A stretch of 64,000 bases of DNA from NCBI RefSeq assembly GCF_030285625.1, contig NZ_CP127294.1, positions 3,234,001 to 3,298,000 on the forward strand. The letters run 5' to 3'. This document shows positions 1 through 64,000 of the stretch, piece by piece; the first letter of the stretch is position 1, and each line of letters begins with the position of its first letter. The translations under genes and the position numbers were made by a program. The DNA is from Amycolatopsis sp. 2-15. GTDB lineage: Bacteria; Actinomycetota; Actinomycetes; Mycobacteriales; Pseudonocardiaceae. The notes under the pieces were generated by a model. That model worked only from the letters and a program-made list of their open reading frames with translations. It ran no database searches and was not told the DNA's origin.

Positions 1-77
1 TAACCCCCGCGCGACGGCATAACCCACCCTCCCGGGGGCTGCCCATGATCCATTCTATCGGCGGCCAGGGACAAAAC

Positions 78-134
78 CCTGTGCTCAGTGGAAGTTGTCC
101 ACAGAAGCCTGTGTTCAGCCCAAGCTGTCCACAG
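78..134. repeat. Two 30-bp-period repeats, each carrying a DnaA-box-like 9-mer
   Basis: Two units start at 78 and 108; 22 of 27 aligned positions are identical. Each ends in a 9-mer: TTGTCCACA at 95-103 and CTGTCCACA at 125-133. TTGTCCACA is the form of DnaA box preferred in high-GC actinobacteria, as known from Streptomyces. The exact 30-bp spacing puts the two boxes on nearly the same helix face. No origin genes are nearby, so this is at most a DnaA-titration or regulatory site; it may also be a general intergenic repeat. Confidence 0.4.
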
Positions 135-247
135 CACCCGGTTAGCGGACCGCAACCACTCGGGCGCAACCCTCGACTCCGGCACAACCCCTCAACAGCG
201 CCAAAACCACCCTGCCACGTCGGACCCGGTGAAACCGCAAGCAACAA

Positions 248-280
248 GAAAGGGCGCCCCGACGAGGGACGCCCCTTCCC
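248..280 (-). terminator. Probable terminator of the GDSL lipase gene
   Basis: Read on the minus strand, a GC-rich stem (AAGGGGCGTCCC paired with GGGGCGCCCTT around a CTCGTC-type loop) lies about 25 bases after the lipase stop and is followed by TTTCTTGTT. This is a reasonable intrinsic terminator for a high-GC organism. Confidence 0.55.
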
Positions 281-302
281 TATCACCAAAACCACAGAAA
301 GA

Positions 303-1112
303 TCAGCCGATCGCCGACGTCAACGGGTTGTAGTACCCGCCACGCTGCCCAGCCGCCGTCGGGTGGTACGACTCGTCCACCGGCCAGGTGAGGCTGTGCA
401 GGTAGTCGCTGGCCGACGAGCAGATGTTGTGCCCCACGAAAGCCGAGCGCACGTCCACGAACTGGGCCCCCGCGGCCGCAGCGCGCGAAGCCAGCACGGA
501 GGCCAGCGTGTCCGCGCCGGAGTTGATCGCGGCGCGCTTCGTGTCGCTCAGGCCGACGCTGCAGGAGCCCGGCACGGTGTAGAAGCGCGGGTACGACAGC
601 ACCACGAGCTTCGCGTTGGGCGCCTTGGACTTCACGGCGCGGTAGACGTTGTCGAGCAGGCCCGGGAGGGTGTTCTGCACGTAGGTCTTGGCGGTGTTGA
701 CCCGGTCGGTGCAGGTCTGGTCGCTGTTGAGGGTGCAGGTGGTGATCACGTCGGTGAAGCCCGCGTCGTTGCCGCCCACCGTGAGGGTGACCAGGCCGGT
801 GCCCGACGGCATCGAGTTGATCTGGTTCAGCACATCACCCGTTTTCGCACCCGAACAGGCGAGGAAGGTGAACGTGGTCCCGGGGTGGGCGTTGGCCCAC
901 AGCTGGCCGTAGGCGTTGGCACTGCGCTTGCAGTTGCCCGAGTTGCCGTAGCTCCCGGCGCCCACCCCGGAGGAGTAGGAGTCGCCGAGTGCGACGTAGC
1001 TCTGAGCAGCGTGCGCGGTACCCACGATGCCCAGAGAGGCGAGAACAGCGACCCCCAGGGCCGCGCACATCCGGAGGAACGATCGTGAGGTGGGACGGGT
1101 GGCTTCAGCCAT
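303..1112 (-). CDS. Secreted SGNH/GDSL-family lipase or esterase
   Basis: Exported hydrolase of 269 residues. The signal peptide has an n-region with Arg, a hydrophobic stretch at about 15-31 and a likely AHA cleavage site near residue 35. Block I follows at once (ALGDSYSSG, nucleophile Ser about 45); later come GGND (oxyanion Asn) and, near the C-terminus, DESYHPT with the catalytic Asp-X2-His arrangement. Six Cys are spread through the mature part, enough for three disulfides as in secreted Streptomyces SGNH lipases. AGGAG lies 7-8 bases before the ATG. It is transcribed away from the TetR gene at 1268, so the TetR palindrome lies in their shared upstream region. The natural substrate (ester or phospholipid) cannot be read from the sequence. 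Confidence 0.9.
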   Translation of the reverse strand: MAEATRPTSRSFLRMCAALGVAVLASLGIVGTAHAAQSYVALGDSYSSGVGAGSYGNSGNCKRSANAYGQLWANAHPGTTFTFLACSGAKTGDVLNQINSMPSGTGLVTLTVGGNDAGFTDVITTCTLNSDQTCTDRVNTAKTYVQNTLPGLLDNVYRAVKSKAPNAKLVVLSYPRFYTVPGSCSVGLSDTKRAAINSGADTLASVLASRAAAAGAQFVDVRSAFVGHNICSSASDYLHSLTWPVDESYHPTAAGQRGGYYNPLTSAIG

Positions 1113-1230
1113 GGGTCACTCCTGGTCGTGACGGCTCGACGAGGAATACGAATACCAGGTGGAATCCCCACACGACACCCCAGAATCCGCAGGTGACTCC
1201 ACTTGGCCCAGGCAGGAAGTAGGGCCGGAA

Positions 1231-1246
1231 GTTAGCGCTCGCTAAC
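1231..1246. promoter_or_regulatory. TetR operator: 16-bp palindrome upstream of the TetR gene
   Basis: GTTAGCGCTCGCTAAC has perfect 7-bp arms around a 2-bp centre and lies 22 bases before the TetR start. The same sequence except for the centre occurs at 3776-3791 before the acyl-CoA carboxylase operon. The position suggests autoregulation. Confidence 0.8.
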
Positions 1247-1267
1247 CGCCGGTCCTACTATGGCCAA

Positions 1268-1858
1268 ATGCCGGCGAACCCCACCCCACTCGTGAACGGC
1301 GAGAAGGCGAACAGGCGTGAACAGATCATGGCCGCCGCCGCCGAGCTGTTCGCCCACCACGGCTTCCACGGTGTCGGGATCGACGACATCGGCGCGGCCG
1401 TCGGCATCTCGGGCCCGGCGCTCTACCGCCATTTCCGCAGCAAGGACGCCATCCTCGGCGAGATGCTGAACTCGATCAGCCACTACCTGCTCGAAGGCGG
1501 CACCGACCGCGCCGAGACGGGCGGCACGCCGCTCGAGCTGCTCGAAGCGCTGGTGCGCTTCCATGTCGGCTTCGCGCTCGACCACCCGGCGCTGATCACC
1601 GTGCAGGAGCGCAACCTCGCGAATCTCACCGACAGTGACCGCAAGCAGGTGCGCGCGCTCCAGCGGCAGTACGTCGAGGTGTGGGTGCGCGCGATCCGCG
1701 ACGCGATCCCCGGCCTCGAAGAGCGCGAGGCCCGCTCGGCGGCGCACGCCGTGTTCGGCTTGATCAACTCGACGCCGTACAACCGCCATCTCGGTGACGC
1801 AGAGCTGTCCGAACTGCTTTGCCGGCTCGCTCTGGGCGCACTTTCCGCGGCGGGCTGA
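1268..1858 (+). CDS. TetR-family repressor, probable regulator of the adjacent acyl-CoA catabolic operon
   Basis: Protein of 196 residues, typical TetR length. The N-terminal DNA-binding domain is clear at about 17-63 (REQIMAAAAELFAHHGFHGV, then IGISGPALYRHFRSK-like recognition helix); the rest is the ligand and dimer domain. The palindrome 22 bases upstream is repeated before the carboxylase operon 2 kb downstream, which strongly suggests one regulator for both. In Streptomyces, TetR repressors of branched-chain acyl-CoA genes (AccR/AcdR type) recognise 16-bp palindromes of the form GTTA-N8-TAAC, as I recall; this one fits. A short-chain acyl-CoA ligand is inferred. The three genes between regulator and operon have no visible operator of their own. 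Confidence 0.88.
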   Translation: MPANPTPLVNGEKANRREQIMAAAAELFAHHGFHGVGIDDIGAAVGISGPALYRHFRSKDAILGEMLNSISHYLLEGGTDRAETGGTPLELLEALVRFHVGFALDHPALITVQERNLANLTDSDRKQVRALQRQYVEVWVRAIRDAIPGLEEREARSAAHAVFGLINSTPYNRHLGDAELSELLCRLALGALSAAG

Positions 1859-1912
1859 TCACCCGGATTCGGGGTATCCCCACGGAAGCCGGTGCTGGTG
1901 TTTGATAGGCAC

Positions 1913-2410
1913 GTGACCCCGGACCGGAGCGAGGACGAGCAGCGGCTCGTGGAGAAGGCGCAGCGCGCGCTCGTCGCCATCAGCCTCGGCGAGGATGCCG
2001 AGGCGCTCGAAGAGGTCACCCCGTCGTCCGACGAGCCACAGGCGCGCTCGGAGGAGACCAAGGAGCTCATGCTGCTGCTGTTCGGCGAGTGCAGCGCCAT
2101 GGTGTCCACGCTCGGTGACGGCGGCACCGCCCCGGTGAAGGTCCAGGTCTTCGACGAGGACGGCGAAGAGGTCTCCATCGATCAGGCCGACCCGCCCGTG
2201 CGCACCGCCGTGCGTACGCTGCTCGCCGAGGTGCACGGCAACACCGCAGCCGCGCGCGAGCAGGTGGAGATCGCGTTGGCCAGCGCCGCGCCCAACGAGG
2301 TCGACAGCCTCGTGCTCCAAGCGCTGCGCTGGACCATCAGGCTGTCGGTCGAATGCCTCGACCGCGATCTCCCCGTCGCCGAGTGGATCTCCGACGCCGT
2401 CACCGACTGA
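1913..2410 (+). CDS. Hypothetical acidic protein
   Basis: Unrecognised protein of 165 residues from the GTG at 1913, or 172 from an in-frame start at 1892. It is soluble and strongly acidic, with runs such as DEDGEEV and many Glu/Asp in the first 60 residues. There is no signal peptide, membrane segment, Cys pair or known motif. It follows the TetR gene by about 50 bases in the same direction. Actinomycetes often carry such short conserved acidic proteins; I cannot give a role. Confidence 0.65.
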   Translation: MTPDRSEDEQRLVEKAQRALVAISLGEDAEALEEVTPSSDEPQARSEETKELMLLLFGECSAMVSTLGDGGTAPVKVQVFDEDGEEVSIDQADPPVRTAVRTLLAEVHGNTAAAREQVEIALASAAPNEVDSLVLQALRWTIRLSVECLDRDLPVAEWISDAVTD

Positions 2411-2456
2411 CCCTGTCTCTCGGACAACCGCCCGCCGCGCTGGCGGGATCACGGCC

Positions 2457-2810
2457 ATGGAACGCGTGCTCGGCATCGGCGGCTACTTCATCCGCGCGTC
2501 GGACCCGGCGGCCCTGGGCGCCTGGTACCGCGACTGCCTCGGCCTCGACGCCGACGAAAACGGGGTGTGGCAGCAGGAACCCGGCCCCACCGTCTTCGCG
2601 CAGTTCGAGGCCGGCACGGACTACTTCGGCTCGAAGTCGCAGCAGTCCATGCTCAACTTCCGCGTCCGCGACCTCGACGCCATGCTCACCCAGCTGCGTG
2701 ACAAGGGCGCCGAGGTGGCCGAGGAGACGCAGGAGATGGCCGGCGTCGGGCGCTTCGGCTGGGTCACCGACCCGGAGGGCAACCGTATCGAGCTGTGGCA
2801 GCCCGCGTGA
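2457..2810 (+). CDS. VOC-family (glyoxalase/bleomycin-resistance fold) protein
   Basis: Single-domain VOC protein of 117 residues. The opening beta-alpha segment (GIGGYFIRASDPAALGAWYRDCLGL) and the closing WVTDPEGNRIELWQP are hallmark elements of the fold, the last carrying the conserved Glu metal ligand. Such proteins dimerise to build metal or ligand sites and act as isomerases, dioxygenases or binding proteins; nothing here fixes which. It starts about 45 bases after the previous gene. Confidence 0.85.
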   Translation: MERVLGIGGYFIRASDPAALGAWYRDCLGLDADENGVWQQEPGPTVFAQFEAGTDYFGSKSQQSMLNFRVRDLDAMLTQLRDKGAEVAEETQEMAGVGRFGWVTDPEGNRIELWQPA

Positions 2811-2849
2811 CGACCGGCCGGCCGTGGTGAAGCAGGCGATACTCGAACA

Positions 2850-3737
2850 ATGACGAGCCCGAACGTCGCTGTGATCGGCCCCGGAGCGATCGGGACGACC
2901 ATCGCGGCCGCATTGCACCAGGTCGGCCGCACCCCCCGGTTGTACGGCCGCACCGCTCGTGATCAGCTCGAGTTGCACGCTCCGGGGGATCACCTCGTGG
3001 TGCCCGGCCCGGTCCAGGTCAAGGTCACCCCGGACGTCACTCCGGTCAATCTCGTTTTCCTGGCCGTCAAGGCGACGCAGCTCGAGGCAGCTGCGCCCTG
3101 GCTGGCCGCGCTGTGCCGGGCGGACACGATCGTCTGCGTGCTCCAGAACGGGGTCGAGCAGGAAACCGCCGTCGCGGAACACGCCCGCCTCGGCCGGGTG
3201 CTGCCCAGCGTCGTGTGGTTCCCGGCGCAGACCCGGGCCGACGGGTCGGTGTGGCTGCGTGCCCCGGCCCGCTTGACCGTGCCGGACACCGAGCCGGGCC
3301 GCGCGGTGTCCGAAGCGCTGGCCGGGAGCTTGTGCACGGTCGAGGCGGTAGCCGATTTCCGCTCGCTGGCCTGGCGCAAGCTCATGCAGAACGCGCTCGC
3401 GGGGCTGATGGCCCTCACCGGCCGGCGCGCCGGCATGTTCGCGCGGGCCGACCTCGCCGAGCTCGGGCTCGTGTACCTGCGGGAGTGCCTCGCCGTGGCC
3501 CGGGCTGAGGGTGCCGACCTCGGCGACGAGGTGCCTGGGGAAATCATCGACACGTTCCGGGCCTACCCGGCGGACATGGGCACGTCGATCCTGGCCGACC
3601 GCGAAGCCGGCCGGCCGCTGGAATGGGACGTCCGCAACGGGGTCGTGCTGCGCCGCGGGCGCCACCACGGCATCCCCACACCCGTCAGCGAAGTCGTGGT
3701 TCCGCTGCTCGCCGCCACTGGCGAGGGGCCCGGCTGA
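2850..3737 (+). CDS. Ketopantoate reductase-like NADP-dependent oxidoreductase (PanE/ApbA family)
   Basis: Protein of 295 residues with an N-terminal Rossmann domain (VAVIGPGAIGTTIAAALHQ; GxGxxG near 10-15) and an all-helical C-terminal domain. LVFLAVKATQLE and VCVLQNGVEQE match the NADP/substrate motifs, and WRKLMQNALAGLMALTGR carries the conserved Lys-Asn pair of ketopantoate reductases. Many actinomycetes hold several paralogues, so it may act on another 2-oxoacid rather than in pantothenate synthesis; no pan genes are near. It is the last gene before the operator pair of the carboxylase operon. Confidence 0.85.
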   Translation: MTSPNVAVIGPGAIGTTIAAALHQVGRTPRLYGRTARDQLELHAPGDHLVVPGPVQVKVTPDVTPVNLVFLAVKATQLEAAAPWLAALCRADTIVCVLQNGVEQETAVAEHARLGRVLPSVVWFPAQTRADGSVWLRAPARLTVPDTEPGRAVSEALAGSLCTVEAVADFRSLAWRKLMQNALAGLMALTGRRAGMFARADLAELGLVYLRECLAVARAEGADLGDEVPGEIIDTFRAYPADMGTSILADREAGRPLEWDVRNGVVLRRGRHHGIPTPVSEVVVPLLAATGEGPG

Positions 3738-3775
3738 CGCAGGTGTGAGCCCCCGGACCCTGGCTGGACACTCCG

Positions 3776-3791
3776 GTTAGCGGTCGCTAAC
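3776..3791. promoter_or_regulatory. TetR operator, first site before the carboxylase operon
   Basis: GTTAGCGGTCGCTAAC has the same 7-bp arms as the palindrome at 1231-1246 and lies 76 bases before the carboxyltransferase ATG. Confidence 0.8.
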
Positions 3792-3803
3792 ATCCGAAGA
3801 GGA

Positions 3804-3819
3804 GTTAACGACCGCTAAC
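3804..3819. promoter_or_regulatory. TetR operator, second degenerate site before the carboxylase operon
   Basis: GTTAACGACCGCTAAC differs from the consensus GTTAGCG-N2-CGCTAAC by one base in the left arm. Its centre is 28 bp from that of the first site, so two dimers could bind side by side. Confidence 0.7.
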
Positions 3820-3867
3820 GTAGTCGATCACCAACGTCTTGGATCACCAACGTCTCGACGGGGAGTC

Positions 3868-5481
3868 ATGGACACGCCGGTACTGAGCAGTTCCGCGGAT
3901 CCGCGCAGCGACGCGTTCACCCGCAGCGTCACCTCGCACGGCGAGCTCGTCGAGGACCTGCGCAAGCGCCTGGACGCCGCCCGCCTCGGCGGGCCCGAGA
4001 AGTCCCGTGCCCGCCACGTGGAACGCGGCAAGCTGCTGCCGCGCGACCGCGTCGACACATTGCTGGACCCGGGTTCGCCGTTCCTGGAGCTCTCGCCGCT
4101 CGCGGCCAACGGCCTCTACGACGACGAGGCGCCGAGCGCGGGCATCATCACCGGTGTCGGGCGCGTCTCCGGGCGCGAGTGCGTGATCGTGGCCAACGAC
4201 GCCACCGTCAAGGGCGGCACGTACTACCCGCTCACGGTCAAGAAGCACCTGCGCGCCCAGGAAGTGGCGCTGCACAACAACCTTCCATGCATCTACCTCG
4301 TCGATTCCGGCGGTGCGTTCCTGCCGCACCAGGACGACGTGTTCCCCGACCGCGAACACTTCGGGCGCATCTTCTACAACCAGGCCACGATGTCCGCTCG
4401 CGGAATCCCGCAGATCGCCGCCGTGCTCGGTTCTTGCACGGCGGGTGGCGCGTACGTGCCGGCCATGAGCGACGAAGCGGTCATCGTCCGCAACCAGGGC
4501 ACGATCTTCCTCGGCGGCCCGCCGCTGGTGAAGGCCGCGACGGGTGAGGTCGTCACCGCCGAAGAGCTGGGCGGCGGCGATGTCCACTCGCGCCAGTCCG
4601 GTGTCACCGACCACCTCGCCGACGACGACGCCCACGCGCTGCGCATCGTCCGCGACATCGTCTCCACCCTCGGCCCGCGCACGCCGCGGCCGTGGGACGT
4701 GCGGCCCGTCGAGGAGCCGGCAGTGGACCCGCGCGAGCTCTACGGCGTGGTGCCGACGGATTCGCGCACCCCGTACGACGTGCGCGAGGTGATCGCGCGC
4801 GTGGTCGACGGCAGCCGGTTCTCCGAGTTCAAGAAGGAGTACGGTGCCACGCTCGTCACCGGCTTCGCGCACATCCACGGGCATCCGGTGGGCATCATCG
4901 CCAACAACGGCGTGCTGTTCGCCGAATCGGCCATGAAGGGCGCGCACTTCATCGAGCTGTGCGACCGCCGCTCGATCCCCTTGGTGTTCCTGCAGAACAT
5001 CACCGGCTTCATGGTCGGCAAGGCCTACGAGGCCGGCGGCATCGCGAAGCACGGCGCGAAGATGGTCACGGCCGTCGCGTGCGCGCGGGTGCCGAAGTTC
5101 ACCGTGATCATCGGCGGCTCGTTCGGCGCCGGGAACTACTCGATGTGCGGCCGGGCGTACTCGCCGCGGTTCCTGTGGATGTGGCCCAACGCGCGGATCT
5201 CCGTGATGGGCGGCGAGCAGGCGGCGTCGGTGCTTTCGACGGTCCGCCGCGACGCGATCGAGGCCCGCGGTGGCGAGTGGTCGGCCGAGGACGAGGACGC
5301 GTTCAAGGCACCGATCCGCGACCAGTACGAGCACCAGGGCAGCCCGTACTGCTCCACCGCGCGGCTGTGGGACGACGGCGTGATCGACCCGGCGGATACC
5401 CGCACGGTGCTCGGGCTCGCGCTGTCGGCCGCGGCCAACGCGCCCCTGCCCGAGGTCAACTACGGCGTCTTCCGGATGTGA
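3868..5481 (+). CDS. accD1: Acyl-CoA (methylcrotonoyl-CoA type) carboxylase, carboxyltransferase beta subunit
   Basis: Protein of 537 residues, the full length of methylcrotonoyl-CoA carboxylase beta subunits. Characteristic segments are [20 protein letters not shown], the block around [19 protein letters not shown] (about residues 110-130), and the C-terminal biotin-side domain with [20 protein letters not shown]. These resemble mycobacterial AccD1, the carboxylase of leucine breakdown, more than AccD4-6. It transfers carboxylate from biotin to an acyl-CoA. It abuts the biotin-subunit gene with no gap. The 5-methylglutaconyl hydratase and HMG-CoA lyase that would complete the pathway are not in the window. 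Confidence 0.9.
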
Positions 5482-7467
5482 GTGAGCATGTCTTCGTTCG
5501 ACACTGTTCTGGTCGCCAACCGCGGCGAGATCGCGGTCCGCGTGATCCGCTCGCTGCGGGAGCTGGGCATCCGCTCGGTCGCGGTGTACAGCGACGCGGA
5601 CGCCGACGCCAAGCACGTGCGCGAGGCCGACACCGCGGTCCGGATCGGCCCGGCCGAGGCGGCGAAAAGCTATTTGTCGATATCGGCCATCGTCGAGGCT
5701 GCCCAGGTGACAGGCGCGCAGGCCGTGCACCCGGGCTACGGCTTCCTCGCCGAGAACGCGGCGTTCGCGCGAGCGTGTGAAGAGGCGGGGCTGGTGTTCA
5801 TCGGCCCGCCCGTCGCCGCGATCGAGCAGATGGGCGACAAGATCCGCGCCAAGGCCACGGTGTCCGCGGCCGGTGTGCCCGTGGTCCCCGGCGTGTCCGA
5901 TGTGGACATTCCGGAGGGCGGGTTCGCCGAGGCGGTGGCCGGGGTGGGCTACCCGGTGCTGCTGAAGCCGTCCGCGGGCGGTGGCGGCAAGGGCATGCGG
6001 CTCGTGCACGAGGAGTCGGAGCTCGCCGCCGCGATCGAGTCCGCGCGCCGCGAGGCGCGCGGCTCCTTCGGTGACGACACGCTGCTGGTGGAGCGGTTCG
6101 TCACCACGCCCCGCCACATCGAGATCCAGGTGCTGGCCGACCAGCACGGCAACGTCCTGCACCTCGGTGAACGCGAGTGCAGCCTGCAGCGGCGGCACCA
6201 GAAGATCATCGAAGAGGCCCCGTCGGTGCTGCTCGACGAGGCCACGCGCCAGAAGATGGGCGCCGCCGCGGCCGAGGCCGCGCGGTCCGTGGGTTACGTC
6301 GGCGCAGGCACCGTCGAGTTCATCATGTCCGCGCACGACCCGGACGAGTTCTTCTTCATGGAGATGAACACCCGGCTGCAGGTGGAGCACCCCGTCACGG
6401 AGATGGTGACCGGGCTCGACCTCGTGGCGTGGCAGGTGCGCGTCGCCGCCGGTGATCCGCTGACGCTGAAGCAGGAGGACGTACGCCTCGAAGGCCACGC
6501 CGTCGAAGCTCGCGTGTACGCCGAGGATCCCGCGCGCGGCTTCATCCCGACCGGGGGCACGGTGCTGGCCGTGCACGAGCCGTCGGGCGACGGCGTGCGC
6601 GTGGACTCGTGGATGACCGAGGGTGCGGTGATCGGGTCGAACTACGACCCGATGCTGGCCAAGGTGATCGCCTACGGTCCCGACCGCACGGCGGCGTTGC
6701 GCAAGCTCGACCGCGCGCTGGCGGACACGGCGTTGCTGGGGCTGGGCACGAACATCGCGTTCCTGCGCGGCCTGCTCGCCGACGAGGACGTGCGCGCCGG
6801 CCGGCTGGACACGGAGCTGGTGGACCGGCGGTTGTCGTCGCTGGTGTCTTCGGACGTGCCCGAAGGGTTCTTCGTGGCGGCGGCGCTCGACCGGCTGCTT
6901 TCGTTGCAGCCGAAGGGTTCCGTGGTGGATCCGTGGGATGTGCCCAGCGGGTGGCGCGTCGGCGGAGGGGGCGGGGTCACGTTCCGCCTGCGTGCCGGCG
7001 AGGTCCAGGCCGTGGTGCGCGTGACCGCGTCCACCGTCCAGGTCGACGACCACGAACCGGTCGAGGCCACCGCGACCCGTGTCGGTGACGTGCTGGAAGT
7101 CCGGCGGGACAGCGGAATCGAGCGCTACCGCCGCGCCGACGGTCCACAACAGACGGTGTGGCTCGCACGCGACGGCTTCGGTTTCGCGTTCGCGGACCAG
7201 GAAGTGCGCTTGGCCGCCCGCGGTGAGGCCGCGGGTGCCGGGCCGGTGAAGAGCCCGATGCCGGGCACGGTGCTCGTGGTCAAGGTCGCCCAGGGCGACG
7301 TGGTCGCGGCCGGCACACCGTTGCTGGTCGTGGAAGCGATGAAGATGGAACACACCGTGACCGCGCCGATCGACGGCGTGGTGAGCGAGCTTTCGACGCG
7401 CGCGGGCCAGCAGGTGGCGCTGGACGAAACCCTGGCCGTGGTGAGCCCGAACGAGGAGCAAAGATGA
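5482..7467 (+). CDS. accA1: Biotin carboxylase/biotin carboxyl carrier alpha subunit of acyl-CoA carboxylase
   Basis: Protein of 661 residues if read from the GTG that touches the preceding stop; an ATG two codons later is equally possible. Domains in order: biotin carboxylase N-domain ([20 protein letters not shown]), ATP-grasp with the glycine-rich loop [12 protein letters not shown], biotin carboxylase C-domain ([14 protein letters not shown]), a BT-like linker and a C-terminal biotinyl domain. The biotinylated Lys lies in EAMKMEH near residue 621. It performs ATP-dependent carboxylation of its own biotin, then delivers the carboxyl to the accD1 product. It overlaps the next gene by 4 bases, indicating translational coupling. 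Confidence 0.92.
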
Positions 7468-8624
7468 TCGACTTCCGGCTGGACGAAGAGTACGAGGCGC
7501 TGCGCAAGACGGTCGAGGACTTCGCGCACAACGAGGTCGCGCCCGTGATCGGGCCGATGTACGAGAAGGAAGAGTTCCCCTACGACCTCGTCGCCAAGAT
7601 GGGGGAGATGGGCCTGTTCGGCCTGCCGTTCGCCGAGGAGTTCGGCGGCATGGGCGGCGACTACTTCGCGCTGTGCCTGGCTTTGGAGGAGCTGGCGCGG
7701 GTCGACTCGTCGGTCGCGATCACGCTGGAGGCCGGCGTTTCCCTCGGAGCGATGCCGATCTACCGCTTCGGCACACAGGAGCAGAAGGAAACCTGGCTGC
7801 CCGCCCTGTGCTCCGGTGAGGCGCTCGGCGGCTTCGGCCTCACGGAACCGGGCGGCGGCTCCGACGCCGGCGCCACGCGCACCCGGGCCAAGCTCGACGG
7901 CGACCAGTGGGTGATCAACGGCAGCAAGGCGTTCATCACCAACTCCGGCACCGACATCACGCGGCTGGTCACCGTCACGGCCGTCACCGACGTGATGGAG
8001 AACGGCCGCAAGGAGATCTCCGCGATCCTCGTGCCCTCGGGCACGCCGGGCTTCGCCGTGGCGCCCAAGTACTCCAAGGTCGGCTGGAACTGCTCGGACA
8101 CGCACGAGCTGTCCTTTGCCGACGTCCGCGTGCCGGCGGGGAACCTGGTCGGTACCCGTGGCCGCGGCTACGCGCAGTTCCTGTCCATTCTGGACGAAGG
8201 CCGCGTCGCGATCGCCGCCCTGAGCGTGGGTCTGGCCCAGGGCTGCGTCGACGAGTGCCTCAAGTACGCGAAGGACCGGGTCGCGTTCGGGCACCGGATC
8301 GGCGAGTACCAGGCGATCCAGTTCAAGATCGCCGACATGGAGGTGCGCACCCACACCGCGCGCCTCGCCTACTACCAGGCGGCGTCGAAGATGCTGCGCG
8401 GCGAACCCTTCAAGAAGGAAGCGTCCATCGCGAAGCTCGTCGCCTCCAACGCCGCCATGGACAACGCCCGCGACGCCACCCAGATCTACGGCGGCTACGG
8501 CTTCATGAACGAGTACCCGGTCAGCCGCTTCTACCGCGACGCGAAGATCCTGGAGATCGGCGAGGGGACGAGCGAGGTGCAGCGGATGCTCATCGCTCGC
8601 CACCTCGGCGTCGCCGCGGGCTAG
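7464..8624 (+). CDS. Acyl-CoA dehydrogenase of branched-chain acyl-CoA catabolism (AcdH/FadE19-like)
   Basis: Flavoenzyme of 386 residues, full length for the family. FAD and substrate motifs are intact: [14 protein letters not shown] near 125-140 and the C-terminal [24 protein letters not shown]. The catalytic Glu is in [10 protein letters not shown], the classical position. Human isovaleryl-CoA dehydrogenase has Ala there and uses a different Glu, so this protein resembles broad-range AcdH/FadE19 rather than a strict isovaleryl-CoA enzyme. Context with the methylcrotonoyl-type carboxylase supports leucine-derived substrates. It overlaps the biotin subunit gene by ATGA and ends the operon, meeting the methyltransferase gene head-on after 4 bases. 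Confidence 0.9.
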
Positions 8625-8628
8625 TGCG

Positions 8629-9357
8629 TCAGCTCGCGGTCAGCACGAAGAACAGGAAGCTCGGGCTGACCGTGAGCATGCGGTAATCCTCGGGCCACAG
8701 CTCGCGGGCTTCCGGCGCGGGCATGGGTTCGCTGATCACGGAGATCTCGAAGCCCGCCGCGGTGAAGGCGGCGGTTATCGCGTGCAGCGGGCGGATCCAG
8801 AACGACATCGGGATGGTCTGGCTGCCGAACGTCCAGTCCTCGGTCCACTTGTAGGTCTGGAAGTAGTTGGTCTTGATCCCCTCCAAGCGCTGCAGGGCGT
8901 GGATCGCGAAGGGGTGGTCGACCGAGATCAGCAGGCGGCCGCCGGGTTTGAGGATGCGCTTCAGCTCGGTGAGCGACGGGCCCCAGTCCTCCAGGTAGTG
9001 CAGCACCAGGGACGCGATGACGTCGTCGAACGCGTTGTCGGCGTAGGGCAGCGGCTCGGCCAGATCGGCGACGCGCAGGTCGGCTTCGGGGCCGAGCCGG
9101 CGGCGGGCCAGCTCCAGCATGCCGGCGCTGAGGTCGAACCCGGACATGATCGCGCCGCGATCGCGCAGCACCGCGGACAGCGGACCGGCGCCGCAGCCGG
9201 CGTCGAGGATCCGTCTTCCGGCGACGTCTCCGGCGAGCTCCAGCATCGCGGGCTGCTCGTAGTAGGCGTTCTGGATGCCGCCCTCGTTCTGGGCCGCATA
9301 CGCCTCGGCGAAGCTGTTGTAGTCGTTGGCCGGCAGTGTGTGGTTGTCCGGAGTCAT
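8629..9357 (-). CDS. Class I SAM-dependent methyltransferase
   Basis: Protein of 242 residues from the ATG at 9357 (MTPDNHTLP). Motif I is ILDAGCGAGPLSAVLRDRG, followed by the acidic residue that binds SAM ribose (SGFDLSAGMLELAR) and a motif III-like ILKPGGRLLISVDHP. This is the Methyltransf_11/25 fold. The substrate is unknown; the region around WTEDWTFGSQTIPMSFWIRP may form the acceptor pocket. It is a single gene convergent with the carboxylase operon. An upstream in-frame start at 9435 would add a Pro/Gly-rich leader and is less likely. Confidence 0.85.
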   Translation of the reverse strand: MTPDNHTLPANDYNSFAEAYAAQNEGGIQNAYYEQPAMLELAGDVAGRRILDAGCGAGPLSAVLRDRGAIMSGFDLSAGMLELARRRLGPEADLRVADLAEPLPYADNAFDDVIASLVLHYLEDWGPSLTELKRILKPGGRLLISVDHPFAIHALQRLEGIKTNYFQTYKWTEDWTFGSQTIPMSFWIRPLHAITAAFTAAGFEISVISEPMPAPEARELWPEDYRMLTVSPSFLFFVLTAS

Positions 9358-9485
9358 GCGGCCGATCATGGCAGAAAACGCCGGACTGCCGGTTGATCCC
9401 CTTTCACCATAACCCGGGTGGCAAGCCGGAAACATCGGTCTGCGGGTCGATTTTCCGGGGCCGGCGCGGGGCTACTCTCGAGGCC

Positions 9486-10365
9486 ATGCCTGAGAACTCG
9501 CGCTGAACGTCGGCCCGTCCGGAATTGCCGTGGCGTACGAGCGTTTCGGCGACCCCGAGATGCCCGCGGTGCTGCTGATCATGGGTGGCGGCGCGCAGAT
9601 GATCAACTGGGCCGAGGGGTTCTGCCAGGAACTGGTGGACCGCGGCCTGCACGTGATCCGGTTCGACAACCGCGACTCCGGCCGGTCCACGCATTTCGAC
9701 GCCGCGCCAGCGCCGGACTTCCCGGCCGTTCTCGCGGGGGATTTCACGACGGCGTCCTACACGCTCTCGGACCTCGCGGATGACACGGTCGGTCTGCTCG
9801 ATCTGCTCGGGCTGGAAAGCGCACACCTCGTCGGCGCGTCGCTCGGCGGGATGATCGCGCAGATGGCCGCCATCGAGCACCCCGGTCGAGTGCGGACGCT
9901 GACGTCGATCATGTCCACGAGCGGCGCCCCGGGTGTGGGCGCGCCCGACCCGTCGACTTTGGCCGAGATGGGACAGCCACCGAGTGAACGGGAGGCGTTC
10001 GTGGCGTGGCAGCTGCGCGCGTCGCGGATCACGGGGTCGCCTGGGTTCGAGTTCGACGAGGCCGCCGTCGCGGAGCGGGCGGGGCGGACGTTCGACCGGG
10101 GTTACTCCGCGCTGGGCATGCCGCGGCAAGCCATCGCCGTGCTGGCGTCGGGCGACCGCACGGACCGGCTGCGGCGGCTGGCGTGCCCACCCTGGTCACC
10201 CACGGCGACGCCGACCGCATGTGCGACCTCAGTGGCGGGCGCGCCACGGCGGCGGCCATCCCCGGGGCGGAGCTCGTGGTCGTGCCCGGCATGGGGCACA
10301 GCCTGCCGCGTGAGCTGTGGGCGGACTTCGCGACGCGGATCGCCGCGCTGAGCGTCACCCGATGA
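9486..10365 (+). pseudogene. Alpha/beta-fold hydrolase gene split by one or two frameshifts
   Basis: The middle frame (from about 9503) encodes a clear hydrolase: RFGDPEMPAVLLIMGGGAQM, then the nucleophile elbow GASLGGM. At about 10181-10183 that frame leaves homology, and the fold resumes in the next frame (VPTLVTHGDADRM with the acid Asp, then PGMGHSLPRELW with the catalytic His), stopping at 10365. One missing base in the CTGGCGTGCCC segment explains it. Likewise ATG CCT GAG AAC at 9486 opens a frame that would join the main one if a base were missing near 9503. As it stands, the longest unbroken frame lacks the catalytic His and is probably inactive, unless these are sequencing errors. 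Confidence 0.75.
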
Positions 10366-10414
10366 CCGCGGCCAGCGCGCGCTGCGCTGCGCTGCGCGAA
10401 GTGCTGCTGACCGT

Positions 10415-10640
10415 CCAGCAGCCCGGGTCGGTCAGGGTATGAACACCGGGCTGCAGGACGCGTTCAACCTGGGCCAGGCTCGCCGCCACCGCGATGATCA
10501 CCGACTACGTCGCGCACGGCGGTTTCTCCGATCAGTCCGGAGTGGACAGTGTGGGCCGCGAGATCGGCGGCCGTACGCAAGCGCTCGCGTCGCATTACGC
10601 CGACAGCCGCTCACCTCGCCGGCCCGGAGCACCGATCGGG
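10415..10640 (+). pseudogene. Relic of an FAD-dependent aromatic monooxygenase (C-terminal piece)
   Basis: One frame reads VGQGMNTGLQDAFNLG around 10427-10474, the strongly conserved flavin/substrate motif of PheA/TetX-type FAD monooxygenases. After it the sequence makes more sense in a shifted frame (ARLAATAMITDYVAHGGFSD and a Y-A-D-S ending), as expected of a decayed C-terminus. The N-terminal FAD domain is absent: only 60 bases separate it from the hydrolase stop. The region is otherwise the 300-base gap before the methionine aminopeptidase. Confidence 0.5.
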
Positions 10641-10646
10641 ATGATA

Positions 10647-10656
10647 ATACCGGTAT
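10647..10656. promoter_or_regulatory. AT-rich palindrome immediately before the methionine aminopeptidase start
   Basis: ATACCGGTAT is a perfect 10-bp palindrome within a 23-bp AT-rich island (GATAATACCGGTATAGTTAT), conspicuous in this GC-rich sequence. It ends 10 bases before the ATG. It could be an operator overlapping a -10 element or a ribosome-site control point; no adjacent regulator gene is obvious. Confidence 0.45.
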
Positions 10657-10666
10657 AGTTATCCGC

Positions 10667-11434
10667 ATGGTAGAGCTGAAGACCGCGACCGAGCTCGCGG
10701 TGATGCGGGAAGCGGGCCGCGTGGTGGCCCAGGCGTTGGCAGCTGTGCGGGAGGCCGCGGGCATCGGCGTTTCGCTGGCGGAGCTGGACGCCGTCGCCGC
10801 GCAGGTGATGGCCGACGCCGGGGCGAAGCCGTCGTTCCTCGGCTACCACCCGGACTGGGCGCCGGTGCCGTACCCGGGCGTGATCTGCGCGAGCGTGAAC
10901 GACGCCGTCGTCCACGGCATCCCCGGCCGGTACCGCCTGCGCGACGGCGACCTGCTGAGCATCGACTGCGGCGCGTCGATCGACGGCTGGCACGGCGACG
11001 CCGCGGTGAGCTTCGTCGTCGGCGCGGCGGACCCGGCCGACCTCGCTTTGATCGCGGCGACGGAACAGGCGCTCGCGGCGGGCATCGCGGCCGCGCGGCC
11101 AGGCGCGAAGATGGGAGACATCTCGGCTGCCATCGCCGCGATCGGCCGCGCCTCGGGTTACGGCGTCACCGAAGACCACGGCGGCCACGGCATCGGCCGC
11201 GCCATGCACGAGGACCCACCCGTGCCCAACGATGGCCGCCCAGGCCGCGGCCTGCGCCTGCGGCCCGGCCTGGTCCTCGCCCTCGAACCGATGTTCACTC
11301 GCGGCGGCTGCGACGACTACCGGCACGCCGACGACGGCTGGATCGTCCACACCACCGACGGCACCCGCGCGTCGCACTCGGAGCACACCGTCGCGATCAC
11401 CGAGGCCGGGCCGGTGGTCCTGACGCTGCCGTAG
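10667..11434 (+). CDS. map: Type I methionine aminopeptidase
   Basis: Enzyme of 255 residues from the ATG at 10667. The frame stays open upstream into the monooxygenase relic, but homology begins here. It removes initiator Met from nascent proteins. The five metal ligands are visible: two Asp in LSIDCGASIDGWHGDAAVSF, His in HGIGRAMHEDP, Glu in LVLALEPMF and Glu in SEHTVAIT. It lacks the N-terminal zinc-finger extension. Standing away from the ribosomal or secY operon, it is probably a paralogue rather than the housekeeping copy. The unusual AT-rich palindrome at its start suggests individual regulation. Confidence 0.9.
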   Translation: MVELKTATELAVMREAGRVVAQALAAVREAAGIGVSLAELDAVAAQVMADAGAKPSFLGYHPDWAPVPYPGVICASVNDAVVHGIPGRYRLRDGDLLSIDCGASIDGWHGDAAVSFVVGAADPADLALIAATEQALAAGIAAARPGAKMGDISAAIAAIGRASGYGVTEDHGGHGIGRAMHEDPPVPNDGRPGRGLRLRPGLVLALEPMFTRGGCDDYRHADDGWIVHTTDGTRASHSEHTVAITEAGPVVLTLP

Positions 11435-11450
11435 GGGTACAACGTCGAAG

Positions 11451-11960
11451 GTGGGGACTTTCACGATCCGCCCGGGCGAGCCTGGCGACGCCGACACGTT
11501 GCTGCGCTTCTTCGACGAGGCCGTCGAGTGGCTGGTGGCGCGCGGCAGCGCCGGCCAGTGGGGTGATCAGCCGTGGAGCGGCATTCCGCACCGGGCCTCG
11601 CGCGTGGCCGACATGACGAAGGAGCCGGGCCTGCGGCTCGCGGAGGTCGGCGGGCAGCCGGCCGGCGCGCTGATCGTCCAGGAGCAATGCCCGAAGCACG
11701 TGCCGCCGGCCGGGGAGCGGGAGCTCTACATCGGGCTGCTCATCACGTCGCGCCGGTTCACAGGGCATCGGGTGGGCGCGCGGCTGCTGGAGTATTCGCT
11801 GGAGGAAGCCCGGAAACGCGGCATCGGCCTGGTGCGCGTCGACTGCTGGGCGGGCGGCGACGGCGAGCTGCAGCGCTACTACGAGGGCCAGGGCTTCACG
11901 CCGACGGTCCGCTTCGACGTCGGCGGCTGGATCGGTCAGGTCTTCGAGCAACGCCCCTGA
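11451..11960 (+). CDS. GNAT-family N-acetyltransferase
   Basis: Protein of 169 residues from a GTG start 17 bases after the aminopeptidase stop. It has the GNAT fold: TIRPGEPGDADTLLRFFDEA at the start, the acetyl-CoA loop in the segment RRFTGHRVGARLLEY (about 100-115), and RVDCWAGGDGELQRYYEGQGF near the end, where the Tyr region serves acyl transfer. The spacing suggests cotranscription with map. The substrate (amine, antibiotic or protein N-terminus) cannot be told. Confidence 0.85.
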   Translation: MGTFTIRPGEPGDADTLLRFFDEAVEWLVARGSAGQWGDQPWSGIPHRASRVADMTKEPGLRLAEVGGQPAGALIVQEQCPKHVPPAGERELYIGLLITSRRFTGHRVGARLLEYSLEEARKRGIGLVRVDCWAGGDGELQRYYEGQGFTPTVRFDVGGWIGQVFEQRP

Positions 11961-12056
11961 TCGGGGCAGTCGACTGGCGCTCGGCGCCCCGCGGGGGCAC
12001 GATATTGACACGACGCCAATAGTGTTCCGTCTCCGTCGACGCAGGAGGAGCCCGCC

Positions 12057-12920
12057 ATGGCCAAGCAGCCGCGCTCGCTGTCCGGGAAGGTCATCGTCAT
12101 CACCGGTGGCGCGCAGGGCATCGGGGCCGCCACGGCCACCGCGCTCAAGCGGCTCGGCGCGCGGGTGGTGCTCGGCGACCTCGACCACGTCCGCGCGGAG
12201 AAGACGGCCGGTGAGCTGGGGCCCGAAGCCGTCGCGTTGCCGCTGGACGTGACTGACACGAAAGCGTTCACCGAGTTCCTCGACGAGGTCGAGCGCCAGG
12301 TCGGGCCCATCGACGTGCTGATCAACAACGCCGGCATCATGCCGCTGGCGCCGCTCGACGAGGAGGACGACGCGGCCACGCGCCGGATGCTGGAGATCAA
12401 CCTGCACGCCGTCATCCACGGCACGCGCGAGGCCGTGAAGCGGATGAAGCCGCGGGGAACCGGGCACATCGTGAACGTCGCTTCGATGGCCGGGAAGTCC
12501 GGGTTCCCCGGCGCGGCCACGTACTGCGCGACCAAGCACGCCGTGGTCGGGCTGTCGGAGGCGGTGCACCTGGAGCTGCGCGGCACGGGCGTGTCGGTGT
12601 CGTGCGTGATGCCGGCGGTGGTGCGCACCGAGCTGGCGTCCGGGCTCGGCGAGGCGAAGTTCATCAAGTCCGTGGGGCCCGAAGACGTCGCCGCGGCGAT
12701 CGCGGATGCCCTGAAATACCCGAAGTTCGATGTTTTCGTGCCGAAATCCCTGGATTTCACGGGCCGGATCACACGGCTGTTCCCGCGTGCGTTCGGCGAA
12801 TGGTTCGTGCGCGCGCTCGGTGGTGATCAGCTGCTGGCGTCGGCCGCGCATTCCCCGGCGCGGGCGGAATACGAGTCCCGGGCTGCTCAGAGCGCTCCGG
12901 CGGCCGACTCGGGGAACTAG
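12057..12920 (+). CDS. Short-chain dehydrogenase/reductase
   Basis: Classical SDR of 287 residues. The cofactor motif TGGAQGIGAATA is near residue 16, NNAG near 90, the catalytic Ser in VASMAGKSG and YCATK (Tyr-X3-Lys) near 157-161. A C-terminal extension of about 40 residues, rich in Ala/Ser, goes beyond the core and resembles mycobacterial SDRs that act on lipids or steroids. A strong AGGAGG lies before the ATG. About 50 bases upstream is a weak ACAC-N11-GTGT dyad (near 12006-12025) that could bind a TetR-type regulator, but the arms are short. Confidence 0.88.
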   Translation: MAKQPRSLSGKVIVITGGAQGIGAATATALKRLGARVVLGDLDHVRAEKTAGELGPEAVALPLDVTDTKAFTEFLDEVERQVGPIDVLINNAGIMPLAPLDEEDDAATRRMLEINLHAVIHGTREAVKRMKPRGTGHIVNVASMAGKSGFPGAATYCATKHAVVGLSEAVHLELRGTGVSVSCVMPAVVRTELASGLGEAKFIKSVGPEDVAAAIADALKYPKFDVFVPKSLDFTGRITRLFPRAFGEWFVRALGGDQLLASAAHSPARAEYESRAAQSAPAADSGN

Positions 12921-13046
12921 GTTCCCGGTCACCGGACACTGTCCGAAATGGACGTGCTTGCCGGGTTCTTGCAAGTGTGGCGGTGTTGATGCCGCCCGCG
13001 GCCCCGGGCAAGATTGCCTCCGAGAGGTCGAGCTCAGGAGGCACAC

Positions 13047-14099
13047 ATGGTTTCACCCACGGCACGGCTGGCCGCAGCGGCGTCGAACGTCGTGGGGAAG
13101 GTGCTGCACGGTGGCGTCGCCGACCTGCGCCCGATGCCCCGGGTGCTCATCGACCAGGGCCCGAACCGCTCGTTGTACCGGATGACCCACAGCGGCGCGC
13201 CCGTGTCGGGGCCGCCGATCCTGCTCGTGCCGCCGCTGGCCGCGCCCGCGCTGTGCTTCGACCTGCGCCGCGGCTGCAGCCTGATCGAGCACCTCGTGGA
13301 GGCGGGGCGCAACGTCTACCTCGTCGACTACGGCAACGTCGCGTTCTCCGACCGGCGCCTCGGCATCGAGCACTGGATCGACGAGGTGCTGCCGCGCGCG
13401 ATCCGCAAGGTGAGCGAGGACTCGGGCGGCGAGGGCGTGCACCTGGTGTCGTGGTCGCTGGGCGGGATCTTCTCGCTGCTGGTGAACGCCGACCAGCCCG
13501 ACCTGCCGATCGAGTCCGTCACCGCCATCGCGTCGCCGGTGGACTTCACGGCGATCCCGATCGTCGCGCCGTTCCGCCCGCTCGTCGACCTCACCGGCGG
13601 CCACCTGCTCACGCCGGTCTACCGCGCGTTCGGCGGGGCACCGTCCTATTTGGTCAGCCGCGTGTTCCGCGCGACGGGCATCAGCAAGGAGATCACGAAG
13701 CCCATCGCGATCCTCTCGCACCTCGACGACCGCGATTACCTCGCGCAGATCGAGGCCGTGGACCACTTCATGGACAACATGTACGCCTACCCGGGCCGCA
13801 CGTTCGGGCAGCTCTACCACCGCCTGTTCCGCACCAACGACCTCGCCGAGGGCACCGTCGACCTCAACGGGCGCAAGATCAGCCTGGCGGACGTGAAGGC
13901 CCCGGTGCTCGTCGTCGCGGGTGAGAACGACACGATCGCCCCGCAGGCTTCGGTGGAACGTGTGGTGCGGTTGCTGGAGAACGCGCCGGAGGTGCGCTTC
14001 CGCACCTCACCCGGCGGCCACCTCGGTGTGCTGACCGGGCGTAAAGCGCGGGGCACGACGTGGACTTATCTCGACGAGTTCCTCGACGATCGCATCTGA
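13047..14099 (+). CDS. Alpha/beta hydrolase resembling polyhydroxyalkanoate synthase/depolymerase
   Basis: Protein of 350 residues from the ATG at 13047 with CAGGAGG before it. The segment LLVPPLAAPALCFDLRRG followed by NVYLVDYG is typical of PhaC-like hydrolases. The nucleophile elbow is SWSLGG, so Ser replaces the Cys of true PHA synthases (GxCxGG). The acid Asp is in VAGENDTIAP and the His in SPGGHLGVLTG. It is therefore more likely an esterase, depolymerase or lipid acyltransferase than a polymer synthase. It follows the SDR by 126 bases on the same strand and may share its lipid-linked role. Confidence 0.82.
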   Translation: MVSPTARLAAAASNVVGKVLHGGVADLRPMPRVLIDQGPNRSLYRMTHSGAPVSGPPILLVPPLAAPALCFDLRRGCSLIEHLVEAGRNVYLVDYGNVAFSDRRLGIEHWIDEVLPRAIRKVSEDSGGEGVHLVSWSLGGIFSLLVNADQPDLPIESVTAIASPVDFTAIPIVAPFRPLVDLTGGHLLTPVYRAFGGAPSYLVSRVFRATGISKEITKPIAILSHLDDRDYLAQIEAVDHFMDNMYAYPGRTFGQLYHRLFRTNDLAEGTVDLNGRKISLADVKAPVLVVAGENDTIAPQASVERVVRLLENAPEVRFRTSPGGHLGVLTGRKARGTTWTYLDEFLDDRI

Positions 14100-14241
14100 C
14101 GGCGACGCAAAGCTGGCCACCCGGCGACTCCGAGTGCTGCTGCAGGCCCTGCAGCGCGTTGCCGAGGTCGAGCGCTTCGGGGCTCGCGTCGTTCATGGTT
14201 GGTAGCCATTGTGACGCCTCCGGTCGGAAGCAGGGCTGGGT

Positions 14242-15444
14242 CTACTTCAACTGCGCACTAGTCTTCCCCAACACCCTTCGCGCCACGATCAGCTGCTGAA
14301 TCTGCTGCGTCCCCTCGAAAATGTCCAGAATCTTCGCATCCCGCGCCCACTTCTCCAGCAGTGATTCCTCCGTGTACCCATAAACACCCGCCAGCTCGAC
14401 GCACTTCAGCGTCACATCCACGACCGTCCGGCCGGCCTTGGCTTTCGCCATGGAGGCCTGCAGGGAGTTGGGCTTGCGGTTGTCCGCCATCCACGCTGAT
14501 TCCAGCGTCAGGAGGTACGCGGATTCGAAGTCGGCCTCCAGTTCGAGCCAGGTGGCGGCGGCCGGGTGTTGCGGGGGGCGGTCGTAGTCGATCGTGACGC
14601 CCGCGGAGGACAGAATTCGGCGGGTCTCCTCCAGCGCAGCACGGGCGACGCCCACCGCCATGGCCGCGACCAAGGGCCGGGTGTTGTCGAAGGTCTGCAT
14701 GACGCCCGCGAAGCCCTTGGCGGTGTCGATGTCCGGCGTGCCCAGGAGGTTCTCGCGGGGGACGCGGCAGTTTTCGAAGCGCAGCACGGCCGTGTCGGAC
14801 GCGCGGATGCCCAGTTTGTGTTCCACGCGAACGACTTCGAAGCCCGGTGTGCCCTTTTCGACCACAAAGGACTTGATCGCCGCGCGGCCCTTCGAACGGT
14901 CCAAAGTGGCCCAGACCACGACGGCATCGGCGCGCTGGCCCGACGTCACGAAGATCTTCTCGCCGTTGAGCACGTAGTCGTCGCCGTCGAGGACGGCGGT
15001 GGTGGTGATGGCGGCGGAGTCGGAGCCGCAGTCGGGTTCGGTAATGGCCATGGCGGCCCACAAACCGGAAAACCGCGAAAGCTGCTCGTCGGTCGCCACC
15101 GAGCTGATGGCCGCGTTGCCCAGGCCCTGGCGCGGCATGGACAGCAGCAGGCCGACGTCACCCCAGCACATCTCGATCGTGCCCAGGACGACGTTGAGGT
15201 TGGCGCCGTTGCGGTTGCCACGCGCGGAATCGGGAGCAGAACGGCGCACGCCCGCCGCGCCGGCGCCGCCTTCGCCGGAGGAGTTGAGGCCGTCGAGCAG
15301 GGCCGCGAACATGTCGAGCTCGGCGGGGTAGGTGTGTTCGGCGCGGTCGTACTTGCGCGAGATCGGCCGGAACACTTCGGCCGCGGCCTGGTACGCCTGG
15401 TTGATCAGCGTGCCGGCTTTCTTCGGAACTTCGAGGTTGATCAT
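14242..15444 (-). CDS. Acyl-CoA dehydrogenase, FadE23-like subunit
   Basis: Protein of 400 residues. Conserved elements are AMAITEPDCGSDSAAI (FAD/substrate loop), IFVTSGQRADAVVVWATLD, and DIFEGTQQIQQ at the C-terminus with the catalytic Glu. The long Gly/Ala/Ser-rich loop near 55-75 and the motif WGDVGLLLSMPRQGLGNAAI recall mycobacterial FadE23. It is encoded 12 bases after a second, divergent acyl-CoA dehydrogenase, as in the FadE24-FadE23 arrangement, so a hetero-oligomer with one active site per pair is plausible. It is the complete member of the pair. Confidence 0.85.
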   Translation of the reverse strand: MINLEVPKKAGTLINQAYQAAAEVFRPISRKYDRAEHTYPAELDMFAALLDGLNSSGEGGAGAAGVRRSAPDSARGNRNGANLNVVLGTIEMCWGDVGLLLSMPRQGLGNAAISSVATDEQLSRFSGLWAAMAITEPDCGSDSAAITTTAVLDGDDYVLNGEKIFVTSGQRADAVVVWATLDRSKGRAAIKSFVVEKGTPGFEVVRVEHKLGIRASDTAVLRFENCRVPRENLLGTPDIDTAKGFAGVMQTFDNTRPLVAAMAVGVARAALEETRRILSSAGVTIDYDRPPQHPAAATWLELEADFESAYLLTLESAWMADNRKPNSLQASMAKAKAGRTVVDVTLKCVELAGVYGYTEESLLEKWARDAKILDIFEGTQQIQQLIVARRVLGKTSAQLK

Positions 15445-15456
15445 CGAAAAGCCTTT

Positions 15457-16779
15457 CTAGAGGAGGACGGCGCCTTCCATCACGCCGATCGCTCGCAAGT
15501 CCCGGTACCAGCGCTCCACGGGGTGCTCCTTCACGAAGCCGTGCCCGCCCAGCAGCTGCACGCCCGCGTTGCCGATGCGCATGCCCTTGTCCACAGCCAG
15601 CTTGCGGGCCAGCGCGGCCTCCCGCGCGTAGTCCTTGCCCTGCTCGGCCCGGGCGGCCGCGCGCAGCGTGACCAGGCGCAGGCCCTCCAGCTCGATGGCG
15701 ATGTCGGCGACGGAAAACGCCACCGCCTGCCGGTGGCTGATCGGCTCGCCGAACGCGGTGCGCTCGTTCACGTACGGCACCACGTAGTCGAGCACGGCCT
15801 TCGCCGTCCCGGCCGCGAGCGCCGCCCAGCCCAGCCGCGAGAGGCGCACGACCTCGGTGAACACGTCGGCTTTCCCACCGCCGAGCAACGCGCCCGCCGG
15901 CAGCGCGACCTTCTCCAGGTGCAGCCTGCCGGTCGCCGCGCCGCGCAGGCCCATCGCGGGCTCGGCTTCCACGGTGACGCCCGCCGACGACGATTCCACG
16001 AGGAACAGCGCCGGGCCGCGCCCTTCGAGATCGGCCGACACGAGGAACAGCTCCGCCTCCGCCGCGCGCGGGACCAGCGACTTCACACCGTCAAGCTGGT
16101 AGCCCTTCGGTGTGCGCTTGGCCTTCGTGGCGGGCTTGAAGGGGTCGAACAGCGGCGTGCGCTCCAGCAGCGCCAGCGCCGCCGCGGGCACCTGGTCACC
16201 GGCGAACGCGGGCACGTAGTCGGCCTGCTGCTGCTCGTCGCCCCAGGCCACGAGCGCCGTGCTCACCGCGGACGGCGCGAGCACCGCGACCGCCAGCCCC
16301 ATGTCGCCGTGTGCGAGGGCCTCGGCGACGAGCGCGTTGGTGACGACCGAACGCTCGGTCCCCGCCCCACCCAGCTCCTCAGGGATGCCGACGAGGCTGA
16401 TACCCAGCTCGGCCGCGCGCATGAGCAGGCCTTCGGGTGCCGCGAGCTTGGCGTCGGCGTCCGCGGCGGCGGGCCTCAACTGCTCGGCGGCGAACTCGGT
16501 CACCGTTTCGGCGATGAGCTGCTGGTCTTCGCTCGGCGTGAGGTCGAACAGCCCGGTGTCGGTCGTCGGCGCGAGCCGCGCGGGTTTGCCCAGACGTCGC
16601 ACCGACTTGAACGACCGCGTGGCCGCCCCCGCCGCGCGGAAACCGTTGCGGGTGCCCGCTTTGACCAGGTTCCGCACCGGCGCGCGCAGCCCGGCCTTGT
16701 CGATCACGCTGCTCCCGGCCAGCCGGGTGAGCGCAGCCAGGCCGAAGCCCATCGCGTCTCGTTTCCTCGCCGCAGCCAT
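15457..16779 (-). CDS. Acyl-CoA dehydrogenase-like partner subunit (FadE24-like), atypical FAD loop
   Basis: Protein of 440 residues with a 75-residue N-terminal extension rich in Arg, Ala and Gly. The dehydrogenase core begins at LTPSEDQQLIAETVTEFAAEQ. Where family members carry TEPxxGSD, this one reads LLERTPLFDPF, so the usual flavin loop is lost. A Glu remains in the very C-terminal VMEGAVLL, but the protein ends there, without the final helix. Such degenerate chains occur as partners in mycobacterial heteromeric FadE enzymes. It is first in a two-gene operon and is preceded by an 18-bp palindrome. Ability to bind FAD alone is doubtful. Confidence 0.82.
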   Translation of the reverse strand: MAAARKRDAMGFGLAALTRLAGSSVIDKAGLRAPVRNLVKAGTRNGFRAAGAATRSFKSVRRLGKPARLAPTTDTGLFDLTPSEDQQLIAETVTEFAAEQLRPAAADADAKLAAPEGLLMRAAELGISLVGIPEELGGAGTERSVVTNALVAEALAHGDMGLAVAVLAPSAVSTALVAWGDEQQQADYVPAFAGDQVPAAALALLERTPLFDPFKPATKAKRTPKGYQLDGVKSLVPRAAEAELFLVSADLEGRGPALFLVESSSAGVTVEAEPAMGLRGAATGRLHLEKVALPAGALLGGGKADVFTEVVRLSRLGWAALAAGTAKAVLDYVVPYVNERTAFGEPISHRQAVAFSVADIAIELEGLRLVTLRAAARAEQGKDYAREAALARKLAVDKGMRIGNAGVQLLGGHGFVKEHPVERWYRDLRAIGVMEGAVLL

Positions 16780-16798
16780 GTGGCCTCTCCCTCGGGTT

Positions 16799-16816
16799 AC
16801 CTACTGGCGAGTAGGT
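16799..16816. promoter_or_regulatory. 18-bp palindrome before the acyl-CoA dehydrogenase pair
   Basis: ACCTACTGGCGAGTAGGT has perfect 7-bp arms around GGCG and lies 20 bases upstream of the minus-strand start at 16779. The size suits a TetR-family operator. I find no second copy in the window, so the regulator may be encoded elsewhere. Confidence 0.65.
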
Positions 16817-17006
16817 TAGCACGGGTAGGCCAGTCCTGCGTGGCAGTGCGTCACCGGTGCCGGTTCGAACGGCCGAACTACTGGGCTTCCCCGGTGAATT
16901 CGGTGGGTGACGGCAATTGCACTCTTTAGTGTGGAAACGGTTTCATGATCACCCGGTGCTCGGCACAATTCGATGTGGAATTTTCGCCGGAATGATGTGG
17001 GGAATC

Positions 17007-17528
17007 ATGACCGTCACTGCCGAAGATCGGACAAGGGTTGTTTTCGGATTGTTCGATGTCGATCACAACGGATACTTGGAGGAGAGCGATTTCGCGGCGA
17101 TGTCGAGCCGCGTCGAGCAGGTGGCGGACGGCTCGAGCCCCGAAGCGAAGGCGGCGCTGAGAGCCTCCTTCGACAAGTGGTGGACCACCGTCGAACGCGA
17201 GCTGGACGCCAACCGTGACGGCAAGGTGAGCTACGACGAGTTCACCGCGTGCGTCCTCTCGCCCGAGAAGTTCGACGAGACCGTGACGTCCTTTGCCGAC
17301 GCCCTCTCCGAACTCGGCGACCCCGATCGCGACGGCCTGATCGAACGTCCGCTTTTCACCGCTTTGATGCTGGCCATCGGATTCAGCCCGGCAAACGTCG
17401 ACGCATTGTTTGATTTTTTCCAACCCAACGGTGAAGACCGAATCACCGTTCGCGTCTGGCGCGACGGCATCGTGGAGTACTACCACCCGACGAAACCTGA
17501 TGTCGCCGGGAACTACCTGGTCCCCTGA
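17007..17528 (+). CDS. EF-hand calcium-binding protein, calerythrin-like
   Basis: Protein of 173 residues from the ATG at 17007, which has a GTGGGG Shine-Dalgarno-like stretch. An upstream in-frame start at 16917 is unlikely. EF-hand loops: DVDHNGYLEESD near 16-27, DANRDGKVSYDE near 70-81 and DPDRDGLIERPL near 107-118. A fourth, QPNGEDRITVRVW near 140, is degenerate. This four-hand layout with one weak loop, and the length, match calerythrin of Saccharopolyspora and related Streptomyces sarcoplasmic-type proteins, which are thought to buffer calcium in the cytosol. It is a single gene, ending at a strong terminator. Confidence 0.88.
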   Translation: MTVTAEDRTRVVFGLFDVDHNGYLEESDFAAMSSRVEQVADGSSPEAKAALRASFDKWWTTVERELDANRDGKVSYDEFTACVLSPEKFDETVTSFADALSELGDPDRDGLIERPLFTALMLAIGFSPANVDALFDFFQPNGEDRITVRVWRDGIVEYYHPTKPDVAGNYLVP

Positions 17529-17542
17529 GCGGGAAATCTCTG

Positions 17543-17580
17543 CGAGCACCGCGGCGTCCACCGTCGCGGTGCTCGTTTTT
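17543..17580. terminator. Intrinsic terminator between convergent EF-hand and TetR genes
   Basis: CGAGCACCGCG (17543-17553) pairs with CGCGGTGCTCG (17565-17575), followed by TTTTT on the plus strand. It is a clear terminator for the EF-hand gene and also lies just past the stop of the convergent regulator. Confidence 0.85.
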
Positions 17581-17585
17581 CCGGC

Positions 17586-18758
17586 TCACGGGATCGGGCG
17601 CTCCAGCACCGCATGCAACAGGGCCGTCAACTCCGCCTCAAGATTCGCCCGCCCACTGACCCGACGGGTACGCGTCAGGTCATTGGCGATCGTCAACGCC
17701 GCGTGCACCCGGATCTTCGCCTCGCGCGCCGGCAGAGTGGGGGAGATCGTCGCCAGCAGGGCCACCCACTGGTCCACATAGTCCCGCTGCACGCGCAGCA
17801 GATCGGCCTTGTCGCGGTCCGGCATGGTGACGCGGTCGGCGGTGAAGGAGACCAGCAGTTCGGGCGTGTGCAGCAACGTGTGGACGTACGAAGCCGCCAG
17901 CCGGCGTAGTGCCGAGAGTTCGTCCGGCGCCCGCAGGGCCTGCTCGGCGGCGAGCGCGAGCCGGTCCGCGGCGCGGTGACCGATGGCGACCATCAGGGCC
18001 GCTTTGCTGGGAAAGTGCCGGTACACGCTCGGCCCGGCAATGCCGGCCGCGGCGCCGATGTCCTCCATGCTCACCGCGTGGAACCCGCGTTCGCCGAACA
18101 GTGAAGTGGCCGCGGCCAGTACCTGTTCGCGGCGGGAAGGTGTGCCGAGGCCGTCGCGGACCGGCTCGGCAGAGCCACCAGCCGGGAGTGTGCTGTTCAA
18201 CACAGCCAAGGCGAGCTCGACGAGCAGCGGAACGAACCGGCGACGGGCCACCGTCGTGTGGTGCACGGCCACGCTGCCGAACACCGACAGGGCGCCCCAG
18301 CAGAGGAACTCGGCGTCGTCGGTGGCCAGTGAGGGGCGGACGCCGAGCAGCGCCTTCGTCCAAGCGTCGAGCACCGCGCCCGACCGGTGGCGGATCTCGC
18401 GCCGCTCGTCGCGGGGCAGATGGGGGCCTTCCCAACGCCACAAAGCAGCGATCTCGCGCCGCTCGACGGCCTGCGTGGCGAGCCCCGTCAGCAGCACTTC
18501 CAGCTGGTCAGGCGCACCCGACAGCGCCGAAGCGGTCACCGCCTCCATGTCGTCGATCCCGGCCAGCACGACGTACGCCAGGATCGCCTGCTTGTCCGCG
18601 AAGTGCCGGTACAGCGCGGGACCGGTGACGCCCGCCGCGGCGGCGATGTCGTTGATGCCGACGCCGTGGAAGCCGCGCGCGCGAAACAGCCCCGCCGCGA
18701 CCGCGGCGAGCTGGGCCTTGCGGTCGCGGGGGCGCGACCCGCGGGCTGGAGTACTCAT
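17586..18758 (-). CDS. Tandem TetR regulator: two complete TetR modules in one chain
   Basis: Protein of 390 residues, twice the usual TetR length. The first HTH is at about 14-58 (AAGLFRARGFHGVGINDIAA then GPALYRHFADKQAIL); the second at about 212-256 (AATSLFGERGFHAVSMEDIG then GPSVYRHFPSKAAL). Each is followed by its own helical ligand-type domain, so one chain mimics a TetR dimer. The gene is divergent from the FadA-FadB operon, with a GTTA-type 16-bp dyad between them at 18828-18843. This suggests it controls beta-oxidation and its own gene, with an acyl-CoA as likely signal (inferred). Tandem TetR proteins of this kind occur in actinobacteria but are little studied. Confidence 0.88.
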   Translation of the reverse strand: MSTPARGSRPRDRKAQLAAVAAGLFRARGFHGVGINDIAAAAGVTGPALYRHFADKQAILAYVVLAGIDDMEAVTASALSGAPDQLEVLLTGLATQAVERREIAALWRWEGPHLPRDERREIRHRSGAVLDAWTKALLGVRPSLATDDAEFLCWGALSVFGSVAVHHTTVARRRFVPLLVELALAVLNSTLPAGGSAEPVRDGLGTPSRREQVLAAATSLFGERGFHAVSMEDIGAAAGIAGPSVYRHFPSKAALMVAIGHRAADRLALAAEQALRAPDELSALRRLAASYVHTLLHTPELLVSFTADRVTMPDRDKADLLRVQRDYVDQWVALLATISPTLPAREAKIRVHAALTIANDLTRTRRVSGRANLEAELTALLHAVLERPIP

Positions 18759-18827
18759 GGTGAACCGACGATAGCGTCAATCGGAACACGGGCAACCCAT
18801 TGACACCATCGGGTTCGCCAGGCTTAT

Positions 18828-18843
18828 GTTAATGGGCATTAGC
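18828..18843. promoter_or_regulatory. Putative operator between the tandem TetR gene and fadAB
   Basis: GTTAATGGGCATTAGC has a perfect core TAATG-N2-CATTA plus paired outer G and C, with one mismatch. It is 16 bp long like the operators at 1231 and 3776 and shares their GTTA...TA(A/G)C ends. It lies 70 bases from the tandem TetR start and 75 bases from the thiolase start. Confidence 0.6.
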
Positions 18844-18917
18844 ACCCATGGCTCGGTATGCTCGGCCGTGAGATACACCGAAGTGTCCAACCACGCCGCT
18901 GCGCGGAGGAGTGTTCA

Positions 18918-20129
18918 GTGAGTAGCGAGGCCTACATCTACGAGGCGATGCGCACGCCTCGAGGTAAGAACAAGGGCGGTGCCCTCCACGGCACCAAGCC
19001 GCTCGACCTGGTGGTCGGGCTGATCGAAGAGCTCAAGGTCCGCCACCCGAACCTCGACCCGAAGGCGATCGACGACGTCGTGCTCGGCGTGGTCTCCCCG
19101 GTGGGTGAGCAGGGCGCCGACATCGCGCGCACCGCCGCCCTCGTGTCGGGTTTGCCGGAGACGGTCGCGGGCGTGCAGCTCAACCGTTTCTGCGCGTCGG
19201 GCCTGGAGGCCACGAACATCGCGGCCCAGAAGGTGCGCTCTGGCTGGGACCAGCTGATCATCGCGGGCGGTGTGGAGTCCATGTCGCGCGTGCCGATGGG
19301 TTCCGACGGCGGCGCGCTGTTCATGGACCCGACCACGGCCTACGACGAGTACATCGTGCCGCAGGGCATCGGCGCCGACCTGATCGCGACGATGGAGGGC
19401 TTCAGCCGCGAGGACGTCGACCGGTTCGCGGTGCGTTCGCAGGAGAAGGCCGAGGCGGCCTGGTCCGGCGGCTACTTCGCGAAGTCCGTGGTGCCCGTGA
19501 AGGACATCAACGGCGTCACGATCCTCGACCACGACGAGCACCGCCGCCCCGGCAGCACCGTCGAGGGCTTGGCGAAGCTCAAGCCGGCGTTCACCACGAT
19601 CGGTGACATGGGCGGCTTCGACGCCGTCGCGCTGCAGAAGTACCACCAGGTCGAGAAGATCGACCACGTCCACACGGGTGGCAACTCCTCCGGCATCGTC
19701 GACGGCGCGGCCATCGTGCTCGTCGGCAGCGAGGAGGTCGGCAAGACCTTCGGCCTCACGCCGAAGGCGCGTATCGTCGCGACCGCCGCCATCGGCTCGG
19801 AGCCGACGATCATGCTCACCGGCCCCACGCCGGCCACGCAGAAGGTGCTCAAGACCGCGGGCCTGACCCCGGACGACATCGACCTGTGGGAGCTCAACGA
19901 GGCGTTCGCCTCCGTCGTGCTCAAGTGGATGAAGGACCTGCACCTGCCCGAGGAGAAGGTCAACGTCAACGGCGGCGCGATCGCCATGGGCCACCCGCTC
20001 GGCGCCACCGGCGCGATGCTGGTCGGGACCGTGGTCGACGAGCTGGAACGCCGCCAGGCGCGCCGCGCCCTGGTGACCCTGTGCATCGGCGGCGGCATGG
20101 GCGTCGCGACCATCATCGAGCGGGTGTGA
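18918..20129 (+). CDS. fadA: Acetyl-CoA C-acyltransferase, beta subunit of the trifunctional beta-oxidation complex
   Basis: Thiolase of 403 residues from the GTG at 18918, chosen because GGAGG lies 9 bases before it; an upstream ATG at 18858 would add a non-homologous leader. Active-site elements are complete: [12 protein letters not shown] (nucleophilic Cys), [16 protein letters not shown] (His) and LCIGGGMG (C-terminal Cys). It cleaves 3-ketoacyl-CoA to acetyl-CoA. Length and the adjacent fadB match mycobacterial FadA-FadB, which form an alpha2beta2 trifunctional complex. The two genes are 9 bases apart. Confidence 0.92.
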
Positions 20130-20138
20130 GGATCCAGA

Positions 20139-22310
20139 ATGGCTGAGAGCAAGACCATCCGCTGGGAGAAGGACGCGGACGGCATCGTCACGCTGACACT
20201 GGACGATCCCAACCAGTCGGCCAACACCATGAACTCCGCGTTCCGCGAGTCGCTCGGCGTGACCGTCGACCGGCTGGAGGCGGAGAAGGACGACATCACC
20301 GGTGTCGTGATCACGTCGGCCAAGAAGACGTTCTTCGCCGGTGGCGACCTGCGTGACCTGATCCAGGCCAAGCCGGAGCAGGCCGCCGCTTTCACCGAGT
20401 CCAGCACGCTGATGAAGACGCAGATGCGCCGCATCGAGCAGCTCGGCAAGCCTGTCGTCGCGGCCATCAACGGCGCCGCGCTCGGCGGCGGCCTCGAGAT
20501 CGCGCTCGCCACGCACCACCGCATCGCGGCCGACGCGAAGGGCAGCCAGATCGGCCTGCCCGAGGTCACGCTGGGCCTGCTGCCCGGTGGCGGCGGCGTC
20601 GTGCGCACCGTGCGGCTGCTCGGCATCCAGAGCGCGCTGCTGAACGTGCTGCTGCAGGGCACGCGTCACAAGCCGCGCAAGGCGCTGGAGCTGGGCCTGG
20701 TCCACGAGGTCGTGGACACCGTCGAGGAGCTGGTGCCCGCCGCCAAGGCGTGGATCAAGGCCAACCCCGAGGGCGGCGTGCAGCCGTGGGACGTCAAGGG
20801 ATACAAGATCCCGGGCGGCACCCCGTCGAACCCGAGCTTCGCGGCGAACCTGCCCGCGTTCCCGGCGAACCTGCGCAAGCAGCTCAAGGGCGCGCCGATG
20901 CCGGCGCCGCGCGCGATCCTGGCCGCGGCCATCGAGGGCGCGCAGGTCGACTTCGACACCGCGATCAAGGTCGAGACGCGCTACTTCGTCAGCCTGGCCA
21001 CCGGTCAGGTCTCGAAGAACATGACGAAGGCGTTCTTCTTCGACCTGCAGTCGATCAACTCGGGCAACTCGCGGCCGGACGGCTTCGAGAAGTACACCGC
21101 TCGCAAGGTGGGTGTGCTCGGCGCCGGGATGATGGGCGCGGCGATCGCGTACGTCTCCGCGAAGGCCGGCATCGACGTCGTGCTCAAGGACGTCTCGCAG
21201 GAAGCCGCCGACAAGGGCAAGGGCTACGCGGTCAAGCTCGAGGAGAAGGCCCTCTCGCGCGGCAAGACCACGAAGGAGAAGTCCGACGAGCTGCTCGGCC
21301 GCATCAAGGCGACCGGCGACGCGGCCGACTTCGAGGGCGTCGACTTCGTGATCGAGGCCGTGTTCGAGAGCGTCGAGCTCAAGCACAAGGTGTTCGGCGA
21401 GATCGAGAGCATCGTGAACTCCGACGCGGTGCTGGGCTCCAACACCTCGACCCTGCCGATCACCACCCTCGCCGAGGGCGTGAAACGGACCGAGGACTTC
21501 ATCGGGATCCACTTCTTCTCGCCGGTGGACAAGATGCCGCTGGTCGAGATCATCTGCGGTGAGAAGACTTCGCCCGCGACGCTCGCGAAGGTCTTCGACT
21601 ACACCCTGCAGATCAAGAAGACCCCGATCGTCGTCAACGACAGCCGCGGCTTCTTCACTTCGCGCGTGATCGGCACGTTCATCAACGAGGCCGTCGCCGC
21701 GCTGGGCGAGGGTGTCGAGCCGGCGTCGATCGAGCAGGCGGGTTCGCAGGCCGGCTACCCGGCGCCGCCGCTGCAGCTGATGGACGAGCTCACGCTCACG
21801 CTGCCGCGCAAGATCCGGGTCGAGACCAAGGCCGCGGTCGAGGCCTCCGGCGGCACCTGGACGCCGCACGCGTCGGAAGCCGTGATCGACCGCATGCTCG
21901 ACGAGTACGACCGCAAGGGCCGCAGCACCGGCGCCGGCTTCTACGAGTACGACGAGAACGGCAAGCGCACCGGCCTCTGGCCCGGCCTGCGCGACGCCTT
22001 CAAGTCCGGCACCGGCGACGTCCCCTTCGAGGATCTCAAGGAGCGCATGCTCTTCGCCGAGGCCCTGGAAACGGTGAAGTGCTTCGACGAGGGCGTGCTG
22101 ACCACGGTGGCCGACGCGAACATCGGGTCGATCTTCGGGATCGGGTTCCCGGCGTGGACCGGTGGCGTGATCCAGTACATCAACCAGTACGCCGGTGGGT
22201 TGCAGGGCTTTGTCGACCGGTCGCGTGAGCTGGCCGCGCGGTACGGCGACCACTTCCTGCCGCCGGAGTCGCTGGTGGCGAAGGCTGCCAAGGGTGAGAT
22301 CTACGAATAG
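20139..22310 (+). CDS. fadB: FadB-type enoyl-CoA hydratase/3-hydroxyacyl-CoA dehydrogenase, alpha subunit
   Basis: Protein of 723 residues, matching mycobacterial FadB. Domains in order: crotonase/enoyl-CoA hydratase (about 1-190; INGAALGGGLEIALA and IGLPEVTLGLLPGGGG with a catalytic Glu), linker, NAD-binding 3-hydroxyacyl-CoA dehydrogenase (GVLGAGMMGAAIAYVSAKAG near 325), and C-terminal dehydrogenase domain (FTSRVIGTFINEA). The catalytic His is in IGIHFFSPVDKMPLVEI. It hydrates enoyl-CoA and oxidises the 3-hydroxy product for FadA. It is followed by a strong bidirectional terminator. Confidence 0.93.
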   Translation: MAESKTIRWEKDADGIVTLTLDDPNQSANTMNSAFRESLGVTVDRLEAEKDDITGVVITSAKKTFFAGGDLRDLIQAKPEQAAAFTESSTLMKTQMRRIEQLGKPVVAAINGAALGGGLEIALATHHRIAADAKGSQIGLPEVTLGLLPGGGGVVRTVRLLGIQSALLNVLLQGTRHKPRKALELGLVHEVVDTVEELVPAAKAWIKANPEGGVQPWDVKGYKIPGGTPSNPSFAANLPAFPANLRKQLKGAPMPAPRAILAAAIEGAQVDFDTAIKVETRYFVSLATGQVSKNMTKAFFFDLQSINSGNSRPDGFEKYTARKVGVLGAGMMGAAIAYVSAKAGIDVVLKDVSQEAADKGKGYAVKLEEKALSRGKTTKEKSDELLGRIKATGDAADFEGVDFVIEAVFESVELKHKVFGEIESIVNSDAVLGSNTSTLPITTLAEGVKRTEDFIGIHFFSPVDKMPLVEIICGEKTSPATLAKVFDYTLQIKKTPIVVNDSRGFFTSRVIGTFINEAVAALGEGVEPASIEQAGSQAGYPAPPLQLMDELTLTLPRKIRVETKAAVEASGGTWTPHASEAVIDRMLDEYDRKGRSTGAGFYEYDENGKRTGLWPGLRDAFKSGTGDVPFEDLKERMLFAEALETVKCFDEGVLTTVADANIGSIFGIGFPAWTGGVIQYINQYAGGLQGFVDRSRELAARYGDHFLPPESLVAKAAKGEIYE

Positions 22311-22313
22311 GTT

Positions 22314-22892
22314 CTAGACGCTGAGCGAAAAAGGCTCTTTCCCGGATTCGTCCGGGGAAGAGCCTTTTTCGTTGTCGGGCACCAGGTCCAGGCGGATGGT
22401 GTAGCCGAGGAAACGGGCGTACATCAGGAACTCGCACAGCGCCAAGTCGTGCACGGTCGGGCTGTACTCGAGGCACCAGATGTGGAGGGGGCTGGTGTCG
22501 AGGGCCTCGGCGAGGTCGGTGCGCGAGCGGCCGGTGGCCAGGCGGGCGCGGCGCAGTTTTTCCTGCAGGCGACGGGGTTCGGCCATGGCGTCCGCGTCGG
22601 GGTCCAGGGTCGTGAAGTCGGTGTGGGGCATGCGTTCGCGCCAGGGCAGGGGGCGTTCGGCGGGGTCGTCTTCCACGATCAGCAGGCGAATGCCGTAACC
22701 GAGTTCGTGGGCGTAGCCGGCGAGCCGGTGCAGGCCTTTCGAGTGCGGGGCGCGGAACCACCACCGGGCGGCGGTGACGCGGTTGGGGAGGCCGGTCATC
22801 TCCTGGATGTTCGAGAGAGTCCAGCCGCGGGAGTAGCGGATTTCCTCCAGCCGCGTCCGCGCCACCTCGATCTGTTCCGTCAACGAATCCAT
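22314..22892 (-). CDS. Internally duplicated helix-turn-helix-like protein
   Basis: Protein of 192 residues not assignable to a named family. It is a two-fold repeat. Residues about 6-77 and 105-178 each begin with an XRE-like helical set (RLEEIRYSRGWTLSNIQEMTGL; LRRARLATGRSRTDLAEALDT) and end in matching strands (YAHELGYGIRLLIVED; YARFLGYTIRLDLVPD). It starts 15 bases from the first of two 20-bp operators shared with the divergent GntR gene, so it is probably repressed by that protein. A regulatory pair of this form resembles control modules of actinomycete integrative elements, but no integrase or replication gene is adjacent. The last codons form the fadB terminator. Confidence 0.75.
   Translation of the reverse strand: MDSLTEQIEVARTRLEEIRYSRGWTLSNIQEMTGLPNRVTAARWWFRAPHSKGLHRLAGYAHELGYGIRLLIVEDDPAERPLPWRERMPHTDFTTLDPDADAMAEPRRLQEKLRRARLATGRSRTDLAEALDTSPLHIWCLEYSPTVHDLALCEFLMYARFLGYTIRLDLVPDNEKGSSPDESGKEPFSLSV
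22328..22369. terminator. Strong bidirectional terminator after fadB
   Basis: AAAAAGGCTCTT and AAGAGCCTTTTT frame a GC stem (TCCCGGA/TCCGGGGA) with a TTCG tetraloop. T-runs stand on both strands. It lies inside the last codons of the convergent HTH gene, which therefore encodes part of its own terminator. Confidence 0.9.
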
Positions 22893-22906
22893 GGTTCACC
22901 ATCCAG

Positions 22907-22926
22907 CAACTTGTCCTGACGAGTTG
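22907..22926. promoter_or_regulatory. GntR/HutC-type operator, copy 1
   Basis: CAACTTGTCCTGACGAGTTG is an imperfect dyad CAACT-N-GTC-N2-GAC-N-AGTTG. The core resembles the TGGTCTAGACCA-type sites of HutC-subfamily GntR proteins. It lies 15 bases from the HTH gene start. Confidence 0.75.
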
Positions 22927-22949
22927 CGCTACCGTGACATACAGTGGGG

Positions 22950-22969
22950 CAACTGGTCAAGACAAGTTG
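22950..22969. promoter_or_regulatory. GntR/HutC-type operator, copy 2
   Basis: CAACTGGTCAAGACAAGTTG is, read on the opposite strand, identical to copy 1 at 18 of 20 positions. The two centres are 43 bp apart, about four helical turns, so two dimers would sit on one face. It ends 20 bases before the GntR start. Confidence 0.75.
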
Positions 22970-22989
22970 ATGAGTGCGAGAATGTTGGC

Positions 22990-23754
22990 ATGGTGGATCG
23001 CAGAAGCGGCATCCCTGCGTTTCGGCAGGTCGCCGGGGATCTTCGCGGCAAGATCGCGGCAGGTGAGTACGCCCCGGGCGAGCAGTTGCCCAGTGAGCGC
23101 GAGTTGGTCGACACCTACGGTGTGTCGCGGCCGACCGTTCGGGAAGCGGTGAACATGCTGCGCTCGGAAGGTCTCGTGACCTCGGAGCACGGACGCGGAG
23201 TGTTCGTCCGGCCGCCGGCGCTGGTGCAGGAACGAGTGGCGACCACTAGGCTTTCGCGCGCCGCCCGGCAAAGTGACCGCGGCGCCTTTCGCGCCGATGC
23301 CACCGCGCGCGGTCTCACGCCCTCCGCGTCGGTCGAGGTCCGGTTCGAGCATGCCGACAGCCGAGTTGCCACGAGGCTTGCGATCGCCGAAGGCGACGAA
23401 GTGACCGTTCGGGACCGCGTGATGCGCGCCGATGATCTGGTCGTGCAGCTCGCGGTGTCGAGGTTGCCGCGCGAGCTGACCCGCGGCACTGTCATCGAAG
23501 ATCCCGAGACCGGGCCCGGCGGCACTTACGCGCGGCTGGAGGATGCTGGGCACCGGCTCGGCTCGTTCACCGAACAGGTCGGGGCGCGCATGCCGTCGCC
23601 GGACGAGACCTCGTTGTTGCAGCTCGCCGATGGTGTCCCGGTCATCACCCTCACCCGGGTGGCCTACGGCGCCGACGGCACGCCGCTCGAAATGAACGAC
23701 ATGGTCCTGGCCGCGGACCGCTACGAGCTGTCCTACGAATGGCCCGCCGACTAG
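22990..23754 (+). CDS. GntR-family regulator, HutC subfamily
   Basis: Regulator of 254 residues from the ATG at 22990; the frame runs on upstream through the operators, so the longer form is unlikely. The winged helix is at about 5-75 (IPAFRQVAGDLRGKIAAGEY, LPSERELVDTYGVSRPTVRE, GLVTSEHGRGVFVR). The C-terminal UTRA domain at about 95-250 is the ligand-binding part typical of HutC proteins. Two 20-bp dyads lie between it and the divergent duplicated-HTH gene, indicating autoregulation. The ligand is unknown. The receptor-like gene follows 66 bases downstream on the same strand and might be cotranscribed. Confidence 0.88.
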   Translation: MVDRRSGIPAFRQVAGDLRGKIAAGEYAPGEQLPSERELVDTYGVSRPTVREAVNMLRSEGLVTSEHGRGVFVRPPALVQERVATTRLSRAARQSDRGAFRADATARGLTPSASVEVRFEHADSRVATRLAIAEGDEVTVRDRVMRADDLVVQLAVSRLPRELTRGTVIEDPETGPGGTYARLEDAGHRLGSFTEQVGARMPSPDETSLLQLADGVPVITLTRVAYGADGTPLEMNDMVLAADRYELSYEWPAD

Positions 23755-23820
23755 TCCATTCGCTGCGGTGTCGGCAGAAATGCCGGGAGCCGTCCCGCTC
23801 GTCGCATGTGAAACTGGTTC

Positions 23821-26622
23821 ATGGACCAGACCATGACGACGCCCACCGCGGAGCGCGAAGACCCGCTCGCGTTCGCGGGGTCCGACAAGCTGGTGAAGCT
23901 CGTCGGCGCGCTGTACCAACGGCCGCGGATGGGGGATCGGCCGCGGTCGTTGCACTCGGCGAACGTCGAGTGGGAGCCGGGCTACCAGCAGGAACGCGCG
24001 GGCCGCAAGGGTTTGCCGATGGTGTGCCTGGTGGGGCCGGCCGAGGGTGTGCTCGAAGAGTTCAAGCGGCGCCTGGGCACGGCGCGGCCCAGCGGCGGCG
24101 TGCGCTACGCGTACCTGCCGCTCGACCAGCGCAAAGACGCGGAAGGTCCCGCGACCGAGGCGAGCATCCACGCGATCCGCGACATCCTGTGGGAAGCGCG
24201 CACCGAACTGCTGCGCAGCCCGCGTTCGCGTGGCTCGGGGTTGCGGTTCGGGCTGTTCACGCTCGTCGTGCAGCTGATGGCCGAAAAGCTGCCGGCGTCG
24301 GATCCGCCGGAGCGGACGTTGCTGCGCAAGCTGCAGGACAACGGCCTGCTGGTGCGCTTCCGCTCGGCGATCGAGAACGTCGGCAAGGAGCTGGTGCCGT
24401 CCAACGACGCGTGGAAGTACCCGTTGCTGGTGCTGCGGCTGCTGACGATGGCGACGTTCCGGCTCGCCGTCACCGGCCGCGTGCCGCTGCTTTCCGGGCG
24501 GTACCGGTGGTTCCTGCGCCAGCCGCACCTCGCGCCGGAGATGTCGGGCAGCTTCGTGCGCTTCGCGGTGCGCCTCACCGACGGCGAGTGGCAGCAGGAG
24601 TCGCCGGAGTTCGTCGCGCGGCTGCTGGTCAACGCGTTCCTCGAAGACCTGCGCCGCGGCTACCGGCGGCAGTTCTTCCGGCGCCGGCGCATGACGTACC
24701 CGGTGCTGCTGCTCGACCACGTCACCACCACCAACGGCGGCTACCGGCTGCTGGAGCTGATCAACGACGTGCGCAACCAGACCGGGCTGTTCGACCCGCT
24801 GCTGGTGGTCAGCACGAGCGACGCGCCGCCGCCGGAGAGCCGGCCGAGCCAGGACCGTCCACGGTGGACCGCGGCGGACGCGGGCGACGCGTACCGCTCG
24901 TGGCAGCACGAGCTGCTCCGCGACCGCCGCGCCCGCGACGCCGCCGCGTGGTACCTGCCGATCGGCCTCGACCCTGGCACGCCCGAGCAGCAGAGCAGGG
25001 CGCGCAAGCCTTGCAGTCGCTGGGGGACACGTATGTGCTCCGGCGCAGGCAGTCGAGCCCGCCGTGGTGGGCGACGCGGTGGATGCGGCTGGGGGTGCCG
25101 CTGGTGATCGTCGCGCTGGTGGCGAGTTTCGTCGGCGTGCGGTACCAGGACTACCGGACCAGCCACTGTGGGACGTCGAGCGAGTGGCTCACGTGGACGG
25201 GCACCGAGTGCGTGGGGATCTCCGACGGCTCGTTCTCGGTGTACCAGCCCGCCGACGACACCATCCGGCAGGTGCTTTCCGTGATCACGGACCAGAACCG
25301 GCGCGCGGCCGAGCTGCACGACGTGCACCCGGAACGGCCGTACATCACGCTCGTCGACCTCGAGGCGCTGACGTCGTCCAACGGCACGCCCGAAGGCCTC
25401 ACCGCGGAACGCGAATCACTGGAAGGCGTCGCGGTCGCGCAGCTGCGGCAGCTCACCGCGACGGCGTCGGCCGAGCCGATCGTGCGCGTGCTCGTGGCGA
25501 ACGGCGGGCTCGGGATGCGGCAGGGCGTGGCCGTCGCGCGGCAGCTGAGCCGGATGGCCGAGCAGGACCGCAGCATCGTCGGCGTGGTGGGGCTGGACAT
25601 GAGCAGCCTGCCGACGCAGCAGACCATCCGCGCACTCGGCGACGCCGGGCTGCCGGTGGTGGCTTCGACGCTGTCGGCCGACGGGCTCGCCGACCAGAAC
25701 CCGGTGTACTTCCAGGTGGCGCCGCAAAACCGTCGTGAGGCCGCGGTGGCCGCGGCGTTCGCCGCTACCCGGCCGGGTCCGAAGGTCTCGCGCGTGTACT
25801 ACTCGGACGACGATTCCGACACCTACAGTACGAACCTGCGTGATGACGTCATGAAGTCATTCGCGGACAAGGGGTTTTTCGGTCGACGCCCGGGCTTTCA
25901 CACCGGACGGCGGCCAGCAGGCGCCGTCGTCGCACGACCGCTACGGCGAACGTCTCGTCGGCAACGCCGCCGCGGCTGGCCGGGACACGTGCTCCTACAA
26001 CGGTTTTGTCCTCTTCGCCGGCCGCGGCGTCCCGGACTTCGGCGACTTCGCCGCCGGCGCCGCCCAGTGCGGCAGCACTGCCACGATCATCGGGGACGAC
26101 GACGTTTCGCGGTATGTCGCCGACCAGGTGGCGCGCGAACAGAACCGCGCGCTGCCGTACTACTACCTGTCGTTCGCCAGCGAACCGGCGACCGACCCGC
26201 AAGGCTTGGCGCGCGACTTCTACACCACGCTGGACCGCACGCTGTTCCTGTTCGAGCAGACCGAACGCGGCCGCTCCTTCGACGGCCACGCCGCCCTGTC
26301 ATACGACGCCGCTTTGGTGATGATCACGGCCACCGCCTACCTGCGCGAGACATCCGCCAACGTCCCCGTGACGCCGGGCGCGGTGTGGCGCGAGATCACC
26401 GCCATCCACACCTCCCGCCCGGACGACCACCAGACGAACAAATACATCGAAGGCGTCACCGGCACCATTGACTACGGCGGCGACATCGGCCGCCATGTGC
26501 CGGAAGCCAAGCCGGTCTCGGTGCTGCGCGTCGAGGGTGGCGAAGTGGTGCGGGGGTTGCAGGGCTTCTGCGGGATGGCGGCGGGGCACACGTCGGATGG
26601 GTGGTGCCCGGCGGATTCGTGA
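23821..26622 (+). pseudogene. Receptor-like protein (NTPase-like domain, one TM, periplasmic-binding domain) with two frameshifts
   Basis: Reading one frame to about 24995, a second to about 25875, then the first again gives one protein of about 930 residues. The N-terminal 390 residues are cytoplasmic, with a degenerate P-loop-like CLVGPAEGVLEEF and a Walker-B-like VLLLDHVTTTNGGY. One membrane helix follows (LGVPLVIVALVASFVG). The exterior part has GTECVGISDGSF and a type-1 periplasmic-binding fold as in branched-chain amino acid receptors (IVGVVGLDMSSLPTQQTIRA to PYYYLSFASEPATD). The first break looks like a one-base loss near 24989-24999; the second is an extra base in GGGGTTTTT at 25871-25879. 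No ABC permease is adjacent. Either it is a broken gene or the consensus has indels. Confidence 0.75.
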
Positions 26623-26700
26623 GTGGGTGTCTATCTCGGCGGCCAGTAGCGGACGCAGGTTTCAGGCAAGGTGGTGCCGCCATCTTCCCAAGGGGCAGGC

Positions 26701-27249
26701 TCACCTCACCGGGCGGTACCGAAGGTCCACCGCCAACGCGGGGTCACCGTCGTGAACGCGGGCCCAGCGGACCGGCGCGGTGCCCGGGCTGTCGAACATG
26801 CGCACGCCCGAGCCGAGCATCACGGGGGCCAAGTGCACGTGGAACTCGTCGATCAGGCCGAGCTCGAGGCATTGGCGGGCGATGTCCTGGCTGTGGATCT
26901 CCAGGTCCTTGCCCTTCGCGGCGGCCAAGCCGATCTCGACGGCCTCGGTGAGGTCGCAGTCGAGGAAGGTGATGCCGGCGTCCGGGATCGCGTCTTCGGG
27001 GTGGTGGGTCAGCACGAACACCGGGCCGGTCCACTCGCCGCCGTAGGGTTGCCGGCTCGCCTTGCCCGGGAAGCGCTGCGCGAGGGCGTCGTAGCCGCGG
27101 CGGCCGCCGAGGACGGCGCCGAGGGTGGAGATGGCGTCTTGGTGGGTGGCGGGGCTGACTTTGGTCCCGGACATCCAATCCATCGAGTGGCCGGGGCCGG
27201 CGGCGAAGCCGTCGAGCGACATCATGAGGTGCCAGCGCACGTTGCCCAT
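26701..27249 (-). CDS. Dihydrofolate reductase-fold protein (RibD C-terminal family)
   Basis: Protein of 182 residues. It opens with VRWHLMMSLDGFAAGPGHSMDWM, the usual strand and SLDG motif of the RibD-C/DHFR-like family, then VLGGRRGYDAL (nucleotide loop) and VFVLTHHPEDAIP. It ends with IDEFHVHLAPVMLGSGVRMFD. These small NADPH-dependent reductases are common in actinomycetes; the substrates are largely unknown, and it is not expected to be the essential DHFR. It is followed on the same strand by nothing close; the flavin monooxygenase lies 55 bases upstream and may share its transcript. Confidence 0.85.
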   Translation of the reverse strand: MGNVRWHLMMSLDGFAAGPGHSMDWMSGTKVSPATHQDAISTLGAVLGGRRGYDALAQRFPGKASRQPYGGEWTGPVFVLTHHPEDAIPDAGITFLDCDLTEAVEIGLAAAKGKDLEIHSQDIARQCLELGLIDEFHVHLAPVMLGSGVRMFDSPGTAPVRWARVHDGDPALAVDLRYRPVR

Positions 27250-27304
27250 GGGGGTCTCCGTTCGTTTTCGGTGTGCCTGTGCTGACCGCCGGGCGCCCGA
27301 AAAC

Positions 27305-28399
27305 TCATCGGCCGAGCATCCACCGGACGAAGTCGAAGAACTCCTTGGCGTAGAGGTGCGGTTCGTCGGCGGCCGCGGCGACGTCGTCGACCCAGCAGTA
27401 CACCTCGGCGTAACGCGGGAGCCGGTTCGCTTCGTATGCCTGCAAAGCAGCAGGAACGTCGGCCTGGGTCAGCTGGTCGGCCAGCACCAGGGCGTCTTCG
27501 ATGCCCAGGGACGCGCCGGACGTGATGTGCGGGGAGACGGCGTGCGCGGAGTCGCCGGCGAGGGCGACGTGGGCGGAGACCCAGCGCGGCTGCAGGGGCA
27601 GCGCCATCACGCGGTTGCTGACCACGCGGTCCTCCGGCGTCGCTTCGATGGCTTCGCGCAGAGGAAACGGCCAGCCGCCGTCGTAGAGGTGGGGGACGCG
27701 GGCGAGGGCTTCCTCCTTCGCGGAACGCGTGGTGGGCGGCGCGCCGAGCTGTGCGAGGACCCAGAACGCCGTGCCGCCGCCGCTGCGGACCACGCCGCCG
27801 CGGGTCCGTTCGCGGCCGACGACGAAGCGTTCCTCGGTGATCTCCGGGATCGCGCTCTCCGCGACGATCCCGCGCCACGCCAGGTGGCCCGGGTACTCCT
27901 GCGCGGCCGAGCCGGGGGAGAGCTGCTCGCGGACGCGCGAGTACACGCCGTCGGCCCCGACGAGGAGGTCGGCTTCCTCGGTGGAACCGTCGGCGAACTC
28001 CACGGTGACGCCGCCGTCGTGGTCCCGGTAGCCGGTCACGCGGGCGCCGGTGCGCAGCTCGTCCGGCGTCAGCGCGGCGGCGAGCAGCTCGTTGAGACGC
28101 TGGCGGGTGACCATGAGGTAATCGACGTCGGCGAGGTCGCCGTAGTACTCGTCCATGACCTGCCCGGCCGGGTCCTGGTAACGGATCGCGCTGGGCGCGC
28201 CGGCCGCGCGGATCTCGCCACCGACGCCGAGCCGGTCGAACACCGCGAGTGAGTTGGCCCACAGCCCCAGCGCCGCTCCGACGCCACGGATCTCGGATTC
28301 CTGTTCGCACACCAGGGTTTGGAACCCCGCCTGACGGAGCGCCAGCCCCGTCGTCAGCCCGACAACGCCGCCCCCGGCCACCACCGCTCGTTTTCGCAC
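27305..28399 (-). CDS. FAD-dependent monooxygenase
   Basis: Protein of 364 residues from the GTG at 28399, preferred because GAGGAAG lies about 8 bases before it; a longer frame starts at 28435. FAD motifs: AVVAGGGVVGLTTGLALRQAGF near the N-terminus, LLVGADGVYSRVRE (DG motif) at about 150, and VALAGDSAHAVSPHITSGAS (GD motif) near 280. It belongs to the aromatic hydroxylase family of single-component flavin monooxygenases and is shorter than PheA-type phenol hydroxylases. The substrate is unknown. It precedes the DHFR-like reductase on the minus strand. Confidence 0.85.
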   Translation of the reverse strand: MRKRAVVAGGGVVGLTTGLALRQAGFQTLVCEQESEIRGVGAALGLWANSLAVFDRLGVGGEIRAAGAPSAIRYQDPAGQVMDEYYGDLADVDYLMVTRQRLNELLAAALTPDELRTGARVTGYRDHDGGVTVEFADGSTEEADLLVGADGVYSRVREQLSPGSAAQEYPGHLAWRGIVAESAIPEITEERFVVGRERTRGGVVRSGGGTAFWVLAQLGAPPTTRSAKEEALARVPHLYDGGWPFPLREAIEATPEDRVVSNRVMALPLQPRWVSAHVALAGDSAHAVSPHITSGASLGIEDALVLADQLTQADVPAALQAYEANRLPRYAEVYCWVDDVAAAADEPHLYAKEFFDFVRWMLGR

Positions 28400-28530
28400 G
28401 CGCACATCTTCCTCGCGGAAACGGTGCCGTGACAACCCGGAAAAGGTGTCACAAGATCACCGGAACGGACCGGAGTGCGGCTTTTTCCGGATCTCGACAG
28501 GTAAGGTCTAGACCGGCAACGGGTGCGCCC

Positions 28531-28561
28531 GCTCAGCCGCCGATCAGGTCGGCGGCTGAGC
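28531..28561. other. Strong hairpin in the leader region of the lipoprotein gene
   Basis: GCTCAGCCGCC (28531-28541) and GGCGGCTGAGC (28551-28561) form a perfect 11-bp stem. No T-run follows on either strand. It lies between divergent genes, 137 bases before the lipoprotein start, so it could be a leader structure, an operator or a remnant terminator. Confidence 0.5.
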
Positions 28562-28697
28562 CGCTCGGTCCGTTCCTGAGTCCCTTTCGTGGCCCGGCAA
28601 CGGATTCTGCACCTTTCTGCGTATTTGTTCACGAATGTAACACTCAACGCCATTTCCTCGACAAGGCGGCGCATGTTCTTTTTCGAGGAGGCACAGG

Positions 28698-29186
28698 TTG
28701 TTGCGAAAACTGGGAATGGTGCTGGCTGCCGGACTGCTGGTCGCGGGTTGTGGGGCGGCGCCGGCACCGACCGGGCACACCGGTGTCGTCGCACCGGTCA
28801 CCACGATTTCGGCGCCGAGCAGTTCTGCTTTACCGGAAAGCACTTCCGCGACGCCGACGATGACCGATTCGCCCGTTTCGACCACTTCGGTGCCGGCTTA
28901 CGTCGCACCGGAAACCACCGCGGCGAAGGCTACGGCTCCGAAAACAACGGCGAAAGCCAAAACCACTCCGAAAACCACCGCAGCCCCGCCCAAAACCAAT
29001 TCGGCCGCCTGCAGTGCCGACTACTACCGCAACTCCTCCGGCGTCTGCGTGCACAACCCATCCTCCAACCCCACAGGCGCGACGGCTATCTGCAACGACG
29101 GCCAGTACAGCTACAGCAAGCACCGCTCCGGCACGTGCTCCGGCCACAAGGGTGTCCGTACCTGGATCTCGCGCCCCGCAACCTGA
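28698..29186 (+). CDS. DUF3761 lipoprotein
   Basis: Exported lipoprotein of 162 residues from a TTG start with GAGGAGG 7 bases before it. The signal sequence (LRKLGMVLAAGLLVAGC) ends in a lipobox LVAGC, so Cys18 should be acylated. A linker of about 85 residues rich in Thr, Pro, Ala and Lys probably crosses the wall. The C-terminal DUF3761 module (ACSADYYRNSSGVCV to HRSGTCSGHKGV) has four Cys and a repeated Tyr/Ser/Gly pattern. Its function is unknown; it is common in actinomycetes, often at the C-terminus of secreted proteins. The upstream 300 bases hold only the hairpin at 28531. Confidence 0.85.
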   Translation: MLRKLGMVLAAGLLVAGCGAAPAPTGHTGVVAPVTTISAPSSSALPESTSATPTMTDSPVSTTSVPAYVAPETTAAKATAPKTTAKAKTTPKTTAAPPKTNSAACSADYYRNSSGVCVHNPSSNPTGATAICNDGQYSYSKHRSGTCSGHKGVRTWISRPAT

Positions 29187-29217
29187 TTCCGCGGCGTGGC
29201 AGTCAGCCGCTCCTGCG

Positions 29218-30561
29218 TCAATGGTGGTGTGTGACCGTGGTGTGGTGGCTGGTCGAGTGGGTGGTCGACGAATGCGTCGAGCCGGTGCTGTGGCCGCGGA
29301 TCGCGACGAAGTAGACGATCGCGGCGACGACGATGAGCGCGATGAGGGCCGCGATGGCGATCTTCGCCTTGCTGTAGGGCCGTTGACCCTGGACTTCGCC
29401 GGTGCGGCCGTTGACGAGGATCCGCCAGTTCTTGCCGGCGTAGACGTAGGTGGCGACCCAGACCGGGAGCAGCATCAGTTTGAAGGTGACGTCGCGGTGC
29501 TGCGTGTTCATCGACTGCACGCGCTGCTCGTCGCCGCCGATGTCGTGGCGGCAGTCGTCCTCGATGACCGGCGTCATGCGGCGCTTCGCTTCCTCGAAGC
29601 CGGCTTCGGCCTCGATGTCGTAGCGCAGCGCGAAATGCCCGGCGAGGAACTGCGGCTGATACGGCTCGGCCTGCTCCAACGGCCACGGCGCGAGCCGGTC
29701 GAGTTCCTTCGGCGGCAGCTGGGTGCTGCCCGGCACCAGCATGTCGTCGAAGAACCGGCCCACCCGGCCGCCCGCCGGATACCAGCGCGTGTGCCGCACC
29801 CGGCGGGTCTTCTGCTGCCCGTTGTCGTAGTAGGTCTCGGTGACCCAGTAGTGCTCGCCGCGCTGTCCGGAGTAGACGGTGTCCGTCTGCGAATCGTAGG
29901 TCCAGTGCGGGATGTAGGTGCCCTTGGTGGACTCGGCCGTGCCGACTTTCTTCAGCGCGTTCGGTGCGAACCAGCGCGAGTTCGTCCACTTCTTAAGGTG
30001 CGTGCTCACCGCGCCCTTGTCGAACTGGAACGGCAGTACGCCCTCGGGCACGAACTGCCCGGACGCTTGCGCGTCGATCACCAGGGGGGCACCGCAGAAC
30101 TGGCACAGACTGGCCGTTTCGTTGGTCTCGGTGGTGGCGCCGCAGCGCTGGCACTTGAAGACGTACTGGCCGATCGTGGCCACCGGTTTGCGCGCCAGGC
30201 CGGTCAGGTCGGCGAACGCGATTTCGCGGATCTGCCGGTCGCCCGCTGTGATCTCCTGGCGGTACCCGCAATACGGGCACTGCATCGAGGTCGACCCCGG
30301 CGCGAACTCCAGGCGGGCGCCGCAGCCGCCGCACGGGTAGGTGGTCGCGGCCGTGTTCGCCGGCGCGAACGCGGGTGGCGGACCGGGCGGCACGGGGCCG
30401 CCGGGCATGGGCGTCCCTGGCATCGGGCCGCCGGGCATGGGTCCGGCGGGCATAGGTGCCCCCGGCATCGGGCTGCCGGGCATGGCACCGCCCGGCATCG
30501 GGCCACTAGGCATGGGTCCGCTCGGCATCGGGCCGTGGTGCGGGTAGTTCGGGTTGGTCAT
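29218..30561 (-). CDS. Zinc-ribbon membrane protein, YdjG-like
   Basis: Protein of 447 residues. Residues 1-65 are a low-complexity Pro/Met/Gly stretch built from repeated G-P-M-P units. Two zinc ribbons follow: PCGGCGARLEF with QCPYCG (about 80-100) and FKCQRCG with LCQFCGAP (about 135-160). The middle part has no known motif. One membrane helix near the C-terminus (IAIAALIALIVVAAIVYFVA) is followed by a Ser/Thr/His-rich tail ending TVTHHH. Zinc ribbons plus a membrane helix beside an SPFH-GYF protein resemble Bacillus YdjG and YdjI, which work with the PspA homologue YdjF in membrane stress. No PspA or YdjH gene is here. It starts 34 bases after the SPFH gene and should be cotranscribed. 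Confidence 0.8.
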   Translation of the reverse strand: MTNPNYPHHGPMPSGPMPSGPMPGGAMPGSPMPGAPMPAGPMPGGPMPGTPMPGGPVPPGPPPAFAPANTAATTYPCGGCGARLEFAPGSTSMQCPYCGYRQEITAGDRQIREIAFADLTGLARKPVATIGQYVFKCQRCGATTETNETASLCQFCGAPLVIDAQASGQFVPEGVLPFQFDKGAVSTHLKKWTNSRWFAPNALKKVGTAESTKGTYIPHWTYDSQTDTVYSGQRGEHYWVTETYYDNGQQKTRRVRHTRWYPAGGRVGRFFDDMLVPGSTQLPPKELDRLAPWPLEQAEPYQPQFLAGHFALRYDIEAEAGFEEAKRRMTPVIEDDCRHDIGGDEQRVQSMNTQHRDVTFKLMLLPVWVATYVYAGKNWRILVNGRTGEVQGQRPYSKAKIAIAALIALIVVAAIVYFVAIRGHSTGSTHSSTTHSTSHHTTVTHHH

Positions 30562-30595
30562 GGCGGCTCCCCTCCGCTGGACGAGTCAGGACGGC

Positions 30596-31771
30596 TCAGG
30601 ACTGCGGCGGCAGCGGCGGCGGGGTCGCGCCGAACAGCGGCGAGACCTCCGGTACCTGTGCGGCCGGCGTCCATTGCGGCATCCCGGACTTCCACACGAG
30701 GGTCTCCCGGGTGAGCGTGCCCGCGGAGATCTGCTGCCCGAGCTGGGCCCGGTCGAACGGGCCGAGCTGCTGACCGTTCGCCCCCAGGAACCACTGCTCG
30801 GACTGCGGCAGCGGCGGCGGCATCTGCGGCGTCGGCGCGGACGGCGGCTGTTGCTGATACTGCTGCTGCGGCTGGTACTGGGGCTGTTGATACTGCTGCG
30901 GCTGCTGGTACTGCTGCGGCGCGCCCTGCGGACCCGCGGCCCGCTGGCCGAGCGCCATGCCGAGGCCGATGCCCAGGCCTTCACCCGCGCCGCCCTGGTT
31001 GTTCGCGGCCGCTTCGATCGCGTTGGCGGACTGGAACTTCGTGTACTGGTCGAGATCGCCGACCACGCCCATCTGGGTCCGCTTGTCCATCGCGGCCTCG
31101 ACCTCAGGCGGGACCGAGATGTTCTCGATGATGAACTTCGAGATCTCGATGCCGTTGGCGTGCAGTTCGAGGTTGAGCGCGTTGGCGATCGCGCCGCCGA
31201 TGCGGTCCTGCTGGGTGACCAGGTCGAGCATCGGCACCTTGGCCGCGGCGATGGCGGGGCCGAGCTTGCCGATGATCATCTGCCGGAGGTACTCGGACAC
31301 CTCCTCGGTGCGGAACTGCGGGTCGGTGCCCGCGAGCTCCTTGAGCAGCGCGACCGGCTCGACCACGCGCACCGCGTACCCGCCGAAGGCGCGGAGCCGG
31401 ACCATCCCGAACTCCGGGTCGCGCAGGATGATCGGGTTCTGCGTGCCCCACTTGAGGTCGGTGAACTGCCGGGTGTTGACGAAGTAGACCTCGGCCTTGA
31501 ACGGTGAGTTGAACCCGTACTTCCAGCCCTTGAGCGTGGACATGATGGGCATGTTCTGCGTCTGCAGCGTGTGCATGCCCGGGGCGTAGGCATCGGCGAC
31601 CTGGCCCTCGTTGACGAAGACCGCGGCCTGCGATTCGCGGACGGTGAGCTTGGCACCCATCTTGATCTCGTTTTCGTAGCGCGGGAAGCGCCACACGATC
31701 GTGTCCCGACTGTCGTCGGTCCACTCGATGATGTCGATGAACTCGCCGCGGATCTTGTCGAAAATCCCCAC
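30596..31771 (-). CDS. SPFH-domain protein with C-terminal GYF_2 domain, YdjI-like
   Basis: Protein of 391 residues from the GTG at 31771 (VGIFDKIRGEFIDIIEW); upstream in-frame sequence lacks homology. The first 45 residues and the SPFH core (about 50-240; ESQAAVFVNEGQVADAYAPG and IGIEISKFIIENISVPPEVEAAMDKR-type end) match the virion-core-like SPFH family that includes YdjI. A Gln/Pro/Tyr-rich linker at about 260-310 leads to a GYF_2 domain (EQWFLGANGQQLGPFDRAQLG to LVWKSGMPQWTPA) that usually binds proline-rich peptides. A Pro-rich partner is encoded next door, suggesting the GYF domain docks onto the G-P-M-P tail of the zinc-ribbon protein (inference). Likely a membrane-associated scaffold. 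Confidence 0.85.
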   Translation of the reverse strand: MGIFDKIRGEFIDIIEWTDDSRDTIVWRFPRYENEIKMGAKLTVRESQAAVFVNEGQVADAYAPGMHTLQTQNMPIMSTLKGWKYGFNSPFKAEVYFVNTRQFTDLKWGTQNPIILRDPEFGMVRLRAFGGYAVRVVEPVALLKELAGTDPQFRTEEVSEYLRQMIIGKLGPAIAAAKVPMLDLVTQQDRIGGAIANALNLELHANGIEISKFIIENISVPPEVEAAMDKRTQMGVVGDLDQYTKFQSANAIEAAANNQGGAGEGLGIGLGMALGQRAAGPQGAPQQYQQPQQYQQPQYQPQQQYQQQPPSAPTPQMPPPLPQSEQWFLGANGQQLGPFDRAQLGQQISAGTLTRETLVWKSGMPQWTPAAQVPEVSPLFGATPPPLPPQS

Positions 31772-32086
31772 GTACCGGCCCCCGTCGCCTCCGTCGTTCC
31801 GGGCGCTCCCCGGCCCGTCGACACAGTACCGTGCGCCCGGTCCGGACGCGGCTGGAACCACCAGGTACAGGGTGCCGTGGCCGCCGCCGGCGCGAGGGGT
31901 GAAGGCGGTTGCCGGGTCTCGGCGAAGGGCTGAGGACGTCCACATCGGACACTTGAAACCTGCCCGATTTGACTGCTCCATTCAGCCTAATCCGGTAAGT
32001 CGGATCAATCACGTATCTCCCGCCGAGGCCGGTCTAAGCGGTAGCGTCCCTTCCGGTACCACGTACGACTAAACCGGGGGCACAGC
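31772..32086. other. Divergent intergenic region between the SPFH gene and the MFS gene
   Basis: About 315 bases without a supported gene. The minus-strand frame of the SPFH gene stays open through it, but its translation is low-complexity and unlike the family. An AT-richer stretch around 31965-32010 (TTGACT on plus; TTGATC on minus) probably holds the two divergent promoters. No clear operator is seen. Confidence 0.55.
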
Positions 32087-33496
32087 GTGGCTCAGACAAG
32101 CGGGCGAGCGATCGTTCCGGTGCTCGCCTCGTGCGGGCTGGTCGCGTCGTTCATGCAGACGTTGGTAGTGCCGCTCATCCCGGCGTTTCCGAAGCTGCTC
32201 AACGCATCCGCGACCGACGCGTCGTGGGTCGTCACCGTGACGTTGCTGGCGGGCGCGATCATCACGCCGGTCGCGGGGCGGCTCGGGGATCTGTACGGCA
32301 AGCGGCGGGTGCTGCTCGCGAGCCTGGCCGTGCTGGTCGCCGGCTCGGTGATCTCGGCGCTGACGAGCTCGCTGGCGCTGATGGTCGTCGGCCGGGGGTT
32401 GCAAGGCTGTGCGATGGGCGTGATCCCGCTGGGGATCAGCATCATGCGCGACGAGCTGCCGCCCGAGCGCGTGAGCGGCGCGGTGGCGCTGATGAGTGCG
32501 ACGCTGGGTGTCGGTGGCGCGATCGGCCTGCCGCTGGCGGCGGTCGTGGCGCAGAACGCCGACTGGCACGTGCTGTTCTGGACCGCCGCCGCGCTCGGTG
32601 TGGTGTGTGCGGCGCTGATCCTGCGCTACGTCGGCGAATCGCCCGTGCACACGCCCGCGCCGTTCGACTACCTGGGGGCGTTCGGGCTGGTCGTCGGCCT
32701 CACGTGTCTGCTGTTGCCGATCGTCAAGGGCGCCGAATGGGGCTGGGGCAGCGCAGGCACGCTCGGGAGCGCGGCCGCGGCCGTCGTCGTGCTGCTCGCG
32801 TGGGGCTGGTACCAGCTGCGCCGCCGTGACCCGCTCGTCGACCTGCGCGTGTCGGCGCGGCGGCCGGTGCTGTTCACGAACCTGGCGTCGATCCTCGTCG
32901 GGTTTTCCATGTACGCCATGGCTTTGTCGTTCCCGCAGCTGCTGCAGGCACCGTCGGCCACCGGCTACGGGCTCGGCCAGACCATGGTCCAAGCCGGCCT
33001 CTGCCTCGCGCCCAACGGCCTGGTCATGATGGCTCTCTCACCCGTCTCGGCGCGCTTGACCAACCGCTACGGCGCGCGCGTCACCCTCATGACCGGGTCC
33101 GTCGTGATCGCGCTCGGTTACGTCTTCGCGATCCTGCTGATGGACAACGCCGCCGAGCTCATCACCGCGTCCGTGATCATCGGCGCGGGCGTCGGCATCG
33201 CCTACGCTGCGATGCCCGCGCTCATCATGGGCTCGGTGCCGGTGACGGAAACCGCCTCCGCCAACGGCCTCAACTCCCTCATGCGGTCGGTCGGCACCTC
33301 GACGTCCAGCGCGGTGATGGCCACGCTGCTCGCCAACCTGACCATCACCGTCGGCGCGCTGACGGTCCCTTCGCTCACCGGCTTCCGCACGACGTTCGCG
33401 GTGGCAGCCGTCGCCGCGGTGATCGGGCTGGGCCTCACGGCCCTCGTGCCCCGAGCCCGCGCGAAGACGGCCGCCCCGGAACCGGCTGCGGTCTGA
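32087..33496 (+). CDS. MFS drug/metabolite exporter (DHA2-like)
   Basis: Integral membrane protein of 469 residues with about 14 predicted helices, from a GTG start. The first helix pair contains VLASCGLVASFMQTLVVPLI, and the loop 2-3 signature RLGDLYGKRRVL is the major-facilitator motif A. The motif-C-like GVGGAIGLPLAAVVAQ in helix 5 is typical of drug:H+ antiporters. It ends one base before the convergent TPP enzyme gene. Substrates are unknown; adjacency to the SPFH gene is divergent and may be coincidental. Confidence 0.87.
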   Translation: MAQTSGRAIVPVLASCGLVASFMQTLVVPLIPAFPKLLNASATDASWVVTVTLLAGAIITPVAGRLGDLYGKRRVLLASLAVLVAGSVISALTSSLALMVVGRGLQGCAMGVIPLGISIMRDELPPERVSGAVALMSATLGVGGAIGLPLAAVVAQNADWHVLFWTAAALGVVCAALILRYVGESPVHTPAPFDYLGAFGLVVGLTCLLLPIVKGAEWGWGSAGTLGSAAAAVVVLLAWGWYQLRRRDPLVDLRVSARRPVLFTNLASILVGFSMYAMALSFPQLLQAPSATGYGLGQTMVQAGLCLAPNGLVMMALSPVSARLTNRYGARVTLMTGSVVIALGYVFAILLMDNAAELITASVIIGAGVGIAYAAMPALIMGSVPVTETASANGLNSLMRSVGTSTSSAVMATLLANLTITVGALTVPSLTGFRTTFAVAAVAAVIGLGLTALVPRARAKTAAPEPAAV

Positions 33497-33497
33497 A

Positions 33498-35051
33498 TCA
33501 GAGGAGCGGCGCCACCGCGGCGTCGATCAGGTGCGGCCCCGGCTCCGCCAGCGCCCGGCTGAACTGCTCGGCCAGCTCCTCCGCCGTGGTCGCGCGCGTG
33601 GCGGGCACGCCCATGCCCTCGGCCATCTTCGCGAAGTCCATGTCGGGCCGGCTGAGGTCGAGCAGCTCCTTGGCCTTCGGCCCGTCCGACGCCGCGCCGA
33701 CGCGCTGCAGCTCCATGCGCAGGATCGCGTAGGCGTGGTTGTTGAGGATGACCGTGGTGACGTCGAGGTTTTCGCGCGCCTGCGTCCACAGCGCGGAGAT
33801 CGTGTACATCGCGCTGCCGTCGGACTGGAGGTTGATCACCGGACGTGACGGCGCGGCGATCGCGGCACCCGTGGCCACCGGCATGCCGTAGCCGATCGCG
33901 CCGCCAGTCAGCGTCAGCACGTCGTGGCGCGGGGCGCCGGCCGTGGCGCCGGGCAGCAGCAGGCCGGACGTGTTGGCCTCGTCGGCGATGATGGCCTGCT
34001 CCGGCAGCAGCGCGCCGATCACCTCGACCCAGTTCTGCGCCGTCAGCGGTCCGCTCGGCAACGCCGGCCGCGAAGCCTCCTGCCGCACCGGCTCGACGTC
34101 GGCGGCGACGATCGCGGCGACGTCGCTCAGCGCGGTCGTCACGTCCTGCCCGACGTCGGCCAGCACGTGGACCTTCGCGCCCTCGGGCACGAGCACGCTC
34201 GGCTTGCCGGGGTAGGCGAAGAACGACACCGGCGCCCGCGTGCCGGCCACGATCAGGTGCTTCACACCTTCGAGCTGGTACATCGCCTGCTCCGACAGGT
34301 ACCCGAGCCGCTCGATGTTCGGCAGGCCCGCGCCGCGTTCGAGGCGTGTCGGGAAAGTCTCGATCAGCGCCTTCGCGCCCGTCGCGGCGGCGATGCGGCT
34401 GGTGGCCAGCAATCCGGCCTCGCGGCACGCGGGCCCACCGATGAGCAGCGCCACCGATTCACCGCTGCGCAGCACCTCGGCGATGTTCTTCACCGTCGTC
34501 GCGTCCACGGCGTGCGGCGTGCGCGGCGGGATCGGCGCGCACGTCTCGCCGCCTTCGCCCCACGACGCGTCGGCGGGCAGGATCAGCGTGGCCACCCGGC
34601 CCGGCGCGTCCTGCGAAGCCGCCACGGCCGCGGCCGCGTCAGCACCGACATCCTTCGTGTGCGAAGACCGGCGCACCCAGCCTTCGAGCGAACCCGCGAG
34701 CGCGTCGATGTCCGACTCGAGCGGCGCGTCGTACTGCTTGTGGTAGGTCGCGTGGTCGCCGACGACGTTGACCACCGGCGTGTGCGCGCGGCGCGCGTTG
34801 TGCAGGTTCGCCAGCCCGTTGCCGAGACCCGGGCCGAGGTGCAGCAGCGTGGCGGCGGGCTTCTCGGCGATGCGCGCGTAGCCGTCGGCCGCGCCGGTCA
34901 CCACGCCCTCGAACAGCCCGAGCACCCCGCGCATCTCCGGCACGGAGTCGAGCGCGGCGACGAAGTGCATCTCCGACGTGCCGGGGTTCGAGAAGCAGAC
35001 CTCCACCCCGGCGTCGACGAGGGTGCGGATCAGGGACTGGGCGCCGTTCAT
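33498..35051 (-). CDS. Thiamine-diphosphate enzyme resembling benzoylformate decarboxylase
   Basis: Protein of 517 residues from the ATG at 35051 (a GTG three codons upstream is possible). The activating Glu is in GLFEGVVTGAADGYARI and the ThDP/Mg loop is QSDGSAMYTISALW with NNHAYAIL. The motif LLHLGPGLGNGLANLHNA places a His where benzoylformate decarboxylase has its catalytic His and acetolactate synthase has none, so a 2-oxoacid decarboxylase is more likely than acetolactate synthase. There is no small subunit nearby. It starts 31 bases after a GlcD-like FAD oxidase; together they could oxidise a 2-hydroxyacid such as mandelate and decarboxylate the product. That pathway is inferred. Confidence 0.8.
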   Translation of the reverse strand: MNGAQSLIRTLVDAGVEVCFSNPGTSEMHFVAALDSVPEMRGVLGLFEGVVTGAADGYARIAEKPAATLLHLGPGLGNGLANLHNARRAHTPVVNVVGDHATYHKQYDAPLESDIDALAGSLEGWVRRSSHTKDVGADAAAAVAASQDAPGRVATLILPADASWGEGGETCAPIPPRTPHAVDATTVKNIAEVLRSGESVALLIGGPACREAGLLATSRIAAATGAKALIETFPTRLERGAGLPNIERLGYLSEQAMYQLEGVKHLIVAGTRAPVSFFAYPGKPSVLVPEGAKVHVLADVGQDVTTALSDVAAIVAADVEPVRQEASRPALPSGPLTAQNWVEVIGALLPEQAIIADEANTSGLLLPGATAGAPRHDVLTLTGGAIGYGMPVATGAAIAAPSRPVINLQSDGSAMYTISALWTQARENLDVTTVILNNHAYAILRMELQRVGAASDGPKAKELLDLSRPDMDFAKMAEGMGVPATRATTAEELAEQFSRALAEPGPHLIDAAVAPLL

Positions 35052-35081
35052 GCTGCTCACTTTCTGGGTCAGGCTCAGGGC

Positions 35082-36455
35082 TCAGGAGAAGAGGACACCG
35101 GGGTTGAGGATGCCGGCGGGATCGAAGCCCTGCTTGATCCGCCGCAGCAGCTCGAGCTTCGCCGGGTCTTCGAGTTCCTTGTGGTACTTGGTTTTCGTGC
35201 GGCCGAGGCCGTGCTCACCGGAGATCGCGCCGCCGAGGTCCATGGCGCAGGTGAAGATGTCGGTGAGCAGTTTCGTGCGCACTTCGGGGTCTTTGCAGAA
35301 GATCGCGAGGTGGACGTTGCCGTCGCCGGCGTGCCCGCAGCCGATCGCGCCGGCGCCCGCGGTCTGTGCGAGTTCGCGCGCCTTCGTGAGGAACGGCGAC
35401 ATCGACGAGCGGGGCACCACGACGTCGATCACGTCGTCGGCGCCCGCGGACTTGGCCGACCAGAACGCCTTTTCCCGTGCCTCGATGAGCTTGCGCGCGG
35501 AGCCGCCTTCGAGCACGTACACGTCGATCGCGCCGAGTTCGCTCAGCAGCTCACCGAGCGTCTCGACGTCTTCCTCGAGCCGGCCGGTGTCGCGGTTTTC
35601 CAGCGCCACCACCAGATACGCCTGCACCCTGTCGCGGATCGCGTCGGGGACACCGAGCTCGAGCTTCTCGTTGTAGACGAGCGCGGCCATGGTGAGGTTG
35701 TCGATGTACTCGAGGATGTGCGGCGCGAGGCCGCTGGTCACCACCTTCGGCACGGCGGCCATCACCTGGTCGAAGTCGTCGAACGGCGCGAGCACGGTGG
35801 CGCCGTGGGGCAGCCGCGGGTGCAGCTTCACCGTGACCTCGGTGGCGAGCGCGAGCGTGCCTTCCGAGCCGACGATCAGCTGCGTGAGGTCGTAGCCGGT
35901 GGAGATCTTCGACGTGCGCCCACCCGTGCGGATGATCTCGCCGGTGGGCAGCACGGCCTGCAGACCGAGGACGTTGCTGCGGGTCACGCCGTACTTGATC
36001 GCGCGCATCCCGCCCGCGTTGGTGCCGACGTTGCCGCCGACGCTCGCGCTCAGCTCCCCGGGGTAGACGGGGTAGGTCAGGCCGGCCTCGGCCGTGCGCT
36101 GGTCCAGCTCCGCCAGTGTGACGCCCGGCTGCACCACGGCGACGTGGTTCACGGTGTCGATTTCGAGGACGGAGTTCATCCGCTCGAACGACACGAGCAG
36201 GCCGCCCTCGACGGGTCGCGCGGCCGCGGAGAGCCCGGTGCCGGAGCCGCGTGCGGTCACGGGCAGGCCGGCTTCCGTCGCGGCCTTCAGCAGCTCCGCG
36301 ACTTCCTCGGCGCTGTGCGGCTTCGCGACGTACGCGGGCTTCTGCTGCTGCACGCTCAGCGCCTCGTCGTGGGCGTAGTCGTCGGAGATCGCGTCGCCGA
36401 CCAGCAGGTTTTCCGCCCCGACGATGTCCGCCAGCCGTGCCGCGACGGTACCCAT
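35082..36455 (-). CDS. FAD-linked 2-hydroxyacid oxidase/dehydrogenase (GlcD/D-lactate dehydrogenase family)
   Basis: Protein of 457 residues from the ATG at 36455 (GGGAG upstream); a GTG at 36473 would add six residues. The FAD-binding type 4 domain shows PVTARGSGTGLSAAARPVEGG, VQPGVTLAEL and GGNVGTNAGGMRAIKYG. The C-terminal domain ends CGHAGDGNVHLAIFCKD and GAISGEHGLGRTKTKYH, containing the catalytic and metal-binding His residues. D-lactate, glycolate, D-2-hydroxyglutarate or D-mandelate are possible substrates; the decarboxylase directly downstream favours an aromatic or branched 2-hydroxyacid. It is first in a two-gene operon. Confidence 0.88.
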   Translation of the reverse strand: MGTVAARLADIVGAENLLVGDAISDDYAHDEALSVQQQKPAYVAKPHSAEEVAELLKAATEAGLPVTARGSGTGLSAAARPVEGGLLVSFERMNSVLEIDTVNHVAVVQPGVTLAELDQRTAEAGLTYPVYPGELSASVGGNVGTNAGGMRAIKYGVTRSNVLGLQAVLPTGEIIRTGGRTSKISTGYDLTQLIVGSEGTLALATEVTVKLHPRLPHGATVLAPFDDFDQVMAAVPKVVTSGLAPHILEYIDNLTMAALVYNEKLELGVPDAIRDRVQAYLVVALENRDTGRLEEDVETLGELLSELGAIDVYVLEGGSARKLIEAREKAFWSAKSAGADDVIDVVVPRSSMSPFLTKARELAQTAGAGAIGCGHAGDGNVHLAIFCKDPEVRTKLLTDIFTCAMDLGGAISGEHGLGRTKTKYHKELEDPAKLELLRRIKQGFDPAGILNPGVLFS

Positions 36456-36625
36456 CAGCTGCCACTCCCTCACGCGCCGGTGCCTGGTTACCGAAGCGTA
36501 GTACGTCGTGTGGAGGGCTCGCTATGAAACTTCTTCACGTTCGCGGGGTGGGTGTCGCGAAGGGACCGTTCGCGCCCGCGCGGCGACCGGTGGCCTCGAT
36601 GTCGCCTTTCATTCACCCGGAAATG

Positions 36626-36671
36626 AAAAAACGACCATTTCGGCGACGCCCCGCGAGCCGCCGAAAAATGG
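36626..36671 (-). terminator. Minus-strand intrinsic terminator 2 after the microprotein gene
   Basis: On the minus strand a stem with one bulge (CCATTTTTCGGCG paired with CGCCGAAATGG) is followed by TCG and TTTTTT (A-run at 36626-36631). It backs up the terminator at 36736 and separates this unit from the FAD oxidase gene. Confidence 0.65.
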
Positions 36672-36735
36672 CCGGAAAAAAACTGCGCCACGCCGTTGCG
36701 CACGGCGGGGCGCGTGATTCGGGAATGGTGCTTCG

Positions 36736-36782
36736 AAAAAAGGTGACCGAGGGGACCGGCCCGCGCCAACAGGCCGGCCCCC
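36736..36782 (-). terminator. Minus-strand intrinsic terminator 1 after the microprotein gene
   Basis: GGGG-CCGGCC paired with GGCCGG-CCCC (36751-36761 with 36772-36781, one bulged A), followed on the minus strand by a short spacer and TTTTTT. It begins 20 bases after the microprotein stop. Confidence 0.6.
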
Positions 36783-36801
36783 GGTAAACTTTGCCGCCAG
36801 A

Positions 36802-36894
36802 TCAGACAAGCCAGCCGAGCACGTGCGCCAGGTGGGCGAGCAGACCCGTGATCAGGTCGTGGCCGTGGTGCGCGTGCTGGATGAACGTGTGCAT
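36802..36894 (-). CDS. Small His-rich hydrophobic protein, 30 residues
   Basis: Thirty codons from an ATG with AAGGAG 8 bases before it. The product begins MHTFIQHAHHGHDL and ends in an aliphatic stretch, LLAHLAHVLGWLV. Seven of 30 residues are His (spaced as H-x-H-H-x-H early and twice more later), with no Cys. A helix would place His on one face and Leu/Val/Ile on the other, suggesting a membrane-associated or metal-binding peptide. Its own promoter lies about 80 bases upstream and two terminators follow, so it is a self-contained unit. I recognise no family. A structured small RNA from the same promoter is the alternative. Confidence 0.55.
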   Translation of the reverse strand: MHTFIQHAHHGHDLITGLLAHLAHVLGWLV

Positions 36895-36950
36895 TGAGGG
36901 GCTCCTTGTTCTGATTTGTGTTCAGTTGTGCTCTCGCGAGGAGCGAACGA

Positions 36951-36979
36951 AGATTTTCACCGCCCTGGCGTGGTGTCAA
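36951..36979 (-). promoter_or_regulatory. Putative promoter of the microprotein gene
   Basis: Read on the minus strand, a perfect TTGACA (36979-36974) is followed after about 16-17 bases by AAAATC/AAATCT at 36957-36951. A start near 36943 would give a 50-base leader before the ATG at 36894. The surrounding sequence is AT-richer than the window average. Confidence 0.55.
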
Positions 36980-37319
36980 AAAGCCATTCGCCGGCGGAGG
37001 CGGGCGTCACGAATCTTCCCACCATAAACGCGTAAGGCTTTCGTGTTCTGCGGCGGGGTGCCCTTGTGGATGGGCGGCCACCGTAGGTAGCCGAGAGTTC
37101 AGTTGATCACTCTGGGTAGCAGACTCTCGTTGCGACAACCGGGCGTCGCCGTTACCCGAACCGGTGATGGGGCTGCCACGAATGGTGAGTCTCGGAGGTT
37201 CACACTCCCGGGTGACAGAGGCGTGGTGTCAACGCCCGTGGCGCCGCGTCAAGGCTTCGTCAACGGCCCGAGTTCCTTGTGCCCGACCGCTTTAGCGTCG
37301 CGGGTGAAGGAGGTGCGCC

Positions 37320-37625
37320 GTGCCTGGACCGCTGCACGTGACCGGCTACCGCAAGGCCGTCGAGGTGATCGACGTGCTCACCGAGGGTGAGACGGGCTTC
37401 ACCGAACTGCGCAGGCGCACCCGCCTGTCGCGTCACTGGCTCGCCCGGGTGCTGAGGGTGCTCGCCGCCGAGGGGCTCGTCCGGGGGACCGGCTCGTGGG
37501 ACGAGCGCCCGACACCGGACACGCGGTTCGCGCTCACCGAAGAAGGCCGGTGCCTGGCCGACGAGCTCGCCGACCTCGACGTGTGGACGGCGCTGTACGA
37601 GAACTACGTCAACGGCGCCAGCTGA
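37320..37625 (+). CDS. Small winged-helix protein
   Basis: Protein of 101 residues from a GTG with GAAGGAGG 7 bases before it. Its make-up is a compact winged helix: GYRKAVEVIDVLTEGETGFTEL, then RRRTRLSRHWLARVLRVLAAEGLV (recognition helix) and the wing FALTEEGRCLADELADL. It resembles HxlR/MarR-type single-domain regulators, with no Cys or extra domain. It stands alone between the microprotein unit and a strong terminator; its target is unknown. The approach sequence at 37100-37300 holds no clear operator. Confidence 0.75.
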   Translation: MPGPLHVTGYRKAVEVIDVLTEGETGFTELRRRTRLSRHWLARVLRVLAAEGLVRGTGSWDERPTPDTRFALTEEGRCLADELADLDVWTALYENYVNGAS

Positions 37626-37646
37626 GCCGGGGGTGCTGGGGGACGG

Positions 37647-37691
37647 CGAAGGCCTCCGCGCCCGTCCGGACACCGGACGCGGAGGCCTTCG
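37647..37691. terminator. Long bidirectional hairpin between convergent genes
   Basis: CGAAGGCCTCCGCG and CGCGGAGGCCTTCG (14-bp perfect arms) enclose a second stem GTCCGG/CCGGAC. There is no T-run; stability is very high. It separates the winged-helix gene from the DUF3830 gene. Confidence 0.75.
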
Positions 37692-37702
37692 ACTGGGGGG
37701 TC

Positions 37703-38203
37703 TTACTCGGCTCGCGCGTAGGTGAGCGTCTCGCCTTCGACGCCGCGCAGCCACAGGTCCTGCGCAGCCGCCGCCATCTCGGCCAGGCCTTCTTCGATCG
37801 TGGCGAACACGTTGCCCGGCACCCAGCCGGCGTCGCCGTTGATCAGGAGGTTGTTGCGCCCGTAGAAGATTGCGAGGTCCGTGGCGCCCTGGTCGCCGTG
37901 GGCTTCGCTGCCGTCGTCGTAGCCGTACGCGGGGTTGCCGATCTCCCACGCCTCGAACCCGAAGTACACGACGTCGCCCGGGATCGGCGTGATCGTCGGG
38001 TTTTCGCGGCCTGGCTTGGGGTTCGCGAAGGGCGGCACGAGCGTGTAGACCTCGTTGCGCGCGTACTTCGCGTGGTAGGCCGAGCCGCTCTGCGGCAGCG
38101 CGTCCCACACGGCCTGGCAGGTGCGCGGCGCCTCGGCGTCGAGCAGCCGCGCGCGGCAGGAGACGCCGCGTTTGTCGAGTGTGATCGTGATGTAGCGCGC
38201 CAT
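37703..38203 (-). CDS. DUF3830 protein (cyclophilin-like fold)
   Basis: Protein of 166 residues. It matches DUF3830: RCRARLLDAEAPRTCQAVWD-like start, LPQSGSAYHAKYARNEVYTLVP in the middle, and DVVYFGFEAWEIGNPAYGY later. The family has a cyclophilin-like barrel and unknown function; it is repeatedly found beside Asp/Glu racemase-like and hydroxyacid dehydrogenase genes, as here. It is the second gene of a minus-strand pair with the aminotransferase, 3 bases apart, under the operator at 39525. Confidence 0.85.
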   Translation of the reverse strand: MARYITITLDKRGVSCRARLLDAEAPRTCQAVWDALPQSGSAYHAKYARNEVYTLVPPFANPKPGRENPTITPIPGDVVYFGFEAWEIGNPAYGYDDGSEAHGDQGATDLAIFYGRNNLLINGDAGWVPGNVFATIEEGLAEMAAAAQDLWLRGVEGETLTYARAE

Positions 38204-38206
38204 TCC

Positions 38207-39466
38207 TCAGCTCCCCGCGGTGACGGAGGCGACCACGTCGCCCCAGATCTTCAGTGCGTCGTCGACCTGCTCGGCGTTCACGACGAGCGGCGGGACCATG
38301 CGGACCACGTTCGAGTAGGCGCCGCAGGGGAGCAGCAGCAGGCCGCTCTTCGACGCCAGCTGCTGGGCCGCCGCGGCCGTCGCCCCGTCCGGCTCGCCGT
38401 CGGCGGTGGTGAACTCGGTGCCCACGAGCAGGCCGAGGCCGCGGACGTCGCCGATCGCCGGAGTCTTGTCTGCGATCAGCCGCGCGCCTTCGAGCAGCTG
38501 ACGGCCGCGTTCGGCGGCGTTCTCCACCAGCTTCTCGTCGCGGATCACGTCGAGCGTCGCGATCGCCGCGGCGCACGACACCGCGTTGCCGCCGTACGTG
38601 CCGCCCTGCGAACCCGGGTACGCCTTCGCCATCAGCTCCTGCGAAGCCGCGATTCCCGAAAGGGGGAAGCCGCTCGCGAGGCCTTTCGCGATGAGCACGA
38701 CGTCGGGTGTGATGCCGAAGTGGTCGTGGCCCCAGAACTTGCCGGTGCGGCCGAACCCGGCCTGGATCTCGTCGACCACGAGCACGATGCCGTGGCGGTC
38801 GGCGCGCTCGCGCAGGCCGGCCATGAACTCGTTGTTTGCCGGCACGTAACCGCCCTCGCCCAGGATTGGCTCGACGAAGATCGCGGCCGTCTCGCTCGGC
38901 GCGGAGACGGTCTGGAACAGGTAGTCGAGCTCGCGCAGCGCGAACTTCGTGGCGGTCTGCTCGTCCCAGCCGTAGTGGAAGGCGTAGGGGAACGGGGCCA
39001 CGTGGACGCCGCCCATCAGCGGGCCGATGCCGGTGCTGAACCGGGTGCCCGACGTGGTCATGGTGGCCGCCGCGACCGTGCGGCCGTGGAAGCCGCCCTG
39101 GAACACGATCACGTTGGGGCGCTTGGTCGCCTGGCGCGCCAGGCGCAGCGCGGCTTCGACGGCTTCGCTGCCGGAGTTGGCGTAGAACAGCGAGTCGAGA
39201 CCGGTCGGCAGCACCTCGCCGAGGCGCTTCGTGAGCTCCAGCAACGGCTTGTGCATCACGGTCGTGTACTGCCCGTGGATCAGCTTGCCGATCTGGTCGC
39301 GCGCGGCCTCGACGACGCGCGGGTGGCAGTGGCCGGTACTGGTCACGCCGATTCCCGCGGTGAAGTCGAGGTGACGTTTCCCGTCGACGTCGTAGAGGTA
39401 CACCCCTTCACCGTGGTCGACCACGACGGGAGTTGCCTGCTTGAGCAGCGGGGAAAGCTCGGCCAT
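38207..39466 (-). CDS. Class III PLP-dependent aminotransferase (GabT-like)
   Basis: Enzyme of 419 residues from the ATG at 39466, with AGGAG before it. Conserved elements: YANSGSEAVEAALRLAR, the DEIQAGFGRTGKFW motif with the Asp that pairs with the pyridine nitrogen, and LIAKGLASGFPLSG with the PLP Lys. It resembles 4-aminobutyrate or other omega-aminotransferases. Divergent from the succinate-semialdehyde dehydrogenase gene, from which it is separated by the GntR operator at 39525-39538. The pairing suggests omega-amino acid to semialdehyde to acid, but the identity of the amine is unknown. Confidence 0.88.
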   Translation of the reverse strand: MAELSPLLKQATPVVVDHGEGVYLYDVDGKRHLDFTAGIGVTSTGHCHPRVVEAARDQIGKLIHGQYTTVMHKPLLELTKRLGEVLPTGLDSLFYANSGSEAVEAALRLARQATKRPNVIVFQGGFHGRTVAAATMTTSGTRFSTGIGPLMGGVHVAPFPYAFHYGWDEQTATKFALRELDYLFQTVSAPSETAAIFVEPILGEGGYVPANNEFMAGLRERADRHGIVLVVDEIQAGFGRTGKFWGHDHFGITPDVVLIAKGLASGFPLSGIAASQELMAKAYPGSQGGTYGGNAVSCAAAIATLDVIRDEKLVENAAERGRQLLEGARLIADKTPAIGDVRGLGLLVGTEFTTADGEPDGATAAAAQQLASKSGLLLLPCGAYSNVVRMVPPLVVNAEQVDDALKIWGDVVASVTAGS

Positions 39467-39524
39467 GCGGCGCTCCTGGTTCTTGGTGTGAGGTTGCGCG
39501 GGAAAGCACTGTGAGCGGTTGTCG

Positions 39525-39538
39525 ATTGTTGACAATAT
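39525..39538. promoter_or_regulatory. GntR/FCD operator, site 1
   Basis: GATTGTTGACAATA matches the consensus GATTGT-N2-ACAATC except at the last base. It lies between the divergent aminotransferase and semialdehyde dehydrogenase genes, 59 bases from one start and 41 from the other. Confidence 0.8.
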
Positions 39539-39578
39539 CCATAGCATGGCCTCGGGACAACACGGAGGAGCAAGCTGG

Positions 39579-41042
39579 ATGAGCGCGATCACTGAAGCCG
39601 GCGTCGTCGGCGCGGTCGACAAGGAACTCTTCATCGGCGGCAAGTGGGTGCCCGCGAAGAGCGGTAAGACCTTCGAGGTGCAGGACCCGTCCACCGGCAC
39701 CGCCCTGTGCGAGGTGGCCGACGCAGGCGCCGAGGACGGCATGGCGGCCCTCGACGCGGCCGTCGCGGCGCAGGCCGGCTGGGCCGCCGTCGCACCCCGT
39801 GAACGAGGCGAAATCCTTCGCCGGGCCTACGACAAGCTGATCGAGCGGCGCGACGAGCTCGCGCTGCTGATGACCCTCGAGATGGGCAAGCCGCTGGCCG
39901 AGGCCGCCGGCGAGATCACCTACGCCGCCGAGTTCTTCCGCTGGTTCGCCGAGGAGGCCGTGCGCATCGACGGCGGGTACGCGACGGCGCCCAACGGCGT
40001 CGGCCGCTTCCTGATCACCAAGCAGCCCGTGGGTCCGACGCTGCTGATCACACCGTGGAACTTCCCGATGGCGATGGGCACGCGCAAGATCGGCCCGGCC
40101 GTGGCCGCCGGCTGCACGATGGTGATCAAGCCGGCCGCGCAGACGCCGCTGTCGATGCTCGCGCTGGCGTCGATCCTGGCGGAGGCGGGGCTGCCCGAGG
40201 GGGTGCTGAACGTCGTCACGACCACCGACGCGGGTGGCGTGATGGAGCCGCTGATCCGGGACGGACGCGCGCGCAAGCTGTCGTTCACCGGGTCGACCGC
40301 GGTGGGGCGCAAGCTGCTGGAGCAGTGCGCGGAGAAGGTGCTGCGCACGTCGATGGAGCTGGGCGGCAACGCGCCGTTCCTCGTCTTCGACGACGCGGAC
40401 CTCGACGCTGCCGTCGATGGCGCGATGCAGGCGAAGATGCGCAACATCGGCGAGGCGTGCACGGCGGCCAACCGCTTCTACGTGCAGCGCGGCGTGGCCG
40501 AGGAGTTCTCGCGGCGGCTGACCGAGCGCATGCAGGCGCTGGCGATGGGCCGCGGCACGGAGGAGGGCGTGGTCGTCGGCCCGCTCATCGACGAAGCCGC
40601 CGTGAACAAGGTGACCGCACTGGTCAAGGACGCCACCGACCGCGGGGCGCGGGTGCTCACCGGCGGCGCGACCGTCGACGGGCCCGGCCACTTCTACCAG
40701 GCCACGGTGCTCACGGACGTGCCGGTCGACGCGCGGATGGCGTCGGAGGAGATTTTCGGGCCGGTCGCGCCGATCACCCCGTTCGACAGCGAGGACGAGG
40801 CGATCGCGAAGGCCAACGACACGGAGTACGGCCTGGTGTCGTACGTGTTCACCAACGACGTGAAGCGCGCGCTGCGCGTGTCCGAGCGGCTCGAGGCCGG
40901 GATGATCGGGCTGAACCAGGGCATCGTGTCGAACCCGGCGGCGCCGTTCGGCGGCATCAAGCAGTCGGGCCTCGGGCGTGAGGGCGGCACGGTCGGCATC
41001 GAGGAGTTCCTCGAGACCAAGTACATCGCGGTGAGCCTGTGA
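39579..41042 (+). CDS. gabD: Succinate-semialdehyde dehydrogenase-like aldehyde dehydrogenase
   Basis: Enzyme of 487 residues from the ATG at 39579, which has GGAGGAG before it; an upstream GTG overlapping the operator is unlikely. The NAD(P) motif FTGSTAVGRKLLEQC, catalytic Glu in SMELGGNAPFLVFDDAD and nucleophilic Cys in NIGEACTAANRFYV are intact. PVGPTLLITPWNFPMAM is typical of the SSADH/GabD branch. It oxidises the semialdehyde expected from the aminotransferase. It overlaps the next gene by 4 bases. Confidence 0.88.
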   Translation: MSAITEAGVVGAVDKELFIGGKWVPAKSGKTFEVQDPSTGTALCEVADAGAEDGMAALDAAVAAQAGWAAVAPRERGEILRRAYDKLIERRDELALLMTLEMGKPLAEAAGEITYAAEFFRWFAEEAVRIDGGYATAPNGVGRFLITKQPVGPTLLITPWNFPMAMGTRKIGPAVAAGCTMVIKPAAQTPLSMLALASILAEAGLPEGVLNVVTTTDAGGVMEPLIRDGRARKLSFTGSTAVGRKLLEQCAEKVLRTSMELGGNAPFLVFDDADLDAAVDGAMQAKMRNIGEACTAANRFYVQRGVAEEFSRRLTERMQALAMGRGTEEGVVVGPLIDEAAVNKVTALVKDATDRGARVLTGGATVDGPGHFYQATVLTDVPVDARMASEEIFGPVAPITPFDSEDEAIAKANDTEYGLVSYVFTNDVKRALRVSERLEAGMIGLNQGIVSNPAAPFGGIKQSGLGREGGTVGIEEFLETKYIAVSL

Positions 41043-42097
41043 GCGAGTACCGCATCGCGAGCATCCCGGGCGACGGGATCGGTGTCGACGTCACGGTCGA
41101 GGCGCGCAAGGTCCTGGACGCGGCCGCTGCTCGGCATGGCTTTTCCTTGCGGTGGACCGAGTTCGACTGGAGCTGCGAGCGCTACACCCAGACCGGCTCG
41201 ATGATGCCGGACGACGGTGTGGCGCAGCTGGCGGCGTTCGACGGCATCCTGCTGGGTGCCGTCGGGTTCCCCGGCGTGCCGGACCACATTTCCTTGTGGG
41301 GCTTGCTGATCCCGCTGCGGCGCGCGTTCCAGCAGTACGTGAACCTGCGACCGGTGCGGTTGCTGCCGGGCACCACGTCGGTGCTTTCGGGGCGGACGGC
41401 CGAAGAGCTGGAGATGGTGATCGTCCGCGAGAACTCCGAGGGTGAGTACTCGGCGATCGGCGGACGGCACAACTCCGGGCGGCCGGACGAGTTCGTGCTG
41501 CAGGAATCCGTGTTCACGCGCGTCGGGGTGGAGCGGATCATCCGGTACGCGTTCGAGCTGGCGCGTACGCGTACTTCTCGCGTGACGTCGGCGACGAAGT
41601 CCAACGGGCTGATCCACTCGATGCCGTTCTGGGACGAGATCTTCGCCGAGGTCGCGGCGAAGTACCCGGATGTCGAAAGTGGACAGATGCACGTGGATGC
41701 GTTGGCAGCGCGCATGGTTCAGGCGCCCGACCGGCTCGACGTGGTCGTCGGGTCGAACCTGTTCGGCGACATCCTGAGCGACCTGGCGGCCGCCGTCACG
41801 GGTGGCCTGGGCATGGCACCGTCCGGAAACATCAACCCATCGGGTGAGTTTCCGTCGATGTTCGAAGCGGTCCACGGGAGTGCTCCGGACATCGCCGGCC
41901 AGGGCATCGCCAACCCGGTGGCCCAGATCCTGGCGGGCGCGATGCTGCTCGAACACCTGGGCGAAACCGTTGCCGCGCAAGCGATCCGCACGTCCGTCGA
42001 CGAGGTGCTCACGGCCGGCGCCGAGCTCACCCCCGACCTCGGCGGCACCGCTACCACAACTCGCCTCGGCACGGCGGTGGCCGAAGCGCTCCGCTGA
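41039..42097 (+). CDS. Tartrate/D-malate-type beta-decarboxylating dehydrogenase
   Basis: Enzyme of 352 residues starting at a GTG that overlaps the gabD stop. It belongs to the isocitrate/isopropylmalate dehydrogenase family: [11 protein letters not shown] at the start, [13 protein letters not shown], the metal-binding run [17 protein letters not shown], and [19 protein letters not shown]. The subfamily features ([26 protein letters not shown]) are those of tartrate dehydrogenase and D-malate dehydrogenase (TtuC/DmlA). It oxidatively decarboxylates a 2-hydroxy-dicarboxylate. D-malate is attractive because maleate/fumarate-type chemistry is suggested by the nearby isomerase paralogues (inferred). 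Confidence 0.88.
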
Positions 42098-42181
42098 TTT
42101 TTCGTCGGTGCTCCCCGCTTCACTTCTCCTCGACCGACCGGCTCCCGCCGGACCGGTTTCGTCGAACGAGGGGGAGCACCG

Positions 42182-42661
42182 ATGTGCGAGCAGTGCGAGG
42201 GCCGCGACAACACAGGAAGACCCGGGGAGCGTTACCTGGCGGAGATCCTGGACCGGGTCCAGGAGTACGGCTGGTGCGTCCAGGGCGTGCTGGGCACGGG
42301 TCCCCGGCCGCCCTGGGCCTATACCGTCGGCCTAACGGCCCACGGGTTGCCGGAGCTCGTGGTCACCGGCCTGCCGCCGCACGCGTCCATCCTGCTGCTG
42401 GGCGCCGCCGCCGAACGCTCCTTCGGCTCCGGCCCACCGCGCCCCGGCGAGGTCTTTTCCTTGCGGGGCTTGCCTTCTGTCGAGGTCGTCGCCCTCACCG
42501 CACCGTCGGCGCACCTGTCGGTCGCGGTTTCCCTGTACGGCCACGACATTCGCGCGCTCCAGCTCGTCCACGCCGACGAGGCCGGCCGCTTCCCGTGGTC
42601 CCCGTCCTACCGCGACGGCCTCGGCGGCCAGCCGGTGCTGGGGACGCGGTCCGATGACTGA
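42182..42661 (+). CDS. DUF4262 protein
   Basis: Protein of 159 residues. It begins with CEQCEG and carries the DUF4262 signature: [30 protein letters not shown] start and [12 protein letters not shown]. The family is widespread in actinomycetes and of unknown function. It lies 84 bases after the dehydrogenase, with no operator, so membership of the catabolic regulon is not established. Confidence 0.8.
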
Positions 42662-42947
42662 GCGAGTGCGGCAGCGTCTTCGCGAGCGGTCGTCCTGCGC
42701 GGCAAACGAATCCGGCCGCGGCACCTGGCGCCCGCGGATCACGGGCGCTCCCGCTGTCGTCAGGGCCGCGATGCTCAGCCTCTCCGGCGGCTGCGGGCCG
42801 ATGGGTCGGCGGGTGTGGCGCCGTCTTGGCCGCGGAAGGTCGGGTGCGGCCGGTCGCCAATCGCGGTTTCTCGGTGCGGCGGCGAGCGAATCCGGGCATG
42901 GCGGCTCCCGCTCGCCCGCGAGCCGAGCTGCCGTATGCGGCGCACGG

Positions 42948-43643
42948 TCACGCGGGAGCCGGCGCTTCGCCTTCCTTCAGGCTCGTCCCTGGCACCAGCC
43001 GGCCGATCGCATCTTCCATGTGCGCGTCCAGCAGGTGCAGGGCCGCGTCCGCGTCGCCGGTGCGCAGGGCGTCGATGATGCGCGTGTGTTCGTCCACGCG
43101 GTCTTCCACGCCCTGGTAGGTGCTTTGCAGCAGGGTCAGGCACATGCGCGTCTCGATGAGGAGGGTGCGGGCCATGCGCACGAGGCGTTTGCTGCCGGAG
43201 GCGTTGATGAGGGCCTCGTGGAAGGCGAGGTCGGCGGCCGACAGCGCGGTGGGGTCGTCGTCGTTCGCGGCGGCGGCCATGTCGGCCACGGACTGCTCCA
43301 GCGAGGCCGCGATCTGCTCGCGGTCGCCGCGCAGGGCGCACAGCAGGGCGGCGCGCTCGACGGCCGAGCGGGCGAGGTAGATGTCGAACACGTCGCTCGG
43401 TTCGAGGTCGATCACGAACAGGCCGCGGTGGCGCTCGCTGCGGAGCAGTCCTTCGGAGACGAGGTGCTGCATCGCCTCCCGCAGCGGGCCGCGCGAGACC
43501 TGGAAGCGGGAGGCGAGGTCGGTCTCGCCGAGCTGGGTGCCGGGAGGCAGCGCGCCGGTCATGATCGCGTCGCGCAGCTGGCGGGCGATCACGGCGGCGG
43601 TCGACTCCCGGCTGACGGGTTCGATGTCGGGCAGGACGACCAC
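42948..43643 (-). CDS. GntR-family regulator with FCD domain
   Basis: Regulator of 231 residues. The winged helix (VIARQLRDAIMTGALPPGTQ, LGETDLASRFQVSRGPLREAMQHLVSEGLL) spans about 15-75; the FCD all-helical ligand domain follows, with DLAFHEALINASGS and a terminal DEHTRIIDALRTGDADAALHL that contribute metal-binding His and Asp. Three copies of GATTGT-N2-ACAATC in this cluster fit FadR/VanR-type operators, and it is the only GntR gene in the cluster. It is the last gene of the unit starting at 44381, so it is autoregulated. Ligand probably a carboxylate or pathway intermediate (inferred). Confidence 0.87.
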   Translation of the reverse strand: MVVLPDIEPVSRESTAAVIARQLRDAIMTGALPPGTQLGETDLASRFQVSRGPLREAMQHLVSEGLLRSERHRGLFVIDLEPSDVFDIYLARSAVERAALLCALRGDREQIAASLEQSVADMAAAANDDDPTALSAADLAFHEALINASGSKRLVRMARTLLIETRMCLTLLQSTYQGVEDRVDEHTRIIDALRTGDADAALHLLDAHMEDAIGRLVPGTSLKEGEAPAPA

Positions 43644-43646
43644 GGC

Positions 43647-44381
43647 TCAGCTCCTCACCCGGAACAGCGCGCCCAGCGAACGCACCAGGCGCGTGGTGCC
43701 GGTGAGCCGCAGGCCTTCCCAGATCGTCACCTGGTTCGCGGTGAGCACGGGCTTGCCCAGCGCGGTCTCGATGGCGTTGATCTCGCCGAGCGTGCGCATC
43801 GCGGTGTCCGGCACGAGCACGGCGTCGGCCTCGGGGTGGTTGTTCTCCGCGGCCAGGCGCACCACGGCTTCGGGCTCCAAGCGGCCGACCTCGGCGGCGG
43901 TGTCGATGCCCGCGCTCGCCATCGTGAGCACCTCGACGCCGCCGACGGCGAGGAAGTCCACGAACAGGCGCGCCACGTCGTCGGGGTAGCTCGCGGCCAC
44001 CGCGACCCGCTTCACGCCGAGGGCCTGCGCTGCGTGCACGAAGGCGAAGGACGTGCTCGATGCCGGGACCCCGGCCACCGCGGCGAGGCGGTCGGCCTGG
44101 TCGCGCGCCCCGTCCCAGCCGTACACGAAGCTGCCGGACGTGCAGGCCCAGATCACCGCGTCGGGCTCGTGCTTGGCGAGCAGCGTGGCGCCGTCGGCGA
44201 GGCGGGCCTCGCTGCCGAGGTCGAGCAGCTCGGGCACGGCGTGCAGGTCGGTGCCGTAGATGTGCTCGACCGGCAGCCGGATGTCGCCTTCGTCGGCGTC
44301 CGACCCGCCGAGCAGCTGCTCGGCGAGCGGGTAGTCGTCCTCGGCCGCGTGGTCGGGGTAGATGAAGCCGATCGTGGTCAC
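43647..44381 (-). CDS. Asp/Glu racemase/maleate isomerase-fold protein with one catalytic Cys missing
   Basis: Protein of 244 residues. It begins TTIGFIYPDHAAEDDYPLAE, typical of the maleate cis-trans isomerase/arylmalonate decarboxylase group. The first active-site Cys is present (VIWACTSGSFVYG), but at the second site, where two-Cys members have C-T, it reads VLVPDTAMRTL: Asp replaces Cys. Arylmalonate decarboxylase keeps only the second Cys; this is the reverse pattern. It may catalyse decarboxylation or a lyase reaction rather than racemisation. It lies behind a perfect 16-bp operator and precedes the regulator by 3 bases. Confidence 0.82.
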   Translation of the reverse strand: MTTIGFIYPDHAAEDDYPLAEQLLGGSDADEGDIRLPVEHIYGTDLHAVPELLDLGSEARLADGATLLAKHEPDAVIWACTSGSFVYGWDGARDQADRLAAVAGVPASSTSFAFVHAAQALGVKRVAVAASYPDDVARLFVDFLAVGGVEVLTMASAGIDTAAEVGRLEPEAVVRLAAENNHPEADAVLVPDTAMRTLGEINAIETALGKPVLTANQVTIWEGLRLTGTTRLVRSLGALFRVRS

Positions 44382-44399
44382 GAAACCTCCGGGATGAGC

Positions 44400-44415
44400 A
44401 GATTGTCGACAATCT
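44400..44415. promoter_or_regulatory. GntR/FCD operator, site 2
   Basis: AGATTGTCGACAATCT is a perfect 16-bp palindrome 19 bases before the start of the one-Cys isomerase gene, controlling that gene and the regulator. Confidence 0.88.
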
Positions 44416-44427
44416 TAGACAGGCGCG

Positions 44428-45168
44428 TCAAGAGACCTCCCGCAGCCACTTGCCGGGGCCGACGATCGGCAGGTTCATGCGGCGCAGGCACGCCCACATG
44501 GTCAGCTGGTTGGCCGTGAGCACGGGTTTGCCCAGCGCGGCCTCGAGGGGCTCGATCAAGTCGAAGGTAGGGAGGTTGGTGCAGCTGACGAAGATCGCTT
44601 CGGCGTCGCTGTGATCGGCGGCGAGGATGCGCTCGGCGATGGTGCGGTAGCTGACCTTCCAGATGCCGCCGCCCAGGCCGAGGTGGTCGCTGGACACCGT
44701 GGTCACGCCGAGCTCGGCGAGGAAGTCGTGGAGCTTGCCGGTGAGGTCGGCGTCGTAGGGGGTGAGCACCGAGATCCGGTGCAGGTCGAGCTGCTGCAGC
44801 ACCTCGGCCAGCGCCCCCGAGGTCGTCACCGCGTCGAGCGCGCCCGCGTCGCAGATCGCCTTGGTGAGGGAGCGCTCGTAGTCGATGCCGTTGACGAAGC
44901 TGCCCGACGTGCAGAGGTAGGCGACCACCTCGGGCTCGACGTGCAGCACGTCGCGCGTCGCCGCCGCGAGGTGGCGGCTGTCGCTCACGAGCTGCGCCAT
45001 CTCCATGCTCACGGGCACGGGTTCGTACGGCGTGCGGGCGAGATGGAGGGAGACCTCCATGGGTACCCACCGCCAGAGTTCGCGTTCGAGGGCAAGGTCG
45101 AACGGCGCGATCACGCCGATGCCGCGCTGTGCGAGCGGGCCCTCGAACGCGAGGAAATCCAGATCCAA
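44428..45168 (-). CDS. Asp/Glu racemase/maleate isomerase-family enzyme with both catalytic Cys
   Basis: Protein of 246 residues, paralogous to the protein encoded at 43647. Both catalytic Cys are kept: VAYLCTSGSFVNG and IFVSCTNLPTFD. The C-terminal LEAALGKPVLTANQLTMWACL is shared with its paralogue. Two-Cys members include maleate isomerases, aspartate racemases and hydantoin racemases; this gene is expected to be the redox-sensitive cis-trans or racemising partner. It is a separate unit behind the third operator and ends just before operator 2. Confidence 0.85.
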   Translation of the reverse strand: MDLDFLAFEGPLAQRGIGVIAPFDLALERELWRWVPMEVSLHLARTPYEPVPVSMEMAQLVSDSRHLAAATRDVLHVEPEVVAYLCTSGSFVNGIDYERSLTKAICDAGALDAVTTSGALAEVLQQLDLHRISVLTPYDADLTGKLHDFLAELGVTTVSSDHLGLGGGIWKVSYRTIAERILAADHSDAEAIFVSCTNLPTFDLIEPLEAALGKPVLTANQLTMWACLRRMNLPIVGPGKWLREVS

Positions 45169-45231
45169 GGCTCAGCCTCCGGAATACGCCTGTGCAGATG
45201 ACACGTCCGGTGCTCCGGGGGTCGTTCCTCG

Positions 45232-45245
45232 GATTGTTGACAATC
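45232..45245. promoter_or_regulatory. GntR/FCD operator, site 3
   Basis: GATTGTTGACAATC, a 14-bp dyad with perfect 6-bp arms, lies between the divergent two-Cys isomerase and hydroxyacid dehydrogenase genes, 63 and 26 bases from their starts. Confidence 0.85.
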
Positions 45246-45271
45246 ATACGAGCCACTTTTACGGTGTCAAT

Positions 45272-46264
45272 GTGATCGCCTCGGAATTTCCCGTACTGGC
45301 GGTGCTGTGCGGGTCGGCTCCACCACCGGACATGGCCGCTATCGAAGAGGCGGCGGTGGTTCGTTACACCGACGCGCGAGGACTACCCGAAGCGCTTACC
45401 GGAGCCCAGGGGCTGTTCGTCTACGATTTCCTCTCCACGGCCGTGCCCGGCGCGTGGCACGCGGCCGGCGACCTGCGCTGGCTGCACATCGCGAGCGCGG
45501 GCGTCGACCCGGTGCTGTTCCCCGGGTTGGTCGAGAGCGACGTCGTGCTCACTAACTCGCGGGGCGTCTTCGACGACGCCATCGCCGAGTACGTGCTGTG
45601 CGTGGTCCTGGCCTTCGCCAAGGACTTCGCGCGATCGCTCGACCTGCAGCGCGCCGGCACGTGGCAGCACCGCGAGACCGAACGCGTCGCCGGGCGCGAG
45701 GTGCTCGTGGTCGGGACCGGGCCCATCGGCCGCTCGATCGCGCGGCTGCTGCGCGCGGCCGGCCTGCGCGTGTCCGGGGCCGGACGGCGCCCGCGCACGG
45801 GCGACCCCGACTTCGGCACGTTGCACGACTCCGCGCAGCTCACGGAGCACTTGCCGGCCTTCGACTACGTCGTGGCCGTCGCGCCGCTGACCGAGCAGAC
45901 GAAGGGCATGTTCGACGCGGCGGCGTTCGCGGCGATGAAGCCGTCGGCGCGGTTCGTGAACGTCGGGCGCGGCGAGCTGGTGGTCACGTCGGACCTGGTG
46001 GCGGCGTTGCGCGGAGGTGAGATTGCGGGCGCGGCCCTCGATGTGTTCGACACCGAGCCGCTGCCGGGCGACAGTCCACTCTGGACAATGCCGGACGTGC
46101 TGCTGTCGCCGCACATGTCGGGGGACTTCGCGGGCTGGCGCAACACTCTGGTAGAGGTCTTCGCGGCGAACTTCCGCCGCTGGGTGGCCGGGGAGCCGTT
46201 GCACAACGTCGTGGACAAACGGCTCGGATACGTGCCGTCGGAATCGCAGGGAGCAGCCGGATGA
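45272..46264 (+). CDS. D-2-hydroxyacid dehydrogenase
   Basis: Enzyme of 330 residues from the GTG at 45272; the frame continues upstream across the operator, so the longer form is not credible. The NAD motif is VLVVGTGPIGRSIARLLRAAG. The catalytic Arg (NVGRGELV), Glu (DVFDTEPLP) and His (LLSPHMSG) of the family are all present. It would interconvert a 2-oxoacid and a D-2-hydroxyacid. It overlaps the amidase by 4 bases, so the two are translationally coupled under operator 3. Confidence 0.87.
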   Translation: MIASEFPVLAVLCGSAPPPDMAAIEEAAVVRYTDARGLPEALTGAQGLFVYDFLSTAVPGAWHAAGDLRWLHIASAGVDPVLFPGLVESDVVLTNSRGVFDDAIAEYVLCVVLAFAKDFARSLDLQRAGTWQHRETERVAGREVLVVGTGPIGRSIARLLRAAGLRVSGAGRRPRTGDPDFGTLHDSAQLTEHLPAFDYVVAVAPLTEQTKGMFDAAAFAAMKPSARFVNVGRGELVVTSDLVAALRGGEIAGAALDVFDTEPLPGDSPLWTMPDVLLSPHMSGDFAGWRNTLVEVFAANFRRWVAGEPLHNVVDKRLGYVPSESQGAAG

Positions 46265-47643
46265 GCCACCGGGAACTGACCGCAAGCGAACTGGTCGCCG
46301 CCTACGCCACCGGGGAGCTTTCGCCGGTGGAGGCGACCGAGGACGCGCTGCAGGCCATCGAGGAACGCGACGGCGATCTCAACGCCTTCTGCCTCGTCGA
46401 CGCCGACCGCGCGCTGGAACAGGCGAAGGCCGCCGAGATCCGCTGGCGCGACGGCAACCCGATCGGCTGGCTCGACGGGGTGCCCGCGTCGATCAAGGAC
46501 ATGTTCCTCACCGCAGGCTGGCCCACCCGGCGCGGCTCCACGAGCATCCCGGCCGAGGGGTCGTGGGACGTCGACAGCCCCGTGATGGCGCGGATGCGCG
46601 AGGCCGGCCTGGTGGTGCTGGGCAAAACGACCACGCCTGAGATCGCGTGGAAGGGCGTGACCGACAGCGCGCTCGCCGGCATCACGCGCAACCCCGTCGA
46701 CCCGTCGAAGACCGCCGGCGGCTCCAGCGGTGGCAGCGCGGCGGCCGTCGCGGCGGACATGGGCGCGATCTCCGTGGGTACCGACGGCGGTGGTTCGGTG
46801 CGGATCCCCGCGTCGTTCTGCGGGATCGTCGGGCTGAAGCCGACCCACGGGCGGATCCCGTTGTTCCCGGCGAGCCCGTTCGGCCCGCTGTCGCACGCCG
46901 GCCCGATGGCGCGCAGCGTCGACGACACCGCGCTGCTGCTCGACGTGATCGCCACGTCCGACCCGCGTGACCCGGCCGCGCTCGCGCCGCCGGTCAGCAC
47001 CTACCGCGAGGCCGTGCGGCGTGACGTGCGCGGACTCATCGCGGCGTTCTCGCCGACGCTCGGCTACGTGGACGTGGACCCGGAGGTAGCGGCGATCGTC
47101 GCGGCGGCCGTGAAGGCGCTCGACGACGCGGGGCTGCAGATCGAGGAGGTGGACCCGGGGTTCGAGGACCCGAAGCCGTCGTTCGACGTGCTCTGGTCCA
47201 CCGGCGCGGCGAAGATGCTCGACGGGTTCCCGCCGGGCAGCGAGGACCGCGTCGACCCCGGGCTGCGCCGCGTTTGGGAGCAGGGCAAGACCTACAGCGC
47301 GAGCGACTACCTCGACGCCACCGCCGCCCGCGCGGCGCTCGGCATCCTGATGGGCGAGTTCCACACGCGCTACGACGTGCTGATCACCCCGACCATCCCG
47401 ATCCCGCCGTTCGAGGCCGGGCACGACGTGCCGCCGGGCAGCGGGCTGAGCGAGTGGCCGGAGTGGACGCCGTTCACCTACCCGTTCAACATGACGCAGC
47501 AGCCGGCGATCAGCGTCCCGGCCGGACGGACGTCGGCCGGATTGCCGGTGGGGCTGCAGATCGTGGGTCCGCGGCACTCCGACGACCTCGTGCTGGCCGT
47601 CGCGAAGCTGCTCGAAGAGGTGCGGCCCTGGGTGGTGCGCTGA
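46261..47643 (+). CDS. Amidase-signature family hydrolase
   Basis: Enzyme of 460 residues. The amidase signature is complete: Lys in VPASIKDMF, the glycine-rich GGSSGGSAAAVAADMGA with the cis-Ser, and the nucleophile Ser in GTDGGGSVRIPASFCG. It hydrolyses amides to carboxylates; in this context it is the probable entry enzyme supplying an acid to the isomerases and dehydrogenases. The N-terminal SELVAAYATGELSPVEATED is the usual lead. It is the last gene of the plus-strand operon. Confidence 0.88.
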   Translation: MSHRELTASELVAAYATGELSPVEATEDALQAIEERDGDLNAFCLVDADRALEQAKAAEIRWRDGNPIGWLDGVPASIKDMFLTAGWPTRRGSTSIPAEGSWDVDSPVMARMREAGLVVLGKTTTPEIAWKGVTDSALAGITRNPVDPSKTAGGSSGGSAAAVAADMGAISVGTDGGGSVRIPASFCGIVGLKPTHGRIPLFPASPFGPLSHAGPMARSVDDTALLLDVIATSDPRDPAALAPPVSTYREAVRRDVRGLIAAFSPTLGYVDVDPEVAAIVAAAVKALDDAGLQIEEVDPGFEDPKPSFDVLWSTGAAKMLDGFPPGSEDRVDPGLRRVWEQGKTYSASDYLDATAARAALGILMGEFHTRYDVLITPTIPIPPFEAGHDVPPGSGLSEWPEWTPFTYPFNMTQQPAISVPAGRTSAGLPVGLQIVGPRHSDDLVLAVAKLLEEVRPWVVR

Positions 47644-47705
47644 CCCGACGCACGTTGGGGTGAACTCCGGCCGCGAGCGGCGGAAACTGTGCCAGGGTCT
47701 GGCGC

Positions 47706-47966
47706 GTGCATTCCACGGGCTGGCGATACGAGCAGGCGATCGCCACTGTCGACATGGCCGGTCAACCCACCCGCGTGATCGTGGGCCTCATCGAACGCGA
47801 CGACCGTCTGTCGGCCGCCCTCCGCATCGAAGACGGCCCGACGGCGCTGGTGCCGCTCGAAACGGGCGGGGAGCTGCTCAAGGCGCTGCGCCAGACCCTC
47901 GAGAGCTGGTGGAAGCTCGACGGTCACCGCGACGTCGCGCCTGAGCCGCGTTCGCCCGGGCGCTGA
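47706..47966 (+). CDS. Small hypothetical protein
   Basis: Protein of 86 residues from a GTG start. No family is recognised. It is mainly soluble, with a beta-like first half (YEQAIATVDMAGQPTRVIVGLIERDD) and a helical TGGELLKALRQTLESWW. Its 3' end overlaps the convergent ArsR gene by 43 bases, and its stop lies in the first unit of a 15-bp tandem repeat. Confidence 0.55.
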   Translation: MHSTGWRYEQAIATVDMAGQPTRVIVGLIERDDRLSAALRIEDGPTALVPLETGGELLKALRQTLESWWKLDGHRDVAPEPRSPGR

Positions 47967-48688
47967 CTACCGAAACGCTGACTACCGAAACGCTGACTGC
48001 CGGAAACACCCACTGGCGGAAAGGCCAGCCGCGCCAAGCGGTCCCGGCCGGCCGGCGTGATCCGCAGTGCTCGCCCGGCCGGGCGGCGGCGGACCCAGCC
48101 CGCGTCGAGGAGGCCGCTCAGCAGCGCGGCGCCGAGCGCGCCGGCGAGGTGAACCCTGCCCTGTGACCAGTCGAGGCAGGCGCGCACGGGTGGAGCGGCG
48201 GTGACTCCGGTGATCCCGAGTGCGCAGAGCAACGGATGGTCGAAGGTGCGCACGGCGGCGGTGTCGCCGGGGCGGAGTGCGCCGACGACGCCGTCCTCTT
48301 GAAGCCGGGCCGCGATCGTGACGCCGAGCCGGCCGCCGAGGTGGCCGTAACAAACGCGGGCCTCGAGCAGCGCGTTCGTCGGCGGGTCCGGCTGCAGGTT
48401 CGCGGGCAGGCGCGGAGGCGCGAGCGCGGCGAGGGCCTCCACGAGCTGGGCGATCTCCGGCCCGGCGAGCCGGTGCAGCCGCTGCCGGCCGGACTCCGTC
48501 ACGCGCACCAGGCCCGCGTCGCACAGCCGCCGCAAGTGCGCGCTCGCCGTGGACGGGGCGATACCCGCGACCGTCGCGAGGACGCGCGCGGTGTGCGCGT
48601 CGCCGTCCATGAGCTGCAGCAGCATCGCCGCGCGCGCCGGTTCGCCGATCGCCTGCGCGACGGTCGCGATGTCCGGTCCGGCCGTCAT
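47924..48688 (-). CDS. ArsR-family transcriptional regulator with C-terminal extension
   Basis: Regulator of 254 residues, longer than metal-sensing ArsR proteins (about 100-120). The winged helix is at the N-terminus: AIGEPARAAMLLQLMDGDAH, GIAPSTASAHLRRLCDAGLV, RLHRLAG. No metal-binding Cys pair is present. A second part at about 100-225 (LEARVCYGHLGGRLGVTIAAR) is a conserved extension seen in actinobacterial ArsR-like proteins, probably for ligand binding. The tail is a repeated G-S-Q-R-F motif. A 7-bp-arm palindrome lies in the divergent region shared with the MaoC gene. Confidence 0.82.
   Translation of the reverse strand: MTAGPDIATVAQAIGEPARAAMLLQLMDGDAHTARVLATVAGIAPSTASAHLRRLCDAGLVRVTESGRQRLHRLAGPEIAQLVEALAALAPPRLPANLQPDPPTNALLEARVCYGHLGGRLGVTIAARLQEDGVVGALRPGDTAAVRTFDHPLLCALGITGVTAAPPVRACLDWSQGRVHLAGALGAALLSGLLDAGWVRRRPAGRALRITPAGRDRLARLAFPPVGVSGSQRFGSQRFGSQRPGERGSGATSR
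47961..48006. repeat. 15-bp tandem repeat, three units
   Basis: CGCTGACTACCGAAA occurs twice exactly (47961-47975, 47976-47990), then once with two changes and one extra base (47991-48006). In the ArsR protein it encodes the tail G-S-Q-R-F repeated. It also overlaps the stop of the convergent small gene, so slippage here would alter the length of the ArsR tail. Confidence 0.85.
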
Positions 48689-48711
48689 CGGCCGAGATTA
48701 GCCCGCCGACA

Positions 48712-48729
48712 GTTCGCTGCGGAGCGAAC
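48712..48729. promoter_or_regulatory. ArsR operator between divergent ArsR and MaoC genes
   Basis: GTTCGCTGCGGAGCGAAC has perfect 7-bp arms around GCGG. It is 24 bases from the ArsR start and 25 from the MaoC-type start, ideally placed to control both. Confidence 0.78.
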
Positions 48730-48753
48730 AGTTGTTGTGGCAGGCTGCGGGCC

Positions 48754-49224
48754 ATGACCGAGTTCACGACGCCGATCGACGACCGCTGGTTCGAGGACTA
48801 CCCGCAAGGCGCGGTGTACGAGTTCGGCGAAGCGGTGGTGACCGCGGAAGAGATCGTCGAGTACGCGCGGCGTTTCGACCCGCAGACCTTCCACACCGAC
48901 CCGGCCGCGGCCGAACACGGCCCCTTCGGCGGCCTCGTCGCCAGCGGCTGGCACACGGCGGGCGTGATGATGCGGATGTTCGTGGACCACTTCCTGTCCT
49001 CGGTGTCCAGCCTCGGCAGCTCCGGCATGGACGACGTGCGCTGGCCGCGCCCCGTCCGTCCCGGCGACAAGCTCCACGTGCGCGCCACCATCGAGGAAGC
49101 GCGGCTGTCGAAGTCCAAGCCGGACCGCGGCCTGCTCCGCACGCACATCGAGCTCTTCAACGCCGACGCCGAGGTCGTGATGAGCGCCCACGCCATCAAC
49201 TTCATGGCGGTACGCCCGAAATAG
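48754..49224 (+). CDS. MaoC-like hot-dog dehydratase
   Basis: Protein of 156 residues. The hydratase 2/MaoC motif is ARRFDPQTFHTDPAAAEHGPFGG with the catalytic Asp-X4-His pair, then LVASGWHTAG. Single-domain MaoC proteins hydrate 2-enoyl-CoA to R-3-hydroxyacyl-CoA or act on related acyl thioesters. It is divergent from the ArsR gene with the palindrome between them, so probably induced by an acyl-CoA-linked signal. Confidence 0.85.
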   Translation: MTEFTTPIDDRWFEDYPQGAVYEFGEAVVTAEEIVEYARRFDPQTFHTDPAAAEHGPFGGLVASGWHTAGVMMRMFVDHFLSSVSSLGSSGMDDVRWPRPVRPGDKLHVRATIEEARLSKSKPDRGLLRTHIELFNADAEVVMSAHAINFMAVRPK

Positions 49225-49240
49225 CCGTTTCGCAACGGGC

Positions 49241-50464
49241 TCAAGTGGCCGGCAACGCGATCGATCGCTGTCGCACCAAGCCGCGCACCTGCCGGCTGGA
49301 CAACGTGAGCAAAGTCGCCACCACGATCAGCACGCCGCAGCCCAGCAGCACGGGCTCGCGGCCCAGGTGCTCGACCAGCGGTCCCGCCGCGATCTGGCCG
49401 ATGGGCATGGCCGCGAGGGACCCCAGCACGTCGTAGGAGTACACGCGGGCGAGGCGGTCTTCGGGGATGTTCTCCTGCAGGGACACATCCCACACGACGC
49501 TGAACTGCTCCATCGCCAAGCCGGCCAGGGCCATCGCCACGAGCAGGGGTATCAGGGCGGGCCAGAGGCCCAGGCTGAGCACCGGCAGAGCCTCCGCCGT
49601 CACCAGCAGGACGCCGACGAACAGCGCGCGCCGGGGTTGCCGGCGGGCGGCGATGAGGCCGCCGAGCATGGAGCCGGCTGTCTGGACCGCAAGGGCGACG
49701 CCCCAGCCCGTGCGGCCGAACGTCTCGTCGGCGACCACCGGGCCGATCACGACGAGCGTGCCGAGGCCGGCGGCGTTGACGAAGGCGAACTGCACCACCA
49801 CGATCCACACCCACGTGCGCGAACGGAACTCGTGCCAGCCCGCGATCAGTTCGGCGATCGGGTGGCTCGCCTCGATGCGGGCGCCGCGTGGGAGGCGGAT
49901 GCCGCGGTAGGCGACGGCGGCGGCCAGGAACAGCAGCGCGTTCACCGCGACCGCCCAGCCCGAGCCGGCCACGGCGACCACGATCCCGGCGACGCCCGCG
50001 CCCGCGACGCGGCCGGTGTTGGTGAGCAGGCGGATCAGCGCGTTGGCCTGGTTCAGCTGGTCACGCGAAACGGTCTGGGGCGTGATGGCCGCCGCCGCGG
50101 GCAGCGAGATCGCGGCCACGGCGCCGTTCACCGCGCTCAGCGCCACGAGGAACGGGATCGATGCGAATCCACAAAGGACACTCACGGCGAGCGCACCCTG
50201 GGTGATGCCGGCGGCCACCTCGGTGCCCTGCATGATCACCGAGCGGGGCAGGCGGTCGGCCAGCACGCCGCCGAACAGCACCAGCGCGATGTTCGCGACC
50301 GACCGCACGCCGACCACGAGACCGAGGTCGACGGCCGAACCGGTGAGGTCGAGCACGGCGAACGCGAGCGCCACGGGGGCGACGGCGTTGGCGAAGGTGG
50401 CGAGGGTCCGTCCGGTGGCGAGCGCGCGGAAACTGCGGCCGCGCAAGGGCTCGAGAAGGCTCAT
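49241..50464 (-). CDS. MFS transporter (EntS-like)
   Basis: Integral membrane protein of 407 residues with about 12 helices. Motif-A-like GGVLADRLPRSVIM is in the first intracellular loop, and helix pattern and FRALATGRTLATFANAVAPVALAFAVLDLTG start resemble the MFS_3/enterobactin-exporter type. It is convergent with the MaoC gene. Exported substrate unknown. Confidence 0.85.
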   Translation of the reverse strand: MSLLEPLRGRSFRALATGRTLATFANAVAPVALAFAVLDLTGSAVDLGLVVGVRSVANIALVLFGGVLADRLPRSVIMQGTEVAAGITQGALAVSVLCGFASIPFLVALSAVNGAVAAISLPAAAAITPQTVSRDQLNQANALIRLLTNTGRVAGAGVAGIVVAVAGSGWAVAVNALLFLAAAVAYRGIRLPRGARIEASHPIAELIAGWHEFRSRTWVWIVVVQFAFVNAAGLGTLVVIGPVVADETFGRTGWGVALAVQTAGSMLGGLIAARRQPRRALFVGVLLVTAEALPVLSLGLWPALIPLLVAMALAGLAMEQFSVVWDVSLQENIPEDRLARVYSYDVLGSLAAMPIGQIAAGPLVEHLGREPVLLGCGVLIVVATLLTLSSRQVRGLVRQRSIALPAT

Positions 50465-50586
50465 CGGCGCGTCACGCGAGCGAGTATCCGATCATTGGGA
50501 CATCCGGCACAACTCGATATCCGCTGGCCGGGACGCACGCCACAGGTGTGGTGCGGGGCCGTCGCCCGTGTGCTCTCCTGAGGATC

Positions 50587-51561
50587 ATGCGGACGACGAT
50601 TCTGGGCCGGAGCGGACTCGAGGTGTCGAGGATCGCCTTCGGCACGTGGCAGCTCGGCGGGCAGTGGGGTTCCTTCGACGAGGACACGGCGATCGCGGCC
50701 ATCCGGCACGCGCGAGAGCTCGGCGTGACCCTGTTCGACACCGCGCAGGCCTACGGCTCCGGCGCGGCCGAGCAGCTCCTCGGCAAGGCCCTGCGCAGCG
50801 AACTGGACCACGACCGCGACAGCGTCGTCATCGCGACCAAGGGCGGCACGAAACCGCGTGCCGAACGGGCCCGCGACTCTCGCCGTGAGTGGCTCACGCA
50901 GGGCGTGGACAACAGCCTGCGCCTGCTCGGCGTCGACCATCTCGACCTCTACCAGATCCACTGGCCCGACCCCGAGACGCCGGCGGAGGAGGTCGCGGCG
51001 ACGCTGCAGGAGTTCGTCGACGCGGGCAAGGTGCGCCACATCGGCGTGTCGAACTACAACGCCGCCGAGCTCGCCACCTTCGACGAGACGCGCCCGGTGG
51101 AGACGCTGCAGCCGCCGTACCACCTGTTCCGCCGCGGCATCGAGACCGATCCGCTGCCGTACGCGCGGGAACACGACATCGGTGTGCTCGCCTACAGCCC
51201 GCTCGGCAGCGGCCTGCTCACCGGCACCTTCACGGCCGACTCCGTGTTCGACGAGTCCGACTGGCGGTCGAAATCCTCGGCGTTCCAAGGGGAAAACCTG
51301 CGGCACAACCTGGAGATCGTCGACGAGCTCGCCAAGTTCGCTGCCGAACGGGGCGCGTCGGTCAGCCAGCTCGCGATCGCCTGGACGCTCGCCCAGCCCG
51401 GCATCCACGTCGCCATCGTCGGCGCCCGCAAACCGCGCAACATCGAGGCCAGCACGGCCGCCGCGGACCTCGACCTGACAGCCGGAGACCTCGCCGAGAT
51501 CGAGCGCATCACCGCCGGCGCCATCCAGATCGGCGGGGCCAGCCCGGAGGGCATCGCGTAA
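50587..51561 (+). CDS. Aldo/keto reductase
   Basis: Protein of 324 residues from the ATG at 50587. The tetrad is visible: Asp and Tyr in LFDTAQAYGSGAAEQLLG, Lys in VIATKGGT, His in LYQIHWPDP. The GARKPRNIE segment binds the cofactor phosphate. It is an NADPH-dependent carbonyl reductase of the AKR type with unknown substrate; the gene stands alone between divergent MFS and convergent WS/DGAT genes. Confidence 0.87.
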   Translation: MRTTILGRSGLEVSRIAFGTWQLGGQWGSFDEDTAIAAIRHARELGVTLFDTAQAYGSGAAEQLLGKALRSELDHDRDSVVIATKGGTKPRAERARDSRREWLTQGVDNSLRLLGVDHLDLYQIHWPDPETPAEEVAATLQEFVDAGKVRHIGVSNYNAAELATFDETRPVETLQPPYHLFRRGIETDPLPYAREHDIGVLAYSPLGSGLLTGTFTADSVFDESDWRSKSSAFQGENLRHNLEIVDELAKFAAERGASVSQLAIAWTLAQPGIHVAIVGARKPRNIEASTAAADLDLTAGDLAEIERITAGAIQIGGASPEGIA

Positions 51562-51564
51562 GCC

Positions 51565-52941
51565 CTACTTGGCCCCCGTCGCGCCTTCCAGCTCCGCCAG
51601 CGCCGTGTCCAGGTGCGTGAGGATCCGCTGCAGGTGCGGCACGCTGCGCCGGCAACCGGTGATGCCGAAGTCGAGGTTGTCGCCGTTGCTGGTCAGCGTG
51701 ATGTTCAGCGCCTGGCCGTCGAGCAGCACCGACGCGGGGTAGATGCCGTCGAGCGCGGCCCCGTTCCAGTACATCTGCTTGCGCGGGCCCGGGACGTTGG
51801 AGATCACCAGGTTGAACGGCGGGCGCGTGTTGTTCACGACGCCCGGGATCGGCGACGCGCCCAGCTGCGCCACGTTGACGCCCGAGAGCAGCAGCGTCTG
51901 CAACGGCGTGAGCTCCGAGAAGAGTTTCTTGCCGTTGGTCATCGACGTGTGGATCGCCGAAAGCCGCAGCGCCGCGTCGGACAGGTCGGTGCCGAGGTTG
52001 CACAGCAGCGCGCCGATGTTGTTGCCGCTGGCCTCGCCGGCGTCGGCCTTGCGGCGCAGCGACACGGGCACCATCGCGATCAGCGGCGCGTCCGGCAGGG
52101 CGCTCTGCTCGATGAGGTAGTCGCGCAGCGCGCCGGAGCACATGGCCAGCACCACGTCGTTGCGCGAGACGCCGGCGGCGGTCGCCACCGCGCGCACGCG
52201 GTCGAGCGACCACGACTGCGCGGCGAACCGGCGCGCGCCGCCGATGGGCACGTTCAGCATCGTCCTGGGTGCCTGCATCGGCAGCGTCAGCGTGTGCTCG
52301 CGGAAGGCTTCGCGCGCCACCTTGGCCGCGGCCGGCGCGATACCCGCGACCTGGTCGAACGTCTTGCCCGCGAGGCTGAACAGCGACGGCTGCGCGTGGC
52401 CGTTGCCGTTGCCGCCTGCCCCGTTCTCCCGGCTGCCCCAGGGCGGCGGGCAGTCGAGATCGTCCGGGTCGTCGGACAGCGTGCCCTGCAGGTGGCGCAG
52501 CGCGGAGACGCCGTCCATCAGCGAGTGGTGGATCTTGGAGTACATCGCGAACCGGCCGTCCTGCAGGCCCTCGATGAGGTGGATCTCCCACAACGGCCGG
52601 TGCCGGTCGAGCAGCGTGCTGTGCCAGCGGGAGGTGACCTCCAGCAGCTCGCGGATGCGGCCCGGCTGCGGCAGCGCGGAGTGGCGGAAGTGGTAGTCGA
52701 GCTCGAGCTCCGCGTCGGCGGTCCAGCGCACGTACCCGGCGGTGTTCACGGGCCGGCTGGGGCGGCGCCGGAAGACGCTGCGCATGTTGTCGGTCGCAAG
52801 CATCTTCTGGCGAAGATCGCTGAGGTAGTTGCCGTCCGCGGTCTCCGGCTTGCGGAACAGCTGCAGGCCGCCGACGTGCATGGGGTGTTCGCGGGTCTCG
52901 ACCATCAGGAACATCGAGTCGGTCACGGGCATCAACGGCAT
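51565..52941 (-). CDS. Wax ester synthase/diacylglycerol acyltransferase
   Basis: Protein of 458 residues from the ATG at 52941; the longer frame from 53154 is not coding in style. The catalytic motif is KIHHSLMDGVSA (HHxxxDG) near residue 130. The N-terminal MPLMPVTDSMFLMVETREHPMHVGGLQLF and later NNIGALLCNLGTDLSD and PFNLVISNVPGPR are family landmarks. It makes triacylglycerol or wax esters from acyl-CoA, a storage-lipid step usual in actinomycetes. An internal Gly/Asn-rich loop is at about 180-200. Confidence 0.88.
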   Translation of the reverse strand: MPLMPVTDSMFLMVETREHPMHVGGLQLFRKPETADGNYLSDLRQKMLATDNMRSVFRRRPSRPVNTAGYVRWTADAELELDYHFRHSALPQPGRIRELLEVTSRWHSTLLDRHRPLWEIHLIEGLQDGRFAMYSKIHHSLMDGVSALRHLQGTLSDDPDDLDCPPPWGSRENGAGGNGNGHAQPSLFSLAGKTFDQVAGIAPAAAKVAREAFREHTLTLPMQAPRTMLNVPIGGARRFAAQSWSLDRVRAVATAAGVSRNDVVLAMCSGALRDYLIEQSALPDAPLIAMVPVSLRRKADAGEASGNNIGALLCNLGTDLSDAALRLSAIHTSMTNGKKLFSELTPLQTLLLSGVNVAQLGASPIPGVVNNTRPPFNLVISNVPGPRKQMYWNGAALDGIYPASVLLDGQALNITLTSNGDNLDFGITGCRRSVPHLQRILTHLDTALAELEGATGAK

Positions 52942-53105
52942 TCGGGCCACCCACCTTCTCCCACGCCGGGGGCATCGGCGCTCCCCGGGGCCTGAGTCTA
53001 CGCACGAAGAGGTCTTCCACGCCCAGTACCACATAACGGCTGGTGACAAACGGTGTCCGGTGACGACCGTGCAGTGCTTTTCGCGCTGTGGATACAGTGG
53101 CAGCC

Positions 53106-54737
53106 GTGGCAGGACGGACTGGTGCTCAGCATCTGGGCGACGCGCTGAAGGCACTCGGGACCGAAGTCGTGTTCGGGCTCCCGGGCGTGCACAACCTGCC
53201 GCTGTGGGAGGCGTTGGCGGAAACGGGAATCCGGATCATCGGTGTCCGGCATGAACAGACCGCCGGGTATGCCGCCGACGGTTATGCCCGCGCCACGGGG
53301 AAACTGGGCGTCGCGCTCGTGACGACCGGGCCCGGCGCGGCCAACACGCTCGGCGCCGTGGGCGAGGCGATGGCCTCGGCCGCGCCGGTGCTCGTCATCG
53401 CCACCGACATCCCGTTCACGCTCAAGCGCCCCGGCGTGGTGCGCGGCGTGCTGCACGAAACGTCCGACCAGCAGGCGATGTTCGCGCCCGTGACCAAGGC
53501 CGGATTCACCGTCCACCGCGCCGACCAGATCGGCACCACCGTCCACCGCGCGGCGCGCCTCGCGCTGATGCCGCAGACCGGCCCGGTGTACCTCGGCATC
53601 CCGACGGACTACCTGCGTGAAACCACGGAGGCGAGCGGACCGCCGAAGCCGCTGGCGGAGCGCGTGCTCGACCTGCCGGACCTGGCCCGCGCCGCCGATC
53701 TCCTGTCCCAAGCCCGGCGTCCGTTGATCTGGGCCGGCGGTGGTGCGTTGCGTTCGGAAGCGGGCGAGGCCATCGGCAAACTCGCCGAACGGCTGGCCGC
53801 ACCGGTGATCACGACGTTCGCCGCGCGCGGGTTGCTGCCGCTCGATCACCCTTGCCTGGCCCCGAATCCGGTGCACGCGCCGGAGGTCGGCGAGCTGTGG
53901 GACGAGGCCGACGTGGTGCTCGCCATCGGCACCGACTTCGACGGCCTGATGACGCAGAACTGGCTGATGCCCGCGCCGCCCAAGCTGATCGCGGTGAACG
54001 TGGACGCCTTCGACGCGGCGAAGAACTACAAACCGGACATCACGTTGGTGGGTGACGCCCGCCGGGTCGTCGAGTCGCTGCGCCCGGCCAGCCGGGCGGG
54101 CCTGGACGAGCTGACCGTGCGGCTGGGGTCCATCGGCCGTCGCGTGCGCCAGCGCATCCGCACCGAGGAGCCGCAGGCGGCCGACTTCCTGTCCACTTTG
54201 GAAGAAGTGCTTCCGGAACCGGCCATGCTGGTCACCGACATGTGCGTGGCCGGTTACTGGATCGGCGGTTTCCACCGCGTGCGCGCGCCGCGCAAGCTCG
54301 CGTACCCGATGGGCTGGGGCACGCTCGGTTACGGCTTCCCCGCGTCGCTCGGCGCCGCCGCCACCGGTTCCGGCCGCGTCGTGTGCGTGACCGGCGACGG
54401 CGGTTTCCTCTACGCGGTGGGCGATCTCGCGACGCTCGCGGAGGAACAGCTGCCCGTGACGGTCGTGGTCGTCGACGACGGCGGCTACGGCATGCTGCGC
54501 TACGACCAGGACCAGGAAGGCCTGCCGCACCGCGGCGTCGACTGGGACAGCCCGGATTTCGTCGGCCTGGCGCGGTCGTTCGGGGTGCACGCCGACCGCG
54601 TGTCCGGGTTCGGGCGCGCGTTCCGGCGGCTGCTGAGCGAGTTCATCGAGTCGGACGAGCCCAACGTGCTGGTGGTGCGAGCCAAGCTGAAGCCGCCGGT
54701 GAACACCTCGCCCCGGTGGCCACGGAAGCCGCGCTGA
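53106..54737 (+). CDS. Acetolactate-synthase-like thiamine-diphosphate enzyme
   Basis: Protein of 543 residues if begun at the GTG at 53106; in-frame GTGs at 53088 and 53097 are alternatives. A TACAGT at 53092 could be a -10 for a leaderless start. The ThDP features are the Glu in VRHEQTAGYAADGYARATG and the GDGGFLYAVGDLATLAEEQ loop. The TTGPGAANTLGAVGEA segment is of the acetolactate-synthase type, without the His of benzoylformate decarboxylase. No small subunit is nearby. It overlaps hyuA by one base, so it belongs to the hydantoinase-like operon; the product is unassigned. Confidence 0.82.
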   Translation: MAGRTGAQHLGDALKALGTEVVFGLPGVHNLPLWEALAETGIRIIGVRHEQTAGYAADGYARATGKLGVALVTTGPGAANTLGAVGEAMASAAPVLVIATDIPFTLKRPGVVRGVLHETSDQQAMFAPVTKAGFTVHRADQIGTTVHRAARLALMPQTGPVYLGIPTDYLRETTEASGPPKPLAERVLDLPDLARAADLLSQARRPLIWAGGGALRSEAGEAIGKLAERLAAPVITTFAARGLLPLDHPCLAPNPVHAPEVGELWDEADVVLAIGTDFDGLMTQNWLMPAPPKLIAVNVDAFDAAKNYKPDITLVGDARRVVESLRPASRAGLDELTVRLGSIGRRVRQRIRTEEPQAADFLSTLEEVLPEPAMLVTDMCVAGYWIGGFHRVRAPRKLAYPMGWGTLGYGFPASLGAAATGSGRVVCVTGDGGFLYAVGDLATLAEEQLPVTVVVVDDGGYGMLRYDQDQEGLPHRGVDWDSPDFVGLARSFGVHADRVSGFGRAFRRLLSEFIESDEPNVLVVRAKLKPPVNTSPRWPRKPR

Positions 54738-56794
54738 TGGCCGGCCTGCGGGTCGGGATCGACATCGGCGGCACGTTCACGGACTTGTGCGTGCTCGGTG
54801 AAGCCGGGGTCGTCGCGGTCGGGAAGGTGCTCACCACGCACCGCGAGCCGGCACTCGCGGTCGCCGAGGGCCTGGCGGAGGTGTTCGCGCGCGCCGGGCT
54901 GGACTTCGGCGACGTCGAGCAGCTCGTGCACGGCACCACACTGGTCACCAACGCGCTGATCGAACGCAAGGGCGCGCGCACCGCGTTGCTCGCCACGGCG
55001 GGGTTCCGCGACGTGCTGGAGATGCGCCGCGAGCACCGGTACGAGCTCTACGACCTGCGCCTCGAACTGCCCGAGCCGCTGGTGCCGCGCCACCTGCGCT
55101 TCGACGTGCCGGAGCGGATCCTGGCCGACGGGACCGTCCACACGGGACTGGACGAGGAGTACGTCGCGCGCCTGGGCCGCGAGCTGGACGCGCGGGGCAT
55201 CGACGCCGTCGCAGTCTGTTTCCTGCATTCCTTCACCAATCCCGCGCACGAGCGGCGTGCGGCCGAGGTGCTCGCGCGCGCGGCGCCGCGGCTGCGGGTG
55301 GCGCTGTCGTCCGAGGTGGTGCCGGAGATCCGCGAGTTCGAGCGGACGTCGACCACGGTCGCGAACGTCTACGTGCAGGACCTCGCCGAGCGCTACCTGG
55401 CGGATCTGGCGCGGCGGCTGCACGAACTGGGCGTAGGGCCCGCGCCGCACATCATGTTGTCCCACGGTGGGATCGCGACCGTCGAGACCGCGGGCCGGTA
55501 TCCGATCCGCATCCTCGAATCCGGTCCGGCGGGCGGGGCGCTCGCCGCGTCGGCCTTTGGCGTCGGGGCGGGGGAACGTGACCTGCTGGCGTTCGACATG
55601 GGCGGCACCACGGCGAAACTCTGCCTGGTCGCTGACGGCGCGCCCCTGGTGACGCACGAGTTCGAGGTCGGCCGCGAGTACCGGCTGCTGCCGGGTTCGG
55701 GGCTGCCGGTGAAGGTGCCGGTGACCGACATGATCGAGATCGGCGTCGGCGGTGGCTCGATCGCCCGCGTGAACGCGCTGGGGTTGCTGACCGTCGGCCC
55801 GGATTCGGCGGGGTCGGAGCCAGGCCCGGTGTGTTATGGGCGCGGCGGCACCGAACCGACGGTCACCGACGCCGACCTGTTGCTCGGCTACCTCGACCCC
55901 GCGTACTTCCTCGGCGGCGGGATGGCGCTCGACGTCCCGGCTGCTCGCGAGGCGGTGCGGACGAAGATCGCCGAGCCGCTGGGCGTGAGCGTCGAGGAAG
56001 CGGCGTGGGGCATCCACACGAGTGTGAACGAGGACATGGCCAACGCCGCGCGCGTGCACGCCGTGGAGCGCGGCAAGGATCCGGCGAAGCTACCGATGTA
56101 TACGTTCGGCGGTGCGGGGCCGGTGCACGGCGCTGGGGTCGCCCGGGCACTCGGGGCGCCGACGGTGGTGGCGCCGCCGGCTGCGGGTGTGCTGAGTGCG
56201 CTGGGGTTTTTGACGGCGCCGCTGGCGTTCGACTTCGTGCGTTCGGCGCGGGCGGCGGTGCTCGACCTGTCGTGGGAGGACGTCGACGCGCGGTTCGCCG
56301 AGATGGAGGCGGAGGGCGCGGCGCTGCTGCGGGAGTCCGGTGTGGACGGTTCGGACGTGACGCACGCGCGCGTCGCCGAGATGCGGTATGCCGGGCAGGG
56401 GTACGAGATCCGGGTGCCGATGCGGGCCACTTCGGGGACCTGGCCGGACGCCCTGGTCGCGGACTTCACGGACGGCTACCGCTCGTTGTATCGGCGAAGC
56501 GGGCCGCCGGTGGCGGTGGAGGTGCTGAACTGGCGGGTGGTCTCGTCGGCTCCGGCGCCCGAGGTTTCGTTGCGGCTCAAGGAACCCGCTTCCGGAGAGG
56601 CGTTCGGCGGCAGCCGCCCGGTGTATTTCGCGGGTGGATTTGTCGACACGGTGGTGGTCGACCGATACCGGTTGCGGCCGGGCGCGCAGGTCGCCGGCCC
56701 CGCGATCGTGCAGGAACGCGAGTCGACCGTGGTCGTCCCGCCGGGCGCGCGCTGCGTGGTGCGCGGCGACGTGAGCCTGGAGGTGAGCTGGTGA
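54737..56794 (+). CDS. hyuA: Hydantoinase/oxoprolinase A subunit
   Basis: Protein of 685 residues, full length for HyuA. The N-terminal VGIDIGGTFTDLCVLGEAG and central AFDMGGTTAKLCLV are the two ATPase phosphate motifs of the actin-like fold. HGTTLVTNALIERKGARTALLATAGF is the conserved family block. With HyuB it forms an ATP-dependent hydantoinase, 5-oxoprolinase or acetone-carboxylase-type hydrolase. TGATG coupling joins it to the TPP enzyme upstream, and GTGA to hyuB. Confidence 0.9.
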   Translation: MAGLRVGIDIGGTFTDLCVLGEAGVVAVGKVLTTHREPALAVAEGLAEVFARAGLDFGDVEQLVHGTTLVTNALIERKGARTALLATAGFRDVLEMRREHRYELYDLRLELPEPLVPRHLRFDVPERILADGTVHTGLDEEYVARLGRELDARGIDAVAVCFLHSFTNPAHERRAAEVLARAAPRLRVALSSEVVPEIREFERTSTTVANVYVQDLAERYLADLARRLHELGVGPAPHIMLSHGGIATVETAGRYPIRILESGPAGGALAASAFGVGAGERDLLAFDMGGTTAKLCLVADGAPLVTHEFEVGREYRLLPGSGLPVKVPVTDMIEIGVGGGSIARVNALGLLTVGPDSAGSEPGPVCYGRGGTEPTVTDADLLLGYLDPAYFLGGGMALDVPAAREAVRTKIAEPLGVSVEEAAWGIHTSVNEDMANAARVHAVERGKDPAKLPMYTFGGAGPVHGAGVARALGAPTVVAPPAAGVLSALGFLTAPLAFDFVRSARAAVLDLSWEDVDARFAEMEAEGAALLRESGVDGSDVTHARVAEMRYAGQGYEIRVPMRATSGTWPDALVADFTDGYRSLYRRSGPPVAVEVLNWRVVSSAPAPEVSLRLKEPASGEAFGGSRPVYFAGGFVDTVVVDRYRLRPGAQVAGPAIVQERESTVVVPPGARCVVRGDVSLEVSW

Positions 56795-58473
56795 CCGACC
56801 CGATCCTCGTGGGCCTGATCGGCAACCGGCTGCACTCGATCCTCGCCGAGCAGCAGAACGCGCTGGTCAACACGGCCTTCTCCGCCGTCGTGCGCGAATC
56901 GCTCGACCTCGCGTGCGCCGTGTTCGACTCGCGCGGCGAGATGATCGGCCAGTCGACCGGCGGCACCCCCGGCCACATCAACGCGATGGCCACGGGCCTG
57001 CGCCACTTCGTCGCCGAGTACCCGCCGGAGACGCTGGAGCCTGGCGACGTGCTGCTCACCAACGACCCGTGGCAGACGGCCGGGCAGATCAACGACATCA
57101 CCGTCGCCACGCCGGTTTTCGCCGGTGGCCGGCTGGTCGCGTGGTTCGCGTCGTGCTGCCACGCGCCGGACATCGGCGGCCGGCTCGTGTCCGCGGATGC
57201 CACGGAGGTTTTCGAGGAGGGCCTGCGGCTGCCGATCCTGAAGTTCCTGCGGGCCGGCGAGGTGAACGCCGATCTGGAACGGCTGATCCGCGCCAATGTC
57301 CGCACGCCCGAGGAGACCATCGGCGACCTGTACGCGCAGGTCGCGGGCAACGACGTCGGCGCGGCGAGCCTCGTGCGGCTGCTGGCGGAGTTCGGGCTGA
57401 CGTCGCTGGACGACGTCGCCGCGGAGATCATGAACCGCTCCGAACGCGCGCTGCGCGAGGCGATCACCGCGTTGCCGGACGGCGTGTACCGCAACGAGCT
57501 GGCGACCGACGGCTTCGACGACGAACCGGTCGTGCTGCGCGTCGCGGTGACCGTGGCGGGCGACGAAATCCACGTGGACTTCGCGGAGTCGTCGCCGCAG
57601 AGCCGGCGCGGGATCAACGTGGTGCTGAACTACACGCGGGCGTACGCGTCCTTCGCGGTGAAGGCGGCGATCTCGCCGGAGGTGCCGCACAACGCGGGGT
57701 CGTTCCGGCCCGTGCACGTGACCGCGCCGGAGGGCTCGGTGCTCAACTGCCTGCCGCCGGCGCCCGTCGCATCGCGGCACCTGATCGGGCACTTCCTGCC
57801 GTCGTTACTGATCGGGGCGCTGCCGGGCTGCCCGATCGCGCCGAGTGCCGACGCCCTGTGGATGACGATCTGGCGTGGCGAGGGCTTCATGTCCACGGTG
57901 TTCCAGACCGGCGGCATGGGCGCGCGCGTGTCCCGTGACGGCCTCTCGACCACGGGTTTTCCCAGCGGCCTGCGCTCGACGCCCACCGAGGTGATCGAGA
58001 CGAGCGCGCCGCTGGTGCAGGGCACGCGCGAGCTGCTGGTGGACTCGGGTGGCGCCGGGCAGTTCCGCGGCGGGCTGGGGCAGCGGACGACGATGTCGGC
58101 CTTGGGTGGGGTTCCCTGGAGTGTCAACGGAAACGTCGACCGCGTGCGGGCCGCCGCGTCCGGTGTGGACGGTGGTTCTCCGGGTGCCCTCGGCCGGTTC
58201 GGGCTGGTGTCCGGCGATGATCTGCCCGCCAAGAGCCGCGTGGCTCTGGACCCCGACGCCGAGGTCGACGTCGTCCTCCCCGGTGGCGGCGGCTACGGCG
58301 ACCCCCGGCGGCGCGCCGTGGCGGACGTGCTGGCCGACGTGGTGGCGGGGTACGTTTCCGCGGAGGCGGCGGAGTCCGTCTACGGCGTGGTGGTGCGCTA
58401 CATCGGCGTGCCGGACGCGCTGGTCAGGCTGCCCGAGGACTACGAGGTGGCCGAACTTCGAGGGAGGGACTGA
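56791..58473 (+). CDS. hyuB: Hydantoinase/oxoprolinase B subunit
   Basis: Protein of 560 residues from the GTG at 56791, overlapping the hyuA stop by 4 bases. It opens with DPILVGLIGNRLHSILAEQQNAL, followed by SLDLACAVFDSRGEMIGQSTG, DVLLTNDPWQTAGQINDI and CHAPDIGGRLVSA, all HyuB landmarks; the His and Asp of the last two may bind metal. The C-terminal GLGQRTTM and VVLPGGGGYGDP are usual. Together with HyuA it opens a cyclic amide (hydantoin, oxoproline) or carboxylates a ketone. The TPP enzyme and SDR in the operon argue for a further catabolic sequence. Confidence 0.9.
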   Translation: MTDPILVGLIGNRLHSILAEQQNALVNTAFSAVVRESLDLACAVFDSRGEMIGQSTGGTPGHINAMATGLRHFVAEYPPETLEPGDVLLTNDPWQTAGQINDITVATPVFAGGRLVAWFASCCHAPDIGGRLVSADATEVFEEGLRLPILKFLRAGEVNADLERLIRANVRTPEETIGDLYAQVAGNDVGAASLVRLLAEFGLTSLDDVAAEIMNRSERALREAITALPDGVYRNELATDGFDDEPVVLRVAVTVAGDEIHVDFAESSPQSRRGINVVLNYTRAYASFAVKAAISPEVPHNAGSFRPVHVTAPEGSVLNCLPPAPVASRHLIGHFLPSLLIGALPGCPIAPSADALWMTIWRGEGFMSTVFQTGGMGARVSRDGLSTTGFPSGLRSTPTEVIETSAPLVQGTRELLVDSGGAGQFRGGLGQRTTMSALGGVPWSVNGNVDRVRAAASGVDGGSPGALGRFGLVSGDDLPAKSRVALDPDAEVDVVLPGGGGYGDPRRRAVADVLADVVAGYVSAEAAESVYGVVVRYIGVPDALVRLPEDYEVAELRGRD

Positions 58474-58476
58474 ACG

Positions 58477-59262
58477 ATGGTTCGGTTGGCCGGCAAGGTC
58501 GCGGTGATCTTCGGGGGCGCGCGGGGCATCGGCCTCGCCACGGTGAAGGAGTTCCTGGCCGAGGGCGCCGTGGTGTTCGCGAGCGACATCCGTGAACCGG
58601 CCGCTCAGCTGGACGGCTACCGCCACTCGCTCGTGGACGCCACCGACGAGACCGCCGTCAACGACTTCGTCGCGGGCGTCATCGAGGACGCGGGCCGCAT
58701 CGACGTGCTGGTGAACAACGTCGGCGTCCACCTCGCGAAACCCCTCACCGAGACCACCCTCGAGGACTTCGACAACATCTTCACCCTTAACGTCCGCGCC
58801 GCCTTCCTCGGCACACGTGCCGTCCTGCCCCACATGCTCGCGCAACGCTCCGGCAGCATCATCACGACCTCGTCCAACGGCGGCATGATGGGCCGCCCGA
58901 GCGACCCGGTCTACAACGCCACCAAGCACGCCTTGGTCGGCCTCACGAAGTCCCTCGCCGTCGCCCACGCCCACCAGGGCATCCGCGCCAACACCGTCAA
59001 CCCGGGCGCTATCGACACCGACATGCTCCGCTCGACCCTCGCCTCCCCGGACGACTTCGAGGCCAAACAACACCAACTCGTGGCCAGCACCCCCGCCGCC
59101 CGCGTCGGCGAAGCCACCGAAGTCGCCAAGGCCATCCTCTTCCTGGCCACCGACGAATCCCGCTTCATCAACGGCGCGGTACTGCCGATCGACGGCGCCA
59201 AATCCGCCGGCGCGATGCCCTCGAACCGCTACAGCCTGGACTTCGACCTAGGCGTCCGCTGA
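58477..59262 (+). CDS. Short-chain dehydrogenase/reductase
   Basis: Classical SDR of 261 residues, 3 bases after hyuB. GGARGIGLATV is the cofactor motif, NNVG the second, with the catalytic Ser in TTSSNGGMM and YNATK (Tyr-X3-Lys) near 150. The C-terminal FLATDESRFINGAVLPIDGA is usual. It probably oxidises or reduces an intermediate made by the hydantoinase-like enzyme. It is the last gene of the operon. Confidence 0.86.
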   Translation: MVRLAGKVAVIFGGARGIGLATVKEFLAEGAVVFASDIREPAAQLDGYRHSLVDATDETAVNDFVAGVIEDAGRIDVLVNNVGVHLAKPLTETTLEDFDNIFTLNVRAAFLGTRAVLPHMLAQRSGSIITTSSNGGMMGRPSDPVYNATKHALVGLTKSLAVAHAHQGIRANTVNPGAIDTDMLRSTLASPDDFEAKQHQLVASTPAARVGEATEVAKAILFLATDESRFINGAVLPIDGAKSAGAMPSNRYSLDFDLGVR

Positions 59263-59271
59263 CCGCTACCC

Positions 59272-59377
59272 CAACGCCACATTGGTTGCGCCCAGCGCAC
59301 CGAACGCCGCATTGGGTGCGCCCAGCGCACCGAACGCCACATTGGGTGCGCCCAGCGCACCGAACGCCGCATTGGGG
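59272..59377. repeat. 30-bp intergenic tandem repeat
   Basis: Three full units (59281-59310, 59311-59340, 59341-59370) with partial flanks. Each contains TGCGCCCAGCGCA, a small hairpin, and ends GAACGCCGC or GAACGCCAC in alternation, which makes a 60-bp higher-order period. No spacers or CRISPR-like flanks. Similar repeats are scattered between genes in Amycolatopsis as I recall. Confidence 0.8.
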
Positions 59378-59539
59378 CGCTTTGGCTCCCACCCAACCGC
59401 CAGCCGCCTGCCCAACTTACGACCCATCCAGGCCGCGTGGGCCTGCGCAACCGCCGCCTACCCACCTGGCGGAACCTGCACCCAGGCTCGCCCGGGGTGC
59501 ACGCCTGCCGCAACACGCCCCTGCGCAGGACCAAAATCC

Positions 59540-61510
59540 TCAGCAAGTCACCGCCGCATCAGCCCAATCAGCATGATCCGTGTTGTTCCCATCCCCACCA
59601 TCCGTCACCACAAGATCCAGCACCTGCACTCCACCCAACGGCACATCCACCGCCTGCGCCGCCGAGCCATGCCGGAACACATCCGTCGAAGCCAGCGTCT
59701 TCCCGTCCCCACGGACCTCGAACGTCACGCTCCCCGTCGAAAACTCGTCGTCCAGCCCCACAACCGAATGGAACGTCTGACAACCACCACCCAAATACAC
59801 CCGGACCAACGACGGAGCATGCGCCCCCAGCCCATCCGAGTACACCTGGCCATTGATCGTGATCGGGTTCCCGTCACCAGCCTGGTTCTCACCATTGCTG
59901 GTACCCCGCTCCACCGGACCCCAGCCGTTCTCCGTCAACAGGAACGGCGCCTTCGACATCGGCGTCACCCCAGACCCGAACGGTGTCACCACCGGCCCAC
60001 TCGCATCAGCCGACAACGAACGCCGCCCCCACGCCGTCGTGTACGAAGCCTTCGCCGACATCGCCACCTGCGCGCCGGGCTTCACAGGCGTAACCGTCAC
60101 GGCGCGGTCCCAAGACTTCCCCGGAGCCACCACCGGCACGAGCACCTCACCCCGCCCGTCAAGCTGCCAACCGGACGGCGCCGACACCGTCACCCGAGCC
60201 GCGGCGACCGGCGTGCTGCCGTCGTTGGTCAGCCGAACGTGAGCCGTGAACGGCTTCCCCGCAGGGAAGTACGACCCCGCGTCAAGCGACAACGTCGCCG
60301 CCGGTGCGGCAGCCGGGAACTTCGCCGGCCACACTCGGAACACCGCCGACCCGTGGCTCGGCACGGTCGCCCGCAGCGTCCCGGAGCTCTCCGTCTCCGC
60401 ACCCGTCCACAGGTCACGCACGCGGAAATCGCGCCCGGAGAGTCCGATCTCCGACGCGTTGCTCGACATCGTCGCGGCGGAAATCCCGCGGTTGAACAGC
60501 ACCACCGCGGCCGAACCGTCGGACATCGGCTTGGTCCACACCTCGGTGTCGCCGTCGTCGCGGACCTTGTGGCCCTGCACGCCTGCCCAGTCCTGGTCGA
60601 GGGCGACGACGTCCTTGTTCGCCAGGATCGCCTTCGTCGCGGCCGGCATCGAGCGGACGTCGTTGCCCGCCAGCAGCGGCGCGTTCATCAGCGACCAGAG
60701 CGCGAAGTGCGAGCGGTACTCGGCGTCGGTCATGCCGCCGTTGCCGACCTCGAGCATGTCCGGGTCGTTCCAGCCGCCGGGGCCGGAGTACTTCTCGAGC
60801 CCCACCTGCTGGTCGAGGATGCCGGTCATGCTGGCCCAGTTGTCGCTGATGTCACCGGTGGTGCGCCACAGCTGCGCGCCGGAGGTCTTGCCCCACAGCC
60901 ACGGCTGGTTCTCGCCCCACTCGCACAGCGCGTAGATCATCGAGCGGCCGGTCTTCTTGATCGCGTCGCCCATCTTCGTGTAGCGCTCGATGGCCGGGCG
61001 GCCCTCGTTGTTGCAGTTGTCGTACTTGAGGTAGTCGACGCCCCAGTCGGCGAAGGTCTGCGCGTCGACGTCCTCGTGGTCGAGGGCCCCGGGCATCGTC
61101 TTCGCGCAGGTCTGCGTGCCGGCGCTGGTGTAGATGCCGAGCTTGAGGCCTTTGCCGTGCACGTAGTCGGCCAAGGACTTGATGCCGCTCGGGAAGCGTT
61201 CGTGGTTGGGCTCGAACTTGCCCTCGGCGTTGCGGTTCTGCTCGGCCCAGCAGTCGTCGATGTTCACGTACTGGTAGCCGGCGTCGCGCAGGCCGCTGGA
61301 GACGATCGCGTCGGCGGTCTCGCGGATGAGGGTCTCGTTGATGTTGCAGCCGAACTTGTTCCAGCTGTTCCAGCCCATCGGCGGCAGCGCGCCGGTTTCC
61401 TGCTGGGCCGAGAAGGGGGCGGGGGCCGCTTCGGCGCGCCCGGTGGTGAGGGTGGTGGCCAGGCCGGTGGTCAGGCAGGCAGCCGCCAGCAGGCCCACAA
61501 GACGACGCAT
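59540..61510 (-). CDS. Secreted GH27 alpha-galactosidase with NPCBM module
   Basis: Exported enzyme of 656 residues from the ATG at 61510 with GGGAGG before it. The signal peptide (RRLVGLLAAACLTTGLATTL) ends near AEA at about residue 29. The GH27 barrel carries PPMGWNSWNKFGCNINE, the nucleophile Asp in YLKYDNCN and the acid/base Asp in TTGDISDNW. The C-terminal beta domain, a NEW3-like domain (about 410-500) and an NPCBM module (about 515-650) follow. It releases alpha-galactose from plant oligosaccharides outside the cell. A GTGAACGGTTCAC palindrome lies upstream and fits LacI-type control. Confidence 0.9.
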   Translation of the reverse strand: MRRLVGLLAAACLTTGLATTLTTGRAEAAPAPFSAQQETGALPPMGWNSWNKFGCNINETLIRETADAIVSSGLRDAGYQYVNIDDCWAEQNRNAEGKFEPNHERFPSGIKSLADYVHGKGLKLGIYTSAGTQTCAKTMPGALDHEDVDAQTFADWGVDYLKYDNCNNEGRPAIERYTKMGDAIKKTGRSMIYALCEWGENQPWLWGKTSGAQLWRTTGDISDNWASMTGILDQQVGLEKYSGPGGWNDPDMLEVGNGGMTDAEYRSHFALWSLMNAPLLAGNDVRSMPAATKAILANKDVVALDQDWAGVQGHKVRDDGDTEVWTKPMSDGSAAVVLFNRGISAATMSSNASEIGLSGRDFRVRDLWTGAETESSGTLRATVPSHGSAVFRVWPAKFPAAAPAATLSLDAGSYFPAGKPFTAHVRLTNDGSTPVAAARVTVSAPSGWQLDGRGEVLVPVVAPGKSWDRAVTVTPVKPGAQVAMSAKASYTTAWGRRSLSADASGPVVTPFGSGVTPMSKAPFLLTENGWGPVERGTSNGENQAGDGNPITINGQVYSDGLGAHAPSLVRVYLGGGCQTFHSVVGLDDEFSTGSVTFEVRGDGKTLASTDVFRHGSAAQAVDVPLGGVQVLDLVVTDGGDGNNTDHADWADAAVTC

Positions 61511-61579
61511 ACAAATACCTCCCAGAGTGCGCAACAGAACTACTCAAAGAAGCACATACTCACTCAGGAATCAACAGGA

Positions 61580-61592
61580 GTGAACGGTTCAC
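61580..61592. promoter_or_regulatory. LacI-like palindrome upstream of the alpha-galactosidase
   Basis: GTGAACGGTTCAC has perfect 6-bp arms with a single central G. It lies 70 bases before the GH27 start and 85 before the divergent CoA-transferase. LacI/GalR operators have a comparable form. Confidence 0.5.
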
Positions 61593-61677
61593 GTCAATGG
61601 GCCGTTGGTAGGTAATCCGTTGGCCGGGAGGTAGAAAGGAGGCGTAGGTCCGCGACGATGCCCCGAGGAGCCGCCCC

Positions 61678-62856
61678 ATGCCCGAGGTCCGCCCGCTCGA
61701 CGGTCTCAAGGTCGTCGACCTCTCCCGGATCCTGGCGGGGCCCTACTGCACGCAGTACCTCGGCGAGATGGGTGCCGACGTCGTCAAGGTCGAGCCGCCC
61801 GGCCACGGCGACGACACACGCCTGTGGGGTCCGCCGTTCGTCGGTGACGAAGCCGTGTACTTCCTCGCGGCCAACCGCAACAAGCGCGGGATCGTGCTCG
61901 ACCTGAAGTCCGAACGCGGCCGCGAAGCCGTGCGCCGGCTTGTGGCCGACGCGGACGTGCTCGTCGAGAACTTCCGCCCCGGCACGCTGGAGCGGTGGGG
62001 CCTGTCGTACGCCTCGCTGTCCGAGCTGAACCCGCGGCTGATCCACGTGTCGATCACGGGCTTCGGCCAGACCGGGCCGTACCGCGACCGGCCGGGCTAC
62101 GACCTCGTCGCGCAGGCGCTCGGCGGCGTGATGGGGCTGACCGGTGAGCCCGACGGCGCGCCCGCCAAAGTGGGACTGCCCGTGGCCGATCTCAACGCGG
62201 GGACGTGGGCGATCATCGGCGTGCTGATGGCGCTGCAGGCTCGCCACACGAGCGGGCGTGGGCAGTACCTCGACGTCTCCTTGCTCGACGCGCAGCTCGC
62301 CTGGCACATCTACGCTGCCGGCGCGCACTTCTACGACACCCCGCGGCCGCGCCGGATGGGCTCGGCGCACCCGAGCATCGTTCCGTACCAGGCGTACCAC
62401 GTGTCCGACGGCTGGCTCATCATCGCGGTCGGGAGCGAGAAGCTGTGGCGCAATTTTTGCGGCGTGCTCGGCCTGGACATCGCGGAGGACCCGCGGTTCT
62501 CCACCAACGCGGCGCGGTCGGCGCATCGCGACGAGCTCAACGCGTTGGTGGAGGAAGTGCTGGTCACGCGCACCGTCGACGACTGGACGAAGGCACTGGA
62601 CGAGGCGAGCATCCCGGCCGCGCCGATCAACGAAATCGACGACGTGTACGCCGACCCGTGGACCGCTGCGCGCGACCAGGTCGTGCGGCTGCCGCACCCG
62701 ACCATCGGCACCTACCTCGGCACGGGTTTCCCGGTGAAGGCCTCGGACACGCAGCCGCGGCCGACGTCGGCGCCGCCGGTGCTTGGCCAGCACACGGCGG
62801 AGGTGCTCGGGGAAATCGGGTACTCCGAGGCTGAGATCGCGGAATTTTTGTTGTGA
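61678..62856 (+). CDS. Family III CoA-transferase (CaiB/BaiF type)
   Basis: Protein of 392 residues. It begins LDGLKVVDLSRILAGPYCTQYLGEMGADV, the usual family III lead. The catalytic Asp lies in RPGYDLVAQALGG; the GSAHPSIVPYQAY and INEIDDVYADP parts follow. It exchanges CoA between carboxylic acids, activating one of them. It is followed after 14 bases by an aminotransferase with GAAGGAGG, so the two are an operon. A role after transamination of an amino acid is possible. Confidence 0.88.
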   Translation: MPEVRPLDGLKVVDLSRILAGPYCTQYLGEMGADVVKVEPPGHGDDTRLWGPPFVGDEAVYFLAANRNKRGIVLDLKSERGREAVRRLVADADVLVENFRPGTLERWGLSYASLSELNPRLIHVSITGFGQTGPYRDRPGYDLVAQALGGVMGLTGEPDGAPAKVGLPVADLNAGTWAIIGVLMALQARHTSGRGQYLDVSLLDAQLAWHIYAAGAHFYDTPRPRRMGSAHPSIVPYQAYHVSDGWLIIAVGSEKLWRNFCGVLGLDIAEDPRFSTNAARSAHRDELNALVEEVLVTRTVDDWTKALDEASIPAAPINEIDDVYADPWTAARDQVVRLPHPTIGTYLGTGFPVKASDTQPRPTSAPPVLGQHTAEVLGEIGYSEAEIAEFLL

Positions 62857-62870
62857 CGAAGGAGGATTAC

Positions 62871-64000
62871 ATGGAGAACCCGCTGTGGCACCCGTTCGCG
62901 GACATGGGTGCCGTCGACGGCGACCGTTTCGTGATCACGCGCGGCTCGGGCTCGTACGTGTGGGACGACGCCGGCCGCCGCTACTTCGACGCCACGGCTT
63001 CACTCTGGTACGCGAACTTCGGGCACGGGCGGCCCGAGATCACCCAGGCCGTGACGGCGCAGCTGGAGAAGCTGGATTCGTACAACCTGTTCGGGTACTA
63101 CGCGAACGAGCCGGCGTTGGAGCTGGCTTCGCGGCTTTCTTCGCTTGCTCCGGTGCCGGGGTCCAAGGTGTTCCTCGCTTCCGGCGGTGGTGATGTCGTC
63201 GACACGGCGGTGAAGATCGCGCGAGCACACTTCGTCCACACTGGACAGCCGGAGAAGACCCACATCATCGGGCGGACACAGGGGTACCACGGGACGCACG
63301 GGTTCGGTACCGCGGTAGGCGGGATCCCGGTGAATGCCGAGGGGTTCGGGCCGATGCCGTCCGGGTTTTCGCATGTGGCGTACGACAGTGTTCCGGCTTT
63401 GGAGGCCGAGATCCTGCGGGTGGGGGCGGATCGGGTTGCCGCGTTCTTCTGTGAGCCGGTGATCGGTGCCGGTGGGGTGTTGTTGCCGCCGGAGGGGTAT
63501 CTCGAGGCCGCGGTGGAGGTTTGTCGCCGGTACGGGGTGCTTTTCGTGGCGGACTGCGTGATCGCCGCCTTCGGGCGGTTGGGGACGTGGTTCGGGATCG
63601 ATCGGTGGGCGGTTCGGCCGGATATGGTGACGACGGCCAAGGGCCTTACCGGTGGGACGATTCCGTTGGCCGCGTTGCTGGTTTCGCCCGAGGTGGCGGC
63701 GCCGTTCTTCACTGGTTCGGCTGGAGCGCCGGTTTTGCGGCACGGGGCGACTTACGCCGGGCATCCGGTGGGTTGTGCCGCTGCGTTGGCGACGCTGGAC
63801 ATTTACGAGAAGGACGGGTTGATCTCGCGGGGGCGGGAGTTGGAAAAGCCGTTGGCGGACGCGTTGGCCGGGGCGGCTGACCATCCGTTGGTTGCCGAGG
63901 TTCGGGCGGGGCTGGGGTTTTTGGCCGCGGTGGAGCTGTCGGCGGAGGTGCTGGCAGCGGATCCCGGGGCGCCGGGGAAGCTGCAGCGGCTGGTGCGCGA
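62871..64000 (+). CDS. Class III aminotransferase, cut by the window edge
   Basis: The first 376 residues of a class III PLP enzyme from an ATG with AAGGAGG 7 bases before it. The frame is open to the end of the window, so about 60 residues are missing. PLP Lys is in TTAKGLTGGTIPLAALL. The usual DEV-Q-GFGR motif reads ADCVIAAFGRLG, so Asp is kept but Glu is replaced by Cys. The substrate-side NPLWHPFADMGAV start and ASGGGDVVDTAVKIAR are typical of omega-aminotransferases. Context: CoA-transferase operon partner. Confidence 0.85.
   Translation, partial: MENPLWHPFADMGAVDGDRFVITRGSGSYVWDDAGRRYFDATASLWYANFGHGRPEITQAVTAQLEKLDSYNLFGYYANEPALELASRLSSLAPVPGSKVFLASGGGDVVDTAVKIARAHFVHTGQPEKTHIIGRTQGYHGTHGFGTAVGGIPVNAEGFGPMPSGFSHVAYDSVPALEAEILRVGADRVAAFFCEPVIGAGGVLLPPEGYLEAAVEVCRRYGVLFVADCVIAAFGRLGTWFGIDRWAVRPDMVTTAKGLTGGTIPLAALLVSPEVAAPFFTGSAGAPVLRHGATYAGHPVGCAAALATLDIYEKDGLISRGRELEKPLADALAGAADHPLVAEVRAGLGFLAAVELSAEVLAADPGAPGKLQRLVR

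What the first reader, a model, noticed from the sequence alone, without database searches (positions are those of the whole stretch)
37703..47643. A GntR/FCD regulon with three matching operators defines an unassigned catabolic system
GATTGT-N2-ACAATC occurs at 39525, 44400 and 45232, and nowhere else that I can see. Between them the three sites control ten genes: DUF3830 protein, aminotransferase, semialdehyde dehydrogenase, tartrate/D-malate-type dehydrogenase, two isomerase-like paralogues, D-hydroxyacid dehydrogenase, amidase and the regulator itself (DUF4262 less surely). The order suggests: amide hydrolysed, acid isomerised or decarboxylated, then oxidised. No transporter is present. 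Known families do not add up to a described pathway; maleamate/maleate/D-malate or imide catabolism is the closest fit.
Basis: partly seen in the sequence, partly recalled or inferred. Interest (0 to 1): 0.8.

Follow-up and report, generated by a model that had tools for sequence, protein, structure and literature searches.

The report
Actinobacterial ectoine-type solute breakdown regulon
Actinobacteria related to Amycolatopsis carry a conserved set of nine or ten genes under one predicted repressor and three near-identical DNA switches; it probably lets them feed on a salt-protection molecule such as ectoine by a route that lacks two key enzymes of the known pathway, and this can be tested directly.

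Summary
The operators are real: 44401-44414 and 45232-45245 match exactly, 39524-39537 with one mismatch. In 80 named relatives they persist at 79 of 79, 52 of 52 and 51 of 55 testable gene junctions; in 15 cluster-bearing genomes 28 of 31 exact sites lie in or directly beside the cluster. The regulon claim stands; the pathway guess (maleamate, maleate, imide) does not. Relatives supply the missing transporter: in a Streptomyces-like genome, genes above NCBIfam cut-offs for all four Ehu (ectoine) subunits adjoin the cluster; in an Arthrobacter-like genome EhuABCD stands among the orthologues under the same operator; Rubrobacter-like loci add BCCT or ProP-like genes. Both isomerase-like proteins match ectoine protein EutA best, but below its cut-off. 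Best reading: an ectoine/5-hydroxyectoine-type catabolic regulon. The window's genome has ectoine synthase and a complete EhuABCD, distant and without operator, but no EutE match and no EutD above cut-off. Substrate and every enzyme step are inferred. Confidence 0.6.

The parts
39524..39537 (.). Operator 1 (GATTGTTGACAATA, 1 mismatch) between the divergent aminotransferase and aldehyde dehydrogenase genes
   Evidence: a site with 2 or fewer mismatches at this junction in 79 of 79 named loci with both genes
44401..44414 (.). Operator 2 (exact), about 20 bp upstream of amd1-gntR
   Evidence: 51 of 55 named loci with amd1 and amd2
45232..45245 (.). Operator 3 (exact) between divergent amd2 and hadh-amidase
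   Evidence: 52 of 52 named loci with both genes, 51 of them exact
37703..38203 (-). DUF3830 protein, cyclophilin-like fold; candidate ring-opening enzyme (inferred)
38207..39466 (-). amt: class III aminotransferase, candidate diaminobutyrate gamma-transaminase (inferred)
   Evidence: PF00202 394 bits; 30-34% identical to aminotransferases of three ectoine-type loci
39579..41042 (+). aldh: SSADH-like aldehyde dehydrogenase, candidate aspartate-semialdehyde oxidiser (inferred)
   Evidence: PF00171; 46% identical to the SSADH of the Rhizobium johnstonii eut cluster
41039..42097 (+). ttc: tartrate/D-malate-type decarboxylating dehydrogenase, accessory
   Evidence: TIGR02089 512.8 bits, cut-off 470.4; in 63 of 80 named loci
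42182..42661 (+). DUF4262 protein, probable passenger
   Evidence: PF14081; in 29 of 80 named loci
42948..43643 (-). gntR: FCD-type GntR regulator, presumed repressor
   Evidence: PF00392 and PF07729
43647..44381 (-). amd1: EutA-like protein, second conserved cysteine replaced by Asp
   Evidence: Asp in 93 of 93 scored orthologues
44428..45168 (-). amd2: EutA-like protein with the cysteine pair
   Evidence: first Cys 81 of 83, second Cys 83 of 83 scored orthologues
45272..46264 (+). hadh: D-2-hydroxyacid dehydrogenase
   Evidence: PF02826; 45% identical homologue 3.4 kb from doeA in Mesorhizobium sp. AR02. Start read from the sequence
46261..47643 (+). amidase (amidase-signature family), candidate deacetylase in place of EutE (inferred)
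   Evidence: NF004815 766.9 bits, cut-off 506

Best explanation
This is an actinobacterial regulon for breaking down an ectoine-type compatible solute, most likely ectoine or 5-hydroxyectoine. The FCD-GntR protein binds three near-identical operators and represses amt-DUF3830, aldh-ttc, amd1-gntR itself, amd2 and hadh-amidase until a pathway intermediate releases it. Shown here: the genes, their families, the operators and their conservation, Ehu-type and other solute transporters joined to the cluster by adjacency or by the same operator in relatives, and, in this genome, a complete EhuABCD elsewhere, no EutE match and no EutD above cut-off. Inferred: (1) binding and repression; (2) import by the distant Ehu or another transporter; (3) the EutA-like pair amd2/amd1 with hadh handles the hydroxylated form; (4) the ring is opened without EutD, perhaps by DUF3830, and the acetyl group removed by the amidase instead of EutE; (5) amt turns the freed diaminobutyrate into aspartate semialdehyde and aldh oxidises it to aspartate, with ttc taking a hydroxylated (malate-like) product where present.
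For: Operators: three sites against 0.02 expected; junctions 79/79, 52/52, 51/55, with 9 other sites in 1.54 Mb and 7, 7 and 2 hits for three control patterns; 28 of 31 exact sites of 15 cluster-bearing genomes in or beside the cluster. Transporters: EhuB, C, D, A all above cut-off beside the cluster in Streptomyces-like L162 and in Arthrobacter-like L185, there with boxes in front of ehuB, amd1/gntR, amd2/RidA, the ProP-like gene and the amidase (0-2 mismatches); EhuA and EhuD within 3 kb of DUF3830 in L168, EhuB and EhuA within 10 kb in L169; an amd2 homologue (45%) divergent from an EhuB gene with a 1-mismatch box in L213; a BCCT gene divergent from a Glu-dehydrogenase-like gene with an exact box between them in L165. 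EhuB above cut-off in 12 of 19 sampled genomes with long-form DUF3830 against 20 of 377 without it (Fisher p 3e-10, kinship not corrected). EutD-like proteins (below cut-off) in L157 and L164. EutA is the best NCBIfam model for amd1 and amd2. hadh homologue near doeA. Sinorhizobium locus with EhuBCDA, aldehyde dehydrogenase, DABA-type transaminase and amd homologue, no doeA annotated in the stretch. EctC and EhuABCD all above cut-off in this genome.
Against: No enzyme of the cluster passes a curated model for a specific ectoine enzyme; amd1 and amd2 are far below the EutA cut-off. The window genome's own ehu genes lie about 130 kb from the cluster without a box, and one presumed cage residue of that EhuB is Asn (cage recalled). 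Ehu names may cover other substrates: in Bradyrhizobium guangxiense an Ehu-annotated transporter with an amd homologue (36%) precedes 5-oxoprolinase-type genes, with no doeA annotated. L161-L163 lack amt and aldh within about 10 kb of DUF3830. An Arthrobacter plasmid (L217) has amt, aldh, ttc, hadh, a GntR gene and three one-mismatch boxes with a solute-binding protein only 26% identical to EhuB of L185, and no hit to the EutA-like proteins, amidase or DUF3830 in 30 kb, so part of the set may serve another substrate. L166 has a GntR homologue but no site with 2 or fewer mismatches. The ProP-like proteins are below their cut-offs. Short DUF3830 proteins sit in purine clusters, so the family is not ectoine-specific.
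Confidence: 0.6

Rival explanations
1. The regulon breaks down another N-containing solute (for example an N-acylated or hydroxylated gamma-amino acid such as 4-amino-3-hydroxybutyrate or its amide) imported by an Ehu-like amino-acid transporter: the amidase frees the amino acid, amt and aldh make malate, ttc decarboxylates it.
For: amt, aldh and ttc fit this chemistry by family. L217 links amt, aldh, ttc and hadh to a different solute-binding protein under the same motif. Ehu-annotated genes also stand beside 5-oxoprolinase-type genes in Bradyrhizobium.
Against: ttc is absent from 17 of 80 named loci, 13 of them not cut before its place, and among L157-L170 was hit only in L160. All four Ehu subunits pass the ectoine cut-offs in two distant genera. 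It does not explain two EutA-like proteins or the EutD-like proteins in relatives.
Confidence: 0.25
2. One reading: maleamate, maleate, D-malate or imide catabolism.
For: amd1 and amd2 belong to the protein group of maleate isomerase; the top solved structure for amd2 by sequence is a putative maleate isomerase, 60 bits against 57.7 for arylmalonate decarboxylase. A D-malate-type dehydrogenase is present.
Against: EutA outscores the only other NCBIfam model matched by the paralogues, and no maleate isomerase model was matched. ttc is dispensable. Cluster-linked transporters in relatives are of amino-acid/compatible-solute type.
Confidence: 0.08
3. The three sites are ordinary FCD-GntR boxes shared by several regulators, so they do not define one regulon.
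For: The same box occurs beside another GntR gene in this genome and in a PrpF/MFS/amidohydrolase-type set in G194.
Against: 28 of 31 exact sites in 15 cluster-bearing genomes lie in or beside the cluster. The three positions stay fixed across the named loci. The boxes are missing in the three loci that hold the cluster without a GntR hit.
Confidence: 0.05

Closest known systems
Proteobacterial ectoine/5-hydroxyectoine catabolic cluster (ehuABCD or uehABC, eutABCDE, atf/doeD, ssd/doeC, enuR, asnC); reviewed in PMC5924519 (abstract and passages seen); example Rhizobium johnstonii pRL12, L194
   Same: EutA-type protein, class III aminotransferase, SSADH-like dehydrogenase; Ehu transporter linked in relatives. 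The review's Figure 6 legend names a hydroxyacid dehydrogenase gene (hdhD) of undefined role in some known clusters.
   Different: No EutD above cut-off and no EutE match in this genome. Two EutA-like paralogues, an amidase-signature enzyme, DUF3830 and an FCD-GntR instead of MocR-type EnuR. No EutB- or EutC-type domain among the ten proteins.
EutD-based putative Gram-positive ectoine clusters, PMC13188858 (2026; abstract, section 8 and other passages seen; figures and supplements not)
   Same: Candidate ectoine breakdown in Actinomycetota; MFS, BCCT, UehPQM or EhuABCD transporters; eutE absent in the Bacillaceae described.
   Different: Found by EutD and EutB homology, which would miss a cluster without EutD. 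The words duf, gntr, amidase, streptomyces and arthrobacter do not occur in its main text.
Arylmalonate decarboxylase / maleate isomerase / EutA protein group
   Same: amd1 and amd2 match PF17645; amd2 keeps the two-cysteine pattern, as does EutA of L194.
   Different: amd1 has Asp for the second Cys in 93 of 93 scored orthologues, and Ser for the first in 3 of 93.
3KOP, uncharacterised Arthrobacter protein with cyclophilin-like fold, and the Pictet-Spenglerases McbB/KslB
   Same: 3KOP is 62-67% identical over the fold match; the next fold matches are enzymes of cyclic imine chemistry (chemistry recalled).
   Different: 17-20% identity to McbB/KslB; a shared fold shows no function.

Membership tests
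Canonical ectoine catabolic (Eut/Doe) system | Ectoine hydrolase EutD/DoeA | tested here: not met
   Own genome best 67 bits against cut-off 613. EutD-like proteins below cut-off in L157 (416 bits) and L164 (174 bits).
Canonical ectoine catabolic (Eut/Doe) system | N-acetyl-diaminobutyrate deacetylase EutE/DoeB | tested here: not met
   No match at E 0.001 in own genome.
Canonical ectoine catabolic (Eut/Doe) system | EutA | tested here: inconclusive
   Best NCBIfam model for both paralogues, 118 and 105 bits, cut-off 318.
Canonical ectoine catabolic (Eut/Doe) system | EutB dehydratase and EutC in the cluster | tested here: not met
   No such domain among the ten proteins; the rest of the genome was not searched for them.
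Canonical ectoine catabolic (Eut/Doe) system | Diaminobutyrate transaminase and SSADH-like dehydrogenase | tested here: inconclusive
   Families present; 30-34% and 46% identity to those of ectoine-type loci.
Canonical ectoine catabolic (Eut/Doe) system | Ectoine transporter (Ehu) linked to the cluster | tested here: inconclusive
   Met in L162, L185, L168, L169, L213; in the window's genome EhuABCD is complete but about 130 kb away without operator.
Canonical ectoine catabolic (Eut/Doe) system | MocR-type regulator EnuR | tested here: not met
   The cluster's regulator is GntR with FCD domain.
Canonical ectoine catabolic (Eut/Doe) system | Induction by and growth on ectoines | not testable with these tools
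   Needs cultures.
FCD-GntR operator regulon | Conserved palindrome in the promoters of the gene set | tested here: met
FCD-GntR operator regulon | Binding of the regulator to the sites | not testable with these tools
   EMSA needed.
Maleamate/maleate pathway | Maleate isomerase identified as such | tested here: inconclusive
   No NCBIfam maleate isomerase match; maleate isomerase and arylmalonate decarboxylase structures nearly tied for amd2.

The most novel reading that the evidence does not exclude
A second, EutD- and EutE-independent route for ectoine or hydroxyectoine breakdown in Actinomycetota, in which a DUF3830 protein (cyclophilin-like, resembling the Pictet-Spenglerase fold) opens the cyclic amidine, an amidase-signature enzyme removes the acetyl group, and a paired EutA-like complex (amd2 catalytic, amd1 a degenerate partner) processes the hydroxylated form.
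Probability: 0.25. Interest if true: 0.75.

Novelty: new variant of a known kind. Interest (0 to 1): 0.62.

Why it matters
Actinobacteria are prominent among ectoine makers (PMC5924519, passage). The same 2018 review states that ectoine consumers were restricted to Proteobacteria (passage), and the 2026 paper calls its Gram-positive clusters unexpected and in need of proof (PMC13188858, passages). Both surveys, as described in the passages seen, start from EutD. The window's genome has no EutD above cut-off, so such surveys would miss this cluster. It gives DUF3830, which had no hit in the open full-text library for 2016-2026, a concrete hypothesis, and it comes with a predicted operator, so one induction experiment can test the whole reading.

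Tried and rejected
Rejected: (a) 'motif unique to this regulon': other sets in this and related genomes carry the same box. (b) FAD oxidase (35082-36473) and TPP enzyme (33498-35060) as regulon members: they follow DUF3830 on the same strand within 3 and 6 kb in 46 and 58 of 75 named loci with room, but in the window an opposite-strand HxlR-type gene lies between and the nearest box is operator 1; left out. (c) DUF4262 as a pathway member: variable. (d) The set at the third exact genome site (C1:7983753) as a fourth transcription unit: no functional link seen. (e) DUF3830 as a general marker of ectoine genes: the short form sits in purine clusters.

Led nowhere: the plasmid search for DUF3830 gave one 33% hit in a record without annotation. 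The Haladaptatus amd homologue lies beside hydantoinase/oxoprolinase-type genes. The bare L192/L217 record has no annotation and was read by similarity only. Paper searches failed or timed out; searches bounded by years at both ends worked. Not used: the search for homologous proteins, the second structure job, the viral fold library.

Print claims rest only over the open library and on passages (plus one whole section) of PMC5924519, PMC13188858, PMC7192451, PMC5884947, PMC5719810 and PMC8317367; subscription papers, figures and supplements were not seen. The EhuB ligand-cage residues, the chemistry of Pictet-Spenglerases and the pathway roles given to families are recalled, not from a call on function. 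Genus labels '-like' for G-handle genomes are my guesses from kinship codes and sequence.
Full report
The window lies in a 10.05 Mb single-contig genome whose closest named relatives in this region are Amycolatopsis records.

Operators. With up to one mismatch the window holds exactly three sites against 0.02 expected in shuffles. Two are exact; the one at 39524-39537 has a final A for C. They lie between divergent amt and aldh, about 20 bp upstream of amd1-gntR, and between divergent amd2 and hadh-amidase. The genome has three exact sites, the third at C1:7983753 in front of unrelated-looking genes, and none of the reversed control pattern.

Conservation. I fetched 80 named loci by DUF3830 similarity (258 relatives were found and the best 80 kept) and 20 from unnamed family genomes. 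In the 80 named loci a site with two or fewer mismatches is present at the amt/aldh junction in 79 of 79 (6 exact, 71 with one, 2 with two mismatches), at amd2/hadh in 52 of 52 (51 exact), and at amd1/amd2 in 51 of 55 (24 exact). Only 9 other such sites occur in 1.54 Mb, four of them next to cluster genes of cut or rearranged loci. Three permuted control patterns gave 7, 7 and 2 hits. The loci are close relatives, not 80 independent cases. A further test used 15 genomes, chosen as cluster carriers, from 13 genera: 31 exact sites, of which 28 lie in the cluster or, at the edge of the fetched stretches, within about 1 kb of its genes; the reversed control pattern occurs once. In more distant actinobacteria boxes persist with the orthologous genes (L060, L063-L066, L157-L160, L165, L167-L170; two 2-mismatch sites in L164). 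They are absent from L161-L163, which hold the cluster without a GntR hit, and from L166, which does have a GntR homologue.

Gene content. 49 of 80 named loci hold all eight core genes (DUF3830, amt, aldh, gntR, amd1, amd2, hadh, amidase) in the fetched stretch. The others hold 2 to 7; I did not establish whether the missing genes lie beyond the stretch or elsewhere. ttc is in 63 of 80 and DUF4262 in 29 of 80. In the most distant loci (L158-L170) amd1, amd2, amidase and DUF3830 recur most steadily, with hadh not hit in L169, L168 being a 5 kb contig, and amt and aldh not hit in L161-L163.

The missing transporter. In L162 (same unnamed genus as L161 and L163; I take it for Streptomyces) DUF3830 stands back to back with four genes that pass the curated cut-offs for EhuB, EhuC, EhuD and EhuA. 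L185 comes from a genome I take for Arthrobacter because its DUF3830 is near-identical to the Arthrobacter protein 3KOP. L185 holds part of aldh, the amidase, a ProP-like transporter (below its cut-off), gntR, amd1, amd2, a RidA-like protein and EhuABCD, all four above cut-off, with boxes at 843, 4222, 5215, 6936 and 10652 (0 to 2 mismatches). About 90 kb away on the same contig, L157 holds hadh, an EutD-like protein (416 bits, cut-off 613), an M20 peptidase, DUF3830 and amt, with four boxes. L168 has EhuA and EhuD, L169 EhuB and EhuA, and L213 an amd2 homologue divergent from an EhuB gene with a box between. Rubrobacter-like loci (my label) carry BCCT genes (L165, L166) or a ProP-like gene and an EutD-like protein below cut-off (L164); the exact box of L165 lies between its BCCT gene and a Glu-dehydrogenase-like gene. 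In 396 sampled phylum genomes 19 have the long DUF3830 (my division of the list, 187 bits or more) and 32 have EhuB above cut-off; 12 overlap. Fisher p is 3e-10, not corrected for kinship.

Links to known ectoine loci. A canonical cluster in Rhizobium johnstonii holds ehuABCD, eutABC, doeA, doeB, an aminotransferase and an SSADH; its SSADH is 46% identical to aldh and its EutA 31% and 37% to amd1 and amd2. In Mesorhizobium sp. AR02 a 45% homologue of hadh lies 3.4 kb from doeA and 8.5 kb from ectB. In Sinorhizobium sp. CCBAU 05631 ehuBCDA stands with an aldehyde dehydrogenase, a transaminase and a 39-40% amd homologue, with no doeA annotated in the stretch. Against this, in Bradyrhizobium guangxiense Ehu-annotated genes and an amd homologue precede 5-oxoprolinase-type genes. 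The 2018 review lists hdhD as a gene of undefined role in some known clusters (PMC5924519); whether it is the same family as hadh was not tested.

The window's genome has EctC and EhuB, C, D, A all above cut-off, about 130 kb from the cluster and without a box. It has no EutE match and no EutD above cut-off. At three positions that I recall as the aromatic ectoine cage of 2Q88, all six EhuB proteins aligned from cluster-linked loci (L161, L162, L163, L169, L185, L213) are aromatic, whereas the two unlinked ones (window genome and L186) have Asn and Ser at the third.

Against. No specific ectoine enzyme model is passed in the window. L161-L163 lack amt and aldh nearby. L217, an Arthrobacter plasmid, joins amt, aldh, ttc, hadh and three one-mismatch boxes to a solute-binding protein only 26% identical to EhuB of L185. 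The ectoine reading is therefore held at 0.6, with another amino-acid-like solute as the main rival.

Literature. The 2018 review says consumers are restricted to Proteobacteria. A 2020 paper mentions a doeBDAC cluster in Tsukamurella (Actinobacteria) (passage). A 2026 paper reports EutD-based putative clusters in Actinomycetota. None of the passages seen describes a cluster without EutD, with DUF3830 and amidase, under an FCD-GntR.

Noticed in passing
L171, L172, L173, L175, L176 (short-form DUF3830, about 140 aa): The short DUF3830 form sits in purine/ureide breakdown clusters: HIUase and M20 hydrolase in L173 and a glyoxylate-carboligase-like TPP enzyme in L176 by HMM; allantoinase-, urate-oxidase- and hydroxypyruvate-isomerase-like genes by eye. 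It is a candidate for a missing ureidoglycolate-type step.
   Followed up: partly
window 33498-35060 and 35082-36473: A TPP enzyme and a GlcD-like FAD oxidase follow DUF3830 on the same strand in 58 and 46 of 75 named loci with room; in some relatives a different FAD enzyme takes the oxidase's place.
   Followed up: partly
L174 9334-10812: Three tandem DUF3830 genes (three matches in one stretch) beside a polyamine-type ABC transporter and an isochorismatase-like gene, the latter two by eye.
   Followed up: no
L012 4879 (C1:6908378) and L011 4254 (C1:7983753): The same box stands next to another GntR gene with PrpF- and MFS-like neighbours and before an amidohydrolase/dicarboxylate-transporter set (gene names by eye), so the box is partly generic to FCD-GntR proteins.
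   Followed up: partly
L217 12542-26364 (Arthrobacter sp. StoSoilB13 plasmid): amt, aldh, ttc, hadh, a GntR gene and an ABC transporter with three one-mismatch boxes but no hit to the EutA-like proteins, amidase or DUF3830: a sister regulon, possibly for another solute.
   Followed up: partly
L190 (Sinorhizobium sp. CCBAU 05631 plasmid): An ehuBCDA locus with transaminase, aldehyde dehydrogenase, amidohydrolase and amd homologue but no doeA annotated in the 20 kb stretch.
   Followed up: no
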